Source: Bacillota bacterium
GTDB lineage: Bacteria > Bacillota > Dethiobacteria > DTU022 > UBA8154
DNA: 64,000 nucleotides
Direction: 5' to 3'
Assembly (NCBI GenBank): GCA_012728375.1
Contig: JAAYFF010000070.1
Span: 1-64,000, forward strand
Below, piece after piece: positions 1 through 64,000 of the stretch. Both the position numbers and the translations under genes were made by a program. Numbering within the stretch: the first letter of the stretch is position 1; every line of letters begins with the position of its first letter. The notes below the pieces were generated by a model that did not search any database, was not told where the DNA came from, and saw nothing but the letters and a program-made list of their open reading frames with translations.

Positions 1-148
1 TATCATATTCTGTTGGGCTACGCACTTGTTTCCATATATAAACACAATTGTTTATTATACCCATGAGACTTGTTTTGCATTAAAAGAAATAATGCGATTA
101 ACAGAGCTATTAAAAGAAAATCAAAGAATATAGAGGGAGGAGAAAACA

Positions 149-1324
149 TTGATAGCTGCTAAAGAGTGTATCGCAATGCTCCTGGCAGGCGGAGAGGGAA
201 AAAGGCTTGGTTTGTTGACAGCGGAAATGGCGAAGCCGGCGCTGCCCTTTGGAGGTAAATACCGTATCATTGATTTTGCTCTCAGCAATTGTACTAATTC
301 AGGTATCGATACGGTTGGAGTGCTGACTCAATATCAGCCTTTGATTTTAAATGCTCATATAGGGATCGGTATTCCCTGGGGCCTGGACCGGAAACACGGC
401 GGGGTTTCAATTTTACCTCCTTTTCTAAGGGGTGAAGAGGGGGGCGAATGGTACCGGGGGACGGCAAATGCCGTTTATCAGAACCTTTCCTTTATAGAGA
501 AGTACAACCCCCGCTATGTGTTGGTCCTTTCCGGAGACCATATTTATAAAATGGACTATTCTTTGATGCTGCAATTTCATAAAGAAAAGCAGGCGGATCT
601 GACCATAGCCGTCATCAAAGTGCCCTGGGAAGAGGCCGGACGTTTTGGCGTTTTGCAAATTGATCACAGCGGTAAAATTACAGAATTTCAGGAAAAGCCC
701 TCCCATCCCCGCAGCAATCTCGCTTCAATGGGAATCTATATCTTCAATACGGAAATACTGAAGCAATACCTCAAGGCAGATGACGAGCGCCCGGATTCCA
801 GCAACGATTTTGGAAAAGATGTTATCCCTTTAATACTTGATGAAGGATGCCGGGTTTATGCCTACCTCTTCCGGGGCTATTGGAAAGATGTGGGCACGAT
901 CGAGAGCTATTGGCAAGCCAATATGGATCTGCTTTCCAGTAAAAACGGTTTGGATCTTTTTGACCGGAACTGGCGGATTTATACCGTCAATCCAAACCAA
1001 CCGCCCCATTATGTTGCTCACGCCGCGAAGATTGAAAATTCCCTGATAAATGAGGGCTGTGAAATTTATGGAGAGGTCGTTAATTCCGTCCTTTTTACCG
1101 GTGTAACTGTCGGCGAAGGGTCGGTAATCAAAGATTCCGTGGTCATGGCCAATGTAAAAATCGGGCGGAATACAAGGATAGAAAGGGCCATTATTGATGA
1201 AAATGCAAGCATTGGAGACGAATGCCTCATTTGCAGCGCAAAAAAAGAGCCCCCCGATATTATTTTGGTTCGGGAAAATTTGGTTCTGCCAAGAAATTCT
1301 GTCATGAGGACGACACCGCTCTAA
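149..1324 (+). CDS. glgC: Glucose-1-phosphate adenylyltransferase, catalytic GlgC
   Basis: Makes ADP-glucose from glucose-1-phosphate and ATP, the committed step of bacterial glycogen synthesis, in the cytoplasm. The N-terminal nucleotidyltransferase motif [11 protein letters not shown] (about residues 11-21) is intact, as are [12 protein letters not shown] and the substrate motif EFQEKP. The C-terminal part is a left-handed beta-helix with hexapeptide-like repeats. At 391 aa it has normal length. The start is TTG at 149, preceded by GGGAGG at about 134-140; no better ATG exists upstream. It is the first gene of a tight glg operon and pairs with the GlgD-like paralogue just downstream. No convincing promoter was found in bases 1-148. 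Confidence 0.96.
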
Positions 1325-1341
1325 AGGGGAGGGTAGTTCCA

Positions 1342-2466
1342 ATGAAAGATGTAATGGGCATCATTAACGTAAAAGCTCAGGACGATATCTTAAGCGAACT
1401 TACCGATTTCCGTTGTATAGCTTCAGTGCCCTTCGGGGGAAGATACCGCCTAATTGATTTTGTCCTTTCCAGCATGGCCAATTCGGGTATGCATAAAGTT
1501 GCCGTCTTTACGCTAAATAAAGACCGTTCCCTGGTGGATCATCTGGGAAAGGGGGAGTCGTGGGACTTAAACCGCAAAGAAGACGGCTTGCATATTCTTT
1601 CTCCCAATGTTTTTTATTCCTCACAGCCAACTTTACCGGGTGATATTAAGTGCTTCTACAGCCAGATGGACTTTCTGGAGCGCAGCAGGCAAAAGGATGT
1701 AGTTATCGCTCCGGGGAATCTGGTCTGCAACCTGGATTTTCAAAAGGCAATTGCTTTTCACAGGGAAAAAGGTGCTGATATTACTGTTTTTTACAGGGCA
1801 GAGTCCGAAGATGAACCAAGGTTTACCTGGAGGCGCAAGCTAAAAATAAAATTAAGCCCGTCCAATCGTGTTTTACAAATGGAAGAAGAAGCAGGGACTA
1901 TGGAGACAGGCGCGGAACTGGTTGAGATATTCATCATGTCAAAGCTCCTTTTGCTGGAGATGGTGGAAACCGGCATCATCAACGGAGCAGACGATCTGTT
2001 TGAAGATATCATTTTCAAGCAGCAGGATAAATATAATATTTACGCCTATCCGGTTGAAGGATATTTTACCGTAATTAACTCCATTGACCGTTATTACAAA
2101 GCCAATATGGACCTGTTAAATCCGCGAATCAGACAAAGCCTTTTTTTTCAGCCCGGACTTATTTATACTAAGGGGAAAGATGAACCGTCTACCAAATACG
2201 CAGCCGGCTCAAGGGTTGTTAATTCACTCCTTGCCAACGGCTGCCTGGTGGAAGGAACAGTAGAACACAGTATCTTATTTCGCGGAGTAAAAATTAAAAA
2301 GGGTGCTTCCATTAAAAACAGCATTATCATGCAAAAGAGCCAAATTAATGAGAACGCTGAAGTAGAGTATGCCATACTGGACAAGGAAGTAACCGTTTCC
2401 AAAGACAGGAGGATAACCGGGAGAGAAAGCAGCCCTGTTGTGATCGGCAAAAGAAAAAAGCTGTAA
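1342..2466 (+). CDS. glgD: GlgD, regulatory/non-catalytic ADP-glucose pyrophosphorylase subunit
   Basis: Paralogue of GlgC that lacks the N-terminal GGxGxRL nucleotide-binding loop, beginning instead with MKDVMGIINVKAQDD. This is the known signature of Firmicute GlgD, which forms a hetero-oligomer with GlgC and raises its activity. The remaining fold follows GlgC (VPFGGRYRLIDFVLS near the start, a C-terminal beta-helix). The ORF track opens at 1222 inside glgC, but ATG 1342 has a GGGGAGGG ribosome site about 8 bases upstream and gives 374 aa, the usual length. It lies 17 bases after glgC, so the two are almost certainly co-transcribed. Confidence 0.93.
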   Translation: MKDVMGIINVKAQDDILSELTDFRCIASVPFGGRYRLIDFVLSSMANSGMHKVAVFTLNKDRSLVDHLGKGESWDLNRKEDGLHILSPNVFYSSQPTLPGDIKCFYSQMDFLERSRQKDVVIAPGNLVCNLDFQKAIAFHREKGADITVFYRAESEDEPRFTWRRKLKIKLSPSNRVLQMEEEAGTMETGAELVEIFIMSKLLLLEMVETGIINGADDLFEDIIFKQQDKYNIYAYPVEGYFTVINSIDRYYKANMDLLNPRIRQSLFFQPGLIYTKGKDEPSTKYAAGSRVVNSLLANGCLVEGTVEHSILFRGVKIKKGASIKNSIIMQKSQINENAEVEYAILDKEVTVSKDRRITGRESSPVVIGKRKKL

Positions 2467-2485
2467 GATAAGGAGTTGAAAGAAG

Positions 2486-3916
2486 ATGGAAGTGCTTTTT
2501 GTCGCCTCGGAAAGTACCCCCTTCATTAAGACCGGGGGATTGGCAGACGTGGTGGGTTCTCTTCCATCAGAGCTGGCGAAACTAGGGGTGGACGTAAGAG
2601 TTATTCTTCCCAAATATGGGGACATTCCGGAAGTTTTGCAGGAAGGGATGCTCTTTAAAAAGAGAATTACAGTGTCCCTGGGTTGGAGATTTCAGCATTG
2701 CGGAATTGAAGAGCTGGAATACGGGGGAATAACCTATTACTTTATCGAAAATGAGTATTATTACAACCGCAGCGGCATATACGGGTTTGATGACGACGCT
2801 GAACGTTTTGCTTTTTTTTGCCGGGCGGTCCTGGAAGCGCTTCCGTTCCTGGATTTTAAACCCCGCGTCATTCACTGCCATGACTGGCATACTGGGCTGG
2901 TCAGCGTCTTTTTGAAGGCACAATATGGGAAAAAGCCCTTTTATCAGGATATACGCACGCTTTTTACCATTCACAATCTTCATTACCAGGGGAATTTTCC
3001 AATTGGACTGCTGGAGGAGCTGCTCGACTTGGGTCCGGAATATTTCAAAATGGAAACGCTGGAATTTTACGGTCAGGGAAGCTATCTGAAAGGGGGGCTG
3101 GTTTTTTCCGATCTGCTGAACACGGTCAGCAAGACCTATGCCGAGGAAATTCAAACCCCGTATTTTGGTGCAAAAATGGACGGTATTTTACGGAAAAGAA
3201 AAGACAGTTTGACAGGGATTTTAAATGGGATTGACTATACGCAGTATGATCCCATGAACGACCAGAATATCTTTTTCCCCTACAGAAGCTCGCTGCTGAA
3301 AAAACAGGCCAATAAGCTAAAACTGCAGGAAGCCCTCGGCCTCTCTCGGGGAGAAGAGATCCCCATGCTGGCCTTTGTTAACCGGCTTGTGGAGCAAAAG
3401 GGGCTTGATTTAATTGGGCATGTCCTGGAGGAGATACTGGATCTGGGAGTTCAGTTTGTCATGCTGGGTACAGGAGAAGAAAAATATCAGCGTCTTTTTG
3501 GGGAAGCTGCGGCGCGCCGTCCTGAGCGGATGGCTGCTGTCTTCAAATTTGACGAATCTCTGGCCAGGCAGATCTATGCCGCTTCGGATATATTCCTTCT
3601 TCCTTCCCGGTTTGAACCCTGCGGAACTGCACAGCTCATTGCCCTGCGCTATGGCAGTATACCCATTGTCCGAGAGACCGGCGGCTTAAAGGATACGATT
3701 GTTCCTTTTGATGAAGGCAGCAACTCGGGAAACGGCTTTTCTTTCAGCAGGTACAATGCCCATGATATGCTTTTTGTGATTAAAAAGGCTTTAAACCTGT
3801 ATAAAAAGAAAATAATTTGGACGAATTTAGTTAATAATGCGGTAAAATCTAATTTTAGCTGGAAGAACTCTGCCCGGGAGTATTGTGCCCTTTATGAGCG
3901 TTTACTTGAAATGTGA
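2486..3916 (+). CDS. glgA: Glycogen (starch) synthase, GT5 family
   Basis: Transfers glucose from ADP-glucose to the non-reducing end of an alpha-1,4-glucan. The ADP-glucose-binding KTGGLADV motif is at about residues 14-21. The C-terminal half carries PSRFEPCGTAQLIALRYG followed by ETGGLKDT, the canonical GT5 signature with the catalytic glutamate. The length of 476 aa is typical. ATG 2486 follows an AGGAG site 7-10 bases upstream, 19 bases after glgD. Third gene of the glg operon; nothing odd was seen. Confidence 0.96.
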   Translation: MEVLFVASESTPFIKTGGLADVVGSLPSELAKLGVDVRVILPKYGDIPEVLQEGMLFKKRITVSLGWRFQHCGIEELEYGGITYYFIENEYYYNRSGIYGFDDDAERFAFFCRAVLEALPFLDFKPRVIHCHDWHTGLVSVFLKAQYGKKPFYQDIRTLFTIHNLHYQGNFPIGLLEELLDLGPEYFKMETLEFYGQGSYLKGGLVFSDLLNTVSKTYAEEIQTPYFGAKMDGILRKRKDSLTGILNGIDYTQYDPMNDQNIFFPYRSSLLKKQANKLKLQEALGLSRGEEIPMLAFVNRLVEQKGLDLIGHVLEEILDLGVQFVMLGTGEEKYQRLFGEAAARRPERMAAVFKFDESLARQIYAASDIFLLPSRFEPCGTAQLIALRYGSIPIVRETGGLKDTIVPFDEGSNSGNGFSFSRYNAHDMLFVIKKALNLYKKKIIWTNLVNNAVKSNFSWKNSAREYCALYERLLEM

Positions 3917-3919
3917 GGA

Positions 3920-6355
3920 ATGAGGATAATGTTCACCGATAAAGAAAGCTTCAAGCGCGCTTTTCTTGAAAAGCTGGAAAGGATGCACGGAAAAAGCATC
4001 GATGAAACGACGGATATGGATAAATATTTGACCCTGGGAACCATGATCCGGGAGTATGTTGCCCAAAACTGGATTGCCACCAACAACCGCTACAAAAAAG
4101 AGGGTAAGAAGCAGGTCTACTACTTTTCCATGGAATTTCTTCTGGGAAGACTGCTGGGAAACAACCTGATCAACCTTGGTTTTTTTGATATTTGCCGGCA
4201 AAGCCTACAGGAACTGGGCGTTAATTTGCCGGATCTGGAAATTCAGGAGTCGGATGCGGGTTTGGGCAACGGCGGCCTGGGCCGCCTTGCGGCCTGTTTC
4301 CTGGACTCCCTTGCATCACTGTCCCTCCCCGGGCACGGTTGTGGAATACGCTACAAATACGGTCTTTTTGAGCAAAAAATTGTGGAAGGTTATCAAGTTG
4401 AGCTTCCCGAATACTGGTTGAAGGATGGAAATGTTTGGGAAATCCGTAAAGCAGACAGGGCTGTTGAAGTTCGCTTCGGCGGCCATGTCTGGTTGGAAGA
4501 GCGGGACGGAAGGCTTATTGCTCATCACGAAAACTACGAAAGGGTTTTGGCTGTTCCTTATGACCTGCCCATTATCGGTTACAGCAATAAAACGGTTAAT
4601 ACGCTCAGGCTGTGGAGCGCGGAAGGAGTTCCCCAGGATAGCGACGTTTTAGTCTTTGGCTTTGACAACCAGCAGAAATTTCTTGAATACAAGTATTCCG
4701 TGGAATCAATTTCACGGTTTCTTTATCCCGACGATACGAACTATGAGGGGAGAATGCTCCGGCTGAAGCAGGAATATTTCCTCGTTTCAGCAGGTATACA
4801 GAGCATTATACGCTGGTACAAAAGGCGCAATTATCCTTTGAAGGATTTTTACAAGAAAAATGCCCTCCATATTAATGATACGCATCCGGCCCTTGCTATA
4901 CCTGAACTGATGCGCATTCTTATGGATGAGGAAGGACTGGGCTGGGATGAAGCGTTTGATATTACCTGCCGGACCATTTCCTATACAAATCATACGACGA
5001 TGTCGGAAGCGCTGGAGACCTGGCCGGTGGATATGTTCAGCGCACTGCTGCCCAGAATTTATATGATCGTTGAAGAGCTGAACAAGCGTTTTTGCCGGCA
5101 GCTTGAGGAGCTTTTTCCCGGTAACCCGGAGAAAATAAGGAAAATGGCCATTATCGCTGATGGGAGGGTTAAAATGTCACACCTCGCCATCGTGGGAAGC
5201 CACAGCGTGAACGGGGTAGCCAAAATTCACACCAATATCCTGGAAAAGAGGGAGATGAAAAATTTTTACGACCTCTATCCCTACAAGTTCAATAATAAAA
5301 CGAACGGGATTACCCATCGCCGGTGGCTGCTCAAGGCAAATCCGGGGCTAGCCAAGTTAATAAGCGATACCATTGGTACATCCTGGATTAAAGCTCCTGC
5401 TGATCTTGTCCGGCTGGAACCTTATGCCGCTGATGCTTCCTTTCAGGAAAAATTTAACGAGATTAAACAACAAAACAAACTGGAACTTGCCTCCTATATT
5501 AAAGAAAAATGCAATCTAACCGTAGATGTCAATTCCATCTTCGATGTTCATGTCAAACGGATTCATGCTTATAAACGCCAGGTTTTAAATTTGTTCCACA
5601 TTATAGATCTATACAACCGTTTAAAAGACAACCCGGAGCTGGCTGTTTATCCCCGTACCTTTATTTTTGGCGGGAAAGCGGCGCCGGGCTATTACCTGGC
5701 CAAGAAAATTATTAAGCTGATTAATACGGTGGCCTCGGTGGTCAATAACGATCACGCGGTTAACGACAGAATTAAAGTAGTATTTTTAGACAACTATCGG
5801 GTCTCCCTTGCAGAAAAAATTATTCCGGCTGCGGACCTGAGCGAGCAGATTTCCACGGCCAGCAAGGAAGCTTCCGGAACGGGGAATATGAAATTTATGA
5901 TGAACGGAGCTGTAACCATAGGGACCCTCGACGGAGCAAATATAGAAATTCTCGAGCAGGTGGGTTATGATAATATGTTTATCTTCGGACTCTCTCCGAG
6001 CGAGGTCCTGAGTTATTACAGCAACGGAGGTTATTCTTCAGCGGATATTTGCCGGAGCGATCCCAGGATTAAGAGAATTCTAAAACAGATCGGCGAAGGC
6101 TTTTATGCCGCGGGCAAGGGGGAGTTCAATGCGATTTTGGAATCGTTAATTGAGCATAACGACTACTTTTTTGTTTTAAAAGATTTTCATTCATACGTAT
6201 GCGCTCAGGAGAGGGTTGGGGAAACTTTTAAGGACCGGCGCAAGTGGCTGAAGATGTCAATTATAAACACAGCTCATTCAGGCAAGTTTTCCAGCGATCG
6301 GACAATTTCCCAGTATGCCTCGGAAATCTGGGGATTGAAGCCCCTGGTGATCTAA
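3920..6355 (+). CDS. glgP: Glycogen/starch/alpha-glucan phosphorylase, GT35
   Basis: Releases glucose-1-phosphate from glycogen, so synthesis and breakdown genes share one operon. The pyridoxal-phosphate lysine sits in EASGTGNMKFMMNGA, followed by TLDGANIEI, both diagnostic of the family. The 811-aa length is normal. The start is uncertain: ATG 3920 lies 3 bases after the glgA stop, while in-frame ATG 3929 (MFTDKESF) has a more natural GAGGA/TGAGG site. Close spacing suggests translational coupling to glgA. No branching enzyme gene (glgB) is visible in the window. Confidence 0.95.
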   Translation: MRIMFTDKESFKRAFLEKLERMHGKSIDETTDMDKYLTLGTMIREYVAQNWIATNNRYKKEGKKQVYYFSMEFLLGRLLGNNLINLGFFDICRQSLQELGVNLPDLEIQESDAGLGNGGLGRLAACFLDSLASLSLPGHGCGIRYKYGLFEQKIVEGYQVELPEYWLKDGNVWEIRKADRAVEVRFGGHVWLEERDGRLIAHHENYERVLAVPYDLPIIGYSNKTVNTLRLWSAEGVPQDSDVLVFGFDNQQKFLEYKYSVESISRFLYPDDTNYEGRMLRLKQEYFLVSAGIQSIIRWYKRRNYPLKDFYKKNALHINDTHPALAIPELMRILMDEEGLGWDEAFDITCRTISYTNHTTMSEALETWPVDMFSALLPRIYMIVEELNKRFCRQLEELFPGNPEKIRKMAIIADGRVKMSHLAIVGSHSVNGVAKIHTNILEKREMKNFYDLYPYKFNNKTNGITHRRWLLKANPGLAKLISDTIGTSWIKAPADLVRLEPYAADASFQEKFNEIKQQNKLELASYIKEKCNLTVDVNSIFDVHVKRIHAYKRQVLNLFHIIDLYNRLKDNPELAVYPRTFIFGGKAAPGYYLAKKIIKLINTVASVVNNDHAVNDRIKVVFLDNYRVSLAEKIIPAADLSEQISTASKEASGTGNMKFMMNGAVTIGTLDGANIEILEQVGYDNMFIFGLSPSEVLSYYSNGGYSSADICRSDPRIKRILKQIGEGFYAAGKGEFNAILESLIEHNDYFFVLKDFHSYVCAQERVGETFKDRRKWLKMSIINTAHSGKFSSDRTISQYASEIWGLKPLVI

Positions 6356-6385
6356 TACTTATTTGGACAAAGAAGGTGACCTGGC

Positions 6386-9300
6386 ATGGAAGAGGACCGG
6401 TTTATGCACAATTCCCATGATCTTTTTTTCCGCACCCCCTTCGGGGCAGTCCCCTGTTGCCAAAAGATTGTGCTGAGGTTTAAAGTAAAATCTGCATCCG
6501 CTGCAAATCCCGCTTATTCCGACGAAAAAGTCAGCCTCTTTCTAATAAAGGAGCTGGCAGGGGAAAACAGCGAGGAAGAGCTGCCCATGGACCTGGAGGA
6601 AGAAACGGGCCATGAAAAAATATTCCGCAAAGAGATCTGCGCGCCGGCACAGCCCTGTTTGCTGTGGTATTACTTTATAATCCGCAGAGATGATGCAACT
6701 TTCTTTTATGGTAATTCCCGGCAAAATACCGGCGGGGTCGGCTGCGTTGCCGGCCATGTGCCTCCTGCCTACCAGATCACGGTGCACAAGAGGGATCTTA
6801 CCGCTCCCCGCTGGTTTAAAGAGTCAGTTATGTATCAGATTTTCCCCGATCGTTTTTATAACGGACTGGAAGGCGGAAAGATATTAAATCCCAAAAAAAA
6901 CAGCCTGATTCATTCCCACTGGGATAATACCCCTGTTTATATCCGCGAGCTTTCTTCAGGGAGAGTAATTCGCTGGGATTTTTTTGGGGGAAACCTGGAA
7001 GGGATAAGAAAAAAGCTTTCATATCTTAAACGCCTGGGCGTCTCCCTTTTGTACTTAAACCCCGTTTTCGAATCGCCGAGCAATCATAAATATGATACTG
7101 CTGATTACCACAAAATCGACCCCATGTTTGGGGATAACGATCTTTTTGTCCGGCTCTGCTCAGAAGCAAGACAGATGGGTATTAACATTATTCTGGACGG
7201 CGTTTTCAGCCATACGGGAAGCGACAGCATTTATTTTAACAAGGAGGGGACTTACCCCACCGTAGGGGCCTACCAGTCGCCTGACTCCCCTTATTACAGC
7301 TGGTACCGGTTTGCGGAGTATCCTCACCGCTATGACTGTTGGTGGGGGATCGATACTCTCCCCAATGTCAATGAACTGGACCCGTCTTACATGGATTTTA
7401 TTATTTATGGGAAGAATAGTGTTCTGAAGCACTGGATGGGCGCGGGTATCAAAGGATGGCGCCTGGATGTGGCCGATGAGCTTCCCGGCGAGTTCCTGAA
7501 AAAATTGCATCAAGAAATAAAAAAACTGGACGATGAATCCATCCTCATCGGAGAGGTCTGGGAAGATGCCTCCAACAAGATCAGCTATGGAGAAAGAAGG
7601 CATTACCTTCTGGGGGATGAGCTGGACGGAGTAACCAACTATCCCTTGCGCAGGATCATCCTGGATTTTGTTCTGGGGCATCAAGATGCCGCGCAGGTTC
7701 ATCTTGCCCTGATGAGCCTCTATGAAAACTATCCCCGGGATTATTTCTACAGTACCGTGAACCTGATCGGGAGCCATGACGTGCCGCGCATACTGACCGT
7801 GCTGGAGGAAAATCTTCCTGGAGACGTTTCCCCTGCCGAGAGAAAAGCCCTGCGCCTCAAACGGCTTCAGATGGTTTCCCTCTGGCAGATGACCTTTCCC
7901 GGAGTTCCCTGCATCTATTACGGCGACGAGGCCGGTCTGGAAGGGGGGGAGGATCCTTTAAACCGGGGAACTTACCCCTGGGGCCGGGAAGATAAAGCCA
8001 TCCTGAATTGGTACCGGATGCTTATCGCACTGAGAAACCATTATGATGTCTTGCGCAGCGGTTGGTGGAAGACCCTTTATGCTTCCGGAAGCATTTACGC
8101 TTATGCCAGGTTTGTGGAAAAGGGGCAGGGTGCAAGCGGACAGGAGGCGATGGACAATACAGCGATCATACTGTTCAACCGGGACTTGCACAGGGAAGCC
8201 TCTGTCTCCCTCGACCTGGGGGGCTGCATCTGGGAAGGGTTGGTCGATCCCCTTGATGATTACAGCGAAATTTCCCCGGTGAACGGTTTTTTAACATTAA
8301 CTTTAAAACCTCTAGAATGCAGGATACTTTTAAAGGACAGGTGGTCAGCAAACTTGAATTACGTTAGAGAAAGCGGCATACTTCTCCACCCCACCTCGTT
8401 GCCGTCCAAATTTGGAATTGGAGACATGGGGAAAGGGGCCTACCAATTTCTTGATTTTCTGGAGCAGAGCGGGCAAAAACTCTGGCAGGTGCTGCCTTTA
8501 AACCCGCCGGGGTTGGGACATTCTCCCTACCAGTGTTTTTCTGCTTTTGCCGGCAATCCCCTGATGATCGACCTGGAAAAGCTGGCTGAAGAGGGATTGC
8601 TGCCGGATTTGGATCAAGAAAATATTCCGGAATTTCCCGGGGACAGGGTGGTTTTTGATGAAGTAATAAGATTTAAAGAGGCGTGTTTTAAGAAAGCTTT
8701 TCATAAATTTGTTTCCCTTCCGAAAAGCGCCGACTACGAGGAATTCTGTCGGCAAAATGCCGGATGGCTGGATGACTTTGCGCTGTTTATGTCTTTAAAG
8801 GAGCATTTTCAGAGAAAGCCGTGGAACCAGTGGGAGAAATCCATCGCTTTCCGGCAGGAAGAAGCCCTTGAAACATACGGGAAAAATTTAGCTGTTGAAA
8901 TTGAATACCATAAATTTCTCCAGTATATCTTTTTCAGTCAGTGGAAAGAGCTAAAAAAGCGCGCCGGGGAAAAGGGAATCAAAATCATCGGGGATCTTCC
9001 TATCTTTGTCAGCCATGACAGCAGCGACGTATGGTGCAACCCCGCCTTCTTTGAGCTGGATGAAAATGGGAATCCCTTGAAGGTAGCGGGTGTGCCCCCC
9101 GATTATTTCAGCGAGACGGGCCAGCTGTGGGGTAATCCCCACTACCGTTGGAATGAAATGGAAAAAGACGGTTACCGGTGGTGGATCGAGCGTTTTAGGG
9201 TTCTCTTCCAGCTGGTGGATCTGGTCCGCATCGATCACTTTCGGGGTTTTGAAGCATACTGGGAAATACCTGCCGGAGAAAAAAATGCTGTCAAAGGCCG

Positions 9301-9823
9301 CTGGGTCAAGGGGCCGGGGGAAGAATTCTTTTTCCGTTTGAAAGATGCCCTCGGCGATTTTCCCGTTATCGCAGAGGATTTGGGCGTCATTACCCCGGAA
9401 GTTGAAGAAATGAAAATAAAGCTGGGCTTTCCGGGGATGAAGGTTCTGCAATTTATGATCAAGCCCCGGATGGACCAAAAAATTAAGTTTCCCCTATTTG
9501 ATAAGGATACCGTCCTTTATACGGGGACCCATGACAACGACACGCTCCTGGGATGGTACAGAAAGGGAGCGGAAGGCCGGCAAAGCAAAATGCCGGAAGA
9601 AAGCGGGGATATATGCTGGTACTTTATTGAAACTGCAATGCGCAGCGACGCGCGCACAGTTATTATCCCTTTGCAGGATATCCTGGAGCTTGATTCCGAA
9701 GCCCGCATGAATACCCCCGGAACCGCGGAAGGCAACTGGCTGTGGCGTTTTTCCGGTGACATGCTTACCGGAGAACTTGCCGGAAGGTTAAAAAGCCTGA
9801 CGGAAAAATACCACCGCTGCTAA
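6386..9823 (+). CDS. Fused GH13 alpha-amylase/neopullulanase-like and GH77 4-alpha-glucanotransferase
   Basis: One 1145-aa polypeptide with two complete enzyme domains. Residues about 1-140 are a beta-rich N-terminal module. A GH13 barrel follows (about 145-560), starting SVMYQIFPDRFYNG, with the nucleophile region GWRLDVADE, acid/base ILIGEVWED and NLIGSHDVPR. After a beta-sandwich, residues about 655-1145 form a MalQ-type GH77 domain: QVLPLNPPGLGHSPYQ, nucleophile region VRIDHFRGFEAYWE, IAEDLGVITPEV and YTGTHDND. All catalytic acids appear present in both halves. The start is ATG 6386 behind AAGGTGAC. Last gene of the glg operon. Expected role: hydrolysis and disproportionation of glucans, supplying GlgP substrates. 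No signal peptide, so cytoplasmic. Confidence 0.93.
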   Translation: MEEDRFMHNSHDLFFRTPFGAVPCCQKIVLRFKVKSASAANPAYSDEKVSLFLIKELAGENSEEELPMDLEEETGHEKIFRKEICAPAQPCLLWYYFIIRRDDATFFYGNSRQNTGGVGCVAGHVPPAYQITVHKRDLTAPRWFKESVMYQIFPDRFYNGLEGGKILNPKKNSLIHSHWDNTPVYIRELSSGRVIRWDFFGGNLEGIRKKLSYLKRLGVSLLYLNPVFESPSNHKYDTADYHKIDPMFGDNDLFVRLCSEARQMGINIILDGVFSHTGSDSIYFNKEGTYPTVGAYQSPDSPYYSWYRFAEYPHRYDCWWGIDTLPNVNELDPSYMDFIIYGKNSVLKHWMGAGIKGWRLDVADELPGEFLKKLHQEIKKLDDESILIGEVWEDASNKISYGERRHYLLGDELDGVTNYPLRRIILDFVLGHQDAAQVHLALMSLYENYPRDYFYSTVNLIGSHDVPRILTVLEENLPGDVSPAERKALRLKRLQMVSLWQMTFPGVPCIYYGDEAGLEGGEDPLNRGTYPWGREDKAILNWYRMLIALRNHYDVLRSGWWKTLYASGSIYAYARFVEKGQGASGQEAMDNTAIILFNRDLHREASVSLDLGGCIWEGLVDPLDDYSEISPVNGFLTLTLKPLECRILLKDRWSANLNYVRESGILLHPTSLPSKFGIGDMGKGAYQFLDFLEQSGQKLWQVLPLNPPGLGHSPYQCFSAFAGNPLMIDLEKLAEEGLLPDLDQENIPEFPGDRVVFDEVIRFKEACFKKAFHKFVSLPKSADYEEFCRQNAGWLDDFALFMSLKEHFQRKPWNQWEKSIAFRQEEALETYGKNLAVEIEYHKFLQYIFFSQWKELKKRAGEKGIKIIGDLPIFVSHDSSDVWCNPAFFELDENGNPLKVAGVPPDYFSETGQLWGNPHYRWNEMEKDGYRWWIERFRVLFQLVDLVRIDHFRGFEAYWEIPAGEKNAVKGRWVKGPGEEFFFRLKDALGDFPVIAEDLGVITPEVEEMKIKLGFPGMKVLQFMIKPRMDQKIKFPLFDKDTVLYTGTHDNDTLLGWYRKGAEGRQSKMPEESGDICWYFIETAMRSDARTVIIPLQDILELDSEARMNTPGTAEGNWLWRFSGDMLTGELAGRLKSLTEKYHRC

Positions 9824-9911
9824 AGGAAAGGGGGGATTGTTTTCCCGGCAGCTCATTTGCTTTTCCGCACCAATTATGGACCCATTAATATAATTTTTCG
9901 GTAGATATTGC

Positions 9912-9956
9912 GCTGTTTGGCCGGCACCCGGCAAAGCAGCGTTTATTTTTTATTTT
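9912..9956. terminator. Probable rho-independent terminator between glg operon and histidine kinase
   Basis: An imperfect GC-rich hairpin (GCTGTTTGGCCGG / CCGGCAAAGCAGC) is followed by a T-rich run. It lies between two converging genes and could serve the glg operon. Its T tract overlaps the last codons of the histidine kinase on the other strand. Confidence 0.6.
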
Positions 9957-11884
9957 TTTAAAGGTAATTTTATTTTTATTAAGGTTCCTTGACCGGGGGC
10001 TGTATCTATTGAAAGCTCGCCCTTTAAGAGCGATACTCTTTCCATCATTCCCGGAATACCCAAACCGTTCTCCCAGTTATCCTGTACTTCCTCCAGTTCA
10101 AACCCAACACCGTCATCTTTTATGGTCACCTCAACAAATTGATCATCGGACCTTAATATCACATCAATATTTTTAGGCCGGGCATGCCTGATGGCATTGG
10201 TTATTGCTTCCTGAACGATGCGGTACACAGTTGTTTCTATTTCCTGGTCAAGGCTGGAAAATTTACATTCTTCATTGTCATAAATGATTTTAATATCTAT
10301 ATGCGCGGTCAAGTCCCTGATATACCTTTTTATAGCTTCATCGATACCCAGTTTATCAAGGGTCACCGGCCTTAATTCGTAAGATATTTTCTTAATTTCC
10401 TCAAGGGTATTGTACAGTACTTCCCGGTAAGTTTCAGCAAGCTTGCGCACTTCCTCCAGGTTATTGCTCTGCTGAATGGCTCTTAAAATTAGCATTAGAC
10501 TTGTCAGGGACTGACTTGTACCATCATGTAGCTCACGGGCAATACGCTTCCTTTCTTCTTCCTGGACAGAGATCAATTTCTGCAGCAATTTCACCCTGTT
10601 TTTTTCTTTTTCTTCCAGGCTTTTCTGCAATTTCAAGTTTTGTTCCCAGTTTTTTTGCAGGCTGTTCATCATCCGGTTAAAGAAATTACCCAGTATTTCT
10701 ATTTCATCTTTGGGCGGTGAAGCTTCTGCGTCCAGTTTCTGAGCTGGCGGAGAGCTTTTTGCCGGGTAGTTTGATCTGACGGCAGATATATCGGGACTAA
10801 ATCTTTGGGATAAATCGCCCAGTTCCACTTTTTGCATGGCTTTGGCAAGCCGCTGCAGGGGGCCTGTAATTTTCCGGGACAAAGAGTAAGCGATCGCCAG
10901 GGCTAAAATGATACTGATTAATGAAATATAAATATATTGCCTGACAGTACTTTCCTTCATGGCCACAAACGGCGCTTCCGGTATGCCGACAAATAAAATT
11001 CCGATTACTTCTCCGCTGTTATCAAAAATGGGATCGTAAGCAGTCAAATAGTTTTCCCCAATAATAGAAGCCTGTCCCAGGTAGCGTTCTCCCCGTTCCA
11101 AAACCTTAGCGGCTACCTCCGGAGAAACTCTGGTACCAAGCGCCCTTTCCCCGTTTTCAAGGCGAACGGAGGTGGAAATGCGCAAATCATCCAGAAAAAT
11201 GGTGGCATAAACCTTTAAGAGGCTGGATACTTCGTCAACGAATTTAACGTCCCGGTTGAGAAGTTTTCCTCCTAACAAATAAGCTTGAACATTGCCGTAA
11301 TTATCTATAACTGGAACGGAGACCACCTGGGCAAGCCCCCGCGTTTCTTTCATTTCGCCCGCTTCATTTGCTTCCGGAGTCTGTATAATCCTGATTTCTG
11401 CATTGCTTGCCAGCCCCTCGGTTTTTAAAAAATTTTCGTCCAGCACTACAATCCCTTTCTGGGATTGCCCGTTGAAAAACTGGCTAAGAAAAGCACTTTC
11501 CAAATACTTTTCTTCCGTAAGGATAGGATTATTTGCACTCGCGGCAATTCTCCCGTTTGGTTCAACAATAGTTAAAAAACTTAAATCATGCTGGTGTTTA
11601 ATGTTTGTTAATATTTTTTGTAAATTGGGGTCTTTGTATAAATAGGCATCCTGCAACAAAAGGTTCAGTGACAATGAATTAAAATTTAGAAATAAATTGT
11701 CCAGCTGTGTGTAAAAGACTTTCTGCGCTGTGTCAAGCTCTTTGTTAATAGTAAATTTTGATTGTTGTTCAATTCCTGTATTAAATAACTTGATAACAAC
11801 GAAACTCGTAATCAGGATAATGAGGATAATGAGAATAATAAAACCGAGAAAATAGCTTTGCCAGATATTCAGCCTTCTAAGCAT
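9950..11884 (-). CDS. Membrane sensor histidine kinase (Cache-like, HAMP, HisKA_3, HATPase)
   Basis: A transmembrane helix at the N terminus (about residues 10-33) precedes a roughly 280-residue extracellular region resembling a single-Cache sensor. A second helix (QYIYISLISIILALAIAY), a HAMP linker, a phosphoacceptor helix RKRIARELHDGTSQSL and a C-terminal ATPase with DDGVGFELEE complete it. This is the LiaS/DegS/NarX kinase class, which normally pairs with a LuxR-type response regulator; none is adjacent. The ORF track starts at 11959, but ATG 11884 has AGGAGG four bases upstream and places the membrane helix normally (644 aa). It is divergent from the hydrogenase operon, so it may sense a signal for that operon; this is inference. 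Confidence 0.9.
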   Translation of the reverse strand: MLRRLNIWQSYFLGFIILIILIILITSFVVIKLFNTGIEQQSKFTINKELDTAQKVFYTQLDNLFLNFNSLSLNLLLQDAYLYKDPNLQKILTNIKHQHDLSFLTIVEPNGRIAASANNPILTEEKYLESAFLSQFFNGQSQKGIVVLDENFLKTEGLASNAEIRIIQTPEANEAGEMKETRGLAQVVSVPVIDNYGNVQAYLLGGKLLNRDVKFVDEVSSLLKVYATIFLDDLRISTSVRLENGERALGTRVSPEVAAKVLERGERYLGQASIIGENYLTAYDPIFDNSGEVIGILFVGIPEAPFVAMKESTVRQYIYISLISIILALAIAYSLSRKITGPLQRLAKAMQKVELGDLSQRFSPDISAVRSNYPAKSSPPAQKLDAEASPPKDEIEILGNFFNRMMNSLQKNWEQNLKLQKSLEEKEKNRVKLLQKLISVQEEERKRIARELHDGTSQSLTSLMLILRAIQQSNNLEEVRKLAETYREVLYNTLEEIKKISYELRPVTLDKLGIDEAIKRYIRDLTAHIDIKIIYDNEECKFSSLDQEIETTVYRIVQEAITNAIRHARPKNIDVILRSDDQFVEVTIKDDGVGFELEEVQDNWENGLGIPGMMERVSLLKGELSIDTAPGQGTLIKIKLPLKK

Positions 11885-12084
11885 AATGCCTCCTGCCTTT
11901 TCCACTACGTATAATTTTCTTATATTTCTTAGCTTACCAGTGTGCTGGCCGTTATTCAATGCTACTCGCCAAAATACTTATTGTTAAATTAAGCAAAAAG
12001 AAATACTTGGCAGCGTTTCGAAGGTATTAAGCATATTCCCTTATTAATCATGTATTTAAGGCGGGGGATAACCTGTTTGTCTAA

Positions 12085-12114
12085 TTGACGTATAGGGGAA
12101 AACCCTGATATAAT
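12085..12114 (+). promoter_or_regulatory. Sigma-A type promoter of the hydrogenase operon
   Basis: TTGACG (12085-12090) and a perfect TATAAT (12109-12114) are separated by 18 bases. They lie about 200 bases upstream of the first hydrogenase subunit start. The leader between promoter and gene is AT-rich and carries part of an inverted repeat listed separately. Confidence 0.75.
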
Positions 12115-12153
12115 CTAGGCATACAGGAAAGGTAGTAAGGGTTTTTCCCTATA
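12091..12153. promoter_or_regulatory. Long inverted repeat surrounding the hydrogenase promoter -10 region
   Basis: The left arm TATAGGGGAAAACCCT (12091-12106) and right arm AGGGTTTTTCCCTATA (12138-12153) are complementary at 15 of 16 positions, with 31 bases between. The left arm fills the -35/-10 spacer and the right arm lies just past the expected start of transcription. A further GTAGGGAAAAGG occurs at about 12158. The layout fits a dimeric regulator or response-regulator operator able to block or loop the promoter. Confidence 0.6.
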
Positions 12154-12312
12154 GCTCGTAGGGAAAAGGAGAAGGGAGGAGTGTTAAATTTGTGAAAAAA
12201 TTAACAACTCCGTTTTAAGGAAGCAGCTGATTAGCTAAACAGAAGCATCGTGGCAGTTAAAGGGCAGGAAAAAGGTGAACTTTGTTGCCAAAATAACGGG
12301 AGGTGTATTATT

Positions 12313-12810
12313 GTGGAAGAGCGTGATAGAAAAGTGCTTAATCAAATTCTTGCATCCTACGATTATGACAAAACAGATTTGATCGCCATTCTGCAGCAGA
12401 TTCAGCACGAATACAGTTACCTGCCGCGACAAGCCCTGGAATACATCGCCAAAGAACTGCGTATTAGCCCGGTTAAAATTTACAGCGTCGCAACCTTTTA
12501 TAATTCTTTTTCTCTGGAGCCTAAAGGATAGTACGTTACCCGGGTATGCGATGGGACAGCCTGCCATGTGCGGAAATCTGCGGCTATTCTTCGTGCGCTG
12601 AAGGAAAATCTTGGCCTGAGCGGAGAGAAAAAAACTACCGACGATATGCTTTTTACAGTGGAAACCGTATCCTGCCTGGGGGCCTGCGGACTTTCACCTG
12701 TCATCTCGATTAATGATGAAGTTCATGCTGAAATGACACCCGAAAAAGCACTGGCATTTTTGGAACAAATCAGAAAGGGGGCAAAGGAACGTGAAAAAGT
12801 TCACCTGTAG
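12313..12810 (+). pseudogene. hydC: NuoE/HydC-like [2Fe-2S] hydrogenase subunit interrupted by in-frame TAG
   Basis: Encodes the thioredoxin-like NuoE/HndA-type subunit that passes electrons in NAD(P)-linked [FeFe] hydrogenases. The frame starts at GTG 12313 (GGGAGG nine bases upstream) and runs to TAG 12808. It contains a single in-frame amber codon at 12529-12531, between FSLEPKG and YVTRVCDGTACH. Family members usually have lysine here, so one base change (AAG to TAG) explains it. Both halves are in the same frame and otherwise intact. The cluster ligands CDGTAC and SCLGAC lie after the stop, so the truncated product would lack the cluster. Options are a real nonsense mutation, sequencing error, or readthrough. 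It overlaps the start of hydB. Confidence 0.85.
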
Positions 12811-14692
12811 GCCGGATTTGACGGAAGCCAGGCGTGTTTTTGCCCAGGGTTTATCCCGGCAAAAAAAGAAAGTGCTTGTCTGTGCAGAAACCGGTTGTGT
12901 AGCAGGCGGCTCTCTCGAGATATTCGACAGGTTAAAAAGTCTTTGTGCAAAGCGGGGGATAAAGTGCGCTGTTGAACTCGGCCGTGAACTGGAGAAAGGC
13001 GGGCACGGACTGCAGGAGGAAAGCATCGGTTTGAAAAAAAGCGGTTGTCATGGTTTTTGTGAGATGGGCCCTCTTTTGCGCATTGAACCTGCCGGCTGGT
13101 TGTTTCTCAAAGTAAAGCCGGAGGACTGTGAAGAAATTCTTGAAACAAGCATTATTGGGGATAAACCGGTAACAAGGTTGCTTTATAAGCAAGGCGGGGA
13201 TATCTATCCAACCCAGGAGGAGATCCCCTTTTACAGGAAGCAAACACGCCTTGTCCGTGCACATTGCGGACATAGCGATGCGGAATCCATTGAAGAATAT
13301 ATAGCCAACGGCGGGTATAAAGCATTGGAAATGGCGCTTTTTGAGCTTTCGCCGGAAGATATTTGCAAAGAAATTTGTGATGCGGGTTTGCGCGGGCGCG
13401 GAGGAGGGGGATACCCAACCGGGAAAAAGTGGGATCAGGTCAGATTACAAACGGAGCCGGTTAAATTTGTTGTCTGCAACGGCGATGAAGGAGACCCCGG
13501 TGCTTTTATGGACAGAAGCGTAATGGAAGGAGACCCTCACAGAATGCTGGAAGGCATGATGATCGCAGGCATCGCTACCGGCGCTCAAACTGCCTATATA
13601 TATGTGCGTGCTGAATACCCCCTGGCTGTTAAAAGGCTAAAAAATGCCATTGAACAGGCCGAAAAGTATGGACTGCTGGGGGAACGCATTTTAGGTACGG
13701 ATTTTTCCTTTAAAATTTATATCAACCAAGGTGCCGGTGCCTTTGTTTGCGGTGAAGGCAGCGCTCTTACCGCTTCAATTGAAGGAAACAGAGGGATGCC
13801 GCGCCCAAGGCCTCCCCGTACAGTTGAACAGGGATTGTTTGGCAAACCCACAGTGCTGAATAATGTTGAGACATTTGCCAACGTTCCGATAATAATTAAC
13901 ATTTCGGCAGCAGAGTACCGTAAAATCGGCACCGCCGGCAGTCCCGGAACCAAGGTTTTCTCTTTAACCGGAAATGTTAAACATACCGGACTGATTGAAG
14001 TGCCCATGGGCACTACTTTAAGAGAAATAGTGTTTGACATAGGCGGCGGCATAAAAGGTAACAAAGCTTTTAAAGCAGTGCAGATCGGCGGGCCTTCCGG
14101 GGGGTGTTTGACTGCCGACCATTTAGATTTACCCCTTGATTTCGATTCGCTGAAAAAAGTCGGCGCGATAATGGGCTCCGGAGGCCTTGTGGTCATGGAT
14201 GAAACATCCTGTATGGTTGAGATTGCCCGCTTTTTCATGAAATTTACCCAGAACGAGTCATGCGGGAAATGTGTACCCTGCCGCGAAGGAACCAGGGCTA
14301 TGCTTAATATATTGGAGCGTATTGTGGCGGGTGAAGGTAAACCCGAAGATATTGATGTTTTGCTTGAGCTTGAAGATACTGTGACTTCTACTTCCCTTTG
14401 CGGACTGGGTAAAACTGCCGGATCTCCGATTGTGAGCACTATTAAGTATTTCCGGGATGAATACATCTCCCACGTGCGGGATAAAAAATGCCCGGCGAAA
14501 GTTTGCCAAGCCCTGAAAAGTATCTATATTGACGCCTCACTCTGCCGCGGTTGTGGCAAGTGCTCGCGCATCTGCCCCGCAGAAGCAATCAGCGGAGAAA
14601 TAAAAAAAGTTTTTGTCATAGACGAAAGCAAGTGTATCAAATGCAAAGCTTGTATTTCCGAATGTAAATTCAACGCCATTGTGGAGGGATAA
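12791..14692 (+). CDS. hydB: NuoF/HydB-like NAD(P)H- and FMN-binding hydrogenase subunit
   Basis: The diaphorase subunit of a HydABC or Hnd-type complex, moving electrons between NAD(P)H, FMN and iron-sulfur clusters. The N-terminal ferredoxin-like part has CAETGCVAGG and CHGFCEMGP. The NuoF core contains GLRGRGGGGYPTGKKW and CNGDEGDPGAFMDR (NADH/FMN binding) and the [4Fe-4S] motif CGKCVPCREGT. The C terminus adds two ferredoxin motifs (CRGCGKCSRICP and CIKCKACISEC). At 633 aa it has the long HydB layout. It starts at GTG 12791, overlapping the hydC stop by 20 bases, so translation is likely coupled. The complex may be electron-bifurcating; that cannot be decided from sequence alone. Confidence 0.93.
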   Translation: MKKFTCRPDLTEARRVFAQGLSRQKKKVLVCAETGCVAGGSLEIFDRLKSLCAKRGIKCAVELGRELEKGGHGLQEESIGLKKSGCHGFCEMGPLLRIEPAGWLFLKVKPEDCEEILETSIIGDKPVTRLLYKQGGDIYPTQEEIPFYRKQTRLVRAHCGHSDAESIEEYIANGGYKALEMALFELSPEDICKEICDAGLRGRGGGGYPTGKKWDQVRLQTEPVKFVVCNGDEGDPGAFMDRSVMEGDPHRMLEGMMIAGIATGAQTAYIYVRAEYPLAVKRLKNAIEQAEKYGLLGERILGTDFSFKIYINQGAGAFVCGEGSALTASIEGNRGMPRPRPPRTVEQGLFGKPTVLNNVETFANVPIIINISAAEYRKIGTAGSPGTKVFSLTGNVKHTGLIEVPMGTTLREIVFDIGGGIKGNKAFKAVQIGGPSGGCLTADHLDLPLDFDSLKKVGAIMGSGGLVVMDETSCMVEIARFFMKFTQNESCGKCVPCREGTRAMLNILERIVAGEGKPEDIDVLLELEDTVTSTSLCGLGKTAGSPIVSTIKYFRDEYISHVRDKKCPAKVCQALKSIYIDASLCRGCGKCSRICPAEAISGEIKKVFVIDESKCIKCKACISECKFNAIVEG

Positions 14693-14696
14693 TGAA

Positions 14697-16478
14697 ATGA
14701 ATACTTTAAAGAAAAAATATATGTGGGTAGACGGACGCAGGGTTGAATTTATTGAAGAAAAAAATATCCTTGAAGTAGTACGCAAAGCAGGGATTGATCT
14801 TCCGACGTTTTGCTACCATTCCGAACTTTCGGTCTACGGTGCCTGCCGGATGTGTGTAGTCGAAAATGAGCGGGGAGAAATTAAAGCTTCCTGCCATACG
14901 CCTCCGCAGGATGGTATGAAGGTAAAAACCAATACTCCCAAACTGCAGAAGCATAGAAAAATGATCCTGGAGCTGCTCCTGTCATCCCATTGCCGTGATT
15001 GCACTACCTGCCCGAAAAGCGGAAAATGCCGGCTGCAGGAACTGGCGCTTCGTTTTAACATTACCAGTGTTCGCTTTAATGGAGGAAACTTTGCACAACG
15101 CAATTACCCCATTGATAGCTCCAGTTTATCCATTGTCCGGAATCCAAATAAATGTATCCTCTGCGGCGATTGTGTGCGCATGTGCTCGGAGGTTCAGAAT
15201 GTAGGGGCCATAGATTTTAGAGGAAGAGGTTCGCAGATGAAGGTCAGCACCGCTTTTGACGAACCGATCAGCATGACCCGGTGTGTCCACTGCGGTCAAT
15301 GCGCTGCTGTCTGCCCCACCGGAGCCATTACGGTCAAATGCGATTGCCCTGGTGTCTGGAAGGCGCTTTACGACAAAAACAAACGGGTTGTAGCTCAAAT
15401 TGCACCGGCTGTCCGTGTGGCTTTTGGCGAGGAATACGGAATAGTTTCCGGGGAAAACGTCATGGGAAAAATTGTGGCAGGTTTGCGGGTGCTTGGTTTT
15501 GATGAAATCTACGACACTTCTCTGGCCGCTGATTTAACGGTTCTGGAAGAATCTGCAGAGCTGCTGCAAAGACTTCGTCAAAATGAAAACATCCCCATGT
15601 TTACCTCCTGCTGCCCGGCATGGATATGCTACATGGAAAAGAATTATCCGGAATATAAAGATTCGGTTTCGTCCTGTAAATCTCCAATGCAGATGCTTGG
15701 CGCGATAATAAAGGAGCATGCAAGGACTATTGAAGGAATGGATGACGGAACAATCGTCAATGTTGCCATAATGCCCTGCACAGCCAAAAAATTTGAAGCA
15801 GCACGGGAAGAGTTTAAACGGGACGGCATACCGGATATTGATTATGTCATAACCACCCAGGAACTGATAAAAATGTTCAAGGAGGCCGGAATCGTTTTTG
15901 CCGATTTAGAGCCGGAAGCACCTGATATGCCCTTTGGCATATACAGCGGGGCAGGAGTTCTTTTTGGCGTGACAGGAGGCGTAACAGAAGCTGTTATTCG
16001 CCGGGTAGCAGAGGATAAAAGCAGGGAAGCGATAGCGGATATTGCCTATACGGGTATAAGGGGCCTGGAGGGAGCCAAGGAAGCAGAGGTTACAGTTGGG
16101 GATAAAACACTAAAAATTGCCGTAGTAAACGGGCTTAAAAATGTAGATGAAATTATTAAAAAAATTCAAGCAGGAGAAGCTCATTATGATTTTATTGAAG
16201 CAATGGCCTGCCCAGGCGGCTGCATCGGCGGTGCCGGACAACCTTACGGCCTAAACGGCCTTAAACAACTTCGCTCCGACGGTTTGTACAGGGCGGATAA
16301 ATTATCGCAGGTGAGAAGATCTGAAGAAAATCCCGTCTTGAAGGGGCTTTACAACGGTCTCCTGAAAAATAAGACTAAATCACTGCTTCATGTTCATTAT
16401 AATCATAGTCCGCTGATAGAAGATAAACCGCTTAAAACCTGTACAAGTAAAGCAGCTGATCTACTTGCAAATAAGTAA
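14697..16478 (+). CDS. hydA: [FeFe] hydrogenase catalytic subunit, HydA/HndD type
   Basis: Catalytic hydrogen-evolving or -consuming subunit. The N-terminal [2Fe-2S] region (CYHSELSVYGACRMC), a His-containing cluster motif (HCRDCTTCPKSGKC) and two [4Fe-4S] motifs (CILCGDCVRMC, CVHCGQCAAVCP) precede the H-cluster domain. All three H-cluster signatures are present: TSCCPAWICYME, MPCTAKKFEA and MACPGGCIGGAG. The C-terminal small-subunit region is fused. ATG 14697 follows GGAGGG and is preferred over the ORF-track start 14679, which overlaps hydB. The protein has 593 aa. It is the last gene of the operon and is followed by a strong terminator. Confidence 0.95.
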   Translation: MNTLKKKYMWVDGRRVEFIEEKNILEVVRKAGIDLPTFCYHSELSVYGACRMCVVENERGEIKASCHTPPQDGMKVKTNTPKLQKHRKMILELLLSSHCRDCTTCPKSGKCRLQELALRFNITSVRFNGGNFAQRNYPIDSSSLSIVRNPNKCILCGDCVRMCSEVQNVGAIDFRGRGSQMKVSTAFDEPISMTRCVHCGQCAAVCPTGAITVKCDCPGVWKALYDKNKRVVAQIAPAVRVAFGEEYGIVSGENVMGKIVAGLRVLGFDEIYDTSLAADLTVLEESAELLQRLRQNENIPMFTSCCPAWICYMEKNYPEYKDSVSSCKSPMQMLGAIIKEHARTIEGMDDGTIVNVAIMPCTAKKFEAAREEFKRDGIPDIDYVITTQELIKMFKEAGIVFADLEPEAPDMPFGIYSGAGVLFGVTGGVTEAVIRRVAEDKSREAIADIAYTGIRGLEGAKEAEVTVGDKTLKIAVVNGLKNVDEIIKKIQAGEAHYDFIEAMACPGGCIGGAGQPYGLNGLKQLRSDGLYRADKLSQVRRSEENPVLKGLYNGLLKNKTKSLLHVHYNHSPLIEDKPLKTCTSKAADLLANK

Positions 16479-16527
16479 AAAGTTCCTGTTTTTTCATCAT
16501 AAGAGGAAGCCGGTTTTGGTTCAGCAC

Positions 16528-16576
16528 GAGGTGACGAGGGGGAGGTGACGAGGGGACGGGTGACGAGGGGACGGGG
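16528..16576. repeat. Short tandem repeat, unit about GAGGTGACGAGGGG
   Basis: Three consecutive near-identical 14-15 base units (GAGGTGACGAGGGG, the same again, then ACGGGTGACGAGGGG) followed by ACGGGG. It is noncoding, strongly purine-rich and unlike the flanking sequence. It lies between the hydA stop and its terminator. Function unknown; it could be a dispersed genomic repeat. Confidence 0.8.
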
Positions 16577-16621
16577 TACTTGTCAATATTTTTAAAGAGC
16601 GTTTCAGCCATAGGTATGACT

Positions 16622-16667
16622 TAGGTAACCGCGCGGTGGTTCTTGCGGTTACCTATTTTTGTTTTGT
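16622..16667. terminator. Rho-independent terminator (bidirectional)
   Basis: Perfect 11-bp arms TAGGTAACCGC / GCGGTTACCTA with a 12-base loop, followed by TTTTTGTTTTG on the plus strand. It ends the hydrogenase operon and lies between converging genes, so it may also serve the anti-sigma gene. Confidence 0.9.
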
Positions 16668-16730
16668 CAAACCCGTATTTCGTAATCTTCCTATTCCAAT
16701 ATATTTTGGATTTCGATAACTCCAGGCAGA

Positions 16731-18050
16731 TTAATTTACCGGAACTTCGAAGGTTATATTATAGAGCTCAGTAAAGGTTATCCTTTCAATGTGCAGTGCG
16801 AGATTATCACCTTTCCCCGGAAAATGCAATGTCCGGGTATGCCGAATTCGGCCGTCAGGGAGCTTATCAAGGTTTTCCGTAACAGTATTTTGCAGTTCGA
16901 CCTCATTCCCGTCGATCATGAGATATACTCTTGTCAAAACTGTGCTTTCGTCGGATGTAATGGTAACAAAGGTACTATCATTTGATTCATACACTCTGTC
17001 TATTTCTATTTCCTGGCCCAAAATTTCTATCTCACGCTTTGTTTCCACTTTATTTAAGTTCACCTTTTCGTTTACATCGCGATCAACCGACATACTTTCC
17101 AATTTAATATGAAGTGATTGGAGATCCTCAGGGAGGGCATCAAACGACTGCTCAAAGGTAATGCCTCTCATATCCGTGCTCATACCGCCTCCTTGCTGTG
17201 AGATTACTTCGTTATTGTTGGCGATGAGGCTGACGGTAAGGTGGTTCATCCTGAGCCTTTCCCCTCTTAACTGGTCCCTGGCTACCTCCAGAATATTTTG
17301 TATGGAACCATAAATGACGGTACGGGTGGGCGAGGCTAAAATAGACTCAAACTTTATTTTTGTCTGTTCAAGCTCAAAGGTTTGATCAATGGTCTTTTTC
17401 AAAGTCCGCCCCATCGCCTTTGTTCTGTCCAGTTTAAAGGAGATCGCTCCTTCTTCCAGGGTGTTGTCATCTATTAAGCCGAATTTAAAGTGCAGAGTTC
17501 GTTCGAGAAAAAAGGGAGGCTCAAAACCCATTAACCACTTTATTTCAGTATTTTCCTCATTTATCTCTCCCTGACCGCCTTCCGCCATATAGCTGCCAAA
17601 TAGTCCATTTAATTGCATTATGGGCTGAAGGTTTACTGAATCAACCTGACCTCGGGGATCATGAACGGTATAAAAGGCAAGCAGCTGGCTTTCGTCGAGC
17701 ATAATGCCGTCCAGCGTAACCGATACGCCATTTTGAAAAGTATGGCTTTTCCCGATGAGCTGTCCTTTTCCCAGTTCATTTAGTTGTTTTAAGGTACCGT
17801 TCATTACCTGGTCATAACCGAGCAATTTTTTACCATAAAAGGCCAGGGTATTAAAGTTGTACCCCGCAAGCAGCACGGCCAGGCAAACAGCGGCGGCCTT
17901 TATCCTCCAGCTATTATTTCTCCGCTTCAAAACCCTTTTTCCGTTTAAAGCACGGGATAATCTTTCCCCCAGCTCTTCCGGCACTTCCACTTTATCAAGA
18001 GTCTTTTTTCTCTCCTTCAGCATATTTTCAATATTTTCCATAGCCTTCAT
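16731..18050 (-). CDS. DUF4179-type membrane anti-sigma factor
   Basis: A 439-aa protein with a cytoplasmic N terminus of about 45 residues, one transmembrane helix (AAAVCLAVLLAGYNF) and a large extracellular beta-rich region. It matches the DUF4179 anti-sigma pattern in layout and genomic position. It overlaps the end of the sigma factor gene by 23 bases, indicating coupled translation. ATG 18050 and the in-frame ATG 18041 are both possible starts. Expected role: hold the partner sigma factor inactive at the membrane until an envelope signal arrives. Confidence 0.8.
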   Translation of the reverse strand: MKAMENIENMLKERKKTLDKVEVPEELGERLSRALNGKRVLKRRNNSWRIKAAAVCLAVLLAGYNFNTLAFYGKKLLGYDQVMNGTLKQLNELGKGQLIGKSHTFQNGVSVTLDGIMLDESQLLAFYTVHDPRGQVDSVNLQPIMQLNGLFGSYMAEGGQGEINEENTEIKWLMGFEPPFFLERTLHFKFGLIDDNTLEEGAISFKLDRTKAMGRTLKKTIDQTFELEQTKIKFESILASPTRTVIYGSIQNILEVARDQLRGERLRMNHLTVSLIANNNEVISQQGGGMSTDMRGITFEQSFDALPEDLQSLHIKLESMSVDRDVNEKVNLNKVETKREIEILGQEIEIDRVYESNDSTFVTITSDESTVLTRVYLMIDGNEVELQNTVTENLDKLPDGRIRHTRTLHFPGKGDNLALHIERITFTELYNITFEVPVN

Positions 18051-18564
18051 CCCCCAAAGTTTTTTTCAGCTTTTTAAGGCCTGTTGATAGGCGTGACTTA
18101 ACTGTTCCCAGAGGTATTTTTAAAAGATGGGATATGGTTTCATAATCTAAATCAAGGTAATAGCGGAGCCGGATCACTTCCTGGTGTTTATGGGACAACC
18201 CGGCAAGAGCCGCATCCAGCATCAGGCGCTCTTCCTTCTGGTTGAAATCATTATTCTTTAATTCTTCTGTTTCTTCTGCAAAGGAATCGTACAAGATGAT
18301 TCTTTTTTTTCTTCTTAAACGTCCTCTGCAGCAATTTACCAGAATTGTTTTGCTCCAGTTGTAAAAGGCATCCACTTTCCTTAACCGGTCTATCCTTTCA
18401 TATAAAATAACGATCATATCTTCCATAGCATCAAGCGCATCTTCCTTATTGTTTAAAAACGCGTATGCCAGTTTATAATACTCCTGATTTTGCAGCATAA
18501 TCAGCTCAACTAGCGCATCTTTATCTCCCTGTTTTGCCTTTTTTACCAGCAGATTTGTTTCCAC
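18028..18564 (-). CDS. RNA polymerase sigma factor, ECF/sigma-70 family
   Basis: A 178-aa sigma factor with region 2 (residues about 25-90, ending NWSKTILVNCCRGRLRRKKR) and region 4 (about 115-170, HKHQEVIRLRYYLDLDYETI then GTVKSRLSTGLKKLK, the -35 recognition helix). It forms a two-gene unit with the DUF4179 anti-sigma gene downstream. The start at 18564 has a GAGGTG site upstream. Target promoters cannot be named from this window. Confidence 0.9.
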   Translation of the reverse strand: METNLLVKKAKQGDKDALVELIMLQNQEYYKLAYAFLNNKEDALDAMEDMIVILYERIDRLRKVDAFYNWSKTILVNCCRGRLRRKKRIILYDSFAEETEELKNNDFNQKEERLMLDAALAGLSHKHQEVIRLRYYLDLDYETISHLLKIPLGTVKSRLSTGLKKLKKTLGDEGYGKY

Positions 18565-18729
18565 GCAAACACCTCGTCCACTCTAGCTCTCTATATATAA
18601 GAGTAATACAGCCTGGAAAAGGTTCAACTCTTCTTCCGAAGAAAGGTGATAGTTTCCAGGATCCTCTGGAGCCAGCGGGAGACACGCTGGTGCATGACAT
18701 TCGGTGAGGATTCTTTCACCAGCATGCCT
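18565..18729. other. Intergenic region upstream of the sigma factor gene, with small hairpin
   Basis: Contains a TATATATA tract close to the sigma gene that could be its -10 element on the minus strand. A perfect 6-bp hairpin CCAGCG/CGCTGG lies at 18672-18690. No gene is supported. The collapsed island copy begins at its right edge. Confidence 0.4.
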
Positions 18730-18783
18730 AAAGATGCAGGAATATACTGAGCATTTAAAGAATATTGCTATGTCTTGGATTTT

Positions 18784-18985
18784 AAAAGACCTTGACAACG
18801 GTGCTACTATGGAAGGTTTAAAGACGCCTGCCAGGAGACCGGCGGGTCAACCCCAGTAGTAAAACCATTTACCGCAGCATCCGCCGCTTAAGAAAAGTAG
18901 AATTTGAAGAGCTGTGGGCGTTGCAGTGGAAGTGTTGGAACCACAATGGCTGCGGGGTGTTTGGTCGCCAATGTGGAGAGGAGAA
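18784..18985 (+). pseudogene. Remnant of WYL-domain regulator gene (5' and 3' pieces joined)
   Basis: Nucleotides corresponding to the helix-turn-helix region (TTTACCGCAGCATCCGCC) are followed directly by the 3' end of the gene (GCAGTGGAAGTGTTGGAACC). Single-base losses also destroy the frame. The intact counterpart is the gene at 23633-24754. Confidence 0.85.
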
Positions 18986-19043
18986 GTAATAAAGGAGAAA
19001 ATCCTGGACAAACTGTTCAGCTGAAAGAGAGGTGCTTATCCCC

Positions 19044-19205
19044 ATGGGCATCAATAAAACCAGAGGTTTCCTTTATACCCTGGCCAGGTTGCTGGGTGAT
19101 TTCCAGGCTATCTCCAGCGGCAGTCCAAAGAAAATAGGCAAGCGGATAGCCAGGCGAGCCGCCGGCAAAGTCACTGGCCGGGCTTTTAGGAAACTATTTA
19201 AGTAA
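19044..19205 (+). CDS. Small basic 53-aa protein, copy 1 (unknown function)
   Basis: Too short for the ORF track. It begins MGINKTRGFLYTLARLLGDF and ends KVTGRAFRKLFK, with a Lys/Arg/Gly-rich C-terminal half (GKRIARRAAGK). A GAGAGGTG site precedes ATG 19044. The copy at 26279-26440 differs at only about seven residues and both frames are open, although the surrounding DNA here has decayed. Retention of both frames suggests a real gene, possibly a nucleic-acid-binding or membrane-active peptide. No family was recognised with certainty. Confidence 0.7.
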   Translation: MGINKTRGFLYTLARLLGDFQAISSGSPKKIGKRIARRAAGKVTGRAFRKLFK

Positions 19206-19222
19206 TAGAGAGGATGCTTGTC

Positions 19223-19441
19223 TTGAACCCCCTGCTCTCAGGTCTGGCAGAGATTTGCCGGCAATATAAATTTACTTCAAAACTGTTAGTGGTCAATTCT
19301 TATCAATCGGGACACCAGCTCCTGGAAGCCCTTGCCCAATACGGCGTTCCCTGGCTGAACTATGCCAAATTCCAGGTTGTGGAAATTCCCCGGGAAGCTG
19401 GCAAAAGGCCGTTAAAAGCAGATTTGTTGGCTAAAATATAG
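19223..19441 (+). pseudogene. Chimeric ORF: addB N terminus joined in frame to pglX C terminus
   Basis: Starts at TTG 19223, matching the start of the addB-like gene at 26459. It continues with the same protein sequence (SGLAEICRQYKFTSKLL), then switches after PWLN to the last residues of PglX (YAKFQVVEIPREAGKRPL ... ADLLAKI). The frame is open by chance of the deletion point. It is a deletion scar rather than a designed fusion; whether a peptide is made is unknown. Confidence 0.8.
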
Positions 19442-19478
19442 GTGAAGGTCAAATTAAAAAGACGAGGGAGGGGTCTTA

Positions 19479-19838
19479 ATGAAAAACCTCAGCATGCTAA
19501 AGGATAGAAAAGAGTATAATCTGCTGATTGAAATTGAAGCTAACTTAAAAAAGATATATGGTACCAAATTGCAGAAGATTATTTTGTATGGTTCCTACGC
19601 ACGGAACGAACAGGTTCCAGGATCCGATCTGGATGTTATGGTCCTTCTGGATCTGCAAGAGGCGGAAATAAGGAAATATAGTGAAGCAGTGTTGGATTTG
19701 GCTGTGGATCTGACTACCCGCTACGGTATTGTTGTTTCCATACAGGAAAGTAATATTGATTTTTTCTATGAATGGGCTGATACATTGCCTTTTTACAGTA
19801 ATGTGAACAAAGAGGGGATGGAATTGTATGGAAGATAA
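19479..19838 (+). CDS. MNT-type nucleotidyltransferase antitoxin (MntA-like)
   Basis: A 119-aa minimal nucleotidyltransferase with the motif GSYARNEQVPGSDLDVMVLLD (residues about 35-56), matching GSxAR...SDxDxxV. Such proteins neutralise HEPN toxins by modifying them. Strong ribosome site GGGAGGGG. It overlaps the HEPN gene downstream by 11 bases. It sits just after the pglX-tail fragment of the collapsed island, the same position as another MNT-HEPN pair at 43.9 kb, but is from a different subfamily. Confidence 0.85.
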   Translation: MKNLSMLKDRKEYNLLIEIEANLKKIYGTKLQKIILYGSYARNEQVPGSDLDVMVLLDLQEAEIRKYSEAVLDLAVDLTTRYGIVVSIQESNIDFFYEWADTLPFYSNVNKEGMELYGR

Positions 19839-20238
19839 GCAGAAAACCCTCTCAGACTACAGACTGCAGAAGGCAAAAGAAGACCTGGAAGCGGCAAAAA
19901 TTACATTTGAGCATCATAAACTAGCCCAATCAGTAAACCGTTCTTATTATGCTTTTTTTCATGCAGTGAGAGCTTTGCTGGCTTATGATTTATTTGATTC
20001 CAAACGGCACTCTTCGGTTATCGGGTATTTTAATCAGCAATATGTGGCCACTGGTAAAATTGGCAAAGAGTATTACAAAATGCTTGCCAGGGCCTTTGAT
20101 AAACGAATGAAGAGCGACTATCATGATTTTTATAGCGTGACTAAAGAAGAGGCGAGAGAGCAGTTGGATAATGCGGGGGTTTTTATTGATTTAATTGAGA
20201 AATACATTGAAGATCATTATGTGTACAAGGGACTTTAA
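19828..20238 (+). CDS. HEPN-domain protein, probable toxin partner of MntA-like protein
   Basis: A 136-aa helical HEPN protein of the UPF0332-like type, with NRSYYAFFHAVRALLAYD (residues about 32-50) carrying the conserved R...H arrangement. It overlaps the MNT gene, the standard order of such toxin-antitoxin pairs. It is intact within a region where surrounding island genes are remnants, which fits retention by addiction. It could alternatively act with its partner as a non-toxic nucleotidyltransferase pair. Confidence 0.8.
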   Translation: MEDKQKTLSDYRLQKAKEDLEAAKITFEHHKLAQSVNRSYYAFFHAVRALLAYDLFDSKRHSSVIGYFNQQYVATGKIGKEYYKMLARAFDKRMKSDYHDFYSVTKEEAREQLDNAGVFIDLIEKYIEDHYVYKGL

Positions 20239-20262
20239 TGTTTGCACCAGCCAGCCCTCAGG

Positions 20263-20937
20263 GAAAACTCCATTACACCAAGCCTGGCTGTTGTGACTCG
20301 ACTTTCAGATGAGCGGCAACAAAATAAGTGTAAAGACGTTGAGATTGATATGATTGGAGCTGAAGCTGCTGCCATTACACACGGTCATGAACTTGGGTAT
20401 ATTCCGGCGGCTGCGCTGGTACACATCATTCATATGGTGGCACATAATTCCAATATTACACTGCTTGCTGCGGTACAAGACTCTATGGAAGCGATGAAAA
20501 AACTGTTCCCGGAAGCCAAACATCTTCATGAGCTGTTAATTCTGATGCAAAAGGCTATTGACCTGTCAACAGAAAACATGAACGATTTTGAGGCAATCAA
20601 GGAACTGGGGGAAGGATGGGTGGCGGAAGAAACATTAGCAATAGCAATCTATTGTTCTTTGAAATACTGCAGCAGCTTTGATAAAGCCGTCATCGCCGCT
20701 GTAAACCACGACGGAGACAGTGACTCAATCGGAACGGTTACTGGGAACATAATGGGAGCCTATCTTGGTTTGCGCGGCATACCTGAAAAGTATATTGAAC
20801 ATCTGGAGCTTAAGGATATTATTATTGAAATAGCGGATGATTTGTATAACGATTGCAAAATAACAGAATATGGTTCCTACCGTGATGATGTGTGGGCGCA
20901 TAAATACATTTATCATGATTATGGAAGGGAAAAATGA
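20263..20937 (+). pseudogene. Remnant: mcrC 3' fragment joined to 3' half of ADP-ribosylglycohydrolase
   Basis: Bases up to about 20336 resemble the 3' part of mcrC (GACTTTCAGATGAGCGGCAA, compare 53022 onward). From about 20336 the sequence matches the ADP-ribosylglycohydrolase gene from about 53776, with near-identical protein (DMIGAEAAAITHGHELGYIP). The first roughly 170 residues of the enzyme, including the DDTQMT metal ligands, are absent. The later DSDS motif is partly kept (HDGDSDSIGT). The ORF track shows 231 aa, but it is not a complete enzyme. Confidence 0.87.
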
Positions 20938-22020
20938 TAAATTCCAATATCTCAAATGAACTGATAAAAAGTATTGAGCAATAGATGCTTTGGCATTTAT
21001 AAACCAATATGATGAATGGGATTTTGATGATCTAACTGATGAGATATTACCATATGTCAGGGAAGAACTGACCCAAATAAGAGATACAAGAATTGTCAGA
21101 GCCAAGAAAAAGGTAAAAAAGAAAGAAGAAAACCGTACTCCTGCAAAGATATATGTGAATACATTATGGGAAGCCAGGCTAACAGATTTGCAACGCCTGG
21201 CTTTCATGCGTCATGGTAGTCAATTGCCATCTGGAACAGGGGCCTAAGGCTATTTGCCGCAGTATTGCCATCAGTTGGATTACCTATCCTGAAGTATTGG
21301 AACATGAAATAATTGCCCTTGCAGCTGAGGTCAGAAGAAGAAGCTATGACCAGCTGAGCAGTAATTCGCAGAGCTCAATCAGTTGCTCAGGGTAAAAAAA
21401 TTACATGGAATGGAAGGAGTTGACCCAAGATATCGTTTTAGAACTTTCACTATTGTTAAGTGGTATTGATATCCTTTACGAGCCGCTGCGTGGCAGGCTT
21501 GACAAGCCTGCTTCTGCCGCAAGGTTGCCAGGAAAGATTAACTCGTCACTGGTTGCGTTCCCTAAACCTTGGATAAAAATAGGTTAGAAAACATATAGCG
21601 TGGACATGAACACCAGTAAGGTTTTTCAAATATTTCCCTATGAAACCTTTATAAACAAAACACATTGTAATTTTGAGTGGAAATGTCCGGTATTACTGGA
21701 AGGGATACTGGCGGGTAACCAGAGTGATGCCGCTGCTTTTGATAGAGCGTGTTGGATAGGAGACATTGTGCCTGTTGGAAGAAATATAATCCGTGCATGA
21801 TAAAAATGATCGCCTTAAGAGCTCGAATACGACATATAGAGGGTTAAAAATAAATCGGGAAAATTAAAACCAAATTTATTTCCGCATAAATTATTATAAA
21901 AATTTTTCTAGCACAATCAAAAAGGACACAAGTGTGTCCTTTGGCTATGATAACCTTAACGTAGAGAGCATTAGCCATCAAATAAATGTAAAGCTTGGAA
22001 GGTGGTATGAGCCAATCAAA
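20938..22020. other. Gene-poor region with broken ORF fragments
   Basis: About 1.1 kb without a convincing complete gene. The reading at 20990-21247 (DEWDFDDLTDEILPYVREE) and, in another frame, 21213-21395 (SIAISWITYPEVLEHEIIAL) look like pieces of decayed genes. Fragments at 21405-21587 and 21600-21800 match nothing I know. A perfect 8-bp hairpin GCAGGCTT/AAGCCTGC lies at 21493-21511. Confidence 0.55.
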
Positions 22021-22479
22021 ATGAAGATAGCAGTGTTTCAAAAAAAAGTTGTTCGCCGTTCAATACCTGCGTTAATACCGATTATTATTGGCAGCTTAAT
22101 ATATATACTATGGCGCCCCCTTACTATCCGTATTTTTAGTTGGCTGGACATAATTGGCCTTAGTATTGCAGTAGAAAAGTTGAGAAAACTTTCAATGTCA
22201 ATATATCCCTATGTCCCTGATTGGGTAGTGTACTCTGTGCCGAATGGACTCTGGGCGTTTTCATACGCATTAATAATAACAATTATTTGGTGGAGGTCTG
22301 AGTCTATTGTTAAATACTTTTGGTTGGGTTCAATTCCAATTCTGGGTTTAGGTTATGAGTTGCTGCAGTTAAGGGGGGTGATTCAAGGCACATTCTGCTG
22401 GCAAGATTTAAACCTGTGTATTTTAGGCATTGGTAGTGGCGTAATTACAGGAAGAATGGTAAGGAGGAAAGAAAAGTGA
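22021..22479 (+). CDS. Hypothetical multi-pass membrane protein
   Basis: About 152 aa from ATG 22021, with three or four hydrophobic segments (ALIPIIIGSLIYIL, LWAFSYALIITIIWW, WLGSIPILGLGYELL, LCILGIGSGVITG). The ORF track starts at 21934, but the added residues are hydrophilic and have no ribosome site; neither start has a strong one. Its stop overlaps the GTG of the next gene by 3 bases (GTGA), suggesting co-translation with the DUF4352 protein. Function unknown. Confidence 0.65.
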   Translation: MKIAVFQKKVVRRSIPALIPIIIGSLIYILWRPLTIRIFSWLDIIGLSIAVEKLRKLSMSIYPYVPDWVVYSVPNGLWAFSYALIITIIWWRSESIVKYFWLGSIPILGLGYELLQLRGVIQGTFCWQDLNLCILGIGSGVITGRMVRRKEK

Positions 22480-23042
22480 GAAGAGTGTCCCTATTGTCGC
22501 TTGTATCAATCATTATTTTACTGTTTTTCATTTTGATGGCTCTCGGAAGCAACGAATCAACTGAACCACAGAAAGTGGAAAGACCCGAAACTGAAGAAAC
22601 TGCTGTATCTACTCCGGTACCGGAATCGGCAGTCAACCAGCAATTATTTAATATGGGCGACACTGTGAGTATGGGAAACCTTGAAGTAACACTGAACTCT
22701 GCCCGTTGGGACGGCGGCAGCCAGTTTATGCAGCCTTGCGAAGGTGAGTGGTGGCTTGTTTTGGATGTAACAATTGAAAACAAGGGTGATGAAGCAGTAG
22801 CTATCTCCAGCTTATTGATGTTTAGCCTATACGATGAAGATGCTTACTCCTGTGACATGGAATTTTTTGCAGAAACCAAAGGAAATCTTGACGGTGAGGT
22901 GGGAGCCGGCAGAAAAATGCGCGGAGAAATCGCCTTTTCTGTTGATGAAAACCAAAAACAATGGGAGTTTATTTTTGACCCCAACATTTTCGGTTTTGGG
23001 CAAGCTATTTATCTTGTAAATGTTGAAGATGTATCAGGTTAA
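22476..23042 (+). CDS. Membrane-anchored or exported DUF4352-like protein
   Basis: A 188-aa protein with an N-terminal hydrophobic signal or anchor (LLSLVSIIILLFFILMALG), a low-complexity linker rich in Glu/Pro/Thr, and a C-terminal immunoglobulin-like beta domain. WWLVLDVTIENKGDEAV and the later acidic strands fit DUF4352. Such domains are extracellular and of unclear role. GTG start with GGAGG upstream, overlapping the previous gene. Confidence 0.7.
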   Translation: MRRVSLLSLVSIIILLFFILMALGSNESTEPQKVERPETEETAVSTPVPESAVNQQLFNMGDTVSMGNLEVTLNSARWDGGSQFMQPCEGEWWLVLDVTIENKGDEAVAISSLLMFSLYDEDAYSCDMEFFAETKGNLDGEVGAGRKMRGEIAFSVDENQKQWEFIFDPNIFGFGQAIYLVNVEDVSG

Positions 23043-23109
23043 GAGTAATGTTTTTTTATGACTGGCTCCTTTACCAGGTAAACCATAAATTATTACGGAG
23101 GTAAATAAG

Positions 23110-23463
23110 ATGCGTATTGCTGTTTTGGTAATAGGCTTAATATTCATGATTATCATTGGTGTGCAAGGCTGCCTGGTCGGTGCAGGCGGAACGATTTTCG
23201 GAGATGAAGAACTATCAGGCGGCGGCGGGATTGGCATGTTTGCATCTTTACTATTCGGTGTGGCTGCTGCATTTGTAATGGCCAAGCCTGTTATTTCGGT
23301 AGTGATATTTATCCTGGCGGCACTACTGGCATTTTTAGCCGGCACTACTGGCTTTTCCGACATGAATATTTGGGGTGTTCTGGCATTATTACTGGCAGTA
23401 CTAAGTTATTTTGGACACCGGGAGCTGTTAAGAAAACAAGAAAAGAATGTAATACCAAAATAG
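23110..23463 (+). CDS. Small hypothetical membrane protein
   Basis: A 117-aa protein with four predicted helices (VLVIGLIFMIIIGVQG, MFASLLFGVAAAFVM, VVIFILAALLAFLAG, WGVLALLLAVLSYFG). A GGAGGTAA site precedes ATG 23110. No family recognised. It ends just before the leader of the WYL regulator gene. Confidence 0.7.
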   Translation: MRIAVLVIGLIFMIIIGVQGCLVGAGGTIFGDEELSGGGGIGMFASLLFGVAAAFVMAKPVISVVIFILAALLAFLAGTTGFSDMNIWGVLALLLAVLSYFGHRELLRKQEKNVIPK

Positions 23464-23632
23464 TCTAAGATAAAAAATATGGGGCGAAAGATGCAGGATT
23501 ATACCGGGCATTTAAAGAATATTGCTATATAGACGTATTTTGAGGCCCAGGTATATTAAGTAATGTGATGATGGATAAAAAATAACTAGCAGAGAGATGT
23601 TTAAAAACTGCACTCCCTGGAGGTGAATGACA

Positions 23633-24754
23633 ATGCCCGGCTATCCCCGCATGCGGGATTTTCCCGAGGCACTCGTAAAAATATTACTAACAATCATGGA
23701 AAAGACTCCTGACGGTGGTGCCACTATGGAAGACTTAAAAGACGCCTACCAGGAAACCCGCGGCTCAACCCCCAGTAATAAAACCATTTACCGCAGCATC
23801 CGCCGCTTAAACTTAATTTTCAACCCTTTGGCTTATGGAGAAACCCCGGAAAAAGTAGAATGTGAAGATAAAGATGACATCGCCGACGATGAAAACGACA
23901 TGGAAGAATTTAAGCCTGTCATCAGGAGTAGTCGCCGAAAAGGGAAAACCCGCTATCTTTTTAACGGTGAATTGCCCACAAGCAGTATCGATGCCAACAA
24001 TGCTTTGCTCATGGCCCTGGGGCTCTATTCACAACAGCGCGGCTTGCTGAAAGGTCACTTCGAAACAGCTATCAGAGAGATCCTGCGGGATATGCTGGCC
24101 CGGATAAGTGCGTACAATAATGTATTCCGAGAAATAGAGCGACACATCCACGTTTCCGGTTATGGCTCAGCCAATCCCGGCAAGAACGTTACAAAAATTA
24201 AAGAAATAATGCGGGCCATCCACCATCGCAAAATAATCCGTATGGAGTATCTCCGTTCTTACGACGGCACTCTTACAAAAAGAGAGGTGGAGCCTTACGG
24301 GCTAGTATGCAGGCTTAACAACTGGTATCTAATCGCCAATTGCCTGCAACAGCAGAAAAAGCGTGTTTTTTTGTTGGACCATACCATACGCCTTGAGGTG
24401 GTAGAAGCCAGCACTTTCAAATGGCCTGAAGGTTTTTCTCTGCATGACTATTACGGCAATGCCTGGGGTGTTTGGACCCCTGATGATGAGCAAGGACATA
24501 TAAAAGAAACTGTCAGGCTGAAGATAGCTAAAGGTATTGCCGAGCGTTTCCGGCTTGTCAGCTTTCATGACTCCCAGCAAACGGAAATGCTCCCGGACGG
24601 GGAAGCCATGGTTACCTTCACGGTTAAAGGTGCCAGCGAGATGATTCCCTGGCTTATGAGCTGGGGCGCTGCAGTGGAAGTTTTGGAACCCCAATGGCTA
24701 CGGGATGCTTTTGTTTCAAATGTTGAGGAGGTACTGGGGATTTACCATAAATAA
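23633..24754 (+). CDS. WYL-domain transcriptional regulator of the defence island (BrxR-like)
   Basis: A 373-aa protein with an N-terminal winged helix-turn-helix (residues about 10-55; NKTIYRSIRRLN is the recognition-helix region). A central WYL domain follows (KIIRMEYLRSYDGTLTKREV then GLVCRLNNWYLIANC), and a C-terminal WCX-like extension. WYL proteins often sense nucleic-acid ligands and repress BREX, CBASS and CRISPR loci. ATG 23633 is preferred over 23627 because GGAGGTGA lies eight bases before it. First gene of the island, hence probable regulator. A collapsed copy lies at 18.8 kb. Confidence 0.88.
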   Translation: MPGYPRMRDFPEALVKILLTIMEKTPDGGATMEDLKDAYQETRGSTPSNKTIYRSIRRLNLIFNPLAYGETPEKVECEDKDDIADDENDMEEFKPVIRSSRRKGKTRYLFNGELPTSSIDANNALLMALGLYSQQRGLLKGHFETAIREILRDMLARISAYNNVFREIERHIHVSGYGSANPGKNVTKIKEIMRAIHHRKIIRMEYLRSYDGTLTKREVEPYGLVCRLNNWYLIANCLQQQKKRVFLLDHTIRLEVVEASTFKWPEGFSLHDYYGNAWGVWTPDDEQGHIKETVRLKIAKGIAERFRLVSFHDSQQTEMLPDGEAMVTFTVKGASEMIPWLMSWGAAVEVLEPQWLRDAFVSNVEEVLGIYHK

Positions 24755-24797
24755 AGATGATTGTAAAAAATAAGTTTAGCGCAAGGGGGCTGAACGG

Positions 24798-25613
24798 TTG
24801 TTTATTGCAGACCTTAAGGGGAAGCTTTCCGTATCGGAGCTTAACAGTGAAGATTTTCTGACATCTTCTGTTTTCTCTGTTTTCAGTTACCTTAATGGAC
24901 GATGGCTTGAAAAATATTTACAACAGGCCATCAATTTGGATAATAAAAAATTAGACATTTCAATCAACAATCCTGAAATTGACTTCTGGCCTTGGTTTTC
25001 CAATAAAGACAGTAAGGCCGAACCGGACCTTGTTGTCTACTCTGGCAATATTGCTGTAATTATAGAAGCAAAAAATTATGAAGGGAAAAGTGGAGAAGGG
25101 ACTGTTATCGAAGAAGAAACTTTAGAAGAAATAATCATCGATCAGCTTTGGAGAGAGTATTATGTTGGGCTAAATAATATCCTCAGCGCAGGTTACAAAG
25201 ATTTTTACCTGATTTACCTGACCAGACACCCACAGTTGCCAGTAAATGAGCTGGAGTCTACTTTGGGGTTAATAGCAAAGCACGACCCCGAAGAAGTTAA
25301 AAGAGCCCGCAGACGCATTTACTGGCTTAACTGGCAAAAGGCTGTTCCCATTCTTGAGGAAATAGGAATGAACCATCCAAAACATGCTATCGAATCAAAA
25401 ATATCGAGAGATCTCCTCTTATTTCTGGAAAGAAGGGACCTGGGTGTATTCTCCGGATTTAAATTTTTAGATAATCATAACAACCTGCCACTTCTGCCTG
25501 ACGTACTATTTTTCAGAAAAGCATACAGGCCCTACTGGCAATTTCTTAATAAATACAACATACTTGATCATGTGCAAACATTATTTTACCAAAAATATAA
25601 CTTGCCCTATTGA
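24798..25613 (+). CDS. PD-(D/E)XK nuclease-like protein
   Basis: 271 aa, starting at TTG 24798 with AGGGGG upstream. Residues about 65-100 contain EPDLVVYSGNIAVIIEAKNYEG, a PD...ExK arrangement typical of restriction-endonuclease-fold nucleases. The C-terminal half is of unknown fold. It follows the WYL regulator and precedes a 190-aa gene of unknown function. Likely a DNA-cleaving defence component; no methylase is paired with it. The nuclease fold is inferred from one motif only. Confidence 0.65.
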   Translation: MFIADLKGKLSVSELNSEDFLTSSVFSVFSYLNGRWLEKYLQQAINLDNKKLDISINNPEIDFWPWFSNKDSKAEPDLVVYSGNIAVIIEAKNYEGKSGEGTVIEEETLEEIIIDQLWREYYVGLNNILSAGYKDFYLIYLTRHPQLPVNELESTLGLIAKHDPEEVKRARRRIYWLNWQKAVPILEEIGMNHPKHAIESKISRDLLLFLERRDLGVFSGFKFLDNHNNLPLLPDVLFFRKAYRPYWQFLNKYNILDHVQTLFYQKYNLPY

Positions 25614-25686
25614 ATTTATCTAAGCTCTGTACCAAAGCCAGCATTGCCTGGAAGTACAATTTTTTTTTATGGGAGGAACTGAGCAA

Positions 25687-26259
25687 ATGAGTGAAAATGG
25701 CAAAATAATCAACCAGGCATACGAGGTATTAAAAAGAGTCTACAAAGAGATCTATCGTTTGAAGGATGACATCGGAGACCTTCTGGCTGAATATGACGAT
25801 ACTATTAAATTTTATGATGAATACTCCTATAGTCCAAATAATTTATTCCTTAAACCCTACCATGTTTTCTTTTTCAGACAGGATCTTGATCCAATAAAGG
25901 AAGGAATCCCCATGCGCGCACTGGTGATAATTTGCCTGTTTGATGAATACAGGGATATGTGCCGGGTAAATTTAAGAGATGAACCTGAATTGTGGGTAGG
26001 CCTTTTTGATATTTTTGATGAACAAAAGAATTGTCGAGCTCCGTGGGCATGTTCAATCCTTTCTACCAATAAAAGGACTTACTATGACAAAAAATTAAAG
26101 ATCGGCGGAGATATTTTCAATTATACTTTTACCCGCGAATTAGATAACGATAAGAAAAATGGAGCTAGCTGGAAAGGAAAGTTAGTCGGTTATCCATTGG
26201 TTGAAATAACTGATAGAGAAGTAATAAAGGAGAAAATCCTGGACAAGCTGTTTAGCTGA
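25687..26259 (+). CDS. Hypothetical protein, partner of the preceding nuclease-like gene
   Basis: 190 aa from ATG 25687 (GGGAGG ten bases upstream; the ORF track starts at 25669, inside the ribosome site). No family recognised. The N terminus is a charged helix (AYEVLKRVYKEIYRLKDD), followed by a mixed region with many aromatic residues and aspartates (FDEYRDMCRVNLRDEPEL). Its 3' end is retained in the collapsed copy at about 18982. Position suggests a two-gene unit with the nuclease-like protein. Confidence 0.6.
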   Translation: MSENGKIINQAYEVLKRVYKEIYRLKDDIGDLLAEYDDTIKFYDEYSYSPNNLFLKPYHVFFFRQDLDPIKEGIPMRALVIICLFDEYRDMCRVNLRDEPELWVGLFDIFDEQKNCRAPWACSILSTNKRTYYDKKLKIGGDIFNYTFTRELDNDKKNGASWKGKLVGYPLVEITDREVIKEKILDKLFS

Positions 26260-26278
26260 AAGAGAGGTGTTTATTCCC

Positions 26279-26440
26279 ATGAGCATCAACAAAACCAGAG
26301 GTATCCTATATACCTTGGCCAAGTTGTTGGGTGATTTCCAGGCTATCTCCAGCGGCAATCCAAAAAAGATGGGCAAGCGGGTGGCCAGGCGAGCCGCCGG
26401 CAAAGCCACTGGCCGGGCTTTTAGGAAACTATTTAAGTAA
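26279..26440 (+). CDS. Small basic 53-aa protein, copy 2 (unknown function)
   Basis: Missed by the ORF track because of size. It begins MSINKTRGILYTLAKLLGDF and has a basic Gly/Arg/Lys C-terminal half ending GRAFRKLFK. GAGAGGTG precedes ATG 26279. Nearly identical to the ORF at 19044-19205. It lies between the 190-aa gene and the addB-like gene, 18 bases before the latter, so it belongs to that operon. Predicted pI is very high, suggesting nucleic-acid or membrane contact. Confidence 0.72.
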   Translation: MSINKTRGILYTLAKLLGDFQAISSGNPKKMGKRVARRAAGKATGRAFRKLFK

Positions 26441-26458
26441 TAGAGAGGAGCTTTTGTC

Positions 26459-29400
26459 TTGAACACCCCGCTTTCAGGCCTGGCAGAGATTTGCAGACAA
26501 TATAAATTTACTTCAAAACTGTTAGTGGTCAGTTCTTATCAGGCGGGACACCAGTTCCTGGAAGCCCTTGCCCGGTACGGCGTTTCCTGGCTGAATATTA
26601 AACCCGTTACACCTTTGGAACTTGCTCTAGAGATAGCGGCACAGGCAATGGAAGATAATAACCTTAACGTGATTAGCGAAGGGCAGATATTTCTTTTCAT
26701 TGATGAAACGCTGCATGAACTGCACACCCGGGGAGAGCTTAAATACTTTTCAGAGTTAAAAGATAATGCGGGTTTGACCGCAATATTGAAAAATTCCCTC
26801 ATGGAATTAAGGATGGCCGGCCTGTGGTCGGCAAACATCAATGCGGATGTCTTCGTTGACAAACAAAAGGGGCGGGAAATCAAGTTACTTCTGGAAGGGT
26901 ATGAAAAAAGGCTGCAAAATCATCACCTGCTTGATACAGCATCACTCTATGTTAAAGCTTTGGAGATACTTGCCTCTGGGGCACTTCCGGAGCAGGAAGA
27001 CGAATTGCTTTACATTATTCCCGAACAGCTGGAACTGGAGTTTCTTTCATTTACTTTTCTGGAAAGGCTTACGGGATCGCAGCGCCTGGTTATTCCTGCC
27101 GAGCCGGTGAGCGGCCTTTCCAGGCCGGAAGGTTTTTACTTCCAGCCTGGTAATAAGCCGGGAAAAGAATCTCCCTTTTCCTTTCTCTATGATGTGGAAA
27201 AGGCCCCGCCTAAAAGGGATGTTGATGAAGTAGAAATCATCAAGGCATACGGAACATCTTCCGAGATCAGGGAGGTGTTTCGTATGCTGAAAAAGGACCG
27301 TATACCGGCAGACAGGGCCATACTCTGTTACACAAACGGTGAAACCTACCTGCCGCTTGTCTACACGTTATCTCAGGCTTACAATATCCCCGTTACCTTC
27401 GGGGAAGGGATACCGGTGGGATTTACCCGGCCGGGGAAGCTCTTGTCCGGGCTGCTTGAATGGATAGAAGCAAACTATGCCGTCTCCAACCTCTCCAGGC
27501 TTTTTACTGAAGCTTCTTTCAAGGCATCGGCTCCCATGGCCCTGTCCCGCCTGTTGCGACGGGCAGGAATCGGATGGGGCCGGGAAAGATACCTGCCGGT
27601 TCTGCAAGGCCTGGAGCAGGGCCTTAGCGCAGACCTGGTGAAAGCAGCAAAAGTAGAAGATGATGAGCAAGATACATACACCGCTTCTCTGCAAAAGCGC
27701 CGGGAACAGGTCCTTGAGCTTAAAGAAATCGTTGCCTTTCTTCTGGACAAGCTGCCCATACCGGATGATCAGGGTTGTATTAGTTTTAAAAAACTCTGCG
27801 ACGGGTTAAGGGAAATTATGCAGCAGTACGCCAGGGATAAGACTGCTTTGGATAAGCAGGCTATCGCGGCCTTAATGGAGCAGTTATCCGAGGCATCACA
27901 AAGCCTGCGGGGGGAAATTTCCATGCGCCCGGCAGTGCAAAGGCTAAAAACGTGGCTGGAAACCGTGAGGATCGGGGCTTCCGGTTTTGAGCCCGGACAT
28001 CTCCATGTTACTTCCTTTAGCCAGGGTGAATGGTCCCATCGTCCCCATACCTTTCTGATAGGACTGGATGATGGACATTTTCCCGGCAGCGGCCTGCAGG
28101 ATCCGGTGCTCCTTGATCGGGAAAGGGCCGCCATAAGTAGGAATTTAAAACCCAGGTCAGCTGCACCTTTAGAAAATACATACCGTTTAAACCGTTTCCT
28201 GGCTTCCCGCAGAGGCAGGATAACCTTAAGCTTTGCTGCTTATAATCCTGTAGAAGGACGGACCTCATTTCCGGCAGCCATCCTCCTGCAGGCATACCGG
28301 CTGAAAACGAGGGACACCGGGGCCGATTATTCTCAGTTTATGCATTCACTACCCAAGTCAGCAGCCTTTTTCCCCGCACAATTTCAAAATTCCCTCTCAG
28401 AGGAAGAATGGTGGGCTTCCCTTGTCTTGCATCATGGTAAGAACGGGGATCTGAAGGGGGTCAGAAACTGTTACCCCCATCTTCATAAGGGATTGCTGGC
28501 AGAAGAAACCCGCAGCAGTGAGTTTTTTACAGCCTATGACGGCAAAGTTGCCGTCGATCCGGAAGACCTGGATCCCCGTCTAAACGGGCGTAACATTTCA
28601 GCCACACGGCTCGAAACTTTAGCTGCCTGTCCCTTTGCTTATTATCTGCGCTATATCCTGAAAGTTGAGCCGCCTGATGAACAGGTTTTCGATCCGGGCA
28701 GATGGCTTGACCCGCGGACCCGGGGTTTATTGTTGCACCGGATATATGCAAACTATCTGCGTAAAACAACTGCCGGAAAAGCGGCAGACCTCCCTGACCG
28801 GGACTATCTCGTGGAAATGGCCGAAGAATTAATTGTAGAAACGAAAAAGCAAATTCCCCCTCCCAGCCCTGTTGTTTATGCATATGAAAAACATGAACTC
28901 TTGCAGGGTCTGGAAGTATTTTTGCGCGTTGAAGACGAGCTGCGCCGTGACGGTAGCTGCCCTGTCTATCTGGAAATGCCGTTCGGTTTTGAAATTGATG
29001 AAGAACCGGTACCGGCAGGGTTGTGCCTGGATGAACCGGTCGAAGTAAAGCTTCCCGGTGGGGGTACTGTTTATTTGAGGGGCCGCATCGACCGTATTGA
29101 CCGCATCAGCCCGGATGAACCCCTCTTCCGGGTCTGGGATTTTAAAACGGGCAGTACTTACGGTTATGACGAATTTAAATACATAAAACAGGGGCAGCAG
29201 ATCCAGCATTGCCTTTACGCTTTGGCCGCAGAGACTATTTTACAAAATAAAGAACCGCTGGCCCGGGTGGAGGAGGCAGGTTACATTTTTCCCACCGAAA
29301 AAGGTGAAGGGGAGCGTTTCTTAAGACAGCAGCACCGGCGCGGGGAGGCTTTACTGGCTTTGCAAAATATGCTCGATCTTTTAGCCACAGGTGTGTTTTG

Positions 29401-29548
29401 CGCTACGCACGATCAGGGCGGCTGTACATATTGTCAATATCAGAGCGCCTGCCGTTACCCCGATTCCGTGGAGCATATCAAGAAAAAGCTCCGTTTTGAA
29501 GGTAATACGCCGTTAGCACCCTGGAAGGAGTTGCAGCAATATGACTGA
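26459..29548 (+). CDS. AddB/RexB-like nuclease subunit
   Basis: 1029 aa from TTG 26459. The C terminus has the AddB layout: CPFAYYLRYILKV, then RGRIDRIDRI and RVWDFKTGS (PD-(D/E)XK nuclease), and the cysteines CTYCQYQSACRYPD that with the earlier Cys would bind a [4Fe-4S] cluster. The middle segment TFLIGLDDGHFPG is typical of RexB/AddB. The N terminus, where AddB normally has a P-loop, reads VVSSYQAGHQFLEAL and lacks GxxGxGK[ST]. It overlaps the AddA-like gene by 8 bases. Within a defence island it is more likely an anti-phage or island-specific paralogue than the housekeeping AddB; that is inference. Confidence 0.85.
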   Translation: MNTPLSGLAEICRQYKFTSKLLVVSSYQAGHQFLEALARYGVSWLNIKPVTPLELALEIAAQAMEDNNLNVISEGQIFLFIDETLHELHTRGELKYFSELKDNAGLTAILKNSLMELRMAGLWSANINADVFVDKQKGREIKLLLEGYEKRLQNHHLLDTASLYVKALEILASGALPEQEDELLYIIPEQLELEFLSFTFLERLTGSQRLVIPAEPVSGLSRPEGFYFQPGNKPGKESPFSFLYDVEKAPPKRDVDEVEIIKAYGTSSEIREVFRMLKKDRIPADRAILCYTNGETYLPLVYTLSQAYNIPVTFGEGIPVGFTRPGKLLSGLLEWIEANYAVSNLSRLFTEASFKASAPMALSRLLRRAGIGWGRERYLPVLQGLEQGLSADLVKAAKVEDDEQDTYTASLQKRREQVLELKEIVAFLLDKLPIPDDQGCISFKKLCDGLREIMQQYARDKTALDKQAIAALMEQLSEASQSLRGEISMRPAVQRLKTWLETVRIGASGFEPGHLHVTSFSQGEWSHRPHTFLIGLDDGHFPGSGLQDPVLLDRERAAISRNLKPRSAAPLENTYRLNRFLASRRGRITLSFAAYNPVEGRTSFPAAILLQAYRLKTRDTGADYSQFMHSLPKSAAFFPAQFQNSLSEEEWWASLVLHHGKNGDLKGVRNCYPHLHKGLLAEETRSSEFFTAYDGKVAVDPEDLDPRLNGRNISATRLETLAACPFAYYLRYILKVEPPDEQVFDPGRWLDPRTRGLLLHRIYANYLRKTTAGKAADLPDRDYLVEMAEELIVETKKQIPPPSPVVYAYEKHELLQGLEVFLRVEDELRRDGSCPVYLEMPFGFEIDEEPVPAGLCLDEPVEVKLPGGGTVYLRGRIDRIDRISPDEPLFRVWDFKTGSTYGYDEFKYIKQGQQIQHCLYALAAETILQNKEPLARVEEAGYIFPTEKGEGERFLRQQHRRGEALLALQNMLDLLATGVFCATHDQGGCTYCQYQSACRYPDSVEHIKKKLRFEGNTPLAPWKELQQYD

Positions 29549-32500
29549 ACAAAGGCTCATAGACGCTGCCGCCCGGGAAGCTATACGCACCCGGCTGGAT
29601 CGGAACTTTCTGGTGGAGGCCGGTGCCGGTTCCGGAAAAACATCCTGCCTGGTGGACAGGATGGCTGCCCTGTTGGCAGGCGGCCACTGCCGGCCTGAGA
29701 AACTGGCTGCCGTGACCTTTACCCGTAAAGCAGCGGGTGAACTGAAAGAACGGTTCCAGGTTCGCCTGGAAAGAATGTTCCGCGAAGAAAAAGATCCGGT
29801 TGTAAGGCAACGTTTAAGCGAAGCCCTTGGAAAAATGGAGCGCACTTTTGTGGGCACCATCCATTCATTCTGCTCACGCCTGCTCAGGGAGCGGCCCGTT
29901 GAAGCCGGAGTAACCCCTGACTTTACTGAAATCGAAGGGCTGGAGGAACGTCTCCTGTCGGAGATGGCCTGGGAAGACTACTTGCTGGAAGTACGCCTGC
30001 AGGAACCACAGGCCATGGAGCAACTGAGCGAACTGGATCTTTCACCTGCGGATCTAAAAGAAGCCTTTCTACAACTGATCCGCTACCCTGATGTGGAGAT
30101 GGTTGGGGAGAAGACTCCCTATCCGGATCTTTCAGGAGTAAGAGCCAGGCTGGAGGAATTCTGCCTGCTGGCACAGCAACACCTCCCTGTAAAACAGCAT
30201 CCCGATGGTTGGGACGGGCTCCAGGCAACTGCCAGAAGGGCACTGCGCTGGCAAAGAATGTTCGATTTACAACAGGACCGCTACCTTTTGCGCCTGCTGG
30301 AAAAGATGGACAAAAACGCCGGCCCCACCTTTAAACGCTGGCCAAACAGGGAAGATGCTGAAACCCTTGCCAAAGCCTTTGCAGATTTCCGGGAAAACGG
30401 GCTTAAGCCTGCCAGGAAAGCCTGGTTGGAATACCGCCACTTTCACCTGCTGGCCTTTCTTATCCCTGCCGCAGAACGTTACCATGACCTGCGTATGCGT
30501 GAAAACAAGCTGAACTTTCAGGATCTGCTCATGCTGGCAGCAAAGCTTTTAAAAAATAATCCCGAAGTGCGGGCCTATTTCCAGGAAAGGTACACCCACC
30601 TGCTGGTGGATGAATTTCAGGACACGGATCCTATCCAGGCCGAAGTAATGTTTTTTCTTACAGGCACTGACTTGCATGAAAAGGACTGGACAAGACTTAC
30701 GCCCAAACCGGCTTCCCTTTTTGTTGTGGGCGACCCCAAGCAATCTATTTACCGCTTCCGCCGCGCGGATATTCAAATCTATAACCGGGTGAAAGAATTG
30801 ATTGTTTCTTCAGGAGGCGAAATACTGAACCTCACTACCAATTTCCGCTCTCTGCCCGGGCTGATCCAGTGGTCAAACCAGGCTTTTGCGGATCTGTTTG
30901 CCCCCTTTAAAAAACCTTACCAGGCTGAGTTTGTCCCCATGGATCCTGATCCCAAAAAACAAGTTGGGAACAAAGAAGAGGATGGCGGAAACTGTGTTTA
31001 CTGCTTGAGGCTGGATGATGTAAAAGGTAACAATCAGGAACAGATTGCCCGGCAGGATGCCCGCCGTATTGCTGCCTGGATTCATCACTGTCTAACCGGC
31101 GGCCTGAAACTTAGCCGTACTGAAGAAGAAAGGGCCAGAGGTCTTACAGAGCAGCCTATGCCCGGGGATTTTCTGTTGCTGCTCCGCTACAAGAAGTATA
31201 TGTCTCTTTATGCCAGGGCGCTGGAAGGATGCGCTGTCCCCTTCGTTATGTCCGGCGGTGGTGGCATTGCCGAATCTACAGAGTTAAAAGAACTGTTGTG
31301 TTTGCTACAGGCTCTGGCTGATCCTGATAACCCGGTACCCCTGGTGGCAACCCTGCGCGGACTTTTTTTTGGTATCAGCGATGATCAGCTTTACCGCTTC
31401 AAACGTGCCGGAGGAAGGTTTTCTTTCCTGCAGGATATACCTGAGGACAGCGATCAGGAGGTGCAGGATGTTTTTCTTCCTGTCTGGGAAACACTGCGCC
31501 GTTTTTGGCGGTTAACCCGCAACTTGCCCCCCAGCAGTGCCATGCAAAAAATAATATCTGAACTGGGAATTTTGCCCCTGGCCCTTGCCGCCGAATTGGG
31601 AAAGGGCCGTGCCGGTTACATTTTGCAGGCATTGGAATTACAGCGTGACCGGGAAGTTCAGGGTGAGACCAGTTTTAGCGGGGCAGTGGATTTTTTGCTG
31701 CGCCTGCTGGAAGACGGGGCGGAAGAAGAGCTGGATGTTGAAGGAGGCAGCACTTCATCGGTAAGGATTATGAATCTGCATAAAGCCAAGGGACTGGAAG
31801 CCCCCGTGGTTATCCTGGCCAACCCCGGCCGTGATCCTTCCCATGATCCCGATTTGCATGTGGTGCGGAATTCCGACCGGGCACGGGGCTATATGGTTAT
31901 CCAAAAAAGGGGTTCTTTTGGCAGCCAAACCCTGGCCCTGCCTCCTTGTTGGGATGATTTTCAGGAAGAGGAAAAAAAATATCAGCAAGCTGAGGAACTG
32001 CGCCTTCTCTATGTAGCTGCTACAAGAGCAAAGGATCTGCTGGTAATTAGCACCTATCCAAAGAAACCCGACAAAAGTCCCTGGTACCCCCTGGAGCAGT
32101 TTCTGATGGAGAAGGAAAATTTGCCTGTTTTGGAGCTCCCCGCTGCGCAAAAAGATGCCCGGGCAGAGCCCATCATGCTGCCAATGCTGGAGCAGGCCAG
32201 GGAGAGTTTGGCAATGGAAATGAATGCAATAGTATCCTCCACATTTGCCCGCCGGAGCGCCACCGGGGCAGGAAGCGAGAAAAAAGTGCCCGGGCGAACC
32301 ACGCAGGGTCGCGGCACCGCTTGGGGAAAGGTCATTCACGCAGCTTTGGAAAATATGATAAAAGGTATACCAGGTGGCAAACAAGCTACACAGCACGCGA
32401 TTACCGATTTCGATGAAAACAGACTGTTGGCTTTGGCGGAAAAACTGATCCGTCAGCAGGGCGATCCCTCCGTGCAGCCGGACGAGGTGCTCCGGGCTTT

Positions 32501-32828
32501 AAAGAAAATAACAGCCTCACCTTTCTGGCAGAGGGTTTGTGCATCTTCGGAAAGACACACCGAGGTCCCCTTCGGCCTGCAGGAAAATGAAACTTATATT
32601 ACGGGAGTGGTGGACCTGGTTTTCCGCGAAGCAGGCGTCTGGGTGCTGGTGGATTACAAAACGGACGCTGTGGAAGACGATGCCCATCTCCAGGCTTTGG
32701 TGGAACATTACACCCCTCAGGTGGAACTCTATTGCCATTGCTGGGAGGCGATTACCGGTGAAAAAGTCGTGGAAGCCGGGTTGTTTTTTACAGACAGGGC
32801 GTACCACATTAAAATAATGGAAAGCTGA
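29541..32828 (+). CDS. AddA/UvrD-like helicase-nuclease
   Basis: 1095-aa SF1A helicase with C-terminal nuclease. Motifs in order: EAGAGSGKT (Walker A, about residue 28), FTRKAAGELKER, HLLVDEFQDTDPIQ (Walker B), VVGDPKQSIYRFRRAD, LTTNFRS, NLHKAKGLEAPVVI and LLYVAATRAKDLLV. Near the C terminus TGVVDLVFREAGVWVLVDYKTD is a RecB-family nuclease motif. With the AddB-like partner it would form a heterodimer that unwinds and degrades DNA ends. ATG 29541 overlaps the upstream stop, so translation is coupled. No strong terminator was seen before the TetR cassette. Confidence 0.88.
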   Translation: MTEQRLIDAAAREAIRTRLDRNFLVEAGAGSGKTSCLVDRMAALLAGGHCRPEKLAAVTFTRKAAGELKERFQVRLERMFREEKDPVVRQRLSEALGKMERTFVGTIHSFCSRLLRERPVEAGVTPDFTEIEGLEERLLSEMAWEDYLLEVRLQEPQAMEQLSELDLSPADLKEAFLQLIRYPDVEMVGEKTPYPDLSGVRARLEEFCLLAQQHLPVKQHPDGWDGLQATARRALRWQRMFDLQQDRYLLRLLEKMDKNAGPTFKRWPNREDAETLAKAFADFRENGLKPARKAWLEYRHFHLLAFLIPAAERYHDLRMRENKLNFQDLLMLAAKLLKNNPEVRAYFQERYTHLLVDEFQDTDPIQAEVMFFLTGTDLHEKDWTRLTPKPASLFVVGDPKQSIYRFRRADIQIYNRVKELIVSSGGEILNLTTNFRSLPGLIQWSNQAFADLFAPFKKPYQAEFVPMDPDPKKQVGNKEEDGGNCVYCLRLDDVKGNNQEQIARQDARRIAAWIHHCLTGGLKLSRTEEERARGLTEQPMPGDFLLLLRYKKYMSLYARALEGCAVPFVMSGGGGIAESTELKELLCLLQALADPDNPVPLVATLRGLFFGISDDQLYRFKRAGGRFSFLQDIPEDSDQEVQDVFLPVWETLRRFWRLTRNLPPSSAMQKIISELGILPLALAAELGKGRAGYILQALELQRDREVQGETSFSGAVDFLLRLLEDGAEEELDVEGGSTSSVRIMNLHKAKGLEAPVVILANPGRDPSHDPDLHVVRNSDRARGYMVIQKRGSFGSQTLALPPCWDDFQEEEKKYQQAEELRLLYVAATRAKDLLVISTYPKKPDKSPWYPLEQFLMEKENLPVLELPAAQKDARAEPIMLPMLEQARESLAMEMNAIVSSTFARRSATGAGSEKKVPGRTTQGRGTAWGKVIHAALENMIKGIPGGKQATQHAITDFDENRLLALAEKLIRQQGDPSVQPDEVLRALKKITASPFWQRVCASSERHTEVPFGLQENETYITGVVDLVFREAGVWVLVDYKTDAVEDDAHLQALVEHYTPQVELYCHCWEAITGEKVVEAGLFFTDRAYHIKIMES

Positions 32829-32999
32829 ATTATTGGAGGATACGGTATCCAACTTCCATTGAAAAACAGGAAGACGGTTTCTTAATATCAGAACGCCACC
32901 TTGAACTTGTAATTCCCATCAATAATTTTCCATGTAAAATCAATAGGTTCAGTGCTTTTAAAAATATTTTTTTCAACAGAAAATTATTTTTAACCATTA

Positions 33000-33058
33000 T
33001 TGACAGCTTTTTAACTGTCTAGTATTATAAAATTAAACATGATTAAAACATGTTTAAT
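33000..33058 (+). promoter_or_regulatory. Promoter and palindromic operator of the TetR cassette
   Basis: TTGACA (33000-33005) and TATTAT (33023-33028) are 17 bases apart. Immediately downstream is the perfect inverted repeat ATTAAACATG (33032-33041) / CATGTTTAAT (33049-33058) with a 7-base spacer. Its position over the transcription start fits autorepression by the TetR protein encoded next. Confidence 0.8.
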
Positions 33059-33071
33059 AAGGAGCACAAAA

Positions 33072-33650
33072 ATGAACCCAGATGGAGCAAATGCAAAAGA
33101 AAAGATATTCCAAGTTGTAATGGAATTAGTGAAGGCAGGAAAAAACGAGCAGCAGATAACAACCAGGGAGGTTGCAGCAAAAGCCGGTGTGAATCTTGCG
33201 CTTGTCAATTATTACTACCAGTCTAAAGAAAACCTGCTTAGTCAGGTTGTAGGAACAATGATGAGCGATATTATTGAGCAGACAGTTCAAAATAAATGCA
33301 CGGAGGCCGATGCGCAAACAAAGCTGAGGAACATGCTGCTCGCAACAGCAGACGCGGCATTCAAATATCGCAATATCTGCAAAATAGGTATTTCACTGGA
33401 ATTAAAAGCAGGATGCAGAAATTCCTGTAAATTGGTCATGCCTCTGCTCAAAGAAATTTTTACTGATTGCAATGAATCGGACTTAAATATTATTGCCTTG
33501 CAGCTCATGATACCGTTTCACCATATTGTGTTGAATCCCGAGTATTATAACAGGTGGCTGGGCACTGATTTTTTTGACCGGGAAAAGAGGAAACACAAGA
33601 TCAACCAGATGGTCGATTGTATATTATTCAAGGAGGTAAAGTTAATATGA
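33072..33650 (+). CDS. TetR/AcrR family transcriptional regulator
   Basis: 192 aa from ATG 33072 (AAGGAG site 8 bases upstream; the ORF-track start 33039 lies within the operator). The N-terminal helix-turn-helix reads TTREVAAKAGVNLALVNYYYQSKENLL, followed by a helical ligand-binding region. Its 3' end overlaps the next gene's start by 4 bases. Likely controls its own operon through the palindrome upstream; ligand unknown. Confidence 0.9.
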   Translation: MNPDGANAKEKIFQVVMELVKAGKNEQQITTREVAAKAGVNLALVNYYYQSKENLLSQVVGTMMSDIIEQTVQNKCTEADAQTKLRNMLLATADAAFKYRNICKIGISLELKAGCRNSCKLVMPLLKEIFTDCNESDLNIIALQLMIPFHHIVLNPEYYNRWLGTDFFDREKRKHKINQMVDCILFKEVKLI

Positions 33651-34333
33651 GTGGTGCAAACGCTATTAATGCAAGGCAGGGCAACGTCAACCGTGCGGTT
33701 CAGACAGTCGTTGCTACACTCGGCGTCATATTCGGCATAGGTGGCGTGGGGCATGGTTTTTTCGAAGCATTGCAAGGCAATACTCCAACCGGTGGATTGG
33801 TCATTGATGCCATTGGAGAAGCAAACAGGATGTGGCTGCATGGAAATGAACCTGCTTTTACCATTATCCCAAATTTCCTGCTAACCGGGATTGCCGCCAT
33901 GCTGTTGGGGATTGCTGTGATCATCTGGTCAGTAGCCTTCCTTCACAAAAAGCATGCTTCTATTGTATTCCTGTTCCTTTTTATCCTGTTGTTCCTGGTT
34001 GGCGGCGGAATAGGCCAGGTAATATTTTTTACAATTGGATGGGTTATGTCAATGCGCATCCGCAAGCCGCTCCATTGGTGGAAAAAAGTTTTACCCCCAG
34101 GCATGCGGAAGTATTTATCAAAGTTATGGCGTCCTTTTCTAATCGCCAGTTCCCTGTTTATACTTTACACGCTGCAGATTGCGATATTTGGTTTTGTTCC
34201 CGGCGTAACCGACCCGGACAGTATCAGCATGGTAATGGTGTCTACCTTGGGCGTCGGATTGTTGTTCCTGATTCTTGCGTTCATAGCGGGTTGCGCCCAT
34301 GACATTGACAGGGGAGGCGTAATCAATGGATAA
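33647..34333 (+). CDS. Hypothetical multi-pass membrane protein in TetR operon
   Basis: 228 aa from ATG 33647 (AAGGAGG upstream). About five hydrophobic segments, including VVATLGVIFGIGGVGHGFF, LLTGIAAMLLGIAVIIWSV, IVFLFLFILLFLVGGGIG and LIASSLFILYTLQIAIFGF. It overlaps the flavodoxin gene by 8 bases, so the three genes form one unit. No family identified; possibly a transporter-like or membrane redox partner. Confidence 0.75.
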   Translation: MSGANAINARQGNVNRAVQTVVATLGVIFGIGGVGHGFFEALQGNTPTGGLVIDAIGEANRMWLHGNEPAFTIIPNFLLTGIAAMLLGIAVIIWSVAFLHKKHASIVFLFLFILLFLVGGGIGQVIFFTIGWVMSMRIRKPLHWWKKVLPPGMRKYLSKLWRPFLIASSLFILYTLQIAIFGFVPGVTDPDSISMVMVSTLGVGLLFLILAFIAGCAHDIDRGGVING

Positions 34334-34820
34334 GAAAGTATTGGTGGCCTATGGGTCTAAACGGGGAGCGACAGCGGAGATAGCCGAAAGAATTGGTGAA
34401 ACACTTCGGAAAAAAGGCTTGCAGGCGGATGTACTGGATGCCGGTACAGTCAAAGATTTGGCCCCTTACAACAAAATAATCCTGGGCAGTTCGGTTTATA
34501 TTGGGCTTTGGCATAAGAAGGCTGTACGTTTTTTAAAAAATAACATCGAATCATTGGAGAAATTGCCTGTGTGGCTTTTTGTCTGCGGCCCAACCGGCCC
34601 GGGAAACCCGGTTGATTTGATGGATGGCTGGTTTTACCCAAAATCCCTTCGTCCAATCATTGAACGTATCAATTCTTGCGACATCACCTGCTTTGGCGGT
34701 AAACTGGTGCTAAAAACGCTGAACCCCTTTGAAAAGTGGATTGTCAACAAGGTAAAGGCACCCGAGGGCGACTTCCGCGATTGGCAAGCCGTCGCAGCCT
34801 GGGCGGAAACAATTGCCTAG
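34326..34820 (+). CDS. Flavodoxin-domain protein
   Basis: 164 aa beginning KKVLVAYGSKRGATAEIAER, the FMN phosphate-binding loop of flavodoxins. YNKIILGSSVYIGLWHKKA and FVCGPTGPG follow. It resembles the flavodoxin family that includes menaquinone-dependent protoporphyrinogen oxidase HemG, but the substrate is unknown. It sits in a TetR-controlled cassette that interrupts the defence island, so it is probably metabolic or stress cargo rather than defence. Confidence 0.85.
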   Translation: MDKKVLVAYGSKRGATAEIAERIGETLRKKGLQADVLDAGTVKDLAPYNKIILGSSVYIGLWHKKAVRFLKNNIESLEKLPVWLFVCGPTGPGNPVDLMDGWFYPKSLRPIIERINSCDITCFGGKLVLKTLNPFEKWIVNKVKAPEGDFRDWQAVAAWAETIA

Positions 34821-34821
34821 T

Positions 34822-34908
34822 AAGCTAGCTGACCTAGTTCCTGAAGGGAGGGTCCTTGGAATCGATGCCTCAAAAGGTATGATTGAGACCGCAAAAGAAT
34901 TGGAATAA
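34822..34908 (+). pseudogene. Fragment of a SAM-dependent methyltransferase
   Basis: A 28-codon open stretch reads LADLVPEGRVLGIDASKGMI then ETAKELE and a stop. This is the SAM-binding motif I and following strand of class I methyltransferases, with everything else missing. It directly follows the flavodoxin stop, so it is a leftover of a gene once in this cassette. Confidence 0.65.
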
Positions 34909-35060
34909 TTTATTCATGATTTGGCTTGCCCAAAAATACTGGAAGAAGCATACTCAGAAAGTTGCCGATTCAAGATGAACTGCGTATTGAGGCAGTGGGG
35001 ACGTACCATTTTGCCTGCAATATTCCAATAAGGCTAATAATGTTGTGATTAGCAAATAGT
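34909..35060. other. Intergenic remnant region
   Basis: No gene supported. The bases at about 34962-35018 could read LPIQDELRIEAVGTYHFAC in one frame, which looks like a coding remnant of unknown origin. Confidence 0.35.
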
Positions 35061-35079
35061 CTCATCCGCCTCGGATGAG
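35061..35079. promoter_or_regulatory. Perfect hairpin or operator upstream of small ORF and BREX genes
   Basis: CTCATCCG (35061-35068) and CGGATGAG (35072-35079) form an 8-bp perfect inverted repeat with a 3-base loop, directly followed by TATAAT (35081-35086). No T-run follows, so an operator over a promoter is more likely than a terminator. No -35 box of good quality is seen. Confidence 0.55.
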
Positions 35080-35084
35080 ATATA

Positions 35085-35264
35085 ATGAGGGAAATTGATC
35101 GCTTGTATAGCGCATATGAAAAAGAAGTATTATTAGCAAAAGAAAAAGGCTTCCTCAAGGATAATTCTGTAAGGACTTATTTGTTGCATTCGGGCAATTT
35201 TATAAAATGGTGTCGCGGCAATTTTGTTCCTGGTAATAAAAATGCAAATAAGCATTCTTTATAA
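35085..35264 (+). CDS. Small 59-aa ORF preceding brxA (unknown function)
   Basis: Below the ORF-track cutoff. Reads MREIDRLYSAYEKEVLLAKE, then KGFLKDNSVRTYLLHSGNFI and KWCRGNFVPGNKN before the stop. The protein-like composition and helix pattern suggest a real coding sequence or the tail of one. The ATG overlaps a TATAAT and has only a weak ribosome site (GGATGA), so the true start or expression is doubtful. It lies 157 bases before brxA. Confidence 0.5.
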   Translation: MREIDRLYSAYEKEVLLAKEKGFLKDNSVRTYLLHSGNFIKWCRGNFVPGNKNANKHSL

Positions 35265-35325
35265 TTTGAGTTTATCCATTATGTTTATAACGTCTTTACT
35301 ACTATTGGCCTTAGGTCAATAATAT

Positions 35326-35336
35326 AACAAATTGTT
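35326..35336. promoter_or_regulatory. Short palindrome in the brxA leader
   Basis: AACAA-A-TTGTT lies in an AT-rich stretch about 85 bases before the brxA start. It is a weak candidate for regulator binding (for example by the WYL protein); it could be chance in AT-rich DNA. Confidence 0.25.
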
Positions 35337-35421
35337 GTTAATTAAAGGACTTATTCCCATCTTTGCAGAAATCATTAGAACTTTGCAAATTGGCCATGAG
35401 ACTGAGGGGAAATGTAATTAT

Positions 35422-36018
35422 ATGCCAAAATATTCTTCAACCATAAAAACCAGGGGCTTTTTATTTCATGAAGCTAAAAAAGCCTCTGCACTGTATTTGC
35501 AGGGTTTTACTTTTGCTGAAATTAGGCAAAAAGCAGTGGAAGAAAATATATTTCTGCTCAAGACAGAGAACCGCCGCAAAGAAATTGCTGCAACAGTCCT
35601 GGAAAGGATTGGCACGCTCGATGACTTTTTGCATAACAAGCTTGTTTACGGCATCCTGGAAACGGGCAAACAGATCGTGCTCTATTCCATTATGAAAACG
35701 GACAGACTCTTTTTTGAATTTATGCAGGAGGTTTACCGGGAGAAGCACCTGTTAAGGGACTACGTAATTACCGACAGGGATTTTAGTGCTTTTTTTTACA
35801 GAAAGGCTGAGCAGAGCAATCTGCTTATGTCCTGGACGGACTACACTTTTTATAAGTTAGGTCAGGTATACAAAAGAATCCTGTTAGAATCAGGGCTGGC
35901 TAAACGCAGTAAAAAAAAGCTTGAGATTGCCGGGGCAATCATAGAGCAGGATGTCAAACGGCATATCGTAGAAAGCGGTGACCGGATATATATTGAAGTC
36001 ATACAGGGAGAGGTTTGA
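35422..36018 (+). CDS. brxA: BREX protein BrxA (DUF1819)
   Basis: 198 aa from ATG 35422 (GAGGGGA upstream; the ORF-track start at 35332 adds an unlikely leader). The start PKYSSTIKTRGFLFHEAKKA and the body with YVITDRDFSAFFYRKAEQ match the BrxA/DUF1819 family, a small DNA-binding protein of type 1 BREX. It is the first of the six core BREX genes, immediately followed by brxB. Confidence 0.88.
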   Translation: MPKYSSTIKTRGFLFHEAKKASALYLQGFTFAEIRQKAVEENIFLLKTENRRKEIAATVLERIGTLDDFLHNKLVYGILETGKQIVLYSIMKTDRLFFEFMQEVYREKHLLRDYVITDRDFSAFFYRKAEQSNLLMSWTDYTFYKLGQVYKRILLESGLAKRSKKKLEIAGAIIEQDVKRHIVESGDRIYIEVIQGEV

Positions 36019-36019
36019 A

Positions 36020-36601
36020 ATGAAAACCATCTATGAAAGACTTGATAAAATACTCCCCCTTATTATGGACAAGCGATTCAGGGAGAACAAAGGTTTGGGC
36101 AACGAGATTGGCTTCTATATCTTTGACTATGACCCCAAAGATGAACTTATTGTCAGGGAACACATTGCCTTTCTCAAACAAAAAGTGAATAATGACAGCA
36201 CGGAAATTACAATCAGAGAGTTTGACCTTTATGAAATGATCCTGACGATACTCTTCGACAAGGGATACCTTGGAAAAGTATTCGCCATGGAAAAGGAAAA
36301 AGGGACTTCTGCCATCCTTACACCCCTGAAAAAAACCCTCCGCCTGACCCAGAAAAATGACTTGATTGTTGAACATATCAGGCAAAATACAAAACAAAAC
36401 GATATTGTGTTTTTAACTGGAGTGGGGAAATCCTGGCCCGTCATCCGTTCCCATTCCATCCTCAACACCCTGCATGCCGTTATCGAAGATGTTCCTTTGA
36501 TCATGTTCTACCCGGGAACCTATTCCGGGCAGGACCTGCATCTGTTCGATGAGATATCCGACCAGAACTACTATAGAGCTTTCAAGCTGATTGAAAGATA
36601 A
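36020..36601 (+). CDS. brxB: BREX protein BrxB (DUF1788)
   Basis: 193 aa from ATG 36020, one base after the brxA stop, with GGGAGAGG within the end of brxA. The sequence GLGNEIGFYIFDYDPKDE and the C-terminal VPLIMFYPGTYSGQDLHLFD match DUF1788. Molecular role is not established; it is required in type 1 BREX. The ORF track starts at 35978 inside brxA, which is less likely. Confidence 0.88.
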   Translation: MKTIYERLDKILPLIMDKRFRENKGLGNEIGFYIFDYDPKDELIVREHIAFLKQKVNNDSTEITIREFDLYEMILTILFDKGYLGKVFAMEKEKGTSAILTPLKKTLRLTQKNDLIVEHIRQNTKQNDIVFLTGVGKSWPVIRSHSILNTLHAVIEDVPLIMFYPGTYSGQDLHLFDEISDQNYYRAFKLIER

Positions 36602-36613
36602 GGGGGTCTGCAA

Positions 36614-39600
36614 GTGAAACTCAGAAAAATGTTTTACAAGGATATCGACCGTGATATCAAGGGAGTAATTAAGATCGGACAGGATGACGACGCCACTGTC
36701 TTCCAGGAGCTTGATGAATATGTGGTTACCCGGGAACTGAGCAGGCACTTCAGTACATTTTTTTCAGCTTATAAAGCCAGTATTAACAATTATACGGATA
36801 AAATGGGGGTTTGGATATCGGGCTTCTTCGGCAGTGGTAAATCTCACTTTTTAAAGATATTATCATACCTTCTGGCCAACAAAATGATTCACGGGCAAAA
36901 GGCCGTATCTTATTTCGACGATAAAATACAGGATCCCATGGTCCTGGCCGATATGAAAATGGCCGGCGATATTAGCACAGATGTAATATTATTTAATATC
37001 GATTCCAAATCCGATACCGACTCCAAAACAAATAAAGAATCCATCCTCAGGGTATTCAATAAGGTTTTCAACGAGCTGCAGGGATTTTGCGGTTCACTGC
37101 CCTGGCTGGCCGAACTGGAAAGGCAGATGCAAAAAGAGGGAACCTACGAATCTTTCCAAAACAAATATGCAGAGCTATCGGGGAAGTCGTGGACAGACTC
37201 CCGGGAAGATTATTATTTTGAGGAAGACAGCATTGTTGAAGCCTTGGCTGCGACGACAAAAATGAGCGTAGAATCAGCAAGGCACTGGTATCAGCGGGGA
37301 GAAGAAAATTATTCACTGAGCGTGGAGAAATTCGCCGGCAGGGTCAAAGAATATATCGAATCCAAAGGCAGAGAACACCACGTCATCTTTCTGGTGGATG
37401 AAATGGGCCAGTACATCGGCGACGACGCAGGGCTCATGCTGAACCTGCAGACTGTCGTTGAAGACCTGGGAACTTACTGTGGCGGCAAAGCCTGGGTGCT
37501 GGTAACATCGCAGCAGGATATTGATACTGTAACCCGGGTCAAGGGCCAGGACTTTTCAAAAATTCTCGGCAGATTCAACACCCGGCTCAGCCTTTCCAGT
37601 GCCAACGTAGACGAGGTTATTAAAAAAAGGATTCTCTTTAAAAATGATGTGGGCAGAGAAACCCTGAAACTACTCTATACAGAGAAAGAAGCGATCCTAA
37701 AAAACCTTATTACCTTTTCATCCGATACACCCGAGATGAAAACCTACCAGACAGCAGAAGACTTTATCGAAGTATATCCCTTTGTCCCCTACCAGTTCAG
37801 GCTGCTCCAGGCTGTTTTTACCGCTGTCAGGATACATGGCGCCAGCGGTAAACACCTGGCGGAAGGAGAACGTTCCCTTTTAAGCGCTTTTCAGGAAGCG
37901 GCCCTGCGGTTTGCAGACCGGGAAGGGGGGGCCCTTATCCCCTTCTCCGCTTTTTACGAAACCATCGAGGCTTTCCTGGATCACAACATCCGCACTGTGA
38001 TCCTGCACGCAGAGGATAATGAAAGACTCGATGATTCAGATGTAGAGGTGCTAAAACTCTTATTTCTGATTAAATGGGTCAAGGAAATGCCCGCCAACCT
38101 GGAAAATTTAGCTACGCTCATGGTCAGGCATATCGACGAAGACATCATTGAACGGAAAAAGCAGATCGAAACATCCCTGGAGAAGCTTCTGAAAGAAACC
38201 CTGGTGCAGAAAAACGGCAACGTCTATTTGTTCCTAACCCATGAAGAGCAGGATGTTAACAGGGAGATCAAAAACATCCCGGCAGACCTGGGTGAGGTTG
38301 TAAAAAACATTGGAGAAGAGATCTTTAGCGGCATCTACAATGAAAAAAAATTCAGGTATAATGCCCGGTATCATTTCGACTTTAACAAGACGATCGATGA
38401 CCGGAACCTTTCCCTGCAAAAAAATGAGATCGGGGTCAAAATAATTACCCCGTATTTTGATATGGGCAAAGAATTAAGCGAACTGGACTTGAAAATGATG
38501 TCGGGCAGGGAAAGCAACTTAATCATCAAACTCCCGCCTGATACCACGGCTCTTGAAGAAATGGAGGAAATCTATAAGATTCAGGCTTATCTGACCCGCA
38601 AGGGAGGTGCGGCTGTAACCCCTGAAATTGAAGAAATAAAAATCCGCAAGACGCGGGAAGTAAGTGAAAGAAAAGAAAGGGTTACCGTCCTGCTAATCGA
38701 AGCCCTCAAAGAAGCAGACTTTTACGCCAACTCCCAGAAAATTAACCTGAAATCCAAAAGCCCTGCAGAGCGGATCAACAACGGACTTAAAACATTAATC
38801 GACGGTATCTATAACAAACTCAGCTACATTGACAGTTTTATCGAAAGCAACAAAGAACTGCAGGATATTTTACAGGATGATAATGCCCAGTTGACACTGG
38901 GAGGCGATGATGATCTCCCGAATAAACTGGCCCTGGATGAGGTTGGCAATCACATTGGAAAAAGCACCCAGCGGAATATCCCCGTAACCATGAAGAGCCT
39001 GCTGGATTTATACACAAAAGCACCGTACGGCTGGTTGGAGAATGATATCCGCGGGCTCGTGCTCAGGCTCTTTAAATCCCAGGAAATCAAGCTGCAGTTG
39101 TCCGGTGAATATCTAAGCCCAACCGATAAGGACCTGGTGCAATATACAATCAAAAAAGATTATACAGACAGGCTTATCATCAAAAAAAGGACGAAAACAC
39201 CGGAAAAGCTGCTGCAAAATGCCCGCAAGCTGATTAAAGAAGTGTTTAACGTAGCGGCCGTTCCTGACGACGAAGACGGTTTAATGCAGCGTTTTAAAGA
39301 GCTGTCCAGGGATGAGCTTGGTGAAATTAAGGAACTGCTGGTTCACTACAAGAACGAATATTATCCGGATAAAAAAGTTTTGGAAGAGGGTAAGGCCCTG
39401 TTTGAGGAGATTCTTGAAATCAGGGATGTGCTGCAGTTTTATGAAAAGTTATCGGAACTAAAAGAAGAACTGCTGGATTATGAAGAAAACATTATTGATG
39501 TAAAAAACTTTTTTAAAAATCAACAGGGGTATTTTGACCGGGCACTCCAAAACATGGATATCTACGAAAAAAATAAATCCTACGTGCTGGACAACGAAAC

Positions 39601-40144
39601 CATCCAAACAGTAAAAGAGGTTCAAGATATCATTTATGCTGCCAAACCTTATACTAAAATATCAAAACTACCCGAGCTGCTGGATGATTTCAGAAGCAAA
39701 TTCGTCAAGCTCCTGGAAAAAGAAATTGAGCCGGTAAGGAGCGTTATTGAAAGTGATCGGAAAAAAGTAATGGAGGAGTTGGAAAAGCATTCCTTTAAAG
39801 ATGAACTTTCTTCTAGGTTCCATGACAGTTTTAAAGACCTGCTGGAACGGCTGGAGGCCTGCAATGATTTCTATCAAGCCATCGCCATGAAAGAAGAGTC
39901 GGACCGCTTGAAGCTGCGCTGCTTTGACCATATTGAAAAGATAAGACAGGAGAAAGAAAGGGAAGAGCAGGGGCGCGAAAAAGTAAAAACTCCACCCAAA
40001 AAAGTGGTAACCGTCAGTATTGCAAACATCTTTCATGGCGCAAGGACATTAGAATCCAGGGAAGATGTAGAACAGTTACTTAACTATCTGAGGCAGCAAC
40101 TGTTAAGCAAATTGCAGGAAAATACAAGGGTAAAGCTCATTTAA
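36614..40144 (+). CDS. brxC: BREX ATPase BrxC (PglY-like P-loop protein)
   Basis: 1176 aa from GTG 36614 with AGGGGGT upstream. Walker [13 protein letters not shown] lies at about residues 68-79 and a Walker-B-like [16 protein letters not shown] at about 255. Long helical C-terminal regions (residues about 880-1120) are rich in Glu and Lys. Length and motifs fit BrxC, a large AAA-like ATPase that works with PglX and PglZ in modification and exclusion of phage DNA. Intact, 12 bases after brxB. Confidence 0.92.
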
Positions 40145-40163
40145 CGGTTGGGGAGGCATTGCA

Positions 40164-43100
40164 GTGAATAAATCAGCCCTGAAAAACTTTGCCGTGCGGG
40201 CAAGAAAAAGACTTATTGAGGAAGTAACACAAAAAGCCTACGAAGCAGGCATTACAAAAGATAAAATCCACAATATAGAAACCTTTGAAGGTGGCTTTAA
40301 AGTTAAAGACAGGGAGAACGGCAAAGTTTTCAAGAAATATGAAGCCAAGCAAAGGAAAAAGCTGCTTGAGAAAATAAATGAAAAGGGATTCGACCAGGTC
40401 ATGGAAGAGGTAGCCTATACCTGGTTTAACCGTTTCATTGCCCTGCGGTTTATGGAAATAAATAATTATCTCCCCACGGAAGTACGGGTTCTTTCTTCGC
40501 TGCAGCCCGGGAAAAAAGAGCCTGACATCATCCGGGAGGCCTTGAACATTGACCTGGATGTAGACAGGGAAATAGTTTTCCGTCTCCAGGACAGCGGTGA
40601 CACGGAAGATCTTTATAAATATCTTCTTATCCGGCAGTGCAACCAGCTAGGCGAGATCATGCCTGCAGTGTTTGAACAGATTGAAGACTATACGGAGCTG
40701 TTATTGCCGGATAACCTGCTGGCAGAGGGCTCCGTAATCAGGGATCTGGTTGACGGCATCGACGAATACGACTGGAAAATTGAATTAAGCGATGCTGAAC
40801 AGGGAATGGAAGCTGAAAAGGGCGAGCACGGCATTGAAATAATCGGCTGGCTCTATCAGTATTACATCTCGGAGAAAAAAGACGAAGTATTTGCCGGGCT
40901 GAAGAAAAACATCAAGATTACTAAGGAGAACATCCCTGCCGCCACTCAGCTATTTACCCCCAAGTGGATCGTCAAATACATGGTGGAAAACTCCCTGGGC
41001 CGCCTCTGGCTGGAGTCCCATCCTGATAAGGATTTGCAGGCGAAGTGGAAATATTACCTGGAAGAAGCGGAGCAGGAGCCGGAAGTGCAGAAACAGCTGG
41101 AAGAGCTGAAAAACCCCAACCTGAACCCCGAAGAGATAAAAATACTGGACCCTGCCATGGGCAGCGGGCACATCCTTGTCTATGCTTTTGATGTTCTCTA
41201 CGATATTTACCTCCGTGCCGGTTACCCGGAACGGCAGATCCCGGGACTGATCCTGGAGAAGAACCTTTACGGCCTGGAGATAGACGACCGGGCGGGCCAG
41301 CTGGCCTCATTTGCCCTGCTTATGAAAGCCAGGAGCAAGAACAGGCGCATCTTCAGGCATGCTCCCAGGCTGAATTTGTGTTCCATTCAGGAGAGTAACG
41401 GGATTCCCCGTAAGGCTGTGGACTATCTGGTTGACTCCAAAGACACGGGAATAGTGGAATACATGCGCCGGGAAGAAGTGGAGTATTTAATCGATGTCTT
41501 TCATGACGCCAAGGAATACGGCTCCATCCTCGAGGTGAAGGAGATTGATTTTGATGCTCTGGAGCAGAGAGTAGAAGAAATAGGAAAGACTGCTCCGGAA
41601 GATATCTTCGAGTATATGTATTTGGATAGAGATGTTATTTTGGAAAAGCTACCCCCTTTAATTAAGCAGGGGAGGATTATGAGCCAGAAATATGATGTTG
41701 TGTGTACGAATCCGCCGTATATGGGCAATACAGGTATGGATAAAAAATTATCAAATTGTATTAAACATAATTATGCTAATAGCAAGAATGATTTATTTGC
41801 AGTATTTATGGAAAAAGGTCTAAGACTTGTTAAAAATAACTGTTTTCTGTCTATGATAACACAGCATTCATGGATGTTTTTATCAAGTTTTAAAAGCCTG
41901 AGAAAAACAGTTTTATCTATTGATATAATTAATTTAATACATTTGGGGGCTAGAGCTTTTGAAGAAGTCGGGGGTGCAATAGTACAAACAGCAGCATTTG
42001 TCTTAAGAAATTGTAATACCTATCGATATAAAGCAACCTTCTCCAACCTGGTTGATTATTTAAGTCAACAGAGTAAAGAAGTTGCTTTTAAAGACAAAAA
42101 GAACTTATTTAGTCTATTTAGAGAATCATTTAAGAAAATACCAAGTTACCCAATTGCATATTGGGTAAGTGATAGATTAATTAATGTTTTTAATGAAGGT
42201 AATAACATTAATAAATATGTTGATTCATTCCAAGGAATTATTACAGGTGATAATGAAAAATTCTTACGGTTGTGGACGGAAGTTAACAGAATTAAAATAC
42301 CTGTTTGTGCCTCAAACATTAATAACATTAATTTAAAAAAGCAATATTGGATTCCATATAACAAAGGGGGAGACTTTAGAAAATGGTATGGCAATCAAGA
42401 CTATGTTGTTTATTGGAAAAAATGGTCCTGAAGACAAAACTAGAGGAAAAAAAACTTTTCAAGAATACTATTTACGTGAATATGTATCATGGTCATATAC
42501 AGTTTCAACTACATTAGCTTGCAGATATTATCCTAATGGATTCTTATGGGACGTAAGAGGATCAGGCATTATGGATAAGTCCGGTTATCTATTATATCTA
42601 CAAGCTCTTATCAGCAGTAAAGTTGGAATATATTTGTTAAAAGTTATTAATTCTACGTTGAGTTGTCAAGTTGAAAATATCCTGCAAATTCCAATATTAG
42701 ATGATAGTATTCAAAAAAATTATATTGATGCGATAGTAAGGAAAAATATTGATATTTCCAAAACCGACTGGGACTCCTTTGAAACCTCCTGGGATTTCCA
42801 GAAGCATCCCCTCTTAACCCATAAAAATAACACAACCACCATAGAACAAGCCTTTGAAAACTGGTCTAATTTCACCGAAGCCCAATTCAACCAGCTCAAG
42901 CAAAACGAAGAAGAGCTGAACCGCATCTTTATCGATATCTATGGCCTGCAGGATGAGCTGACCCCCGAAGTGGAGGATAAAGACATCACCATCCGCAAGG
43001 CCGACAGGGAGCGGGAGATCAAATCCTTCATCTCCTATGGGGTGGGCTGCATGTTCGGCCGCTATTCCCTGGACAAAGAAGGGCTCATTTATGCCGGCGG

Positions 43101-43815
43101 GGACTTCAACGAGCAGTTTCGCCTGGAAAACGGGATATGGCAGATCAACACCGGTGACGCCTGGATCCCATCATCCATCGAAATAACAAAAGACAACATT
43201 ATCCCCATCGCCGACGGGGACTACTTTGAGGACGACATCCTGGAACGGTTCATCGCCTTCGTTAAAACCTCCTTCGGAGCGGAAACCCTGGAGAAAAATC
43301 TTAACTACATCGCAGAAACACTGGGCATGAAAACAACGGAAACGCCCCGGCAGGCCATCCGTCGCTACTTCCTCAAGGATTTCTACAAGGATCATGTCAG
43401 GATCTATAAAAAACGGCCCATCTACTGGCTTTTTGACAGCGGCAAGGAAAACGGCTTCAAAGCCCTTATCTACCTGCACCGCTACGATCCCTTTACCGTG
43501 GCCCGGGTACGGACAGACTACTTGCACAAGCAGCAGAAAAAATATGAAGGGGAGATAAACCATCTGGATATCCTTATGGATTCCAATATCTCCGACAGAG
43601 GGAAGGCTAAAGCCAGGAAAAGAAAAGAGCAAATTTTAAAGCAGCTAAAGGAATGCAGGATTTACGACCAGGCCATCGCCCATGTGGCGAACCGGAAGAT
43701 TGACCTCGATCTGGATGACGGGGTAAAAGTAAACTATGCCAAATTCCAGGCTGTGGAAATTCCCCAGGAAGCCGGCAAAAAGCCATTAAAAGCAGACTTG
43801 TTGGCTAAAATATAA
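40164..43815 (+). pseudogene. pglX: BREX adenine methyltransferase PglX, split by frameshift at an A6 tract
   Basis: Class I adenine-N6 methyltransferase that marks host DNA in BREX. The ORF track shows two overlapping frames, 40164-42431 and 42388-43815. Together they give about 1216 aa, the usual PglX size. SAM motif I is [17 protein letters not shown] (about residue 325) and the catalytic motif is TNPPYMGN (about 515). At 42417-42422 the run TGG-AAAAAA-TGG switches frame. Removing one A gives [18 protein letters not shown] with continuous homology. Starts at GTG 40164 with GGGGAGG upstream. The region from about 41.7 to 42.75 kb is clearly AT-rich compared with both flanks. Either phase variation, recent inactivation or a sequence error. 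Confidence 0.9.
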
Positions 43816-43851
43816 TTTGGGGACTATTATAAGACAGAGGAGGTTTTGGGC

Positions 43852-44163
43852 ATGGGTGCAGTTAAAAAAATCAATATTTCCGATGCTGTCATTGCCTCAT
43901 TTTGCCGCAAACATCATATCAAAAAACTTGCGTTATTTGGATCGGCTTTGCACGGGGATTTACAAAAGGCCGGCGATATTGATCTTTTGGTGGAATTTGA
44001 AGAAGAGCATATACCGGGGTTCTTTGAGTTAGTGGAAATGGAAGATGAGCTTTCTTCTCTGTTGGGCGGACACAAGATAGATATGAGGACTCCCAATGAT
44101 TTAAGCCGCTATTTTCGCCACGAAGTGTTGGATTCAGCGGAGGTGCTGCATGTTGAAGCATGA
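43852..44163 (+). CDS. MNT-type nucleotidyltransferase antitoxin (MntA-like), BREX-embedded
   Basis: 103 aa from ATG 43852 with AGGAGG eight bases upstream; the ORF-track start 43846 is a TTG closer to that site. ALFGSALHGDLQKAGDIDLLVEF carries the GSxxx...DIDLLV nucleotidyltransferase motif. It overlaps the HepT gene downstream by 14 bases. Sits between pglX and pglZ, an unusual place inside a core BREX operon. Expected role: AMPylate or otherwise block the HepT toxin. Confidence 0.87.
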   Translation: MGAVKKINISDAVIASFCRKHHIKKLALFGSALHGDLQKAGDIDLLVEFEEEHIPGFFELVEMEDELSSLLGGHKIDMRTPNDLSRYFRHEVLDSAEVLHVEA

Positions 44164-44515
44164 CCTGGTAAGGGTAAAGCACATGCGTGATGGGGCTGAG
44201 GAGATACAAAAATTTATCCAGGGCAAGACAAAAAATGACCTGGAGCATGACAGGATGTTAAGCCTTGCCATCGTCCAATTGCTTGAGATAATTGGGGAGG
44301 CAGCCAATAAAGTAACGCCGGAATTTTGTGCTAAATACACTCAGATTCCTTGGAAGTCTGTTGTAGGGATGAGAAACCGTCTTATACATGGCTATTTCGA
44401 TATAGACCTGAACATTGTTTGGAAGACGGTAGTTGATGAAATACCATCCCTGAACAAGGCATTAACAGAGATTATAAAAACCGAAGAGTTTGCTGACGGT
44501 GAAACAGCAGAGTAG
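44150..44515 (+). CDS. HepT-like HEPN toxin (DUF86), BREX-embedded
   Basis: 121 aa, mostly helical. The DUF86 signature WKSVVGMRNRLIHGYFDID contains the RX4HXY motif (RNRLIHGY) of HepT ribonucleases. LLEIIGEAANKV is also typical. It forms a toxin-antitoxin pair with the overlapping MNT gene and lies 8 bases before pglZ, so it is probably transcribed with BREX. Confidence 0.88.
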   Translation: MLKHDLVRVKHMRDGAEEIQKFIQGKTKNDLEHDRMLSLAIVQLLEIIGEAANKVTPEFCAKYTQIPWKSVVGMRNRLIHGYFDIDLNIVWKTVVDEIPSLNKALTEIIKTEEFADGETAE

Positions 44516-44523
44516 GTGACACA

Positions 44524-47079
44524 ATGAACCTGATCGAGGTGAAAAAAATACTGGAAGATCATTTTAACGAACAACCATCCAATGGTGCCAGACGAAACAT
44601 TATCTTCTGGTATGATGAAGAGGGTCAGTTTGCCCTTGATATCGATACTATTGAGCTGGAGAACGCCCGTATTCTAAAACTCCATGAAAACAACGCTTTC
44701 CAAATCAAATACCAGCTGGAAAAGGTGGATCCGGATTCAAACTACCTGGTTTATTCCCCGCTGCCAAAACCTGTGCACAGGGATAACTGGCTCCTTGATA
44801 TACTCAAATACAGCAAGGAGTTCTCCACGGATAAAGCCGTTCTGATCATGCGGGACTTTGGTGTAAAAGACCCGGCCCTGACCGATATCTTTCGTAAGTA
44901 TCTTAAGTTTTTTGACAATCAGGAGCGTTATAAAAAATTTGCCTCTTACGGTATGGATATCTTTACAAAGGAGGGGATCCATACTGCTGTTATGTCCGTC
45001 TTGTGCAAACTGCCGGTTGCGGATTTTGAACAGGTGGTCCGAAAAGTGCTCATCGGGGAGACAAAGGCGCAGAACAAATATTTAGAGGCAATCAACAGCT
45101 TCGGCGATCCGGGTTCTTTCTGGGAGTTGGCTGAAAAACGTTATGGCTATACCGATGAACAAAGGTCCCTGGAAAAGTTACTGCTCATGCTGCTTGTTAC
45201 TCACTTGAGCTACAACCTTGAAGAAAAACTGCCCGAAACTTGGCAACAATTAGTGAGGCTAAAAAAAACAGACAGTATGATTTTTGTCAACAGTTTTATG
45301 AACCATACCGCTGACAGCAAATATTATGATGTCCTCTCCTGTCATGCAGAAGAAATATTAAAAGTTAGAAACTATATCGACAAATGGGACATGGAAAAAT
45401 ATCTGGAATGTGATACATTTAGAGCCTTTGATCAGGCTATCCTGGCTAAGCTTAGGGATAACCTTCTGGAAGATATCGGTGAGTTTGACAAATATCGCAG
45501 GATTATCAATAAACGAAGGACGAGCCATTGGTTTGCAGAACTGGAAGATGAGTATGAGGCACTCTACTATGCCGTGGCATTATTGGAGGCAGAAAAGAAA
45601 ACAGGCAAAGAAATTAAAGTTTCAACTGCTTTTGAGCTGGTCCATACATATGCTAACGAGTATTTTCTGCTGGATCAATATTACAGGAAGTTTTACCTGC
45701 ACTATGACAATATGAGCAACAAAGAGCATTTTGCAGGGCTGGCAGAAAAAGTTGAAAATACCTATGCCTATTGGTTCTTAGACGAACTCTCTGTAAAATG
45801 GTCTGAGGCCTTGGCAAATCAACTGCCGCAAGGTTATCCCCTGGCAGGAGTTAAGCAGCAGAAAAATTTCTACAGTGATCATATCTCACCCCATGTTGAT
45901 AATGATGAACGGGTTTTTGTCATTATCTCCGACGGCTTGCGCTATGAAATTGGCCAGGAACTGCAGCTTCTTTTACAGCAGGAAATGCGGGGTACAGCCC
46001 AGCTTTCCTTTATGCAGGGAATGGTTCCTTCCACAACCAAAATGGGCATGGCCGGCCTGTTACCCGGAAAAGTAACGGAGATCAATGATCATGCAGATGT
46101 AATAAAGGACGGCATTAATACCCAGGGAACAGAAAACAGGCAAAAGCTCCTTTCCATGAAAAGTCAGCGTGCGGTAGCCATCCAGTACCAGGATATGGCA
46201 GATATGAAAAGGGCTGAATACAAAGAAGCCTTTGAAGGAAACAGGCTGATCTACATCTACCATAACGTGATTGATGCAAGCGGTGATAAAAGCATCACAG
46301 AGCGGGAAGTGTTTAATGCTGCAGAAAAGGCCTTGCAGGAGCTGCTCCAATTGGTCAGGAACCTGGTGAACCATGTCAGTGCCACCAATATCTATATCAC
46401 CGCAGATCACGGTTTTATCTATCGAAGGTCCCCCCTGCAAGAGCATGATAAGCTAAGCAAGCATGACACCGAAGCGATGGAAGCAGGAAGGAGATTCCTT
46501 TTAACCACTGCAGCCTTTGATTTTGAAGGCGCCCTTTCCATTTCCATGGATTACCTTTTGGGTGAGCAGACTGCTCTTACAGCAATTGTGCCCAGGGGTG
46601 TGATCAGGTATAAGGTCCAGGGGCCGGGAGCCAACTATGTCCACGGCGGCGCCTCTCTGCAAGAGATAATCATTCCTTTAATCAAGTTCAAATATGTACG
46701 GAAAGATGCTTACAGGGCAACAAAAGTTACGGTTAAGCTGACCAATATCTCCAGAAAGATCACCAACCGCATTACCTTCCTGGAATTTTTACAGACCGAT
46801 AAGGTTGAGGAGAAAAAATTGCCGCTTAAGCTCAAGCTTTATTTTGCCGATGCGAAAGGAAAGCGAATTTCCAATGAAAACATTATTATTGCCGACAGTA
46901 GTTCGAAACAGCCCCAGGAGCGTACTTTCCGGGAGAAGTTTACCCTGAAAGATATGGCTTATGATAAAAGCGAACACTATTATTTAATCATGGAGGACGA
47001 GGAAGAATCTGTAGAAAAGATATACGAAAAGATACCCTTTACCATAGATTTACTCATCAGTGACGATTTTAATTTTTAA
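44524..47079 (+). CDS. pglZ: BREX protein PglZ (alkaline phosphatase superfamily)
   Basis: 851 aa. The PglZ domain has VFVIISDGLRYEIGQEL (metal-binding Asp, about residue 463), MVPSTTKMGMAGLLPG and ITADHGFIYRR (about 627), the conserved points of the alkaline-phosphatase fold. A long N-terminal helical region precedes it. In type 1 BREX PglZ contacts PglX and BrxC and is essential for host modification. ATG 44524 follows GTAGGTGA in the end of hepT. Confidence 0.93.
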   Translation: MNLIEVKKILEDHFNEQPSNGARRNIIFWYDEEGQFALDIDTIELENARILKLHENNAFQIKYQLEKVDPDSNYLVYSPLPKPVHRDNWLLDILKYSKEFSTDKAVLIMRDFGVKDPALTDIFRKYLKFFDNQERYKKFASYGMDIFTKEGIHTAVMSVLCKLPVADFEQVVRKVLIGETKAQNKYLEAINSFGDPGSFWELAEKRYGYTDEQRSLEKLLLMLLVTHLSYNLEEKLPETWQQLVRLKKTDSMIFVNSFMNHTADSKYYDVLSCHAEEILKVRNYIDKWDMEKYLECDTFRAFDQAILAKLRDNLLEDIGEFDKYRRIINKRRTSHWFAELEDEYEALYYAVALLEAEKKTGKEIKVSTAFELVHTYANEYFLLDQYYRKFYLHYDNMSNKEHFAGLAEKVENTYAYWFLDELSVKWSEALANQLPQGYPLAGVKQQKNFYSDHISPHVDNDERVFVIISDGLRYEIGQELQLLLQQEMRGTAQLSFMQGMVPSTTKMGMAGLLPGKVTEINDHADVIKDGINTQGTENRQKLLSMKSQRAVAIQYQDMADMKRAEYKEAFEGNRLIYIYHNVIDASGDKSITEREVFNAAEKALQELLQLVRNLVNHVSATNIYITADHGFIYRRSPLQEHDKLSKHDTEAMEAGRRFLLTTAAFDFEGALSISMDYLLGEQTALTAIVPRGVIRYKVQGPGANYVHGGASLQEIIIPLIKFKYVRKDAYRATKVTVKLTNISRKITNRITFLEFLQTDKVEEKKLPLKLKLYFADAKGKRISNENIIIADSSSKQPQERTFREKFTLKDMAYDKSEHYYLIMEDEEESVEKIYEKIPFTIDLLISDDFNF

Positions 47080-47088
47080 GATGAGCAG

Positions 47089-49146
47089 GTGAGAAGCTTG
47101 GAAAGTGCGGATCAGATAATGACGCTGAATGAAAAACTAAACCAATACTTTTCCGGCAGAGTCGTGCGCAAGGACCTGACGCAAAAGATTAAGGAAGGGG
47201 CCAATGTCCCTGTTTATGTGCTGGAGTACCTGCTGGGGATGTATTGTGCCACTGATGATGAGGAAAGTATTAAGGACGGTGTGGAGAGGGTAAAACAGAT
47301 CCTGGCGGAGAATTTTGTCCGTCCTGACGAAGCGGAAAAGGTAAAGTCCAAGATCCGCGAAATTGGCCAGTATACCGTTATCGACAAGCTTACGGTGGTA
47401 CTTAACGAAAAGAAGGACAGATACGAGGCCCAGTATTCTAACTTGGGGCTCAAAGGCGTGGAGATCGGCACACAATACATAAAGGAATTTGAGAAACTAT
47501 TGGCGGGCGGTATCTGGTGTATCGTCAAGATGAACTACTATTATGATGAAGAGCTAAAAGATGCCAACCCCTTTATCATCACTGACCTCAAGCCCATTCA
47601 GATGCCCAACCTGGATATGCAGGAGATTTTTGCCGGACGGAAACATTTCACCAGCGAAGAATGGATCGATATACTGCTGAGGTCCGTAGGTATGGAGCCT
47701 ACTCAGTTCGAATACCAGGTTAAAATGCATCTGCTGGCCCGCATGATCCCCCTGGTTGAGAATAACTTCAATCTCTGTGAACTGGGACCCAGAGGCACAG
47801 GCAAGTCCCATATTTATAAAGAGATATCACCTAATTCAATATTAATATCAGGAGGACAAACTACTGTAGCCAACCTTTTTTACAATATGTCTACCCGTAA
47901 AATAGGATTGGTAGGAACGTGGGATGTAGTTGCCTTTGACGAGGTTGCCGGCATCACATTCAAAGACAAAGACGGTGTGCAGATCATGAAGGATTTCATG
48001 GCTTCCGGTTCCTTTGCCAGGGGCAAGGAGCTGAAAAATGCCTCTGCCTCCATGGTCTTTGTCGGCAATATCAACCAGAGCGTTGATGTTCTTCTGAAAA
48101 CATCACACCTGTTTGATCCCTTCCCCGAAGCCATGGCTTATGATACGGCTTTCTTTGACCGTATGCACTGTTACATCCCGGGTTGGGAGATTCCCAAGTA
48201 CAGGCCGGAATTCTTTACCTCTGAGTACGGTTTTATCACAGACTACATTGCAGAGTTTTTCCGGGAGATGCGTAAGAGGTCCTTTGCCGATGCCATAGAC
48301 AACTATTTCACCCTGGGGAACAACCTTAACCAAAGGGATGTTATTGCAGTAAGAAAAACCGTCTCCGGCTTGATAAAGCTCATCTATCCCCACGGGGAAT
48401 TTAATAAGGAAAATGTGGCAGAACTTTTAGAATACGCCCTGATTTCAAGGCGGCGAGTTAAAGAGCAGCTGAAAAAAATTGGCGGGATGGAGTTTTATGA
48501 TGTCCATTTCTCCTATATCGACAAGGAAACATTTCAAGAGGAATTTGTATCCGTGCCGGAACAGGGCGGCGGCAAGCTTATACCGGAGGGTATTGGCAAA
48601 CCAGGCCATGTCTATACGGTTGCCCACGGCAGTTCCGGCATGATCGGCGTTTACAAGATAGAAACAGAGGTTGTAAGCGGTTCAGGTAAGTTCGAAAAAA
48701 CTGGCCTCGGCACCAGCAGAAACGCCAGGGAGAGTATCAACACAGCTTTTAATTATTTTAAGGCAAACAAGAAGAACATAAGCGGCGCCATCTCCCTGCA
48801 GCAAAACGATTTTCTCATGCATGTCCAGGATCTGCAGGGGATCGGCATGACCCCGGAGCTGGCCCTTGCGGCCTTTATTGCCTTATGCTCCGGTTCTTTG
48901 CGGAAGCATGTGCAGAGCCAGTTGGTTGTGCTGGGTTCCATGAGCATTGGGGGCACCATTAACAAAGTTGAGGAACTGGCCGGCACATTGCAAGTCTGTT
49001 TTGATGCCGGTGCAAAAAAGATCCTGCTCCCTATGGCATCTGCTGCTGATATGGGGACGGTGCCGCCGGAGCTGTTTGCTAAATTCCAGATATCCTTTTA
49101 CCAGAGTCCGGAAGATGCAGTGTTTAAGGCGTTGGGGGTTGAGTAG
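47089..49146 (+). CDS. brxL: BREX protein BrxL (Lon-like AAA protease family)
   Basis: 685 aa starting GTG 47089; TTG 47098 and ATG 47119 are other candidates. The AAA core has Walker A LGPRGTGKSHIYKE (about residues 230-243) and Walker B-like VAFDEVAG. The C terminus has the Lon-type domain region GSMSIGGTINKVEELAG ... GAKKILLPMASAADM. BrxL is the signature last gene of type 1 BREX and is a DNA-binding AAA+ ring needed for phage exclusion. Intact. Confidence 0.92.
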   Translation: MRSLESADQIMTLNEKLNQYFSGRVVRKDLTQKIKEGANVPVYVLEYLLGMYCATDDEESIKDGVERVKQILAENFVRPDEAEKVKSKIREIGQYTVIDKLTVVLNEKKDRYEAQYSNLGLKGVEIGTQYIKEFEKLLAGGIWCIVKMNYYYDEELKDANPFIITDLKPIQMPNLDMQEIFAGRKHFTSEEWIDILLRSVGMEPTQFEYQVKMHLLARMIPLVENNFNLCELGPRGTGKSHIYKEISPNSILISGGQTTVANLFYNMSTRKIGLVGTWDVVAFDEVAGITFKDKDGVQIMKDFMASGSFARGKELKNASASMVFVGNINQSVDVLLKTSHLFDPFPEAMAYDTAFFDRMHCYIPGWEIPKYRPEFFTSEYGFITDYIAEFFREMRKRSFADAIDNYFTLGNNLNQRDVIAVRKTVSGLIKLIYPHGEFNKENVAELLEYALISRRRVKEQLKKIGGMEFYDVHFSYIDKETFQEEFVSVPEQGGGKLIPEGIGKPGHVYTVAHGSSGMIGVYKIETEVVSGSGKFEKTGLGTSRNARESINTAFNYFKANKKNISGAISLQQNDFLMHVQDLQGIGMTPELALAAFIALCSGSLRKHVQSQLVVLGSMSIGGTINKVEELAGTLQVCFDAGAKKILLPMASAADMGTVPPELFAKFQISFYQSPEDAVFKALGVE

Positions 49147-49250
49147 TTGCTTTTGAATGATTGAAACAGGAAATAGAGTTTTTGAATTCACTTTATGAAT
49201 GCTGAGTAAAGCAATCAGGCCAGTTATGAGGATTAAGGAGGTGTGGCGAT

Positions 49251-52088
49251 ATGATTGATTCTGAGAAGCTAAAGGCTGTTCTGGTGGAATACAAAAAAAA
49301 CTTTGTTTCCCAGCAATGGGACGATGAAAAATATAAATGGGAGGCTGTCAAGCATTTTCAAGAGCACTGGGATATTAATGCTTCGGACTTTTTAAATATG
49401 TTTATGCAAGCTACTAATAAAACATATAATTTACTTGCATCCATGAACAACTTCCCGAGGGGCATGATTAAAGCGTTTGCTGAAGCAGATGCGGAAGCTG
49501 TCAGAGCGATGTTTATCAATCTTTTTGATGAAAACAAGGACCTTGCCGAACGAGTCGAGAAATTCCAATCCGACGCTGAAGCGCTACGAACAAAGTACAA
49601 TGATGGCACATGGAAACAGCACTATCAGAATCTGAATTCCACCAGTACCTACCTCTGGCTCCGTTATCCGGATAAATATTATATTTATAAATATTCAGAG
49701 TGCCGTGCTGTTGCAAAAGAGCTGGGCAGTGATTTTGTTCCCAAAAAGGGTGCCTCATCTGTAAATCTGACGGGTGGCTTTAACTTGTACAATGAAATCT
49801 GTGAGCAGTTGGCAACGGATAAAGAACTTGTAAATTTGTTGCAGTCTGTGATGACGGAGAACTGTTATCCCGATACAAAGCTGAAAACACTGACTATTGA
49901 TGTTGGCTTCTATATTAGCCGAATTTATGCAAAGAAATCTGCTAAGGATGCTGGGGAGTGGTTTCCGGCGGATTATAGCCCGAATATTACGACTGAACAA
50001 TGGCTCTCCCTGCTTGCAGACGAGACGGTGTTCACAAAAACTAGTCTTGAAATCATGAAGCGCTTAAAAGACTTTGGTGGCATGGCCACCTGCACCCAGC
50101 TTTCCATTAAGTATGGTGAGACGAAAAACTTTTATAATGCTGGTTCATCCTCTCTTGCAAAGCGCGTCGCTGAGGCGACAGGCTGCCCGCTTATGACCAC
50201 GGATACCGAAAACTCAAAGTGGTGGCCCATTCTATATGTCGGGAGGTATGCGGATAAAAGTACAGCTGGCGTCTATATTTGGAAACTGCGTAATGAACTG
50301 AGCGAGGCATTGGAGCAGTTTGATCTCTCTGAGGTATCTTTGTATGCGGATAAAGCCCCTGTCATATGGAAAATTAGTCATGGCACCGATTTCATCTCCG
50401 ATGCAGAGGCAAAGATTTTTGAAGACAATCGTGTCATCGTAGTCCAGAAGGATATAAAAGCCACGGCAGCCTCCAAAATGAGCCAGGTGGATAGCTTTAT
50501 GCTTTCCATGAAAAAAGGCGACTATTTCTATCTTTGCTATGGAAACAGCATTCGGCTTCTTGGACAAATTAAAACGGATGATGTCGTACCGAATCCTGAA
50601 AAGGGAAATGGCTGGTATCAAAGGGAATACACAGTTATTGCCAAATCAAAGGATACTTCTCCTTATAAAAATACACAAAAACTGTGGACACCAAATGATA
50701 ACTCCACCTGCATTAAGGTGGGAGAGCCGGACAAGCCGTTATTCGAGGATTTAATTTTGAAACCATATTTTGATATGACGCTGGATTCTTTGTTAGGTAA
50801 TAGAGAAACGGAAATTCACGGCTATTGGTGGCTGAATGCCAATCCAAAAATTTGGAGCTTTTCCGATATTGGTATTGGTGAGATACAGAGCTATACCCTG
50901 TATAACGATAACGGAAATAAACGTCGCATATTCCAGAATTTCTTAGATGCACAAGCTGGTGACCTTATTATCGGATACGAATCCTTTCCGGTGAAACAGG
51001 TTGTTGCCATTGCAAGAGTAACCGAAAATGATGGCAAAAGTTTATATTTTGAAAAAGTAGAGGGGCTTGCTAGACCTATCGATTATGCAACATTGAAAAG
51101 CTGTCCAGAGCTGGAACAAATGGAATACTTCACCAATCCACAAGGCAGTCTCTTTAAGCTTACCAAGGGCGAATACGATTTTATTATGGACTTGGTCCGT
51201 GAAGAAAATCCAGTCGCTCCAAAGGAAACCATCGAAACATATTCCAAAGATAAGTTTTTGGAAGAAGTCTTTATGACGGGTGAACGCTTCGATACCCTTG
51301 TCTCCCTGCTAATTAACAAACAGAACCTGATTTTACAGGGCGCTCCGGGTGTAGGTAAGACCTTTGCCGCAAGACGCCTGGCCTATGCTGTAATGAAAGA
51401 GAAAGACGATAGCCGTATCGAATTCATCCAGTTCCACCAGAACTATTCCTACGAGGACTTCATTATGGGTTATAAGCCGCAGGGTGAAGGTTTTGATTTG
51501 CAATACGGCATTTTCTATCGTTTTTGCCAGAGAGCTGCGAACATGCCAGATAAACCATTTTTCTTTATCATCGATGAAATCAATCGCGGCAATATTAGTA
51601 AAATCTTCGGTGAGCTGCTTATGTTAATTGAAAAGGACTACCGCGGCAAAAAGGCTACACTGGCCTATAATGGGATGTCATTTACCGTTCCGAAAAACTT
51701 ATACATCATTGGCATGATGAATACCGCTGATCGCAGCCTCGCAATGATTGATTATGCGCTGCGCCGTCGTTTTAGTTTCTTTGAAATGGAACCGGGATTT
51801 AACTCCGATGGCTTCAAAGCGTATCAGGCAGGCTTCGATAATGATACATTCAATACCTTGATTGAGCGCATCAAAGAACTGAATAAAGAAATTGCTGCTG
51901 ATAGTTCACTTGGAAAGGGCTTCTGCATCGGCCATAGCTATTTCTGCGGACAGAAAGAATGCACCGATAATTGGATGATGGAGGTCGTTGAATATGATAT
52001 TCTTCCGATGCTGAGCGAGTACTGGTTTGATGAACCGACAAAGCTGCAGCGTTGGGGAAATATACTGCGTGGCGTTTTCAATGACTAA
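49251..52088 (+). CDS. mcrB: McrB-like GTPase/AAA restriction subunit with EVE-like domain
   Basis: 945 aa. The N-terminal about 500 residues are a long, unusual sensor region (MrcB-like and helical). Residues about 525-600 resemble an EVE/PUA base-reading domain (EIHGYWWLNANPKIWSF ... GDLIIGYESFPVKQVVAIARV). The AAA/GTPase motor has QGAPGVGKTFAARRLAY (about 694-710), FFIIDEINRGNISKIFGELL and IGMMNTADRSLA, the McrB NxxD region. With McrC it cleaves foreign DNA carrying modified bases. ATG 49251 with AAGGAGGTG. A 104-base gap separates it from brxL. Confidence 0.88.
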   Translation: MIDSEKLKAVLVEYKKNFVSQQWDDEKYKWEAVKHFQEHWDINASDFLNMFMQATNKTYNLLASMNNFPRGMIKAFAEADAEAVRAMFINLFDENKDLAERVEKFQSDAEALRTKYNDGTWKQHYQNLNSTSTYLWLRYPDKYYIYKYSECRAVAKELGSDFVPKKGASSVNLTGGFNLYNEICEQLATDKELVNLLQSVMTENCYPDTKLKTLTIDVGFYISRIYAKKSAKDAGEWFPADYSPNITTEQWLSLLADETVFTKTSLEIMKRLKDFGGMATCTQLSIKYGETKNFYNAGSSSLAKRVAEATGCPLMTTDTENSKWWPILYVGRYADKSTAGVYIWKLRNELSEALEQFDLSEVSLYADKAPVIWKISHGTDFISDAEAKIFEDNRVIVVQKDIKATAASKMSQVDSFMLSMKKGDYFYLCYGNSIRLLGQIKTDDVVPNPEKGNGWYQREYTVIAKSKDTSPYKNTQKLWTPNDNSTCIKVGEPDKPLFEDLILKPYFDMTLDSLLGNRETEIHGYWWLNANPKIWSFSDIGIGEIQSYTLYNDNGNKRRIFQNFLDAQAGDLIIGYESFPVKQVVAIARVTENDGKSLYFEKVEGLARPIDYATLKSCPELEQMEYFTNPQGSLFKLTKGEYDFIMDLVREENPVAPKETIETYSKDKFLEEVFMTGERFDTLVSLLINKQNLILQGAPGVGKTFAARRLAYAVMKEKDDSRIEFIQFHQNYSYEDFIMGYKPQGEGFDLQYGIFYRFCQRAANMPDKPFFFIIDEINRGNISKIFGELLMLIEKDYRGKKATLAYNGMSFTVPKNLYIIGMMNTADRSLAMIDYALRRRFSFFEMEPGFNSDGFKAYQAGFDNDTFNTLIERIKELNKEIAADSSLGKGFCIGHSYFCGQKECTDNWMMEVVEYDILPMLSEYWFDEPTKLQRWGNILRGVFND

Positions 52089-53145
52089 CGGCAAGGGAAT
52101 CCTCATCAAAAATATTTATTACATGCTTACCTATGCATTTCAGGTGCTGAGACAATCAAACTATGATGAAGTAGCGTCGGAAGAGTTTGAGAACATACAA
52201 GACCTGTTCGCCGCCATTCTTGCCAAAGGCATTGCGCAGCAACTGAAGCAGGGTCTGTACCTTGAATATGTTTCTGAATGCGCCAATCTTTCTGTGATGC
52301 GCGGAAAGATAGATATTCACGGGACAATCAATAACAAGCTTCAGCGAAACCTAAAGCTCTCCTGCGAATTTGATGAGTTGTCTGAAAACAATGTCTTTAA
52401 TCAGATATTGAAAACAACAGCCATCATTCTCCTTCGGCAGTCATCTGTAAATGTCAATCGTAGAACAGCGCTGAAAAAAGTAATGTTGTTTTTTGATGGT
52501 GTGGATATGATTGATCCTTCCTCCATCAAATGGCAGAGTTTGCGGTACCATAGAAACAATCAAAGTTATAAAATGTTGTTAAATATTTGCTATTTTATCC
52601 TTGAAGGTCTTTTGCTATCTACTGATCACGGCGAATACAAAATGGCCACATTCTTGGATGAGCAGCGCATGTCCCGCCTGTATGAAAAATTTGTGCTGGA
52701 GTATTACCGGTATCATCATCCACGCCTGCGAGCCGCAGCTTCGCAGGTAGCGTGGAACATAGACGATGGTGTCATTAAATTCCTGCCCATTATGCAAACG
52801 GATATTACACTCAGGGATAAAGAGAAAATTTTAATTATTGACACCAAATATTATGCCCATACCATGCAGGTTCAGGGTCAATACGATAGTCAGACGCTTC
52901 ACTCCAACAATCTGTATCAGATTTTTACTTACGTTAAAAATCAGGATGTTTATAACACCGGCAATGTAGCAGGTATGCTTTTATATGCAAAAACTGAGGA
53001 GACCATTACACCGGACTGCGACTTTCAGATGAGCGGCAACAAGATAAGTGTAAAGACGTTGGATTTAAATATTGCCTTTCCTGACATTGCCGCACAGTTG
53101 GACAGCATCGCTTCATCCTATTTTGGCGATACAAAAAGGAATTAG
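52081..53145 (+). CDS. mcrC: McrC-like nuclease subunit
   Basis: 354 aa from ATG 52081, overlapping the mcrB stop by 8 bases; the ORF-track start 52027 is inside mcrB. The start KGILIKNIYYMLTYAFQVL is typical of McrC. The nuclease core DITLRDKEKILIIDTKYYAH (about residue 245-265) carries the PD-(D/E)XK-type catalytic residues. It acts as the cutting subunit of the McrBC complex. A short 3' fragment of this gene is present in the collapsed copy at 20.3 kb. Confidence 0.87.
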   Translation: MTNGKGILIKNIYYMLTYAFQVLRQSNYDEVASEEFENIQDLFAAILAKGIAQQLKQGLYLEYVSECANLSVMRGKIDIHGTINNKLQRNLKLSCEFDELSENNVFNQILKTTAIILLRQSSVNVNRRTALKKVMLFFDGVDMIDPSSIKWQSLRYHRNNQSYKMLLNICYFILEGLLLSTDHGEYKMATFLDEQRMSRLYEKFVLEYYRYHHPRLRAAASQVAWNIDDGVIKFLPIMQTDITLRDKEKILIIDTKYYAHTMQVQGQYDSQTLHSNNLYQIFTYVKNQDVYNTGNVAGMLLYAKTEETITPDCDFQMSGNKISVKTLDLNIAFPDIAAQLDSIASSYFGDTKRN

Positions 53146-53265
53146 ATTTAACCGGGTACATCTGCATCCGAGAACTCATACCAGTTGAAATCTTACTCGT
53201 TTTTGATGGAAACTGGGATAAGGATGCTGAAAATAGGTCTTATTTTTGTCTGGGGGATGATTGTG

Positions 53266-54378
53266 GTGAAAGATATTGATAAATTCAGGGGGTGTCTCAT
53301 CGGAGGAGCAGCAGGGGATGCCCTGGGATATCCAGTGGAGTTTTTAGATGGCAAGAGCATTTTCCAAAAGTATGGAAAAAACGGAATTACTGCATATTCT
53401 CTGGTAAATGGCGTGGCTGAGATTTCTGATGACACGCAGATGACCCTCTTTACAGCTAATGGCCTTCTCTTAGGAACAACAAGGGGAATGACAAGAGGTG
53501 TTATGGGGAAATATTCAGATTACATTGCTTTATGCTATCAAGACTGGTATAGCACTCAATATAAAGACATCACAAAAGGCGGTTACTCATGGTTAGTCAA
53601 TATTCCGGAACTTCACGCGTCACGAGCGCCGGGAAATACTTGCCTTTCAGCCATAGAGCAAGGAGCAAACGGCACAATAGAAAAACCAATCAATCAGAGC
53701 AAAGGCTGCGGGGGAATTATGCGCGTCGCTCCCATTGGTTTATATTTTGAAGGGAAGCGGTACACACAAGAAGAGATTGATATGATTGGAGCTGAAGTCG
53801 CTGCCATTACACACGGTCATGAACTTGGGTATATTCCGGCGGCTGCGCTGGTACACATCATTCATATGGTGGCACATGATGCGAATATTACACTGCTTGC
53901 TGCAGTACAAGACTCTATGAAAACGATGGAAAAACTGTTTCCAAAAGCCAGGCATCTTCATGAGCTGTTAACTCTGATGCAAAAGTCTATTGATCTGTCA
54001 TCAGAAAACATGAACGATTTTGAGACAATCAAAGAGCTGGGGGAAGGATGGGTGGCAGAAGAAACGCTAGCGATAGCAATCTATTGTTCTTTGAAATACT
54101 GCAGCAGCTTTGATAAAGCCATCATCGCCGCGGTTAACCACGGCGGAGACAGCGACTCCACCGGAGCGGTTACCGGTAACATAATGGGAGCCTATCTTGG
54201 CTTGCGGGGCATACCTGACAAGTATATTGAACATCTGGAGCTTAAAGACATTATTATGGAAATAGCGGATGATCTATATAACGATTGCAAAATAACAGAA
54301 TATGGTTCCTACCGTGATGATGTGTGGGCGCATAAATACATTTATCATGATTATGGCAGGGAAAGTGGAAACTTTTAA
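53266..54378 (+). CDS. ADP-ribosylglycohydrolase (DraG-like)
   Basis: About 370 aa from GTG 53266 (GGGGGA eight bases upstream); ATG 53257 or the ORF-track start 53185 are other options. Metal-ligand motifs are DDTQMT near the N terminus and NHGGDSDSTGAVTGNIMGA near residue 290. RGCLIGGAAGDALGYPVEF is the family opening. It removes ADP-ribose from protein or nucleic acid. It follows mcrC and is duplicated as a 3' half in the collapsed copy, so it travels with the island and may be a defence accessory. No ADP-ribosyltransferase partner is visible nearby. Confidence 0.9.
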   Translation: MKDIDKFRGCLIGGAAGDALGYPVEFLDGKSIFQKYGKNGITAYSLVNGVAEISDDTQMTLFTANGLLLGTTRGMTRGVMGKYSDYIALCYQDWYSTQYKDITKGGYSWLVNIPELHASRAPGNTCLSAIEQGANGTIEKPINQSKGCGGIMRVAPIGLYFEGKRYTQEEIDMIGAEVAAITHGHELGYIPAAALVHIIHMVAHDANITLLAAVQDSMKTMEKLFPKARHLHELLTLMQKSIDLSSENMNDFETIKELGEGWVAEETLAIAIYCSLKYCSSFDKAIIAAVNHGGDSDSTGAVTGNIMGAYLGLRGIPDKYIEHLELKDIIMEIADDLYNDCKITEYGSYRDDVWAHKYIYHDYGRESGNF

Positions 54379-54392
54379 TTTCTGGCTGTGTA

Positions 54393-54429
54393 TTTTTACA
54401 GCAAAAATGAATTTTTTAGGCTGTAAAAA
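54393..54429. promoter_or_regulatory. 10-bp inverted repeat upstream of the ParD/ParE-like pair
   Basis: TTTTTACAGC (54393-54402) and GCTGTAAAAA (54420-54429) are perfectly complementary with 17 bases between. A TATTATGATAAAAT stretch just after could hold the -10 box. Likely an antitoxin operator, or a terminator for the ADP-ribosylglycohydrolase gene. Confidence 0.5.
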
Positions 54430-54486
54430 GCCATGTATTATGATAAAATAAAAATAATATATTAAGATCCGGGAGGAAATAACTTA

Positions 54487-54705
54487 ATGGGAATAATTGA
54501 TGATTTGGTTAATCAAATAGAAAAATTACCCCCATCTGACAGAGCACAAATTGTAGATGCAGTAATTAGAGATATGGCATCTCCTGATCCCCAAATTGAC
54601 AAGGTGTGGGCTAAAGAGGCCTCAATACGTTGGGGTGATTATAAACAAAAAAAAGTAAAGGCAATACCCTATGAGGAAGTATTGTCAAAGTATAAAAGAA
54701 CATGA
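54487..54705 (+). CDS. Antitoxin of ParD/RelB-like addiction module
   Basis: 72 aa. LVNQIEKLPPSDRAQIVDAV and the C-terminal VKAIPYEEVLSKYK match the small addiction-module component family (TIGR02574-type). GGGAGG lies 11 bases before ATG 54487. Overlaps the toxin gene by 4 bases (ATGA). Confidence 0.85.
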   Translation: MGIIDDLVNQIEKLPPSDRAQIVDAVIRDMASPDPQIDKVWAKEASIRWGDYKQKKVKAIPYEEVLSKYKRT

Positions 54706-54998
54706 AGGTTTCCTTTTTGCCTTTAGCTGAACAGGAGCTTGACGAAGCTTTTTTATGGTATGAGGAGCAAGTAGTTGGACTCGGGAATGGTTTTCTTGAT
54801 GAATTCAACCAATCCATTAAGCGTATTGTTGCTTTTCCAGCATTGTACGAACAAATAGACAATAATTTGAGACGGTGCTTGATGAATCGATTTCCTTATG
54901 GCATTATCTACGGGATTGACGGCGAACAAACTATTATCGTTGCTTTAGCTCATTTGAAAAGAAGACCTAATTATTGGTCTAATAGAAATATTGAGTAA
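54702..54998 (+). CDS. ParE/RelE-like toxin
   Basis: 98 aa with the RelE/ParE fold pattern: LAEQELDEAFLWYEEQ, RIVAFPALYEQI, RFPYGIIYGIDGEQTIIVALAHLKRRPNYW (quoted in part from two neighbouring strands). Translation is coupled to the antitoxin gene. Whether it targets ribosomes or gyrase cannot be told. The last gene before the IS66 insertion. Confidence 0.87.
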   Translation: MKVSFLPLAEQELDEAFLWYEEQVVGLGNGFLDEFNQSIKRIVAFPALYEQIDNNLRRCLMNRFPYGIIYGIDGEQTIIVALAHLKRRPNYWSNRNIE

Positions 54999-55192
54999 AG
55001 GCATTGATTGCCCCTCTTATTACCCGTTCCCCCCCCATATTACCCGCTAATGTTTAATAAAACCTCTTAAAAGCTGATACACTACCGGCAAAAGTGCCCC
55101 AATTATTCACTAAATCTCTTTAATGCGTAAGATGTAGAACAGGGTATTTACTTAATCCAGAATCCCTTTAACGAATCTTTCACTGATTGGCT
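54999..55192. other. Short intergenic stretch between ParE-like gene and IS66
   Basis: No gene. Contains a C-run (CCCCCCC near 55030). Nothing else was recognised. Confidence 0.4.
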
Positions 55193-55239
55193 GTTGATTT
55201 GTAAGCGTCAAAGAGACGCGTACCTATTAGCCTCCGATA

Positions 55240-55515
55240 TCAGCAAAAGCCACCATCGGCAATACTTTTAACCTCGTTATACTGCCTACGGATCAGCCGT
55301 TTAAATTCCGCATCCGATAACCCATCGCCCAGGTCCACGCCGCCTTCTGAAAGCAGGTCATAGAACAATTCAGCGAACTCCCTGTGTTCCCTCACCATCC
55401 TTTTGTAACGCGCTAAAATTTCGGTTTGAAAATCCAGCTCGAATATGTATCGAGGAGTTTTACCTGATAGATAGTCCTTAACCATTTCCATCATATAGTC
55501 AATATTCGCTGCCAT
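55240..55515 (-). CDS. Small IS66-associated ORF, function unknown
   Basis: 91 aa from ATG 55515 (MAANIDYMMEMVKDYLSGKT), one base after the tnpC stop. The ORF track opens at 55617 inside tnpC, but this ATG has GGAGGAAGT-type signal upstream. Acidic, helical, with a C-terminal EFKRLIRRQYNEVKS. It lies inside the IS66 ends and is a passenger or accessory gene. Confidence 0.7.
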   Translation of the reverse strand: MAANIDYMMEMVKDYLSGKTPRYIFELDFQTEILARYKRMVREHREFAELFYDLLSEGGVDLGDGLSDAEFKRLIRRQYNEVKSIADGGFC

Positions 55516-55516
55516 G

Positions 55517-56141
55517 TTATACTTCCTCCCACGGATATTTTTCTTTTTTCTCGTCCTTTGGTTTCGGTGAAAATACCTTGCTCGGCAGGGCTGCACTGCC
55601 AGGCAGGAAGTTTTCAATTGCGGCTGCGTAACCCGGTTTTCCCAAGTTAGGAGCGTTGGTAAAAATCCATGTTAAGTATTCAAATGGATTAAGGCCGTTT
55701 TCTTTTGCAGTCACGATCAGGCTGTAGTAAACCGCGCTGGCTTTAGCACCGTTTGGTGTGTTAGCAAACAGCCAATTTTTTCGTCCAATCACAAATGGTT
55801 TAATGCTGCGCTCCGCACGGTTATTGGAAATTTCCAGGCGGCCATCCAGCAGGTATCTCTCAAGATATTTCCGCTGAGATAGCGCGTAATGTACTGCTTT
55901 GCCAAAAAGGGTATTGGGAAGCGCAGCAAGGCCTTCAATCCAGTTGTAAAATTCATCAATCACGGGCCTGGATAGCCGACTGCGTTCTTTAAGGCGATCA
56001 TCCGGACTCAGCAAGGCAAACTGTTTTTCCAAATGAAATAGTTTGTCGCAATAGGCAACTCCTTTTGCCGCGTTGGAATCCGGCTGCTTGTCCTTTGGCA
56101 GGGTTTTTAGCGCATCAAAGAATTTCCGACGCAGGTGTGCC
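55517..56141 (-). pseudogene. tnpC: IS66 transposase TnpC, C-terminal part (separated by RIT insertion)
   Basis: Continues the transposase after the insertion point: HLRRKFFDALKTLPKDKQ, then LEISNNRAERSIKPFVIGRK, the conserved DDE_Tnp_IS66 end with the catalytic Glu in NNRAERS. It stops at 55517 (PWEEV). The piece is in the correct frame with 59638-60614 once the 3496-bp insert is taken out. Confidence 0.93.
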
Positions 56142-56161
56142 TTATCTTACTTCTCGAATAA

Positions 56162-56195
56162 GGCACATTATCCAAGAAATATGATTATCCGAGAA
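56162..56195 (+). repeat. Left terminal inverted repeat of RIT element
   Basis: GGCACATTATCCAAGAAATA followed by TGATTATCCGAGAA; 33 of 34 bases match the complement of 59604-59637. Each end holds two direct copies of ATTATCC[A/G]AGAA, probably recombinase binding sites. Confidence 0.93.
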
Positions 56196-56252
56196 GAATA
56201 TCTGAAACCAGCATAAATACACTCTTTATCTGACATCTTCTCTGATAATAGC

Positions 56253-56292
56253 ACCTCCTTTAGAATGGAATTATAAACCATTCCAAGGAGGT
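56253..56292 (+). promoter_or_regulatory. Hairpin that can sequester the ribosome site of the first RIT gene
   Basis: ACCTCCTT (56253-56260) pairs with the ribosome site AAGGAGGT (56285-56292), and GAATGG (56263-56268) pairs with CCATTC (56278-56283) around a 9-base loop. The structure would hide the ribosome site of the recombinase at 56299 in any transcript that includes the whole hairpin. Confidence 0.7.
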
Positions 56293-56298
56293 ATTATT

Positions 56299-57534
56299 AT
56301 GAACCCAGAAGAAATCAGAAACCTATCTTTTGGAAACTTGCTTGAGGAATTGCTACACTATCTTGAGGACAAGTCTTATACTCAGTTGACGTTAGTGAAC
56401 TATCGCCGGATACTTAGGAAAATTGAACTGTTTATGATTGAGCATGGTATCGATGCTTATACTCCTGAAATAGGCATACAGTATTATAAAACCTATCTTG
56501 TCGAGAATAAACTATGCACTTCACGGCAAAAGGTTATATTTACGGTAATCCGAAGGCTCAATGACTTTTATTTAGGCATGGAATATCGGATTCAGCAGAA
56601 ACATGAAATAAATCTATTGCCCAGTAATTACGAGCATGTGTTGGGCATGTATGCCACGGAGTGTGCTGAAGCTGGCAACAAAGATATCACTATTAAGTCA
56701 AAGAAGCAATTCGTTCGTAATTTCCTAAGAGAATGCATTACATTTGGATGCCCGGACATTCAATCTTTGAACGCGTCTTATATCACAAGAGCATGCCTGA
56801 CGATCGAAAACAAGGATGGTTTGGCTGTGGTCAGGGCATTCCTGAAATTTTTGAGTATCAGGGGAACCACCGAGTCAGACTTTTCTACACTTGTTCCACG
56901 CTATGGGCGGCCTATTGATATACCGGCAACCTATAGTGAAAAAGAGATCCTCAGATTTGAAGCAGCCATCAATCGCACGAGCGATGTAGGCAAGAGGGAT
57001 TATGCAATGCTGCTCTTGGCGACAAGGCTTGGCATGAGATCCGGGGATATAGCAAAGCTGTCTCTTGATGAGCTAGATTTCGAGCATGAAGAGATATGCC
57101 TCATACAGCAAAAAAATGGAGAAATGTTACATCTCCCTATGCTGCCGGAAGTGAGTAAAGCGTTGACTGATTACATTAACAATGTACGTCCCAAAGTGGC
57201 AAGCAAGACGGTATTTCTGCGACATAGGGCACCCTATCAGGGAATCACCACATCTGTCCTACGTTTTGCAACATCAAAGTACTTTGGTTTGGCCAGTATT
57301 GATATGTCAGGAAAGAAGCACGGCCCCCATACATTTCGGTCATCATTGGCCAGTTCAATGGTTAATGATAATGTTCCATATGAAGCTGTCAGGACCATCC
57401 TGGGGCATTCTGATCCCGATGCAATAAAGCATTATGCAAAGCTTAACATAGAAAAGCTCCGTGAGTGTGCAATAGAAGTCCCGGAACCGGCGGGCTCATT
57501 TAAAAAATTTCTTGATGGATGTAAACAGTCATGA
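56299..57534 (+). CDS. RIT tyrosine recombinase 1
   Basis: 411-aa tyrosine recombinase. N-terminal SAM-like core-binding region (residues about 10-110) and catalytic domain with LATRLGMRSGDIAKLSL (first Arg), GPHTFRSSLASSM (HxxR) and TILGHSDPDAIKHYAKL (catalytic Tyr). AAGGAGG site seven bases before ATG 56299. Overlaps the next recombinase by 4 bases, the hallmark layout of RIT trios. Confidence 0.93.
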   Translation: MNPEEIRNLSFGNLLEELLHYLEDKSYTQLTLVNYRRILRKIELFMIEHGIDAYTPEIGIQYYKTYLVENKLCTSRQKVIFTVIRRLNDFYLGMEYRIQQKHEINLLPSNYEHVLGMYATECAEAGNKDITIKSKKQFVRNFLRECITFGCPDIQSLNASYITRACLTIENKDGLAVVRAFLKFLSIRGTTESDFSTLVPRYGRPIDIPATYSEKEILRFEAAINRTSDVGKRDYAMLLLATRLGMRSGDIAKLSLDELDFEHEEICLIQQKNGEMLHLPMLPEVSKALTDYINNVRPKVASKTVFLRHRAPYQGITTSVLRFATSKYFGLASIDMSGKKHGPHTFRSSLASSMVNDNVPYEAVRTILGHSDPDAIKHYAKLNIEKLRECAIEVPEPAGSFKKFLDGCKQS

Positions 57535-58514
57535 CCCAGTTCAAGAGTGTACTACAAGATGAGATTGCCGGGTTCTTGACACTTCGTAAAGCATCAAAAA
57601 GCAAAAGTGCCTATGACCACGACCGCCACACGCTTAAGTTATTCGACGAATACCTTTGCTCTATTAACTGCGACGACAAAAATCTTACAGAAGAGCAGGT
57701 GACCGGTTGGAACAGTACCCTTACAGGAAAGAGCAGTTCCATTGCCAACATGGTGATTGTTATCAGAATCTTTCTAGCACATCTTAAGGGTTATGGGGTT
57801 AATGCTTATATTCCGCCAATTCCAAAGGTCAGTGATGATTACATTCCGTATATATTCTCTGACGACGAGATGAAGCTAATATTTTCCATTGCAGATACCC
57901 TGCAGATGGGGAAACCGCGTAAGAATACTCTTATCCATGTGGAGTTTCCAATGATTCTGCGCCTCATGTGTGGATGCGGGCTTCGCATCGGTGAGACACT
58001 TTCATTAAAAATGAAAGATGTAGATCTTGATATCGGTGTGCTGACACTGAAATATACAAAGGGTGACAAGCAAAGGCTTGTTCCTATGCATCCCTCGTTG
58101 ACAAAAATCCTTAGGCAATACTGCATGGCTATGGGGATGATCGGATACCCGGAAGCATATCTTTTTCCAACTTCTGATTCGATGGAACCAGTGACAGTAC
58201 ATAATGCTCAGCATAAGTTCAATTTCATACTGGAACAAGGTAATATTTTTCTTTCTGGAAAAAAGAAACATCAGAGAGGTCCCTGCCTGCATTGCCTTAG
58301 GCATGCGTTTGTATTCAAATCTTTTGCCAATGCAGAGAAAGCAGGTCGTAGGGTTGATGACATTGTTCCATATCTTTCCATCTATCTGGGGCATGACAGT
58401 CTTAAAGAAACAGAAAAATACCTAAAATTCAGCAGTGAGATGTTTCCAGATGCAATGGAACTGTTTGATAGCTACACTGCACAGATCTTTCCGGAGGTGA
58501 ACTTCGATGAATAA
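57531..58514 (+). CDS. RIT tyrosine recombinase 2
   Basis: 327 aa. MCGCGLRIGETLSLKMKDVD (first Arg), CLHCLRHAFVFKSF (HxxRH) and IYLGHDSLKETEKYLKF (catalytic Tyr) are all present. ATG 57531 overlaps recombinase 1 by 4 bases. It overlaps recombinase 3 by 8 bases. All three catalytic sets appear intact, so the trio may be active. Confidence 0.93.
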   Translation: MTQFKSVLQDEIAGFLTLRKASKSKSAYDHDRHTLKLFDEYLCSINCDDKNLTEEQVTGWNSTLTGKSSSIANMVIVIRIFLAHLKGYGVNAYIPPIPKVSDDYIPYIFSDDEMKLIFSIADTLQMGKPRKNTLIHVEFPMILRLMCGCGLRIGETLSLKMKDVDLDIGVLTLKYTKGDKQRLVPMHPSLTKILRQYCMAMGMIGYPEAYLFPTSDSMEPVTVHNAQHKFNFILEQGNIFLSGKKKHQRGPCLHCLRHAFVFKSFANAEKAGRRVDDIVPYLSIYLGHDSLKETEKYLKFSSEMFPDAMELFDSYTAQIFPEVNFDE

Positions 58515-59532
58515 ACCTTCGAAATTTCTAGAGTTACTGAACAGTTATTTAACAAATTACATGCCCTGCTCAATCGGGGCAAGCCCTAATACGGTTACTT
58601 CATATAAATATGCTTTCCGGTTACTGTTGGAGTTCATGTATTCCACTAAAGGAATCCCTGCCGATGAGATAGCCTTTGAGCAGTTAGACTTTGGCACCCT
58701 AACAGAATTCCTTGACTGGATAGAGAAAGACCGGCGTTGTAGCGCATCAACGAAGAATCAGAGACTGTCAGCAATCATTTCTTTTTCTGAGTATGCCCAA
58801 AACCGGGATTTTTCTGCTGCATCCGTATTTCGAAGCGGCGTGATTAAAATCCCCATGAAAAAAGTCCAGAAAAAGCAACGGGCGGTGTTATCAGTGCAGG
58901 AAGTTTCAATTCTTCTTCGTTTACCTAACGACAGTAAGGATATCGGCCTCAGGGATAAGGTACTGCTTAGCTTAATGTATGCAAGTGGGGCAAGGGCACA
59001 GGAAATCTGCAACCTGACGGTAGGAAGCATACAGTTCAATTTGAAAGGAGCCACCCTGAACATAAAAGGGAAAGGGGGGAAATCAAGGCGTATTGGCATT
59101 CCGGACAATTGTGCTAAGATGCTACAGAAATACATATCTCACCGGCGTCTGAGTTCAAAGCCTGACAAGCATATTTTTTCAAGTCAAACCCATGAACAGA
59201 TGACTGTTTCCTGCGTTGAAGGTATCTTCAAGAAATACGTACGACAGGCTAAGGGAGAGAATCCAATTTTATTCAAGGAAAACAGTTATCCGCCGCATTC
59301 CATGAGGCACTCAACTGCAAGCCATATGTTGGAGGCGGGTGTTCCAATTGTAGTCATAAAAAATTTCCTTGGGCATGCATCACTCCAAACAACGCAGATT
59401 TATGCGGAATTGTCACAGAACACAGTAGACAAGCACTTGAAAGAATGGAATGAGAAATGGTTCGCCCCTGATTCTGAGGCAATAAAAGTATCCAAAAAAG
59501 AAAATGAAATGCCAGATTTCTTAAATATTTAG
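58507..59532 (+). CDS. RIT tyrosine recombinase 3
   Basis: 341 aa. YASGARAQEICNLTV (first Arg), PPHSMRHSTASHMLEAGV (HxxRH) and FLGHASLQTTQIYAELSQ (catalytic Tyr). N-terminal SAM-like domain residues about 5-100. GGAGGTGA lies upstream within recombinase 2. It resembles XerC/D more closely than the other two. Confidence 0.93.
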   Translation: MNKPSKFLELLNSYLTNYMPCSIGASPNTVTSYKYAFRLLLEFMYSTKGIPADEIAFEQLDFGTLTEFLDWIEKDRRCSASTKNQRLSAIISFSEYAQNRDFSAASVFRSGVIKIPMKKVQKKQRAVLSVQEVSILLRLPNDSKDIGLRDKVLLSLMYASGARAQEICNLTVGSIQFNLKGATLNIKGKGGKSRRIGIPDNCAKMLQKYISHRRLSSKPDKHIFSSQTHEQMTVSCVEGIFKKYVRQAKGENPILFKENSYPPHSMRHSTASHMLEAGVPIVVIKNFLGHASLQTTQIYAELSQNTVDKHLKEWNEKWFAPDSEAIKVSKKENEMPDFLNI

Positions 59533-59603
59533 TCAAAACGTAGACTTAGATTATCCGAGAAAAAGAAAAGAATCTCCTATACTTATGCGGTTTTTAGTGT
59601 TTT

Positions 59604-59637
59604 TTCTCGGATAATCATATTTCTCGGATAATGTGCC
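59604..59637 (-). repeat. Right terminal inverted repeat of RIT element
   Basis: TTCTCGGATAATCATATTTC followed by TCGGATAATGTGCC, complement of the left end with one mismatch. An additional GATTATCCGAGAA copy, in the opposite orientation, lies inside at 59549-59561. Confidence 0.93.
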
Positions 59638-60614
59638 CAGCAGCCCACAATAATTATGTTCTCGGGTAGTTTGTGATAGCCGCTGTATCCATCCGCGTGG
59701 AGGTATCCTTTAAAGTTCTGCAAAAAGCTTTCCGGATGTGTATGTTTTCTATCGGGTTGATAGTCAAAGAGTACTAGCTGGTGTTTTGCCTCACCGCTGG
59801 TTCGGTACAGCCACATGTAACTTTTTGATTGTGCCTTCTTGCCCGGTTCTTTCAGTACCTGCAGTACTGTTTCGTCTCCGTGCAGCACATCGTGCCGGCA
59901 TAATCGTCGCTTCATTTCTTCATATATCGGTTCCAGCCAGTTTTCGGAAGCCTTGATCAGCCAGTTTGACATGGTCTGTCTTGAGAGCAGGATCCCATTT
60001 TGCTTCCATTCCTGCTCCTGGCGGTATAGTGGCGATGCCATCATGAATTTCTGTGAGGCGATATGTGCAATTGTTTCGGGTGAGGCAAAGCCGCCTTTGA
60101 TGACGGGTTCAGGCATGTCCGCCTTGACAATGGGAACGCGATCGGAGGTTTTTTCACAGTTCCGGCATGAATAAACGTGCCGCACATGGCGTACTATTAT
60201 TGCTTTTGCGGGAATGATTTTGAGTTCCTCGCGGGTTTCCTTGCCCATCGTATGCAGTTTGCTACCGCAATCCGGACAGACTTGCTCTTTTGCCGGCAGT
60301 TCGTGTTCGATTATCTCAACAGGGAGGTCCTCCGGAAGCTTGTCCGTTGTGAGGCGTGTCCGTTTGCGATAATGTGCCTTTACTTCGGTAAGCTTAGGCT
60401 CCGGTACGGATAGGTCGGCATTTGATTCGGCTTCGTTGAATATGGAGATCTGGGAGGCGTTTGTCTGCTCGCTTGATACCCCAAATTGCTTATGCCTGGA
60501 AAGGCGAATCTGTGACATAAACCATTTGATTTGCTGCTCTAGTTCAGCAATTTTTCGGTCTTTTTCTTTGATTATGCCAAGCAGGTTTTCTACCGAAATT
60601 TCTTGCGTTTCCAT
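59638..60614 (-). pseudogene. tnpC: IS66 transposase TnpC, N-terminal part (disrupted by RIT insertion)
   Basis: About 325 residues of TnpC: a leucine-zipper-like start (IKEKDRKIAELEQQIKWFM), a zinc-finger region CPDCGSKLHTMG ... YSCRNCEKTSD, and the DDE region HGDETVLQVLKEPGK and HADGYSGYHKLPENIIIVGC, ending WA at the insertion. The ORF track continues to 59583 into RIT sequence. The intact protein would be 533 aa. Confidence 0.92.
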
Positions 60615-60670
60615 AGGATAATTATATCACTAAAGCCGCATGATATCAATGTTTAGGGCACTTTTCAGTA

Positions 60671-61021
60671 TTAAGAAATATGCCGTTCTAAAACCTCTTT
60701 CCTCTTGAGCTTTTTTTCCAGTCTCGCCCCATCAATGAGGCAGGATAATTCTTCGGCATTGAGTACCATTGTGGCAGCGTCTCCTTCTGCCGGCCAGATG
60801 AAATGCCCGCGTTCCAGCCGTTTGAAGTATAGCCAGAATCCGTCACCGTCCCATTCGAGGATTTTAAGTCTATCCCTTCTTCTGTTGCAGAATACAAACA
60901 GCGCATCGGAAAATGGATCGAGGGAAAAGCTGCCTTGAACCAGCGTCATCAATCCATTGATAGATTTCCTCATGTCCGTGAATCCACAGCATATATATAC
61001 AGGTTTGTCACTCCATCTCAT
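60671..61021 (-). CDS. tnpB: IS66 accessory protein TnpB
   Basis: 116 aa with VYICCGFTDMRKSINGLM and FCNRRRDRLKILEWDGDGFW, the IS66 Orf2 signature. Required for IS66 movement. Its start abuts or overlaps the tnpA stop at 61021. Intact. Confidence 0.94.
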   Translation of the reverse strand: MRWSDKPVYICCGFTDMRKSINGLMTLVQGSFSLDPFSDALFVFCNRRRDRLKILEWDGDGFWLYFKRLERGHFIWPAEGDAATMVLNAEELSCLIDGARLEKKLKRKEVLERHIS

Positions 61022-61374
61022 CAGAGCGACCCCAGCACACGGCAGACTTTTTTCAGCAGTTCAGGATCTGTCCCGGAATTCACGCTGATATGAAAGCCGC
61101 TGATTTCTATGTCCAATGTTGAGTTCATTTGTTGGGCCTGTCCCGGTGCAAGCTGTATCCAACCGCTTGGTACGGGGTCCACAGAGTTTTCCTGTATTGC
61201 AAGCTCTGTGCATGCCGCATTCCTTAGTTTCCTTTGCCAGTAGAAGTATTGGCTTTTGCTAATTCCTGTTGCCTGGCAGAATTCCTTTATGTTTTGCCCG
61301 CTGTGCTGTCGCGCCTGTATTACTTTAGCCCATTTTGATAGCCGGTACTGTGCTGTGACCTTTTTTGTATCCAT
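61021..61374 (-). CDS. tnpA: IS66 accessory protein TnpA
   Basis: 117 aa with the helix-turn-helix region QARQHSGQNIKEFCQATGIS followed by KSQYFYWQRKLRN, typical of IS66 Orf1. Overlaps tnpB by one base. Intact; about 120 bases separate it from the right IS end. Confidence 0.92.
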   Translation of the reverse strand: MDTKKVTAQYRLSKWAKVIQARQHSGQNIKEFCQATGISKSQYFYWQRKLRNAACTELAIQENSVDPVPSGWIQLAPGQAQQMNSTLDIEISGFHISVNSGTDPELLKKVCRVLGSL

Positions 61375-61507
61375 ACAATCACTCCATTTTAGGTTGAAAA
61401 AGTTGGCCTACTTTTTCAACTTTTTCAACCGCTTTTATGGTGATTGTACTACCTTCAAGTTTGTTATGCTATGTGCCGGTATCTTTTACGCTTACGTTGA
61501 TTTTTAG

Positions 61508-61551
61508 GTTTAATGGGATTAAACTAAGAATAAGGTTTAATGACATTAGAC
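61508..61551 (+). promoter_or_regulatory. Two BlaI-type operator palindromes
   Basis: GTTTAAT-GGG-ATTAAAC (61508-61524, perfect 7-3-7) and GTTTAAT-GAC-ATTAGAC (61535-61551, one mismatch) lie 10 bases apart, just upstream of the repressor gene. Spacing fits binding of two repressor dimers. The IS66 target duplicate ends only 4 bases before the first palindrome. The duplicate contributes TTGATT, a possible -35 box, with TAAACT as a weak -10 at 17 bases. Confidence 0.7.
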
Positions 61552-61564
61552 TTGGGGTGGAAAA

Positions 61565-61930
61565 ATGAAAGATTATAAATTGGGCGTCATGGAAACAAAA
61601 TTTGCCGAGCTGATATGGGATAATGAGCCCATATCATCAGGCGACCTGGTAAAGCTCTGCGAAAAGAATCTGACATGGAAGAAGTCAACGACCTACACGA
61701 TGCTGCGCCGGCTTTGTGAGCGCGGGATTTTTCAGAATAAAGACAGCACGGTGTCATCCCTGATGAACAAGCAGGAGTTTGCCGCTCTGCAAAGCGAAAA
61801 GTTTGTGGAAGAAACCTTCGCCGGTTCGCTTCCGCAGTTTCTGGCAGCATTCACCATGCGGAAAAAACTGTCCGAAAGCGAGATTGAAAAGCTCCAGCGG
61901 TTTATTGACGAAAAGAGGGGTGAGTTCTGA
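61565..61930 (+). CDS. blaI: BlaI/MecI/CopY family transcriptional repressor
   Basis: 121 aa. The winged-helix part ELIWDNEPISSGDLVKLCEK then KKSTTYTMLRRLCERGIF matches BlaI/MecI, with the C-terminal dimerisation and cleavage region after. Ribosome site GGGGTGG before ATG 61565. Its stop overlaps the start of the membrane protease by one base (TGATG). Likely represses its own operon through the two palindromes. Confidence 0.9.
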   Translation: MKDYKLGVMETKFAELIWDNEPISSGDLVKLCEKNLTWKKSTTYTMLRRLCERGIFQNKDSTVSSLMNKQEFAALQSEKFVEETFAGSLPQFLAAFTMRKKLSESEIEKLQRFIDEKRGEF

Positions 61931-64000
61931 TGTGGATGTACACGTTGCTGCCAAAAATTCTTAATATGAGCCTGACTGCGAGTATCGTTATCGTCCTTGT
62001 GTTGCTCGCTCGCTTACCGCTGAAGAAAGCTCCGAAGATATTTTCTTACGCTCTTTGGGCGGTTGTATTGTTCCGCCTTGTATGCCCTGTGTCGTTTTCA
62101 TCGGAGTTTTCACTGCTCGGAATCTTTAACGCCCCTCCCGCAATAAACGGCACTGTCGCCTATATTCCCGCCGATATCGTCCACACAGAATATCCGCAAG
62201 TCAATTTATCTCTTCCTGCCGTCAGCGAAGCTATAAACAATACCCTGCCGCAAGGCGAAGAACAGCTTGTTGCCGACCCGCTTGAGGTGTTGGTGTCCAT
62301 GGCAACCCCGCTCTGGCTTCTCGGCATTGCGGCGATGCTCATATACAGCATGATATCGCTGATACGGTTACGCCGAAAGCTCATCGGCGCGGTATGCCTG
62401 CGTGATAACATCTATCTTGCAGACCACGTCTCGACTCCTTTTGTCACCGGCGTATTCCGCCCTAAAATCTTTCTGCCGTCAACAATATCGGAGCAAGAGC
62501 AAAGCTATATTATTCTGCATGAACAGACGCATATCCGGCGGCTCGACCATATTATTAAGATGGTTGCTTTCCTTGCGCTGGCAGTACATTGGTTCAATCC
62601 GCTCGTGTGGGCGGCATTTGTGTGTGCCGTTAAAGACATGGAAATGTCCTGTGACGAGCACGTCCTAAAGCAAATAGGCTTTGATATCAAGGGCGCATAT
62701 TCCACATCCCTGCTCTCCCTTGCAACGGGACGACGGCTTATCAGCGGTAGCCCCTTGGCGTTTGGTGAGGATACTATCAAGGGGCGCATCAAGAACATTA
62801 TGAATTTCAAAAATCCTGCAGTCTGGGTTACCGTTGTCTTGGTACTGCTTGTTAGCGCCTTGAGTATCGGCTTTGCGGTGGATCAGGCAAACGTAAAGAT
62901 CCTTACAGCCCAAGCCGCACTCGAAGCTTTTTCTGCGGAAAATAAAGACGGGCGGGTTACATTTGTCATACCGAGAGATTACGACAAGCCACAAAACTGG
63001 AATATCATCGTTGCGGGACGTGCCGAATATGAAGATGGTTTTTCTCGGAGCGTACATCTATTTGAGGACGTAAATGAAGCTAAGACTTGGGGAGCGGGCA
63101 AGGAATATACAATCGAGACAAATGATTCCTATACGGAACTGCATATTACCGTGAGCCTGCCTGACGAAAACGGAAAAATGCTCGTACGGGACTTCGATTT
63201 TAACTTCACGCAGGATGTATCAGATACATGGCCGGCTGAGAAATGGATGCTTATTACAGAAGCCGATGTGACGGGCGACAGCATCAACGAGCGTCTCTAC
63301 CTCGACAAATCCCAAATGGACACCACTTTTGATATCACGCTGCACGTCCTGGACAGCGCCGGCAATGAAATATGGAATGAGTCAGGCAATTCCTCGCATG
63401 CCGGCTGGAAATCACTGTTCCTCTGTCAGATGAACGGAAAGGAATACCTCCTTCGGTATACCCCCTATATGGGTCAGGGCTATGGCACGTACACATACAC
63501 TCTCTTTGCTTTGGAAAACGGCAAAGAGAAGGTTTACAAGACAAATACGCTTGAATTTGACCTTAATGGGATCGGAAAACTGAATACTCCAGAAATGATT
63601 GCCTATGCCGATGAAGTGAATGATTTGCTCGGCAAGAGCGTTCTTCTCATGAGTACCGAGGGTGGTATATATTCATTTGGCCCGGCTTCGGCTGAGTCGT
63701 TCTTCGAGCGGTATTCATGGTTGGACGGCAATTCAGAACTTTTTGATCCTGCTGATAGCCTGGAGACCAGGGTGGAGAAATACAGCAGTTGGGCGGTGAA
63801 AAACCGCCGACTGAGCGACTTATTATATAACGCTAATTTCACTTTCGTGTCCTCGGATAAATTTAGCGAGGCTGAAATAAGCGACGCCATGTATTGTGTC
63901 ATGGATAAATTTGATAACGCTTTCAAAGGCTGTGAATTGACGAAGCTGTGGTATGATGAAGAAATATCCAATGCTCAGATTGAAAGCTATATGACCGGCG
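61930..64000 (+). CDS. BlaR1-like M56 membrane metalloprotease, 3' end outside window
   Basis: Open to the window end (at least 690 residues), so absent from the ORF track. Several N-terminal transmembrane helices (SLTASIVIVLVLLAR, IFSYALWAVVLFRLV, WLLGIAAMLIYSMI) and the M56 zinc motif HEQTHIRRLDH. MEMSCDEHVLKQIG follows, and then another helix (VWVTVVLVLLVSALSIG). The extracellular C terminus is long but does not show the SxxK-type penicillin-sensor domain in the part visible. It has beta-sandwich-like stretches (YTELHITVSLPDENGK). It would cleave the BlaI-type repressor on signal; the ligand need not be a beta-lactam. Confidence 0.85.
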   Translation, partial: MWMYTLLPKILNMSLTASIVIVLVLLARLPLKKAPKIFSYALWAVVLFRLVCPVSFSSEFSLLGIFNAPPAINGTVAYIPADIVHTEYPQVNLSLPAVSEAINNTLPQGEEQLVADPLEVLVSMATPLWLLGIAAMLIYSMISLIRLRRKLIGAVCLRDNIYLADHVSTPFVTGVFRPKIFLPSTISEQEQSYIILHEQTHIRRLDHIIKMVAFLALAVHWFNPLVWAAFVCAVKDMEMSCDEHVLKQIGFDIKGAYSTSLLSLATGRRLISGSPLAFGEDTIKGRIKNIMNFKNPAVWVTVVLVLLVSALSIGFAVDQANVKILTAQAALEAFSAENKDGRVTFVIPRDYDKPQNWNIIVAGRAEYEDGFSRSVHLFEDVNEAKTWGAGKEYTIETNDSYTELHITVSLPDENGKMLVRDFDFNFTQDVSDTWPAEKWMLITEADVTGDSINERLYLDKSQMDTTFDITLHVLDSAGNEIWNESGNSSHAGWKSLFLCQMNGKEYLLRYTPYMGQGYGTYTYTLFALENGKEKVYKTNTLEFDLNGIGKLNTPEMIAYADEVNDLLGKSVLLMSTEGGIYSFGPASAESFFERYSWLDGNSELFDPADSLETRVEKYSSWAVKNRRLSDLLYNANFTFVSSDKFSEAEISDAMYCVMDKFDNAFKGCELTKLWYDEEISNAQIESYMTG

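Follow-up and report, generated by a model that had tools for sequence, protein, structure and literature searches.

The 64,000-bp stretch of DNA analysed here (the window) carries an IS66 transposon whose tnpC gene is interrupted by a RIT (recombinase-in-trio) element (Table 1). Three tyrosine recombinase genes, ritA, ritB and ritC, all of the Phage_integrase family, are adjacent to one another with overlaps of 4 bp and 8 bp, and the flanking DNA encodes the two halves of TnpC beside TnpB and TnpA. Joining position 56141 to 59638 (i.e. removal of 56142-59637) restores a continuous 533-aa TnpC reading (IIVGCWAHLRRKFFDAL), in which the motif GCWAHLRRKF, split between ...IIVGCWA and HLRRKF..., is regained in frame. 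The RIT so removed is 3496 bp in length and has inverted ends, as expected of RITs (~3.5 kb, inverted ends): 56162-56195 and the reverse complement of 59604-59637 match at 33/34 positions, the inverted repeat can be followed over 58 nt at 84%, and the hexamer TGTGCC is found at 56136-56141 and again at 59632-59637. The nesting, the in-frame rejoining of GCWA and HLRRKF, the 34-bp inverted ends with 33 matches and the TGTGCC on both sides had been put forward in a preliminary description of this DNA, and all are confirmed.

Table 1. Features of the RIT element and of the interrupted IS66 in the window
Feature	Coordinates	Strand	Basis or remark
ritA, 411-aa tyrosine recombinase	56299..57534	+	Pfam Phage_integrase 3.8e-24; best match RitA of pHG1
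ritB, 327-aa tyrosine recombinase	57531..58514	+	best match RitB of pHG1; 4-bp ATGA overlap with ritA
ritC, 341-aa tyrosine recombinase	58507..59532	+	best matches RitC of S. medicae and pHG1; 8-bp overlap with ritB
Outer hexamer TGTGCC, M side	56136..56141	.	target or donor spacer; behaviour read from relatives
Module M, TTATCTTACTTCTCGAATAA	56142..56161	.	two putative back-to-back half-sites
Inner hexamer GGCACA, inverse of TGTGCC	56162..56167	.	sequence
Putative dif-like core site TTCTCGAATAA-GGCACA-TTATCCAAGAA (11-6-11)	56151..56178	.	sequence; inferred architecture
Left 34-bp inverted repeat, two 11-bp arms 17 bp apart	56162..56195	.	repeat alignment
Right 34-bp inverted repeat, closing with TGTGCC (59632-59637)	59604..59637	.	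repeat alignment
IS66 tnpC 5' part, up to GCWA	59638..60614	-	NF033517 E = 2.2e-75; join
IS66 tnpC 3' part, from AHLRRKF	55517..56141	-	NF033517 E = 2.8e-38; join
IS66 tnpB	60671..61021	-	profile match
IS66 tnpA	61021..61374	-	profile match

The three Rit proteins find their best matches among the RIT proteins of pHG1 and Sinorhizobium medicae in the pairs A-A, B-B and C-C, and the recombinases of the window match XerC/D profiles. In a predicted structure of RitA (mean pLDDT 86, pTM 0.54; prediction run without plasmid-derived rows), helical bundles at residues 11-91 and 109-188 are followed by a catalytic domain from residue 214. The model places two four-helix bundles ahead of the catalytic domain, in agreement with the two sequential core-binding domains reported for RitA, RitC being reported to have an extra C-terminal helix (PMC8138268). 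Only three genes are present between the RIT ends, not the four-gene module of SEs and GInts, to which a catalytically inactive recombinase-like protein and a small fourth protein belong; there is no TnpC-type gene between them, as the TnpA, TnpB, TnpC set of Tn554 would include, and the proteins match Rit families. RITs have been described from Cupriavidus metallidurans CH34 and pHG1 (PMC2864759, PMC3414803), and Cupriavidus has provided an earlier example of a RIT within IS66 (PMC2864759). Like those elements, the RIT of the window has three overlapping tyrosine recombinase genes in the order A-B-C, ~3.5 kb and inverted ends; the two also share targets in IS66 tnp and other mobile genes, and the pHG1 element has the same end anatomy.

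The left end of the element reads hexamer-M-inverse hexamer-IRL and the right end IRR-hexamer, where M is a 20-bp module. At the ritA end, 26 bp are found outside the repeat, in the order TGTGCC-TTATCTTACTTCTCGAATAA-GGCACA-IRL; the outer edge of the left 34-bp repeat is at 56162, and the repeat opens with GGCACA. Since the right TGTGCC is inside its repeat and the GGCACA at 56162 is its inverse, there are three hexamer copies, not two, and because all three are equal, donor and target hexamers are indistinguishable in the window. The boundary of the RIT is ambiguous within 6 bp (56136-59631 or 56142-59637). The view that boundaries and target were already fixed was thus half right: the 20-bp M and the inner hexamer (56142-56167) had been overlooked, the left repeat starting 20 bp inside, and with them the part of TGTGCC as a recombination spacer instead of a plain flanking repeat.

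What the window looked like before insertion is deduced from the restored reading frame and from intact relatives of the IS66 rather than from an identical empty site. A search for an uninterrupted copy had been suggested as a check; the class yielded only relatives at 44-58% and no intact copy of the same IS66, and the nearest of these (58%, 50% and 44%) do have the predicted join, reading GCWAHARRKF, GCWAHARRQF and CWAHVRRKF, respectively. No second RIT copy was found in the genome of the window. Contigs C34, C38, C59-C61 and C70 of that genome (G000) carry more fragments of related IS66 copies, several of them at contig ends, so a complete genome might show an intact copy.

About 40 RIT relatives of the window's element were compared, and 22 relatives were collected by RitC search. 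In those RitC relatives whose two flanks are assembled and free of rearrangement, this 20-bp sequence or one like it adjoins one repeat and is bracketed by hexamers, at the ritA end in some and at the ritC end in others. Distant RITs from Bacillota and alphaproteobacterial plasmids (31-37% RitB identity) also carry M, as does pHG1 of Cupriavidus, a member of the founding RIT set (CGCGGT-TCATGCCGCTAGCGGCATGA-ACCGCG-TTATGCC). M is exactly 20 bp in 26/26 compiled sequences of Bacillota and Proteobacteria, pHG1 included, and is near-palindromic, with a mean dyad of 7.9/10 in 26 RIT ends against 2.5 by chance. On these comparisons M is a general feature of RITs. Two other origins for M were rejected: it is not a free-standing scar, because in 399 genomes exact copies of the window's M were found at RIT ends only and the near-matches were due to chance, and it is not a random left-over, because a near-palindromic module of 20 bp recurs in relatives.

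M was not seen in element-only contigs (L018, L022, L023) or in rearranged copies. On the S. medicae ml42 plasmid NZ_CP140903.1, M is present at both ends of one RIT copy and missing from another (L116, L125); both have same-side target halves on their two flanks, and they look like the reciprocal products of an inversion between two RIT copies on one plasmid, which would account for the apparent lack of M. Two further copies apparently devoid of M (L026, L074) have the same inverted same-side flanks. L067 was considered as a truncated RIT and rejected as such, another transposon being found in one arm: at L067 7581-11082, a transposase/ATPase transposon apparently sits in a terminal arm of an IS66-nested RIT, giving three-level nesting. 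In Heliophilum fasciatum (L032 5885-6304), a 420-bp internally deleted RIT retains both ends, M and the hexamers intact with only a short ritC remnant; this MITE-like derivative might be moved in trans. A candidate second, different RIT (L013 263-3406), with all hexamers GATGAA, is located <300 bp upstream of an IS66-nested one on the same contig.

Eleven RIT copies, the window included, are inserted at the same IS66 motif, the halves reading GCWA and AHxRR or close variants. Other interrupted targets, whose flanks were read by eye or from the annotation of the records, are IS66 tnpB (TDMRK), IS21 istB (GKTH/GKSH), IS21 istA (EKGNVENKVGY), group II intron reverse transcriptase (QGGPLSP), IS110 (YVKxYVK), and among plasmid genes strawberry-notch genes and an ArdC-like gene. 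The preliminary description held that few RIT insertions are as clear as that of the window; many were found among the relatives, some with truly empty sites. Judged from these flanks, RITs insert into conserved motifs of mobile-element and plasmid genes. M adjoins the AHxRR half of IS66 in 11/11 copies whichever way the element points, and it is on a fixed target side also in the IS110 and strawberry-notch insertions; the target orients the site, and the element itself is free to point either way. The strawberry-notch helicase gene of conjugative plasmids is repeatedly hit at one motif in alphaproteobacterial plasmids (L092-L098).

The origin of the hexamers was read from relatives in which the copies differ. 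Two elements of S. medicae ml2 (L088 and L089) show 0/3799 differences and have M at opposite ends, and they share the junction IRR-GTGAAG-M-CTTTAC-IRL (or its M-side equivalent), as would be expected of one circle opened at one or the other of two sites. Ten near-identical RIT copies are found in S. medicae ml42, and empty sites in other strains carry a single hexamer with 0-1 differences in the 200-bp flanks compared with the occupied sites. These near-identical copies at several sites, together with the empty sites, show that these relatives have moved in the past. The hexamer of empty site L110 (TTTGAC) equals the far hexamer of L111 and L117, that of L132 equals the far hexamer of L113, and that of L131 (TTTAAC) equals the M-side hexamer of L118, both 200-bp flanks being identical; in this small number of empty sites, three comparisons are thus far-side and one is M-side. 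The L089 join as predicted is found in L110 without a mismatch over its 506 bases. Since an empty site has one outer hexamer of the occupied site, the second outer hexamer and that between M and the repeat were brought by the element. The comparison of occupied and empty sites shows that the hexamers are donor or target spacers, the target hexamer being found at one outer position and a donor hexamer at the other, that a third hexamer travels between M and the repeat, and that no target duplication is made.

The TGTGCC on both flanks of the window's element could be taken for a 6-bp target duplication made by plain cut-and-paste transposition, the left 20 bp being incidental. This reading is very improbable, as the same 20-bp module returns in relatives at either end, the outer hexamers are unequal in L032, L025, L093-L095 and most S. 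medicae copies, and the empty sites carry one hexamer that is equal to only one of the outer hexamers; the last two observations reject the duplication itself. The matched hexamers of the window are not due to chance, because matches in the IS66 group exceed those of permutation: M-side and inner hexamers match in 8/11 copies, the window included, against 1.9 expected (p = 3.5e-5), with p = 1.3e-4 for M-side and far and p = 7e-4 for inner and far hexamers. The hexamer triplets for these statistics were compiled by hand, and some of the insertions may not be independent. M-side and inner hexamers are the same in 17/23 Bacillota-type copies but in only 4/19 alphaproteobacterial copies.

We propose that a complete RIT was probably integrated by tyrosine recombination at GCWA|H of IS66 tnpC from a circle with two dif-like core sites, either of which can be used. 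The mobile unit would consist of IRL-ritABC-IRR plus the 20-bp M, i.e. two back-to-back half-sites, with 6-bp spacers in between. The circular intermediate would have the junction IRR-a-M-b-IRL (a and b standing for hexamers), containing core site A (IRR-a-M) and core site B (M-b-IRL), each of the dif-like 11-6-11 form. Site A or site B would recombine with the target X-H-Y, use of site A leaving M at the ritA end, as in the window, and use of site B leaving it at the ritC end; H, the hexamer of the target, would stay at one outer position, a donor hexamer would be left at the other, and the third would remain between M and the repeat. We infer from the matched hexamers and the orientation of M that the hexamers would have been equalised, as in the window, by the element later inverting in place between its inverted ends: recombination of inverted core sites would generate heteroduplex spacers, replication would turn these into exact inverse copies, and the element would flip relative to M. 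Both orientations of M relative to ritABC are found in the IS66 group, as inversion would produce, and one only in all S. medicae copies. Inversion of the element was preferred to inversion of M itself, which would need pairing over a distance of 20 bp and was judged physically implausible. The low M-side/inner agreement in alphaproteobacterial RITs is counted against this explanation. No circle junction and no RIT relatives were found in the viral contigs searched.

A strand-biased copy-out/copy-in process as proposed for SEs, in which only one strand is exchanged and M is an accessory arm, would suit the ten copies in one strain and the 6-bp fingerprint and footprint shown by SEs (PMC10214605), but is unlikely. 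On this reading one fixed border would always receive the target hexamer and the opposite border a donor hexamer. L111, L117 and L113 fit, each with the target hexamer on the far side and a donor hexamer on the M side, but L118 is reversed while both its 200-bp flanks equal the empty site, which rejects a strict far-side rule and is better fitted by heteroduplex spacers resolved by replication. Less likely still is recombination of a folded single strand, in which IRR/IRL and a/b pair and M loops out, giving a hairpin core like that of integron attC or CTX phage attP. The h-M-h' and the repeats do form one long inverted repeat, M is near-palindromic, and a = b' in the majority of Bacillota-type copies, but the M-side/inner mismatch in 15/19 alphaproteobacterial copies (e.g. 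GTGAAG/CTTTAC in L089) would leave the spacers unpaired, and no relaxase or replication gene was found within the element by ORF and domain search.

RITs share features with several known systems. RITs resemble SEs and GInts (PMC10214605, PMC5385486) in having several recombinase genes, a 6-bp spacer fingerprint or footprint and target specificity; SEs and GInts have four conserved proteins, one of them recombinase-like and lacking the catalytic motif, whereas RITs have three apparently catalytic recombinases and the extra module M, and either of their outer positions may hold the target hexamer. Tn554 likewise combines tyrosine recombinases, site preference and a 6-bp donor-derived footprint with no target duplication (PMC10214605). 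It differs from RITs in its TnpA/B/C gene set. We know of no 20-bp module in Tn554. Tn916 leaves a donor-derived spacer of ~6 bp at one outer junction with heteroduplex resolution; it has one core site per circle junction, uses Int and Xis, and inserts into AT-rich targets, not protein-coding motifs. RITs share the donor-derived spacer and, in the proposed model, heteroduplex resolution with Tn916 and differ by two predicted core sites per junction and by coding-motif targets. Xer/dif sites have an 11-6-11 layout with an inner ATAA/TTAT dyad. RITs resemble them in this layout and dyad, as well as in the XerC/D profile matches, and differ in encoding their own recombinase trio and in having two putative pairs of half-sites in tandem.

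Although RITs have been known since 2009, their ends, target rule and movement had stayed unresolved (PMC3414803, PMC10214605). The ends were reported to vary in sequence and to combine a 28-9 bp inverted repeat and a palindrome overlapping it, which "do not fit well" with the sites known (PMC2864759, PMC3414803); these features were noted without explanation, and the ends were called puzzling (PMC3414803). RIT movement has not been reproduced in the laboratory, and target specificity and movement are listed as not tested (PMC10214605). Neither the 20-bp module nor the two-site junction nor the inheritance of the hexamers is mentioned in the RIT literature compared here, of which Ricker et al. 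2013 (Plasmid 70:226) is not part. From the rules for module and hexamers follow exact boundaries, a target rule, a way to recognise RITs as well as empty sites, and one particular junction sequence to search for. We lean slightly towards regarding RITs as a separate class of tyrosine-recombinase transposon, the circle of which would carry two tandem dif-like cores around a portable 20-bp double half-site; site choice, spacer exchange and in-place inversion would allow landing in either orientation in the most conserved motifs of mobile elements. In that class, three recombinases might be needed because two adjacent core sites and a target have to be served. The hexamers would be short sequence tags kept from the landing sites in earlier hosts, giving a testable account of RIT movement.

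Directly beside the IS66/RIT, at 49251-54998 of the window, Pfam matches identify a McrB-like AAA protein with an EVE domain, McrC, an ADP-ribosylglycohydrolase and a ParE-type protein, which possibly form a defence cluster.
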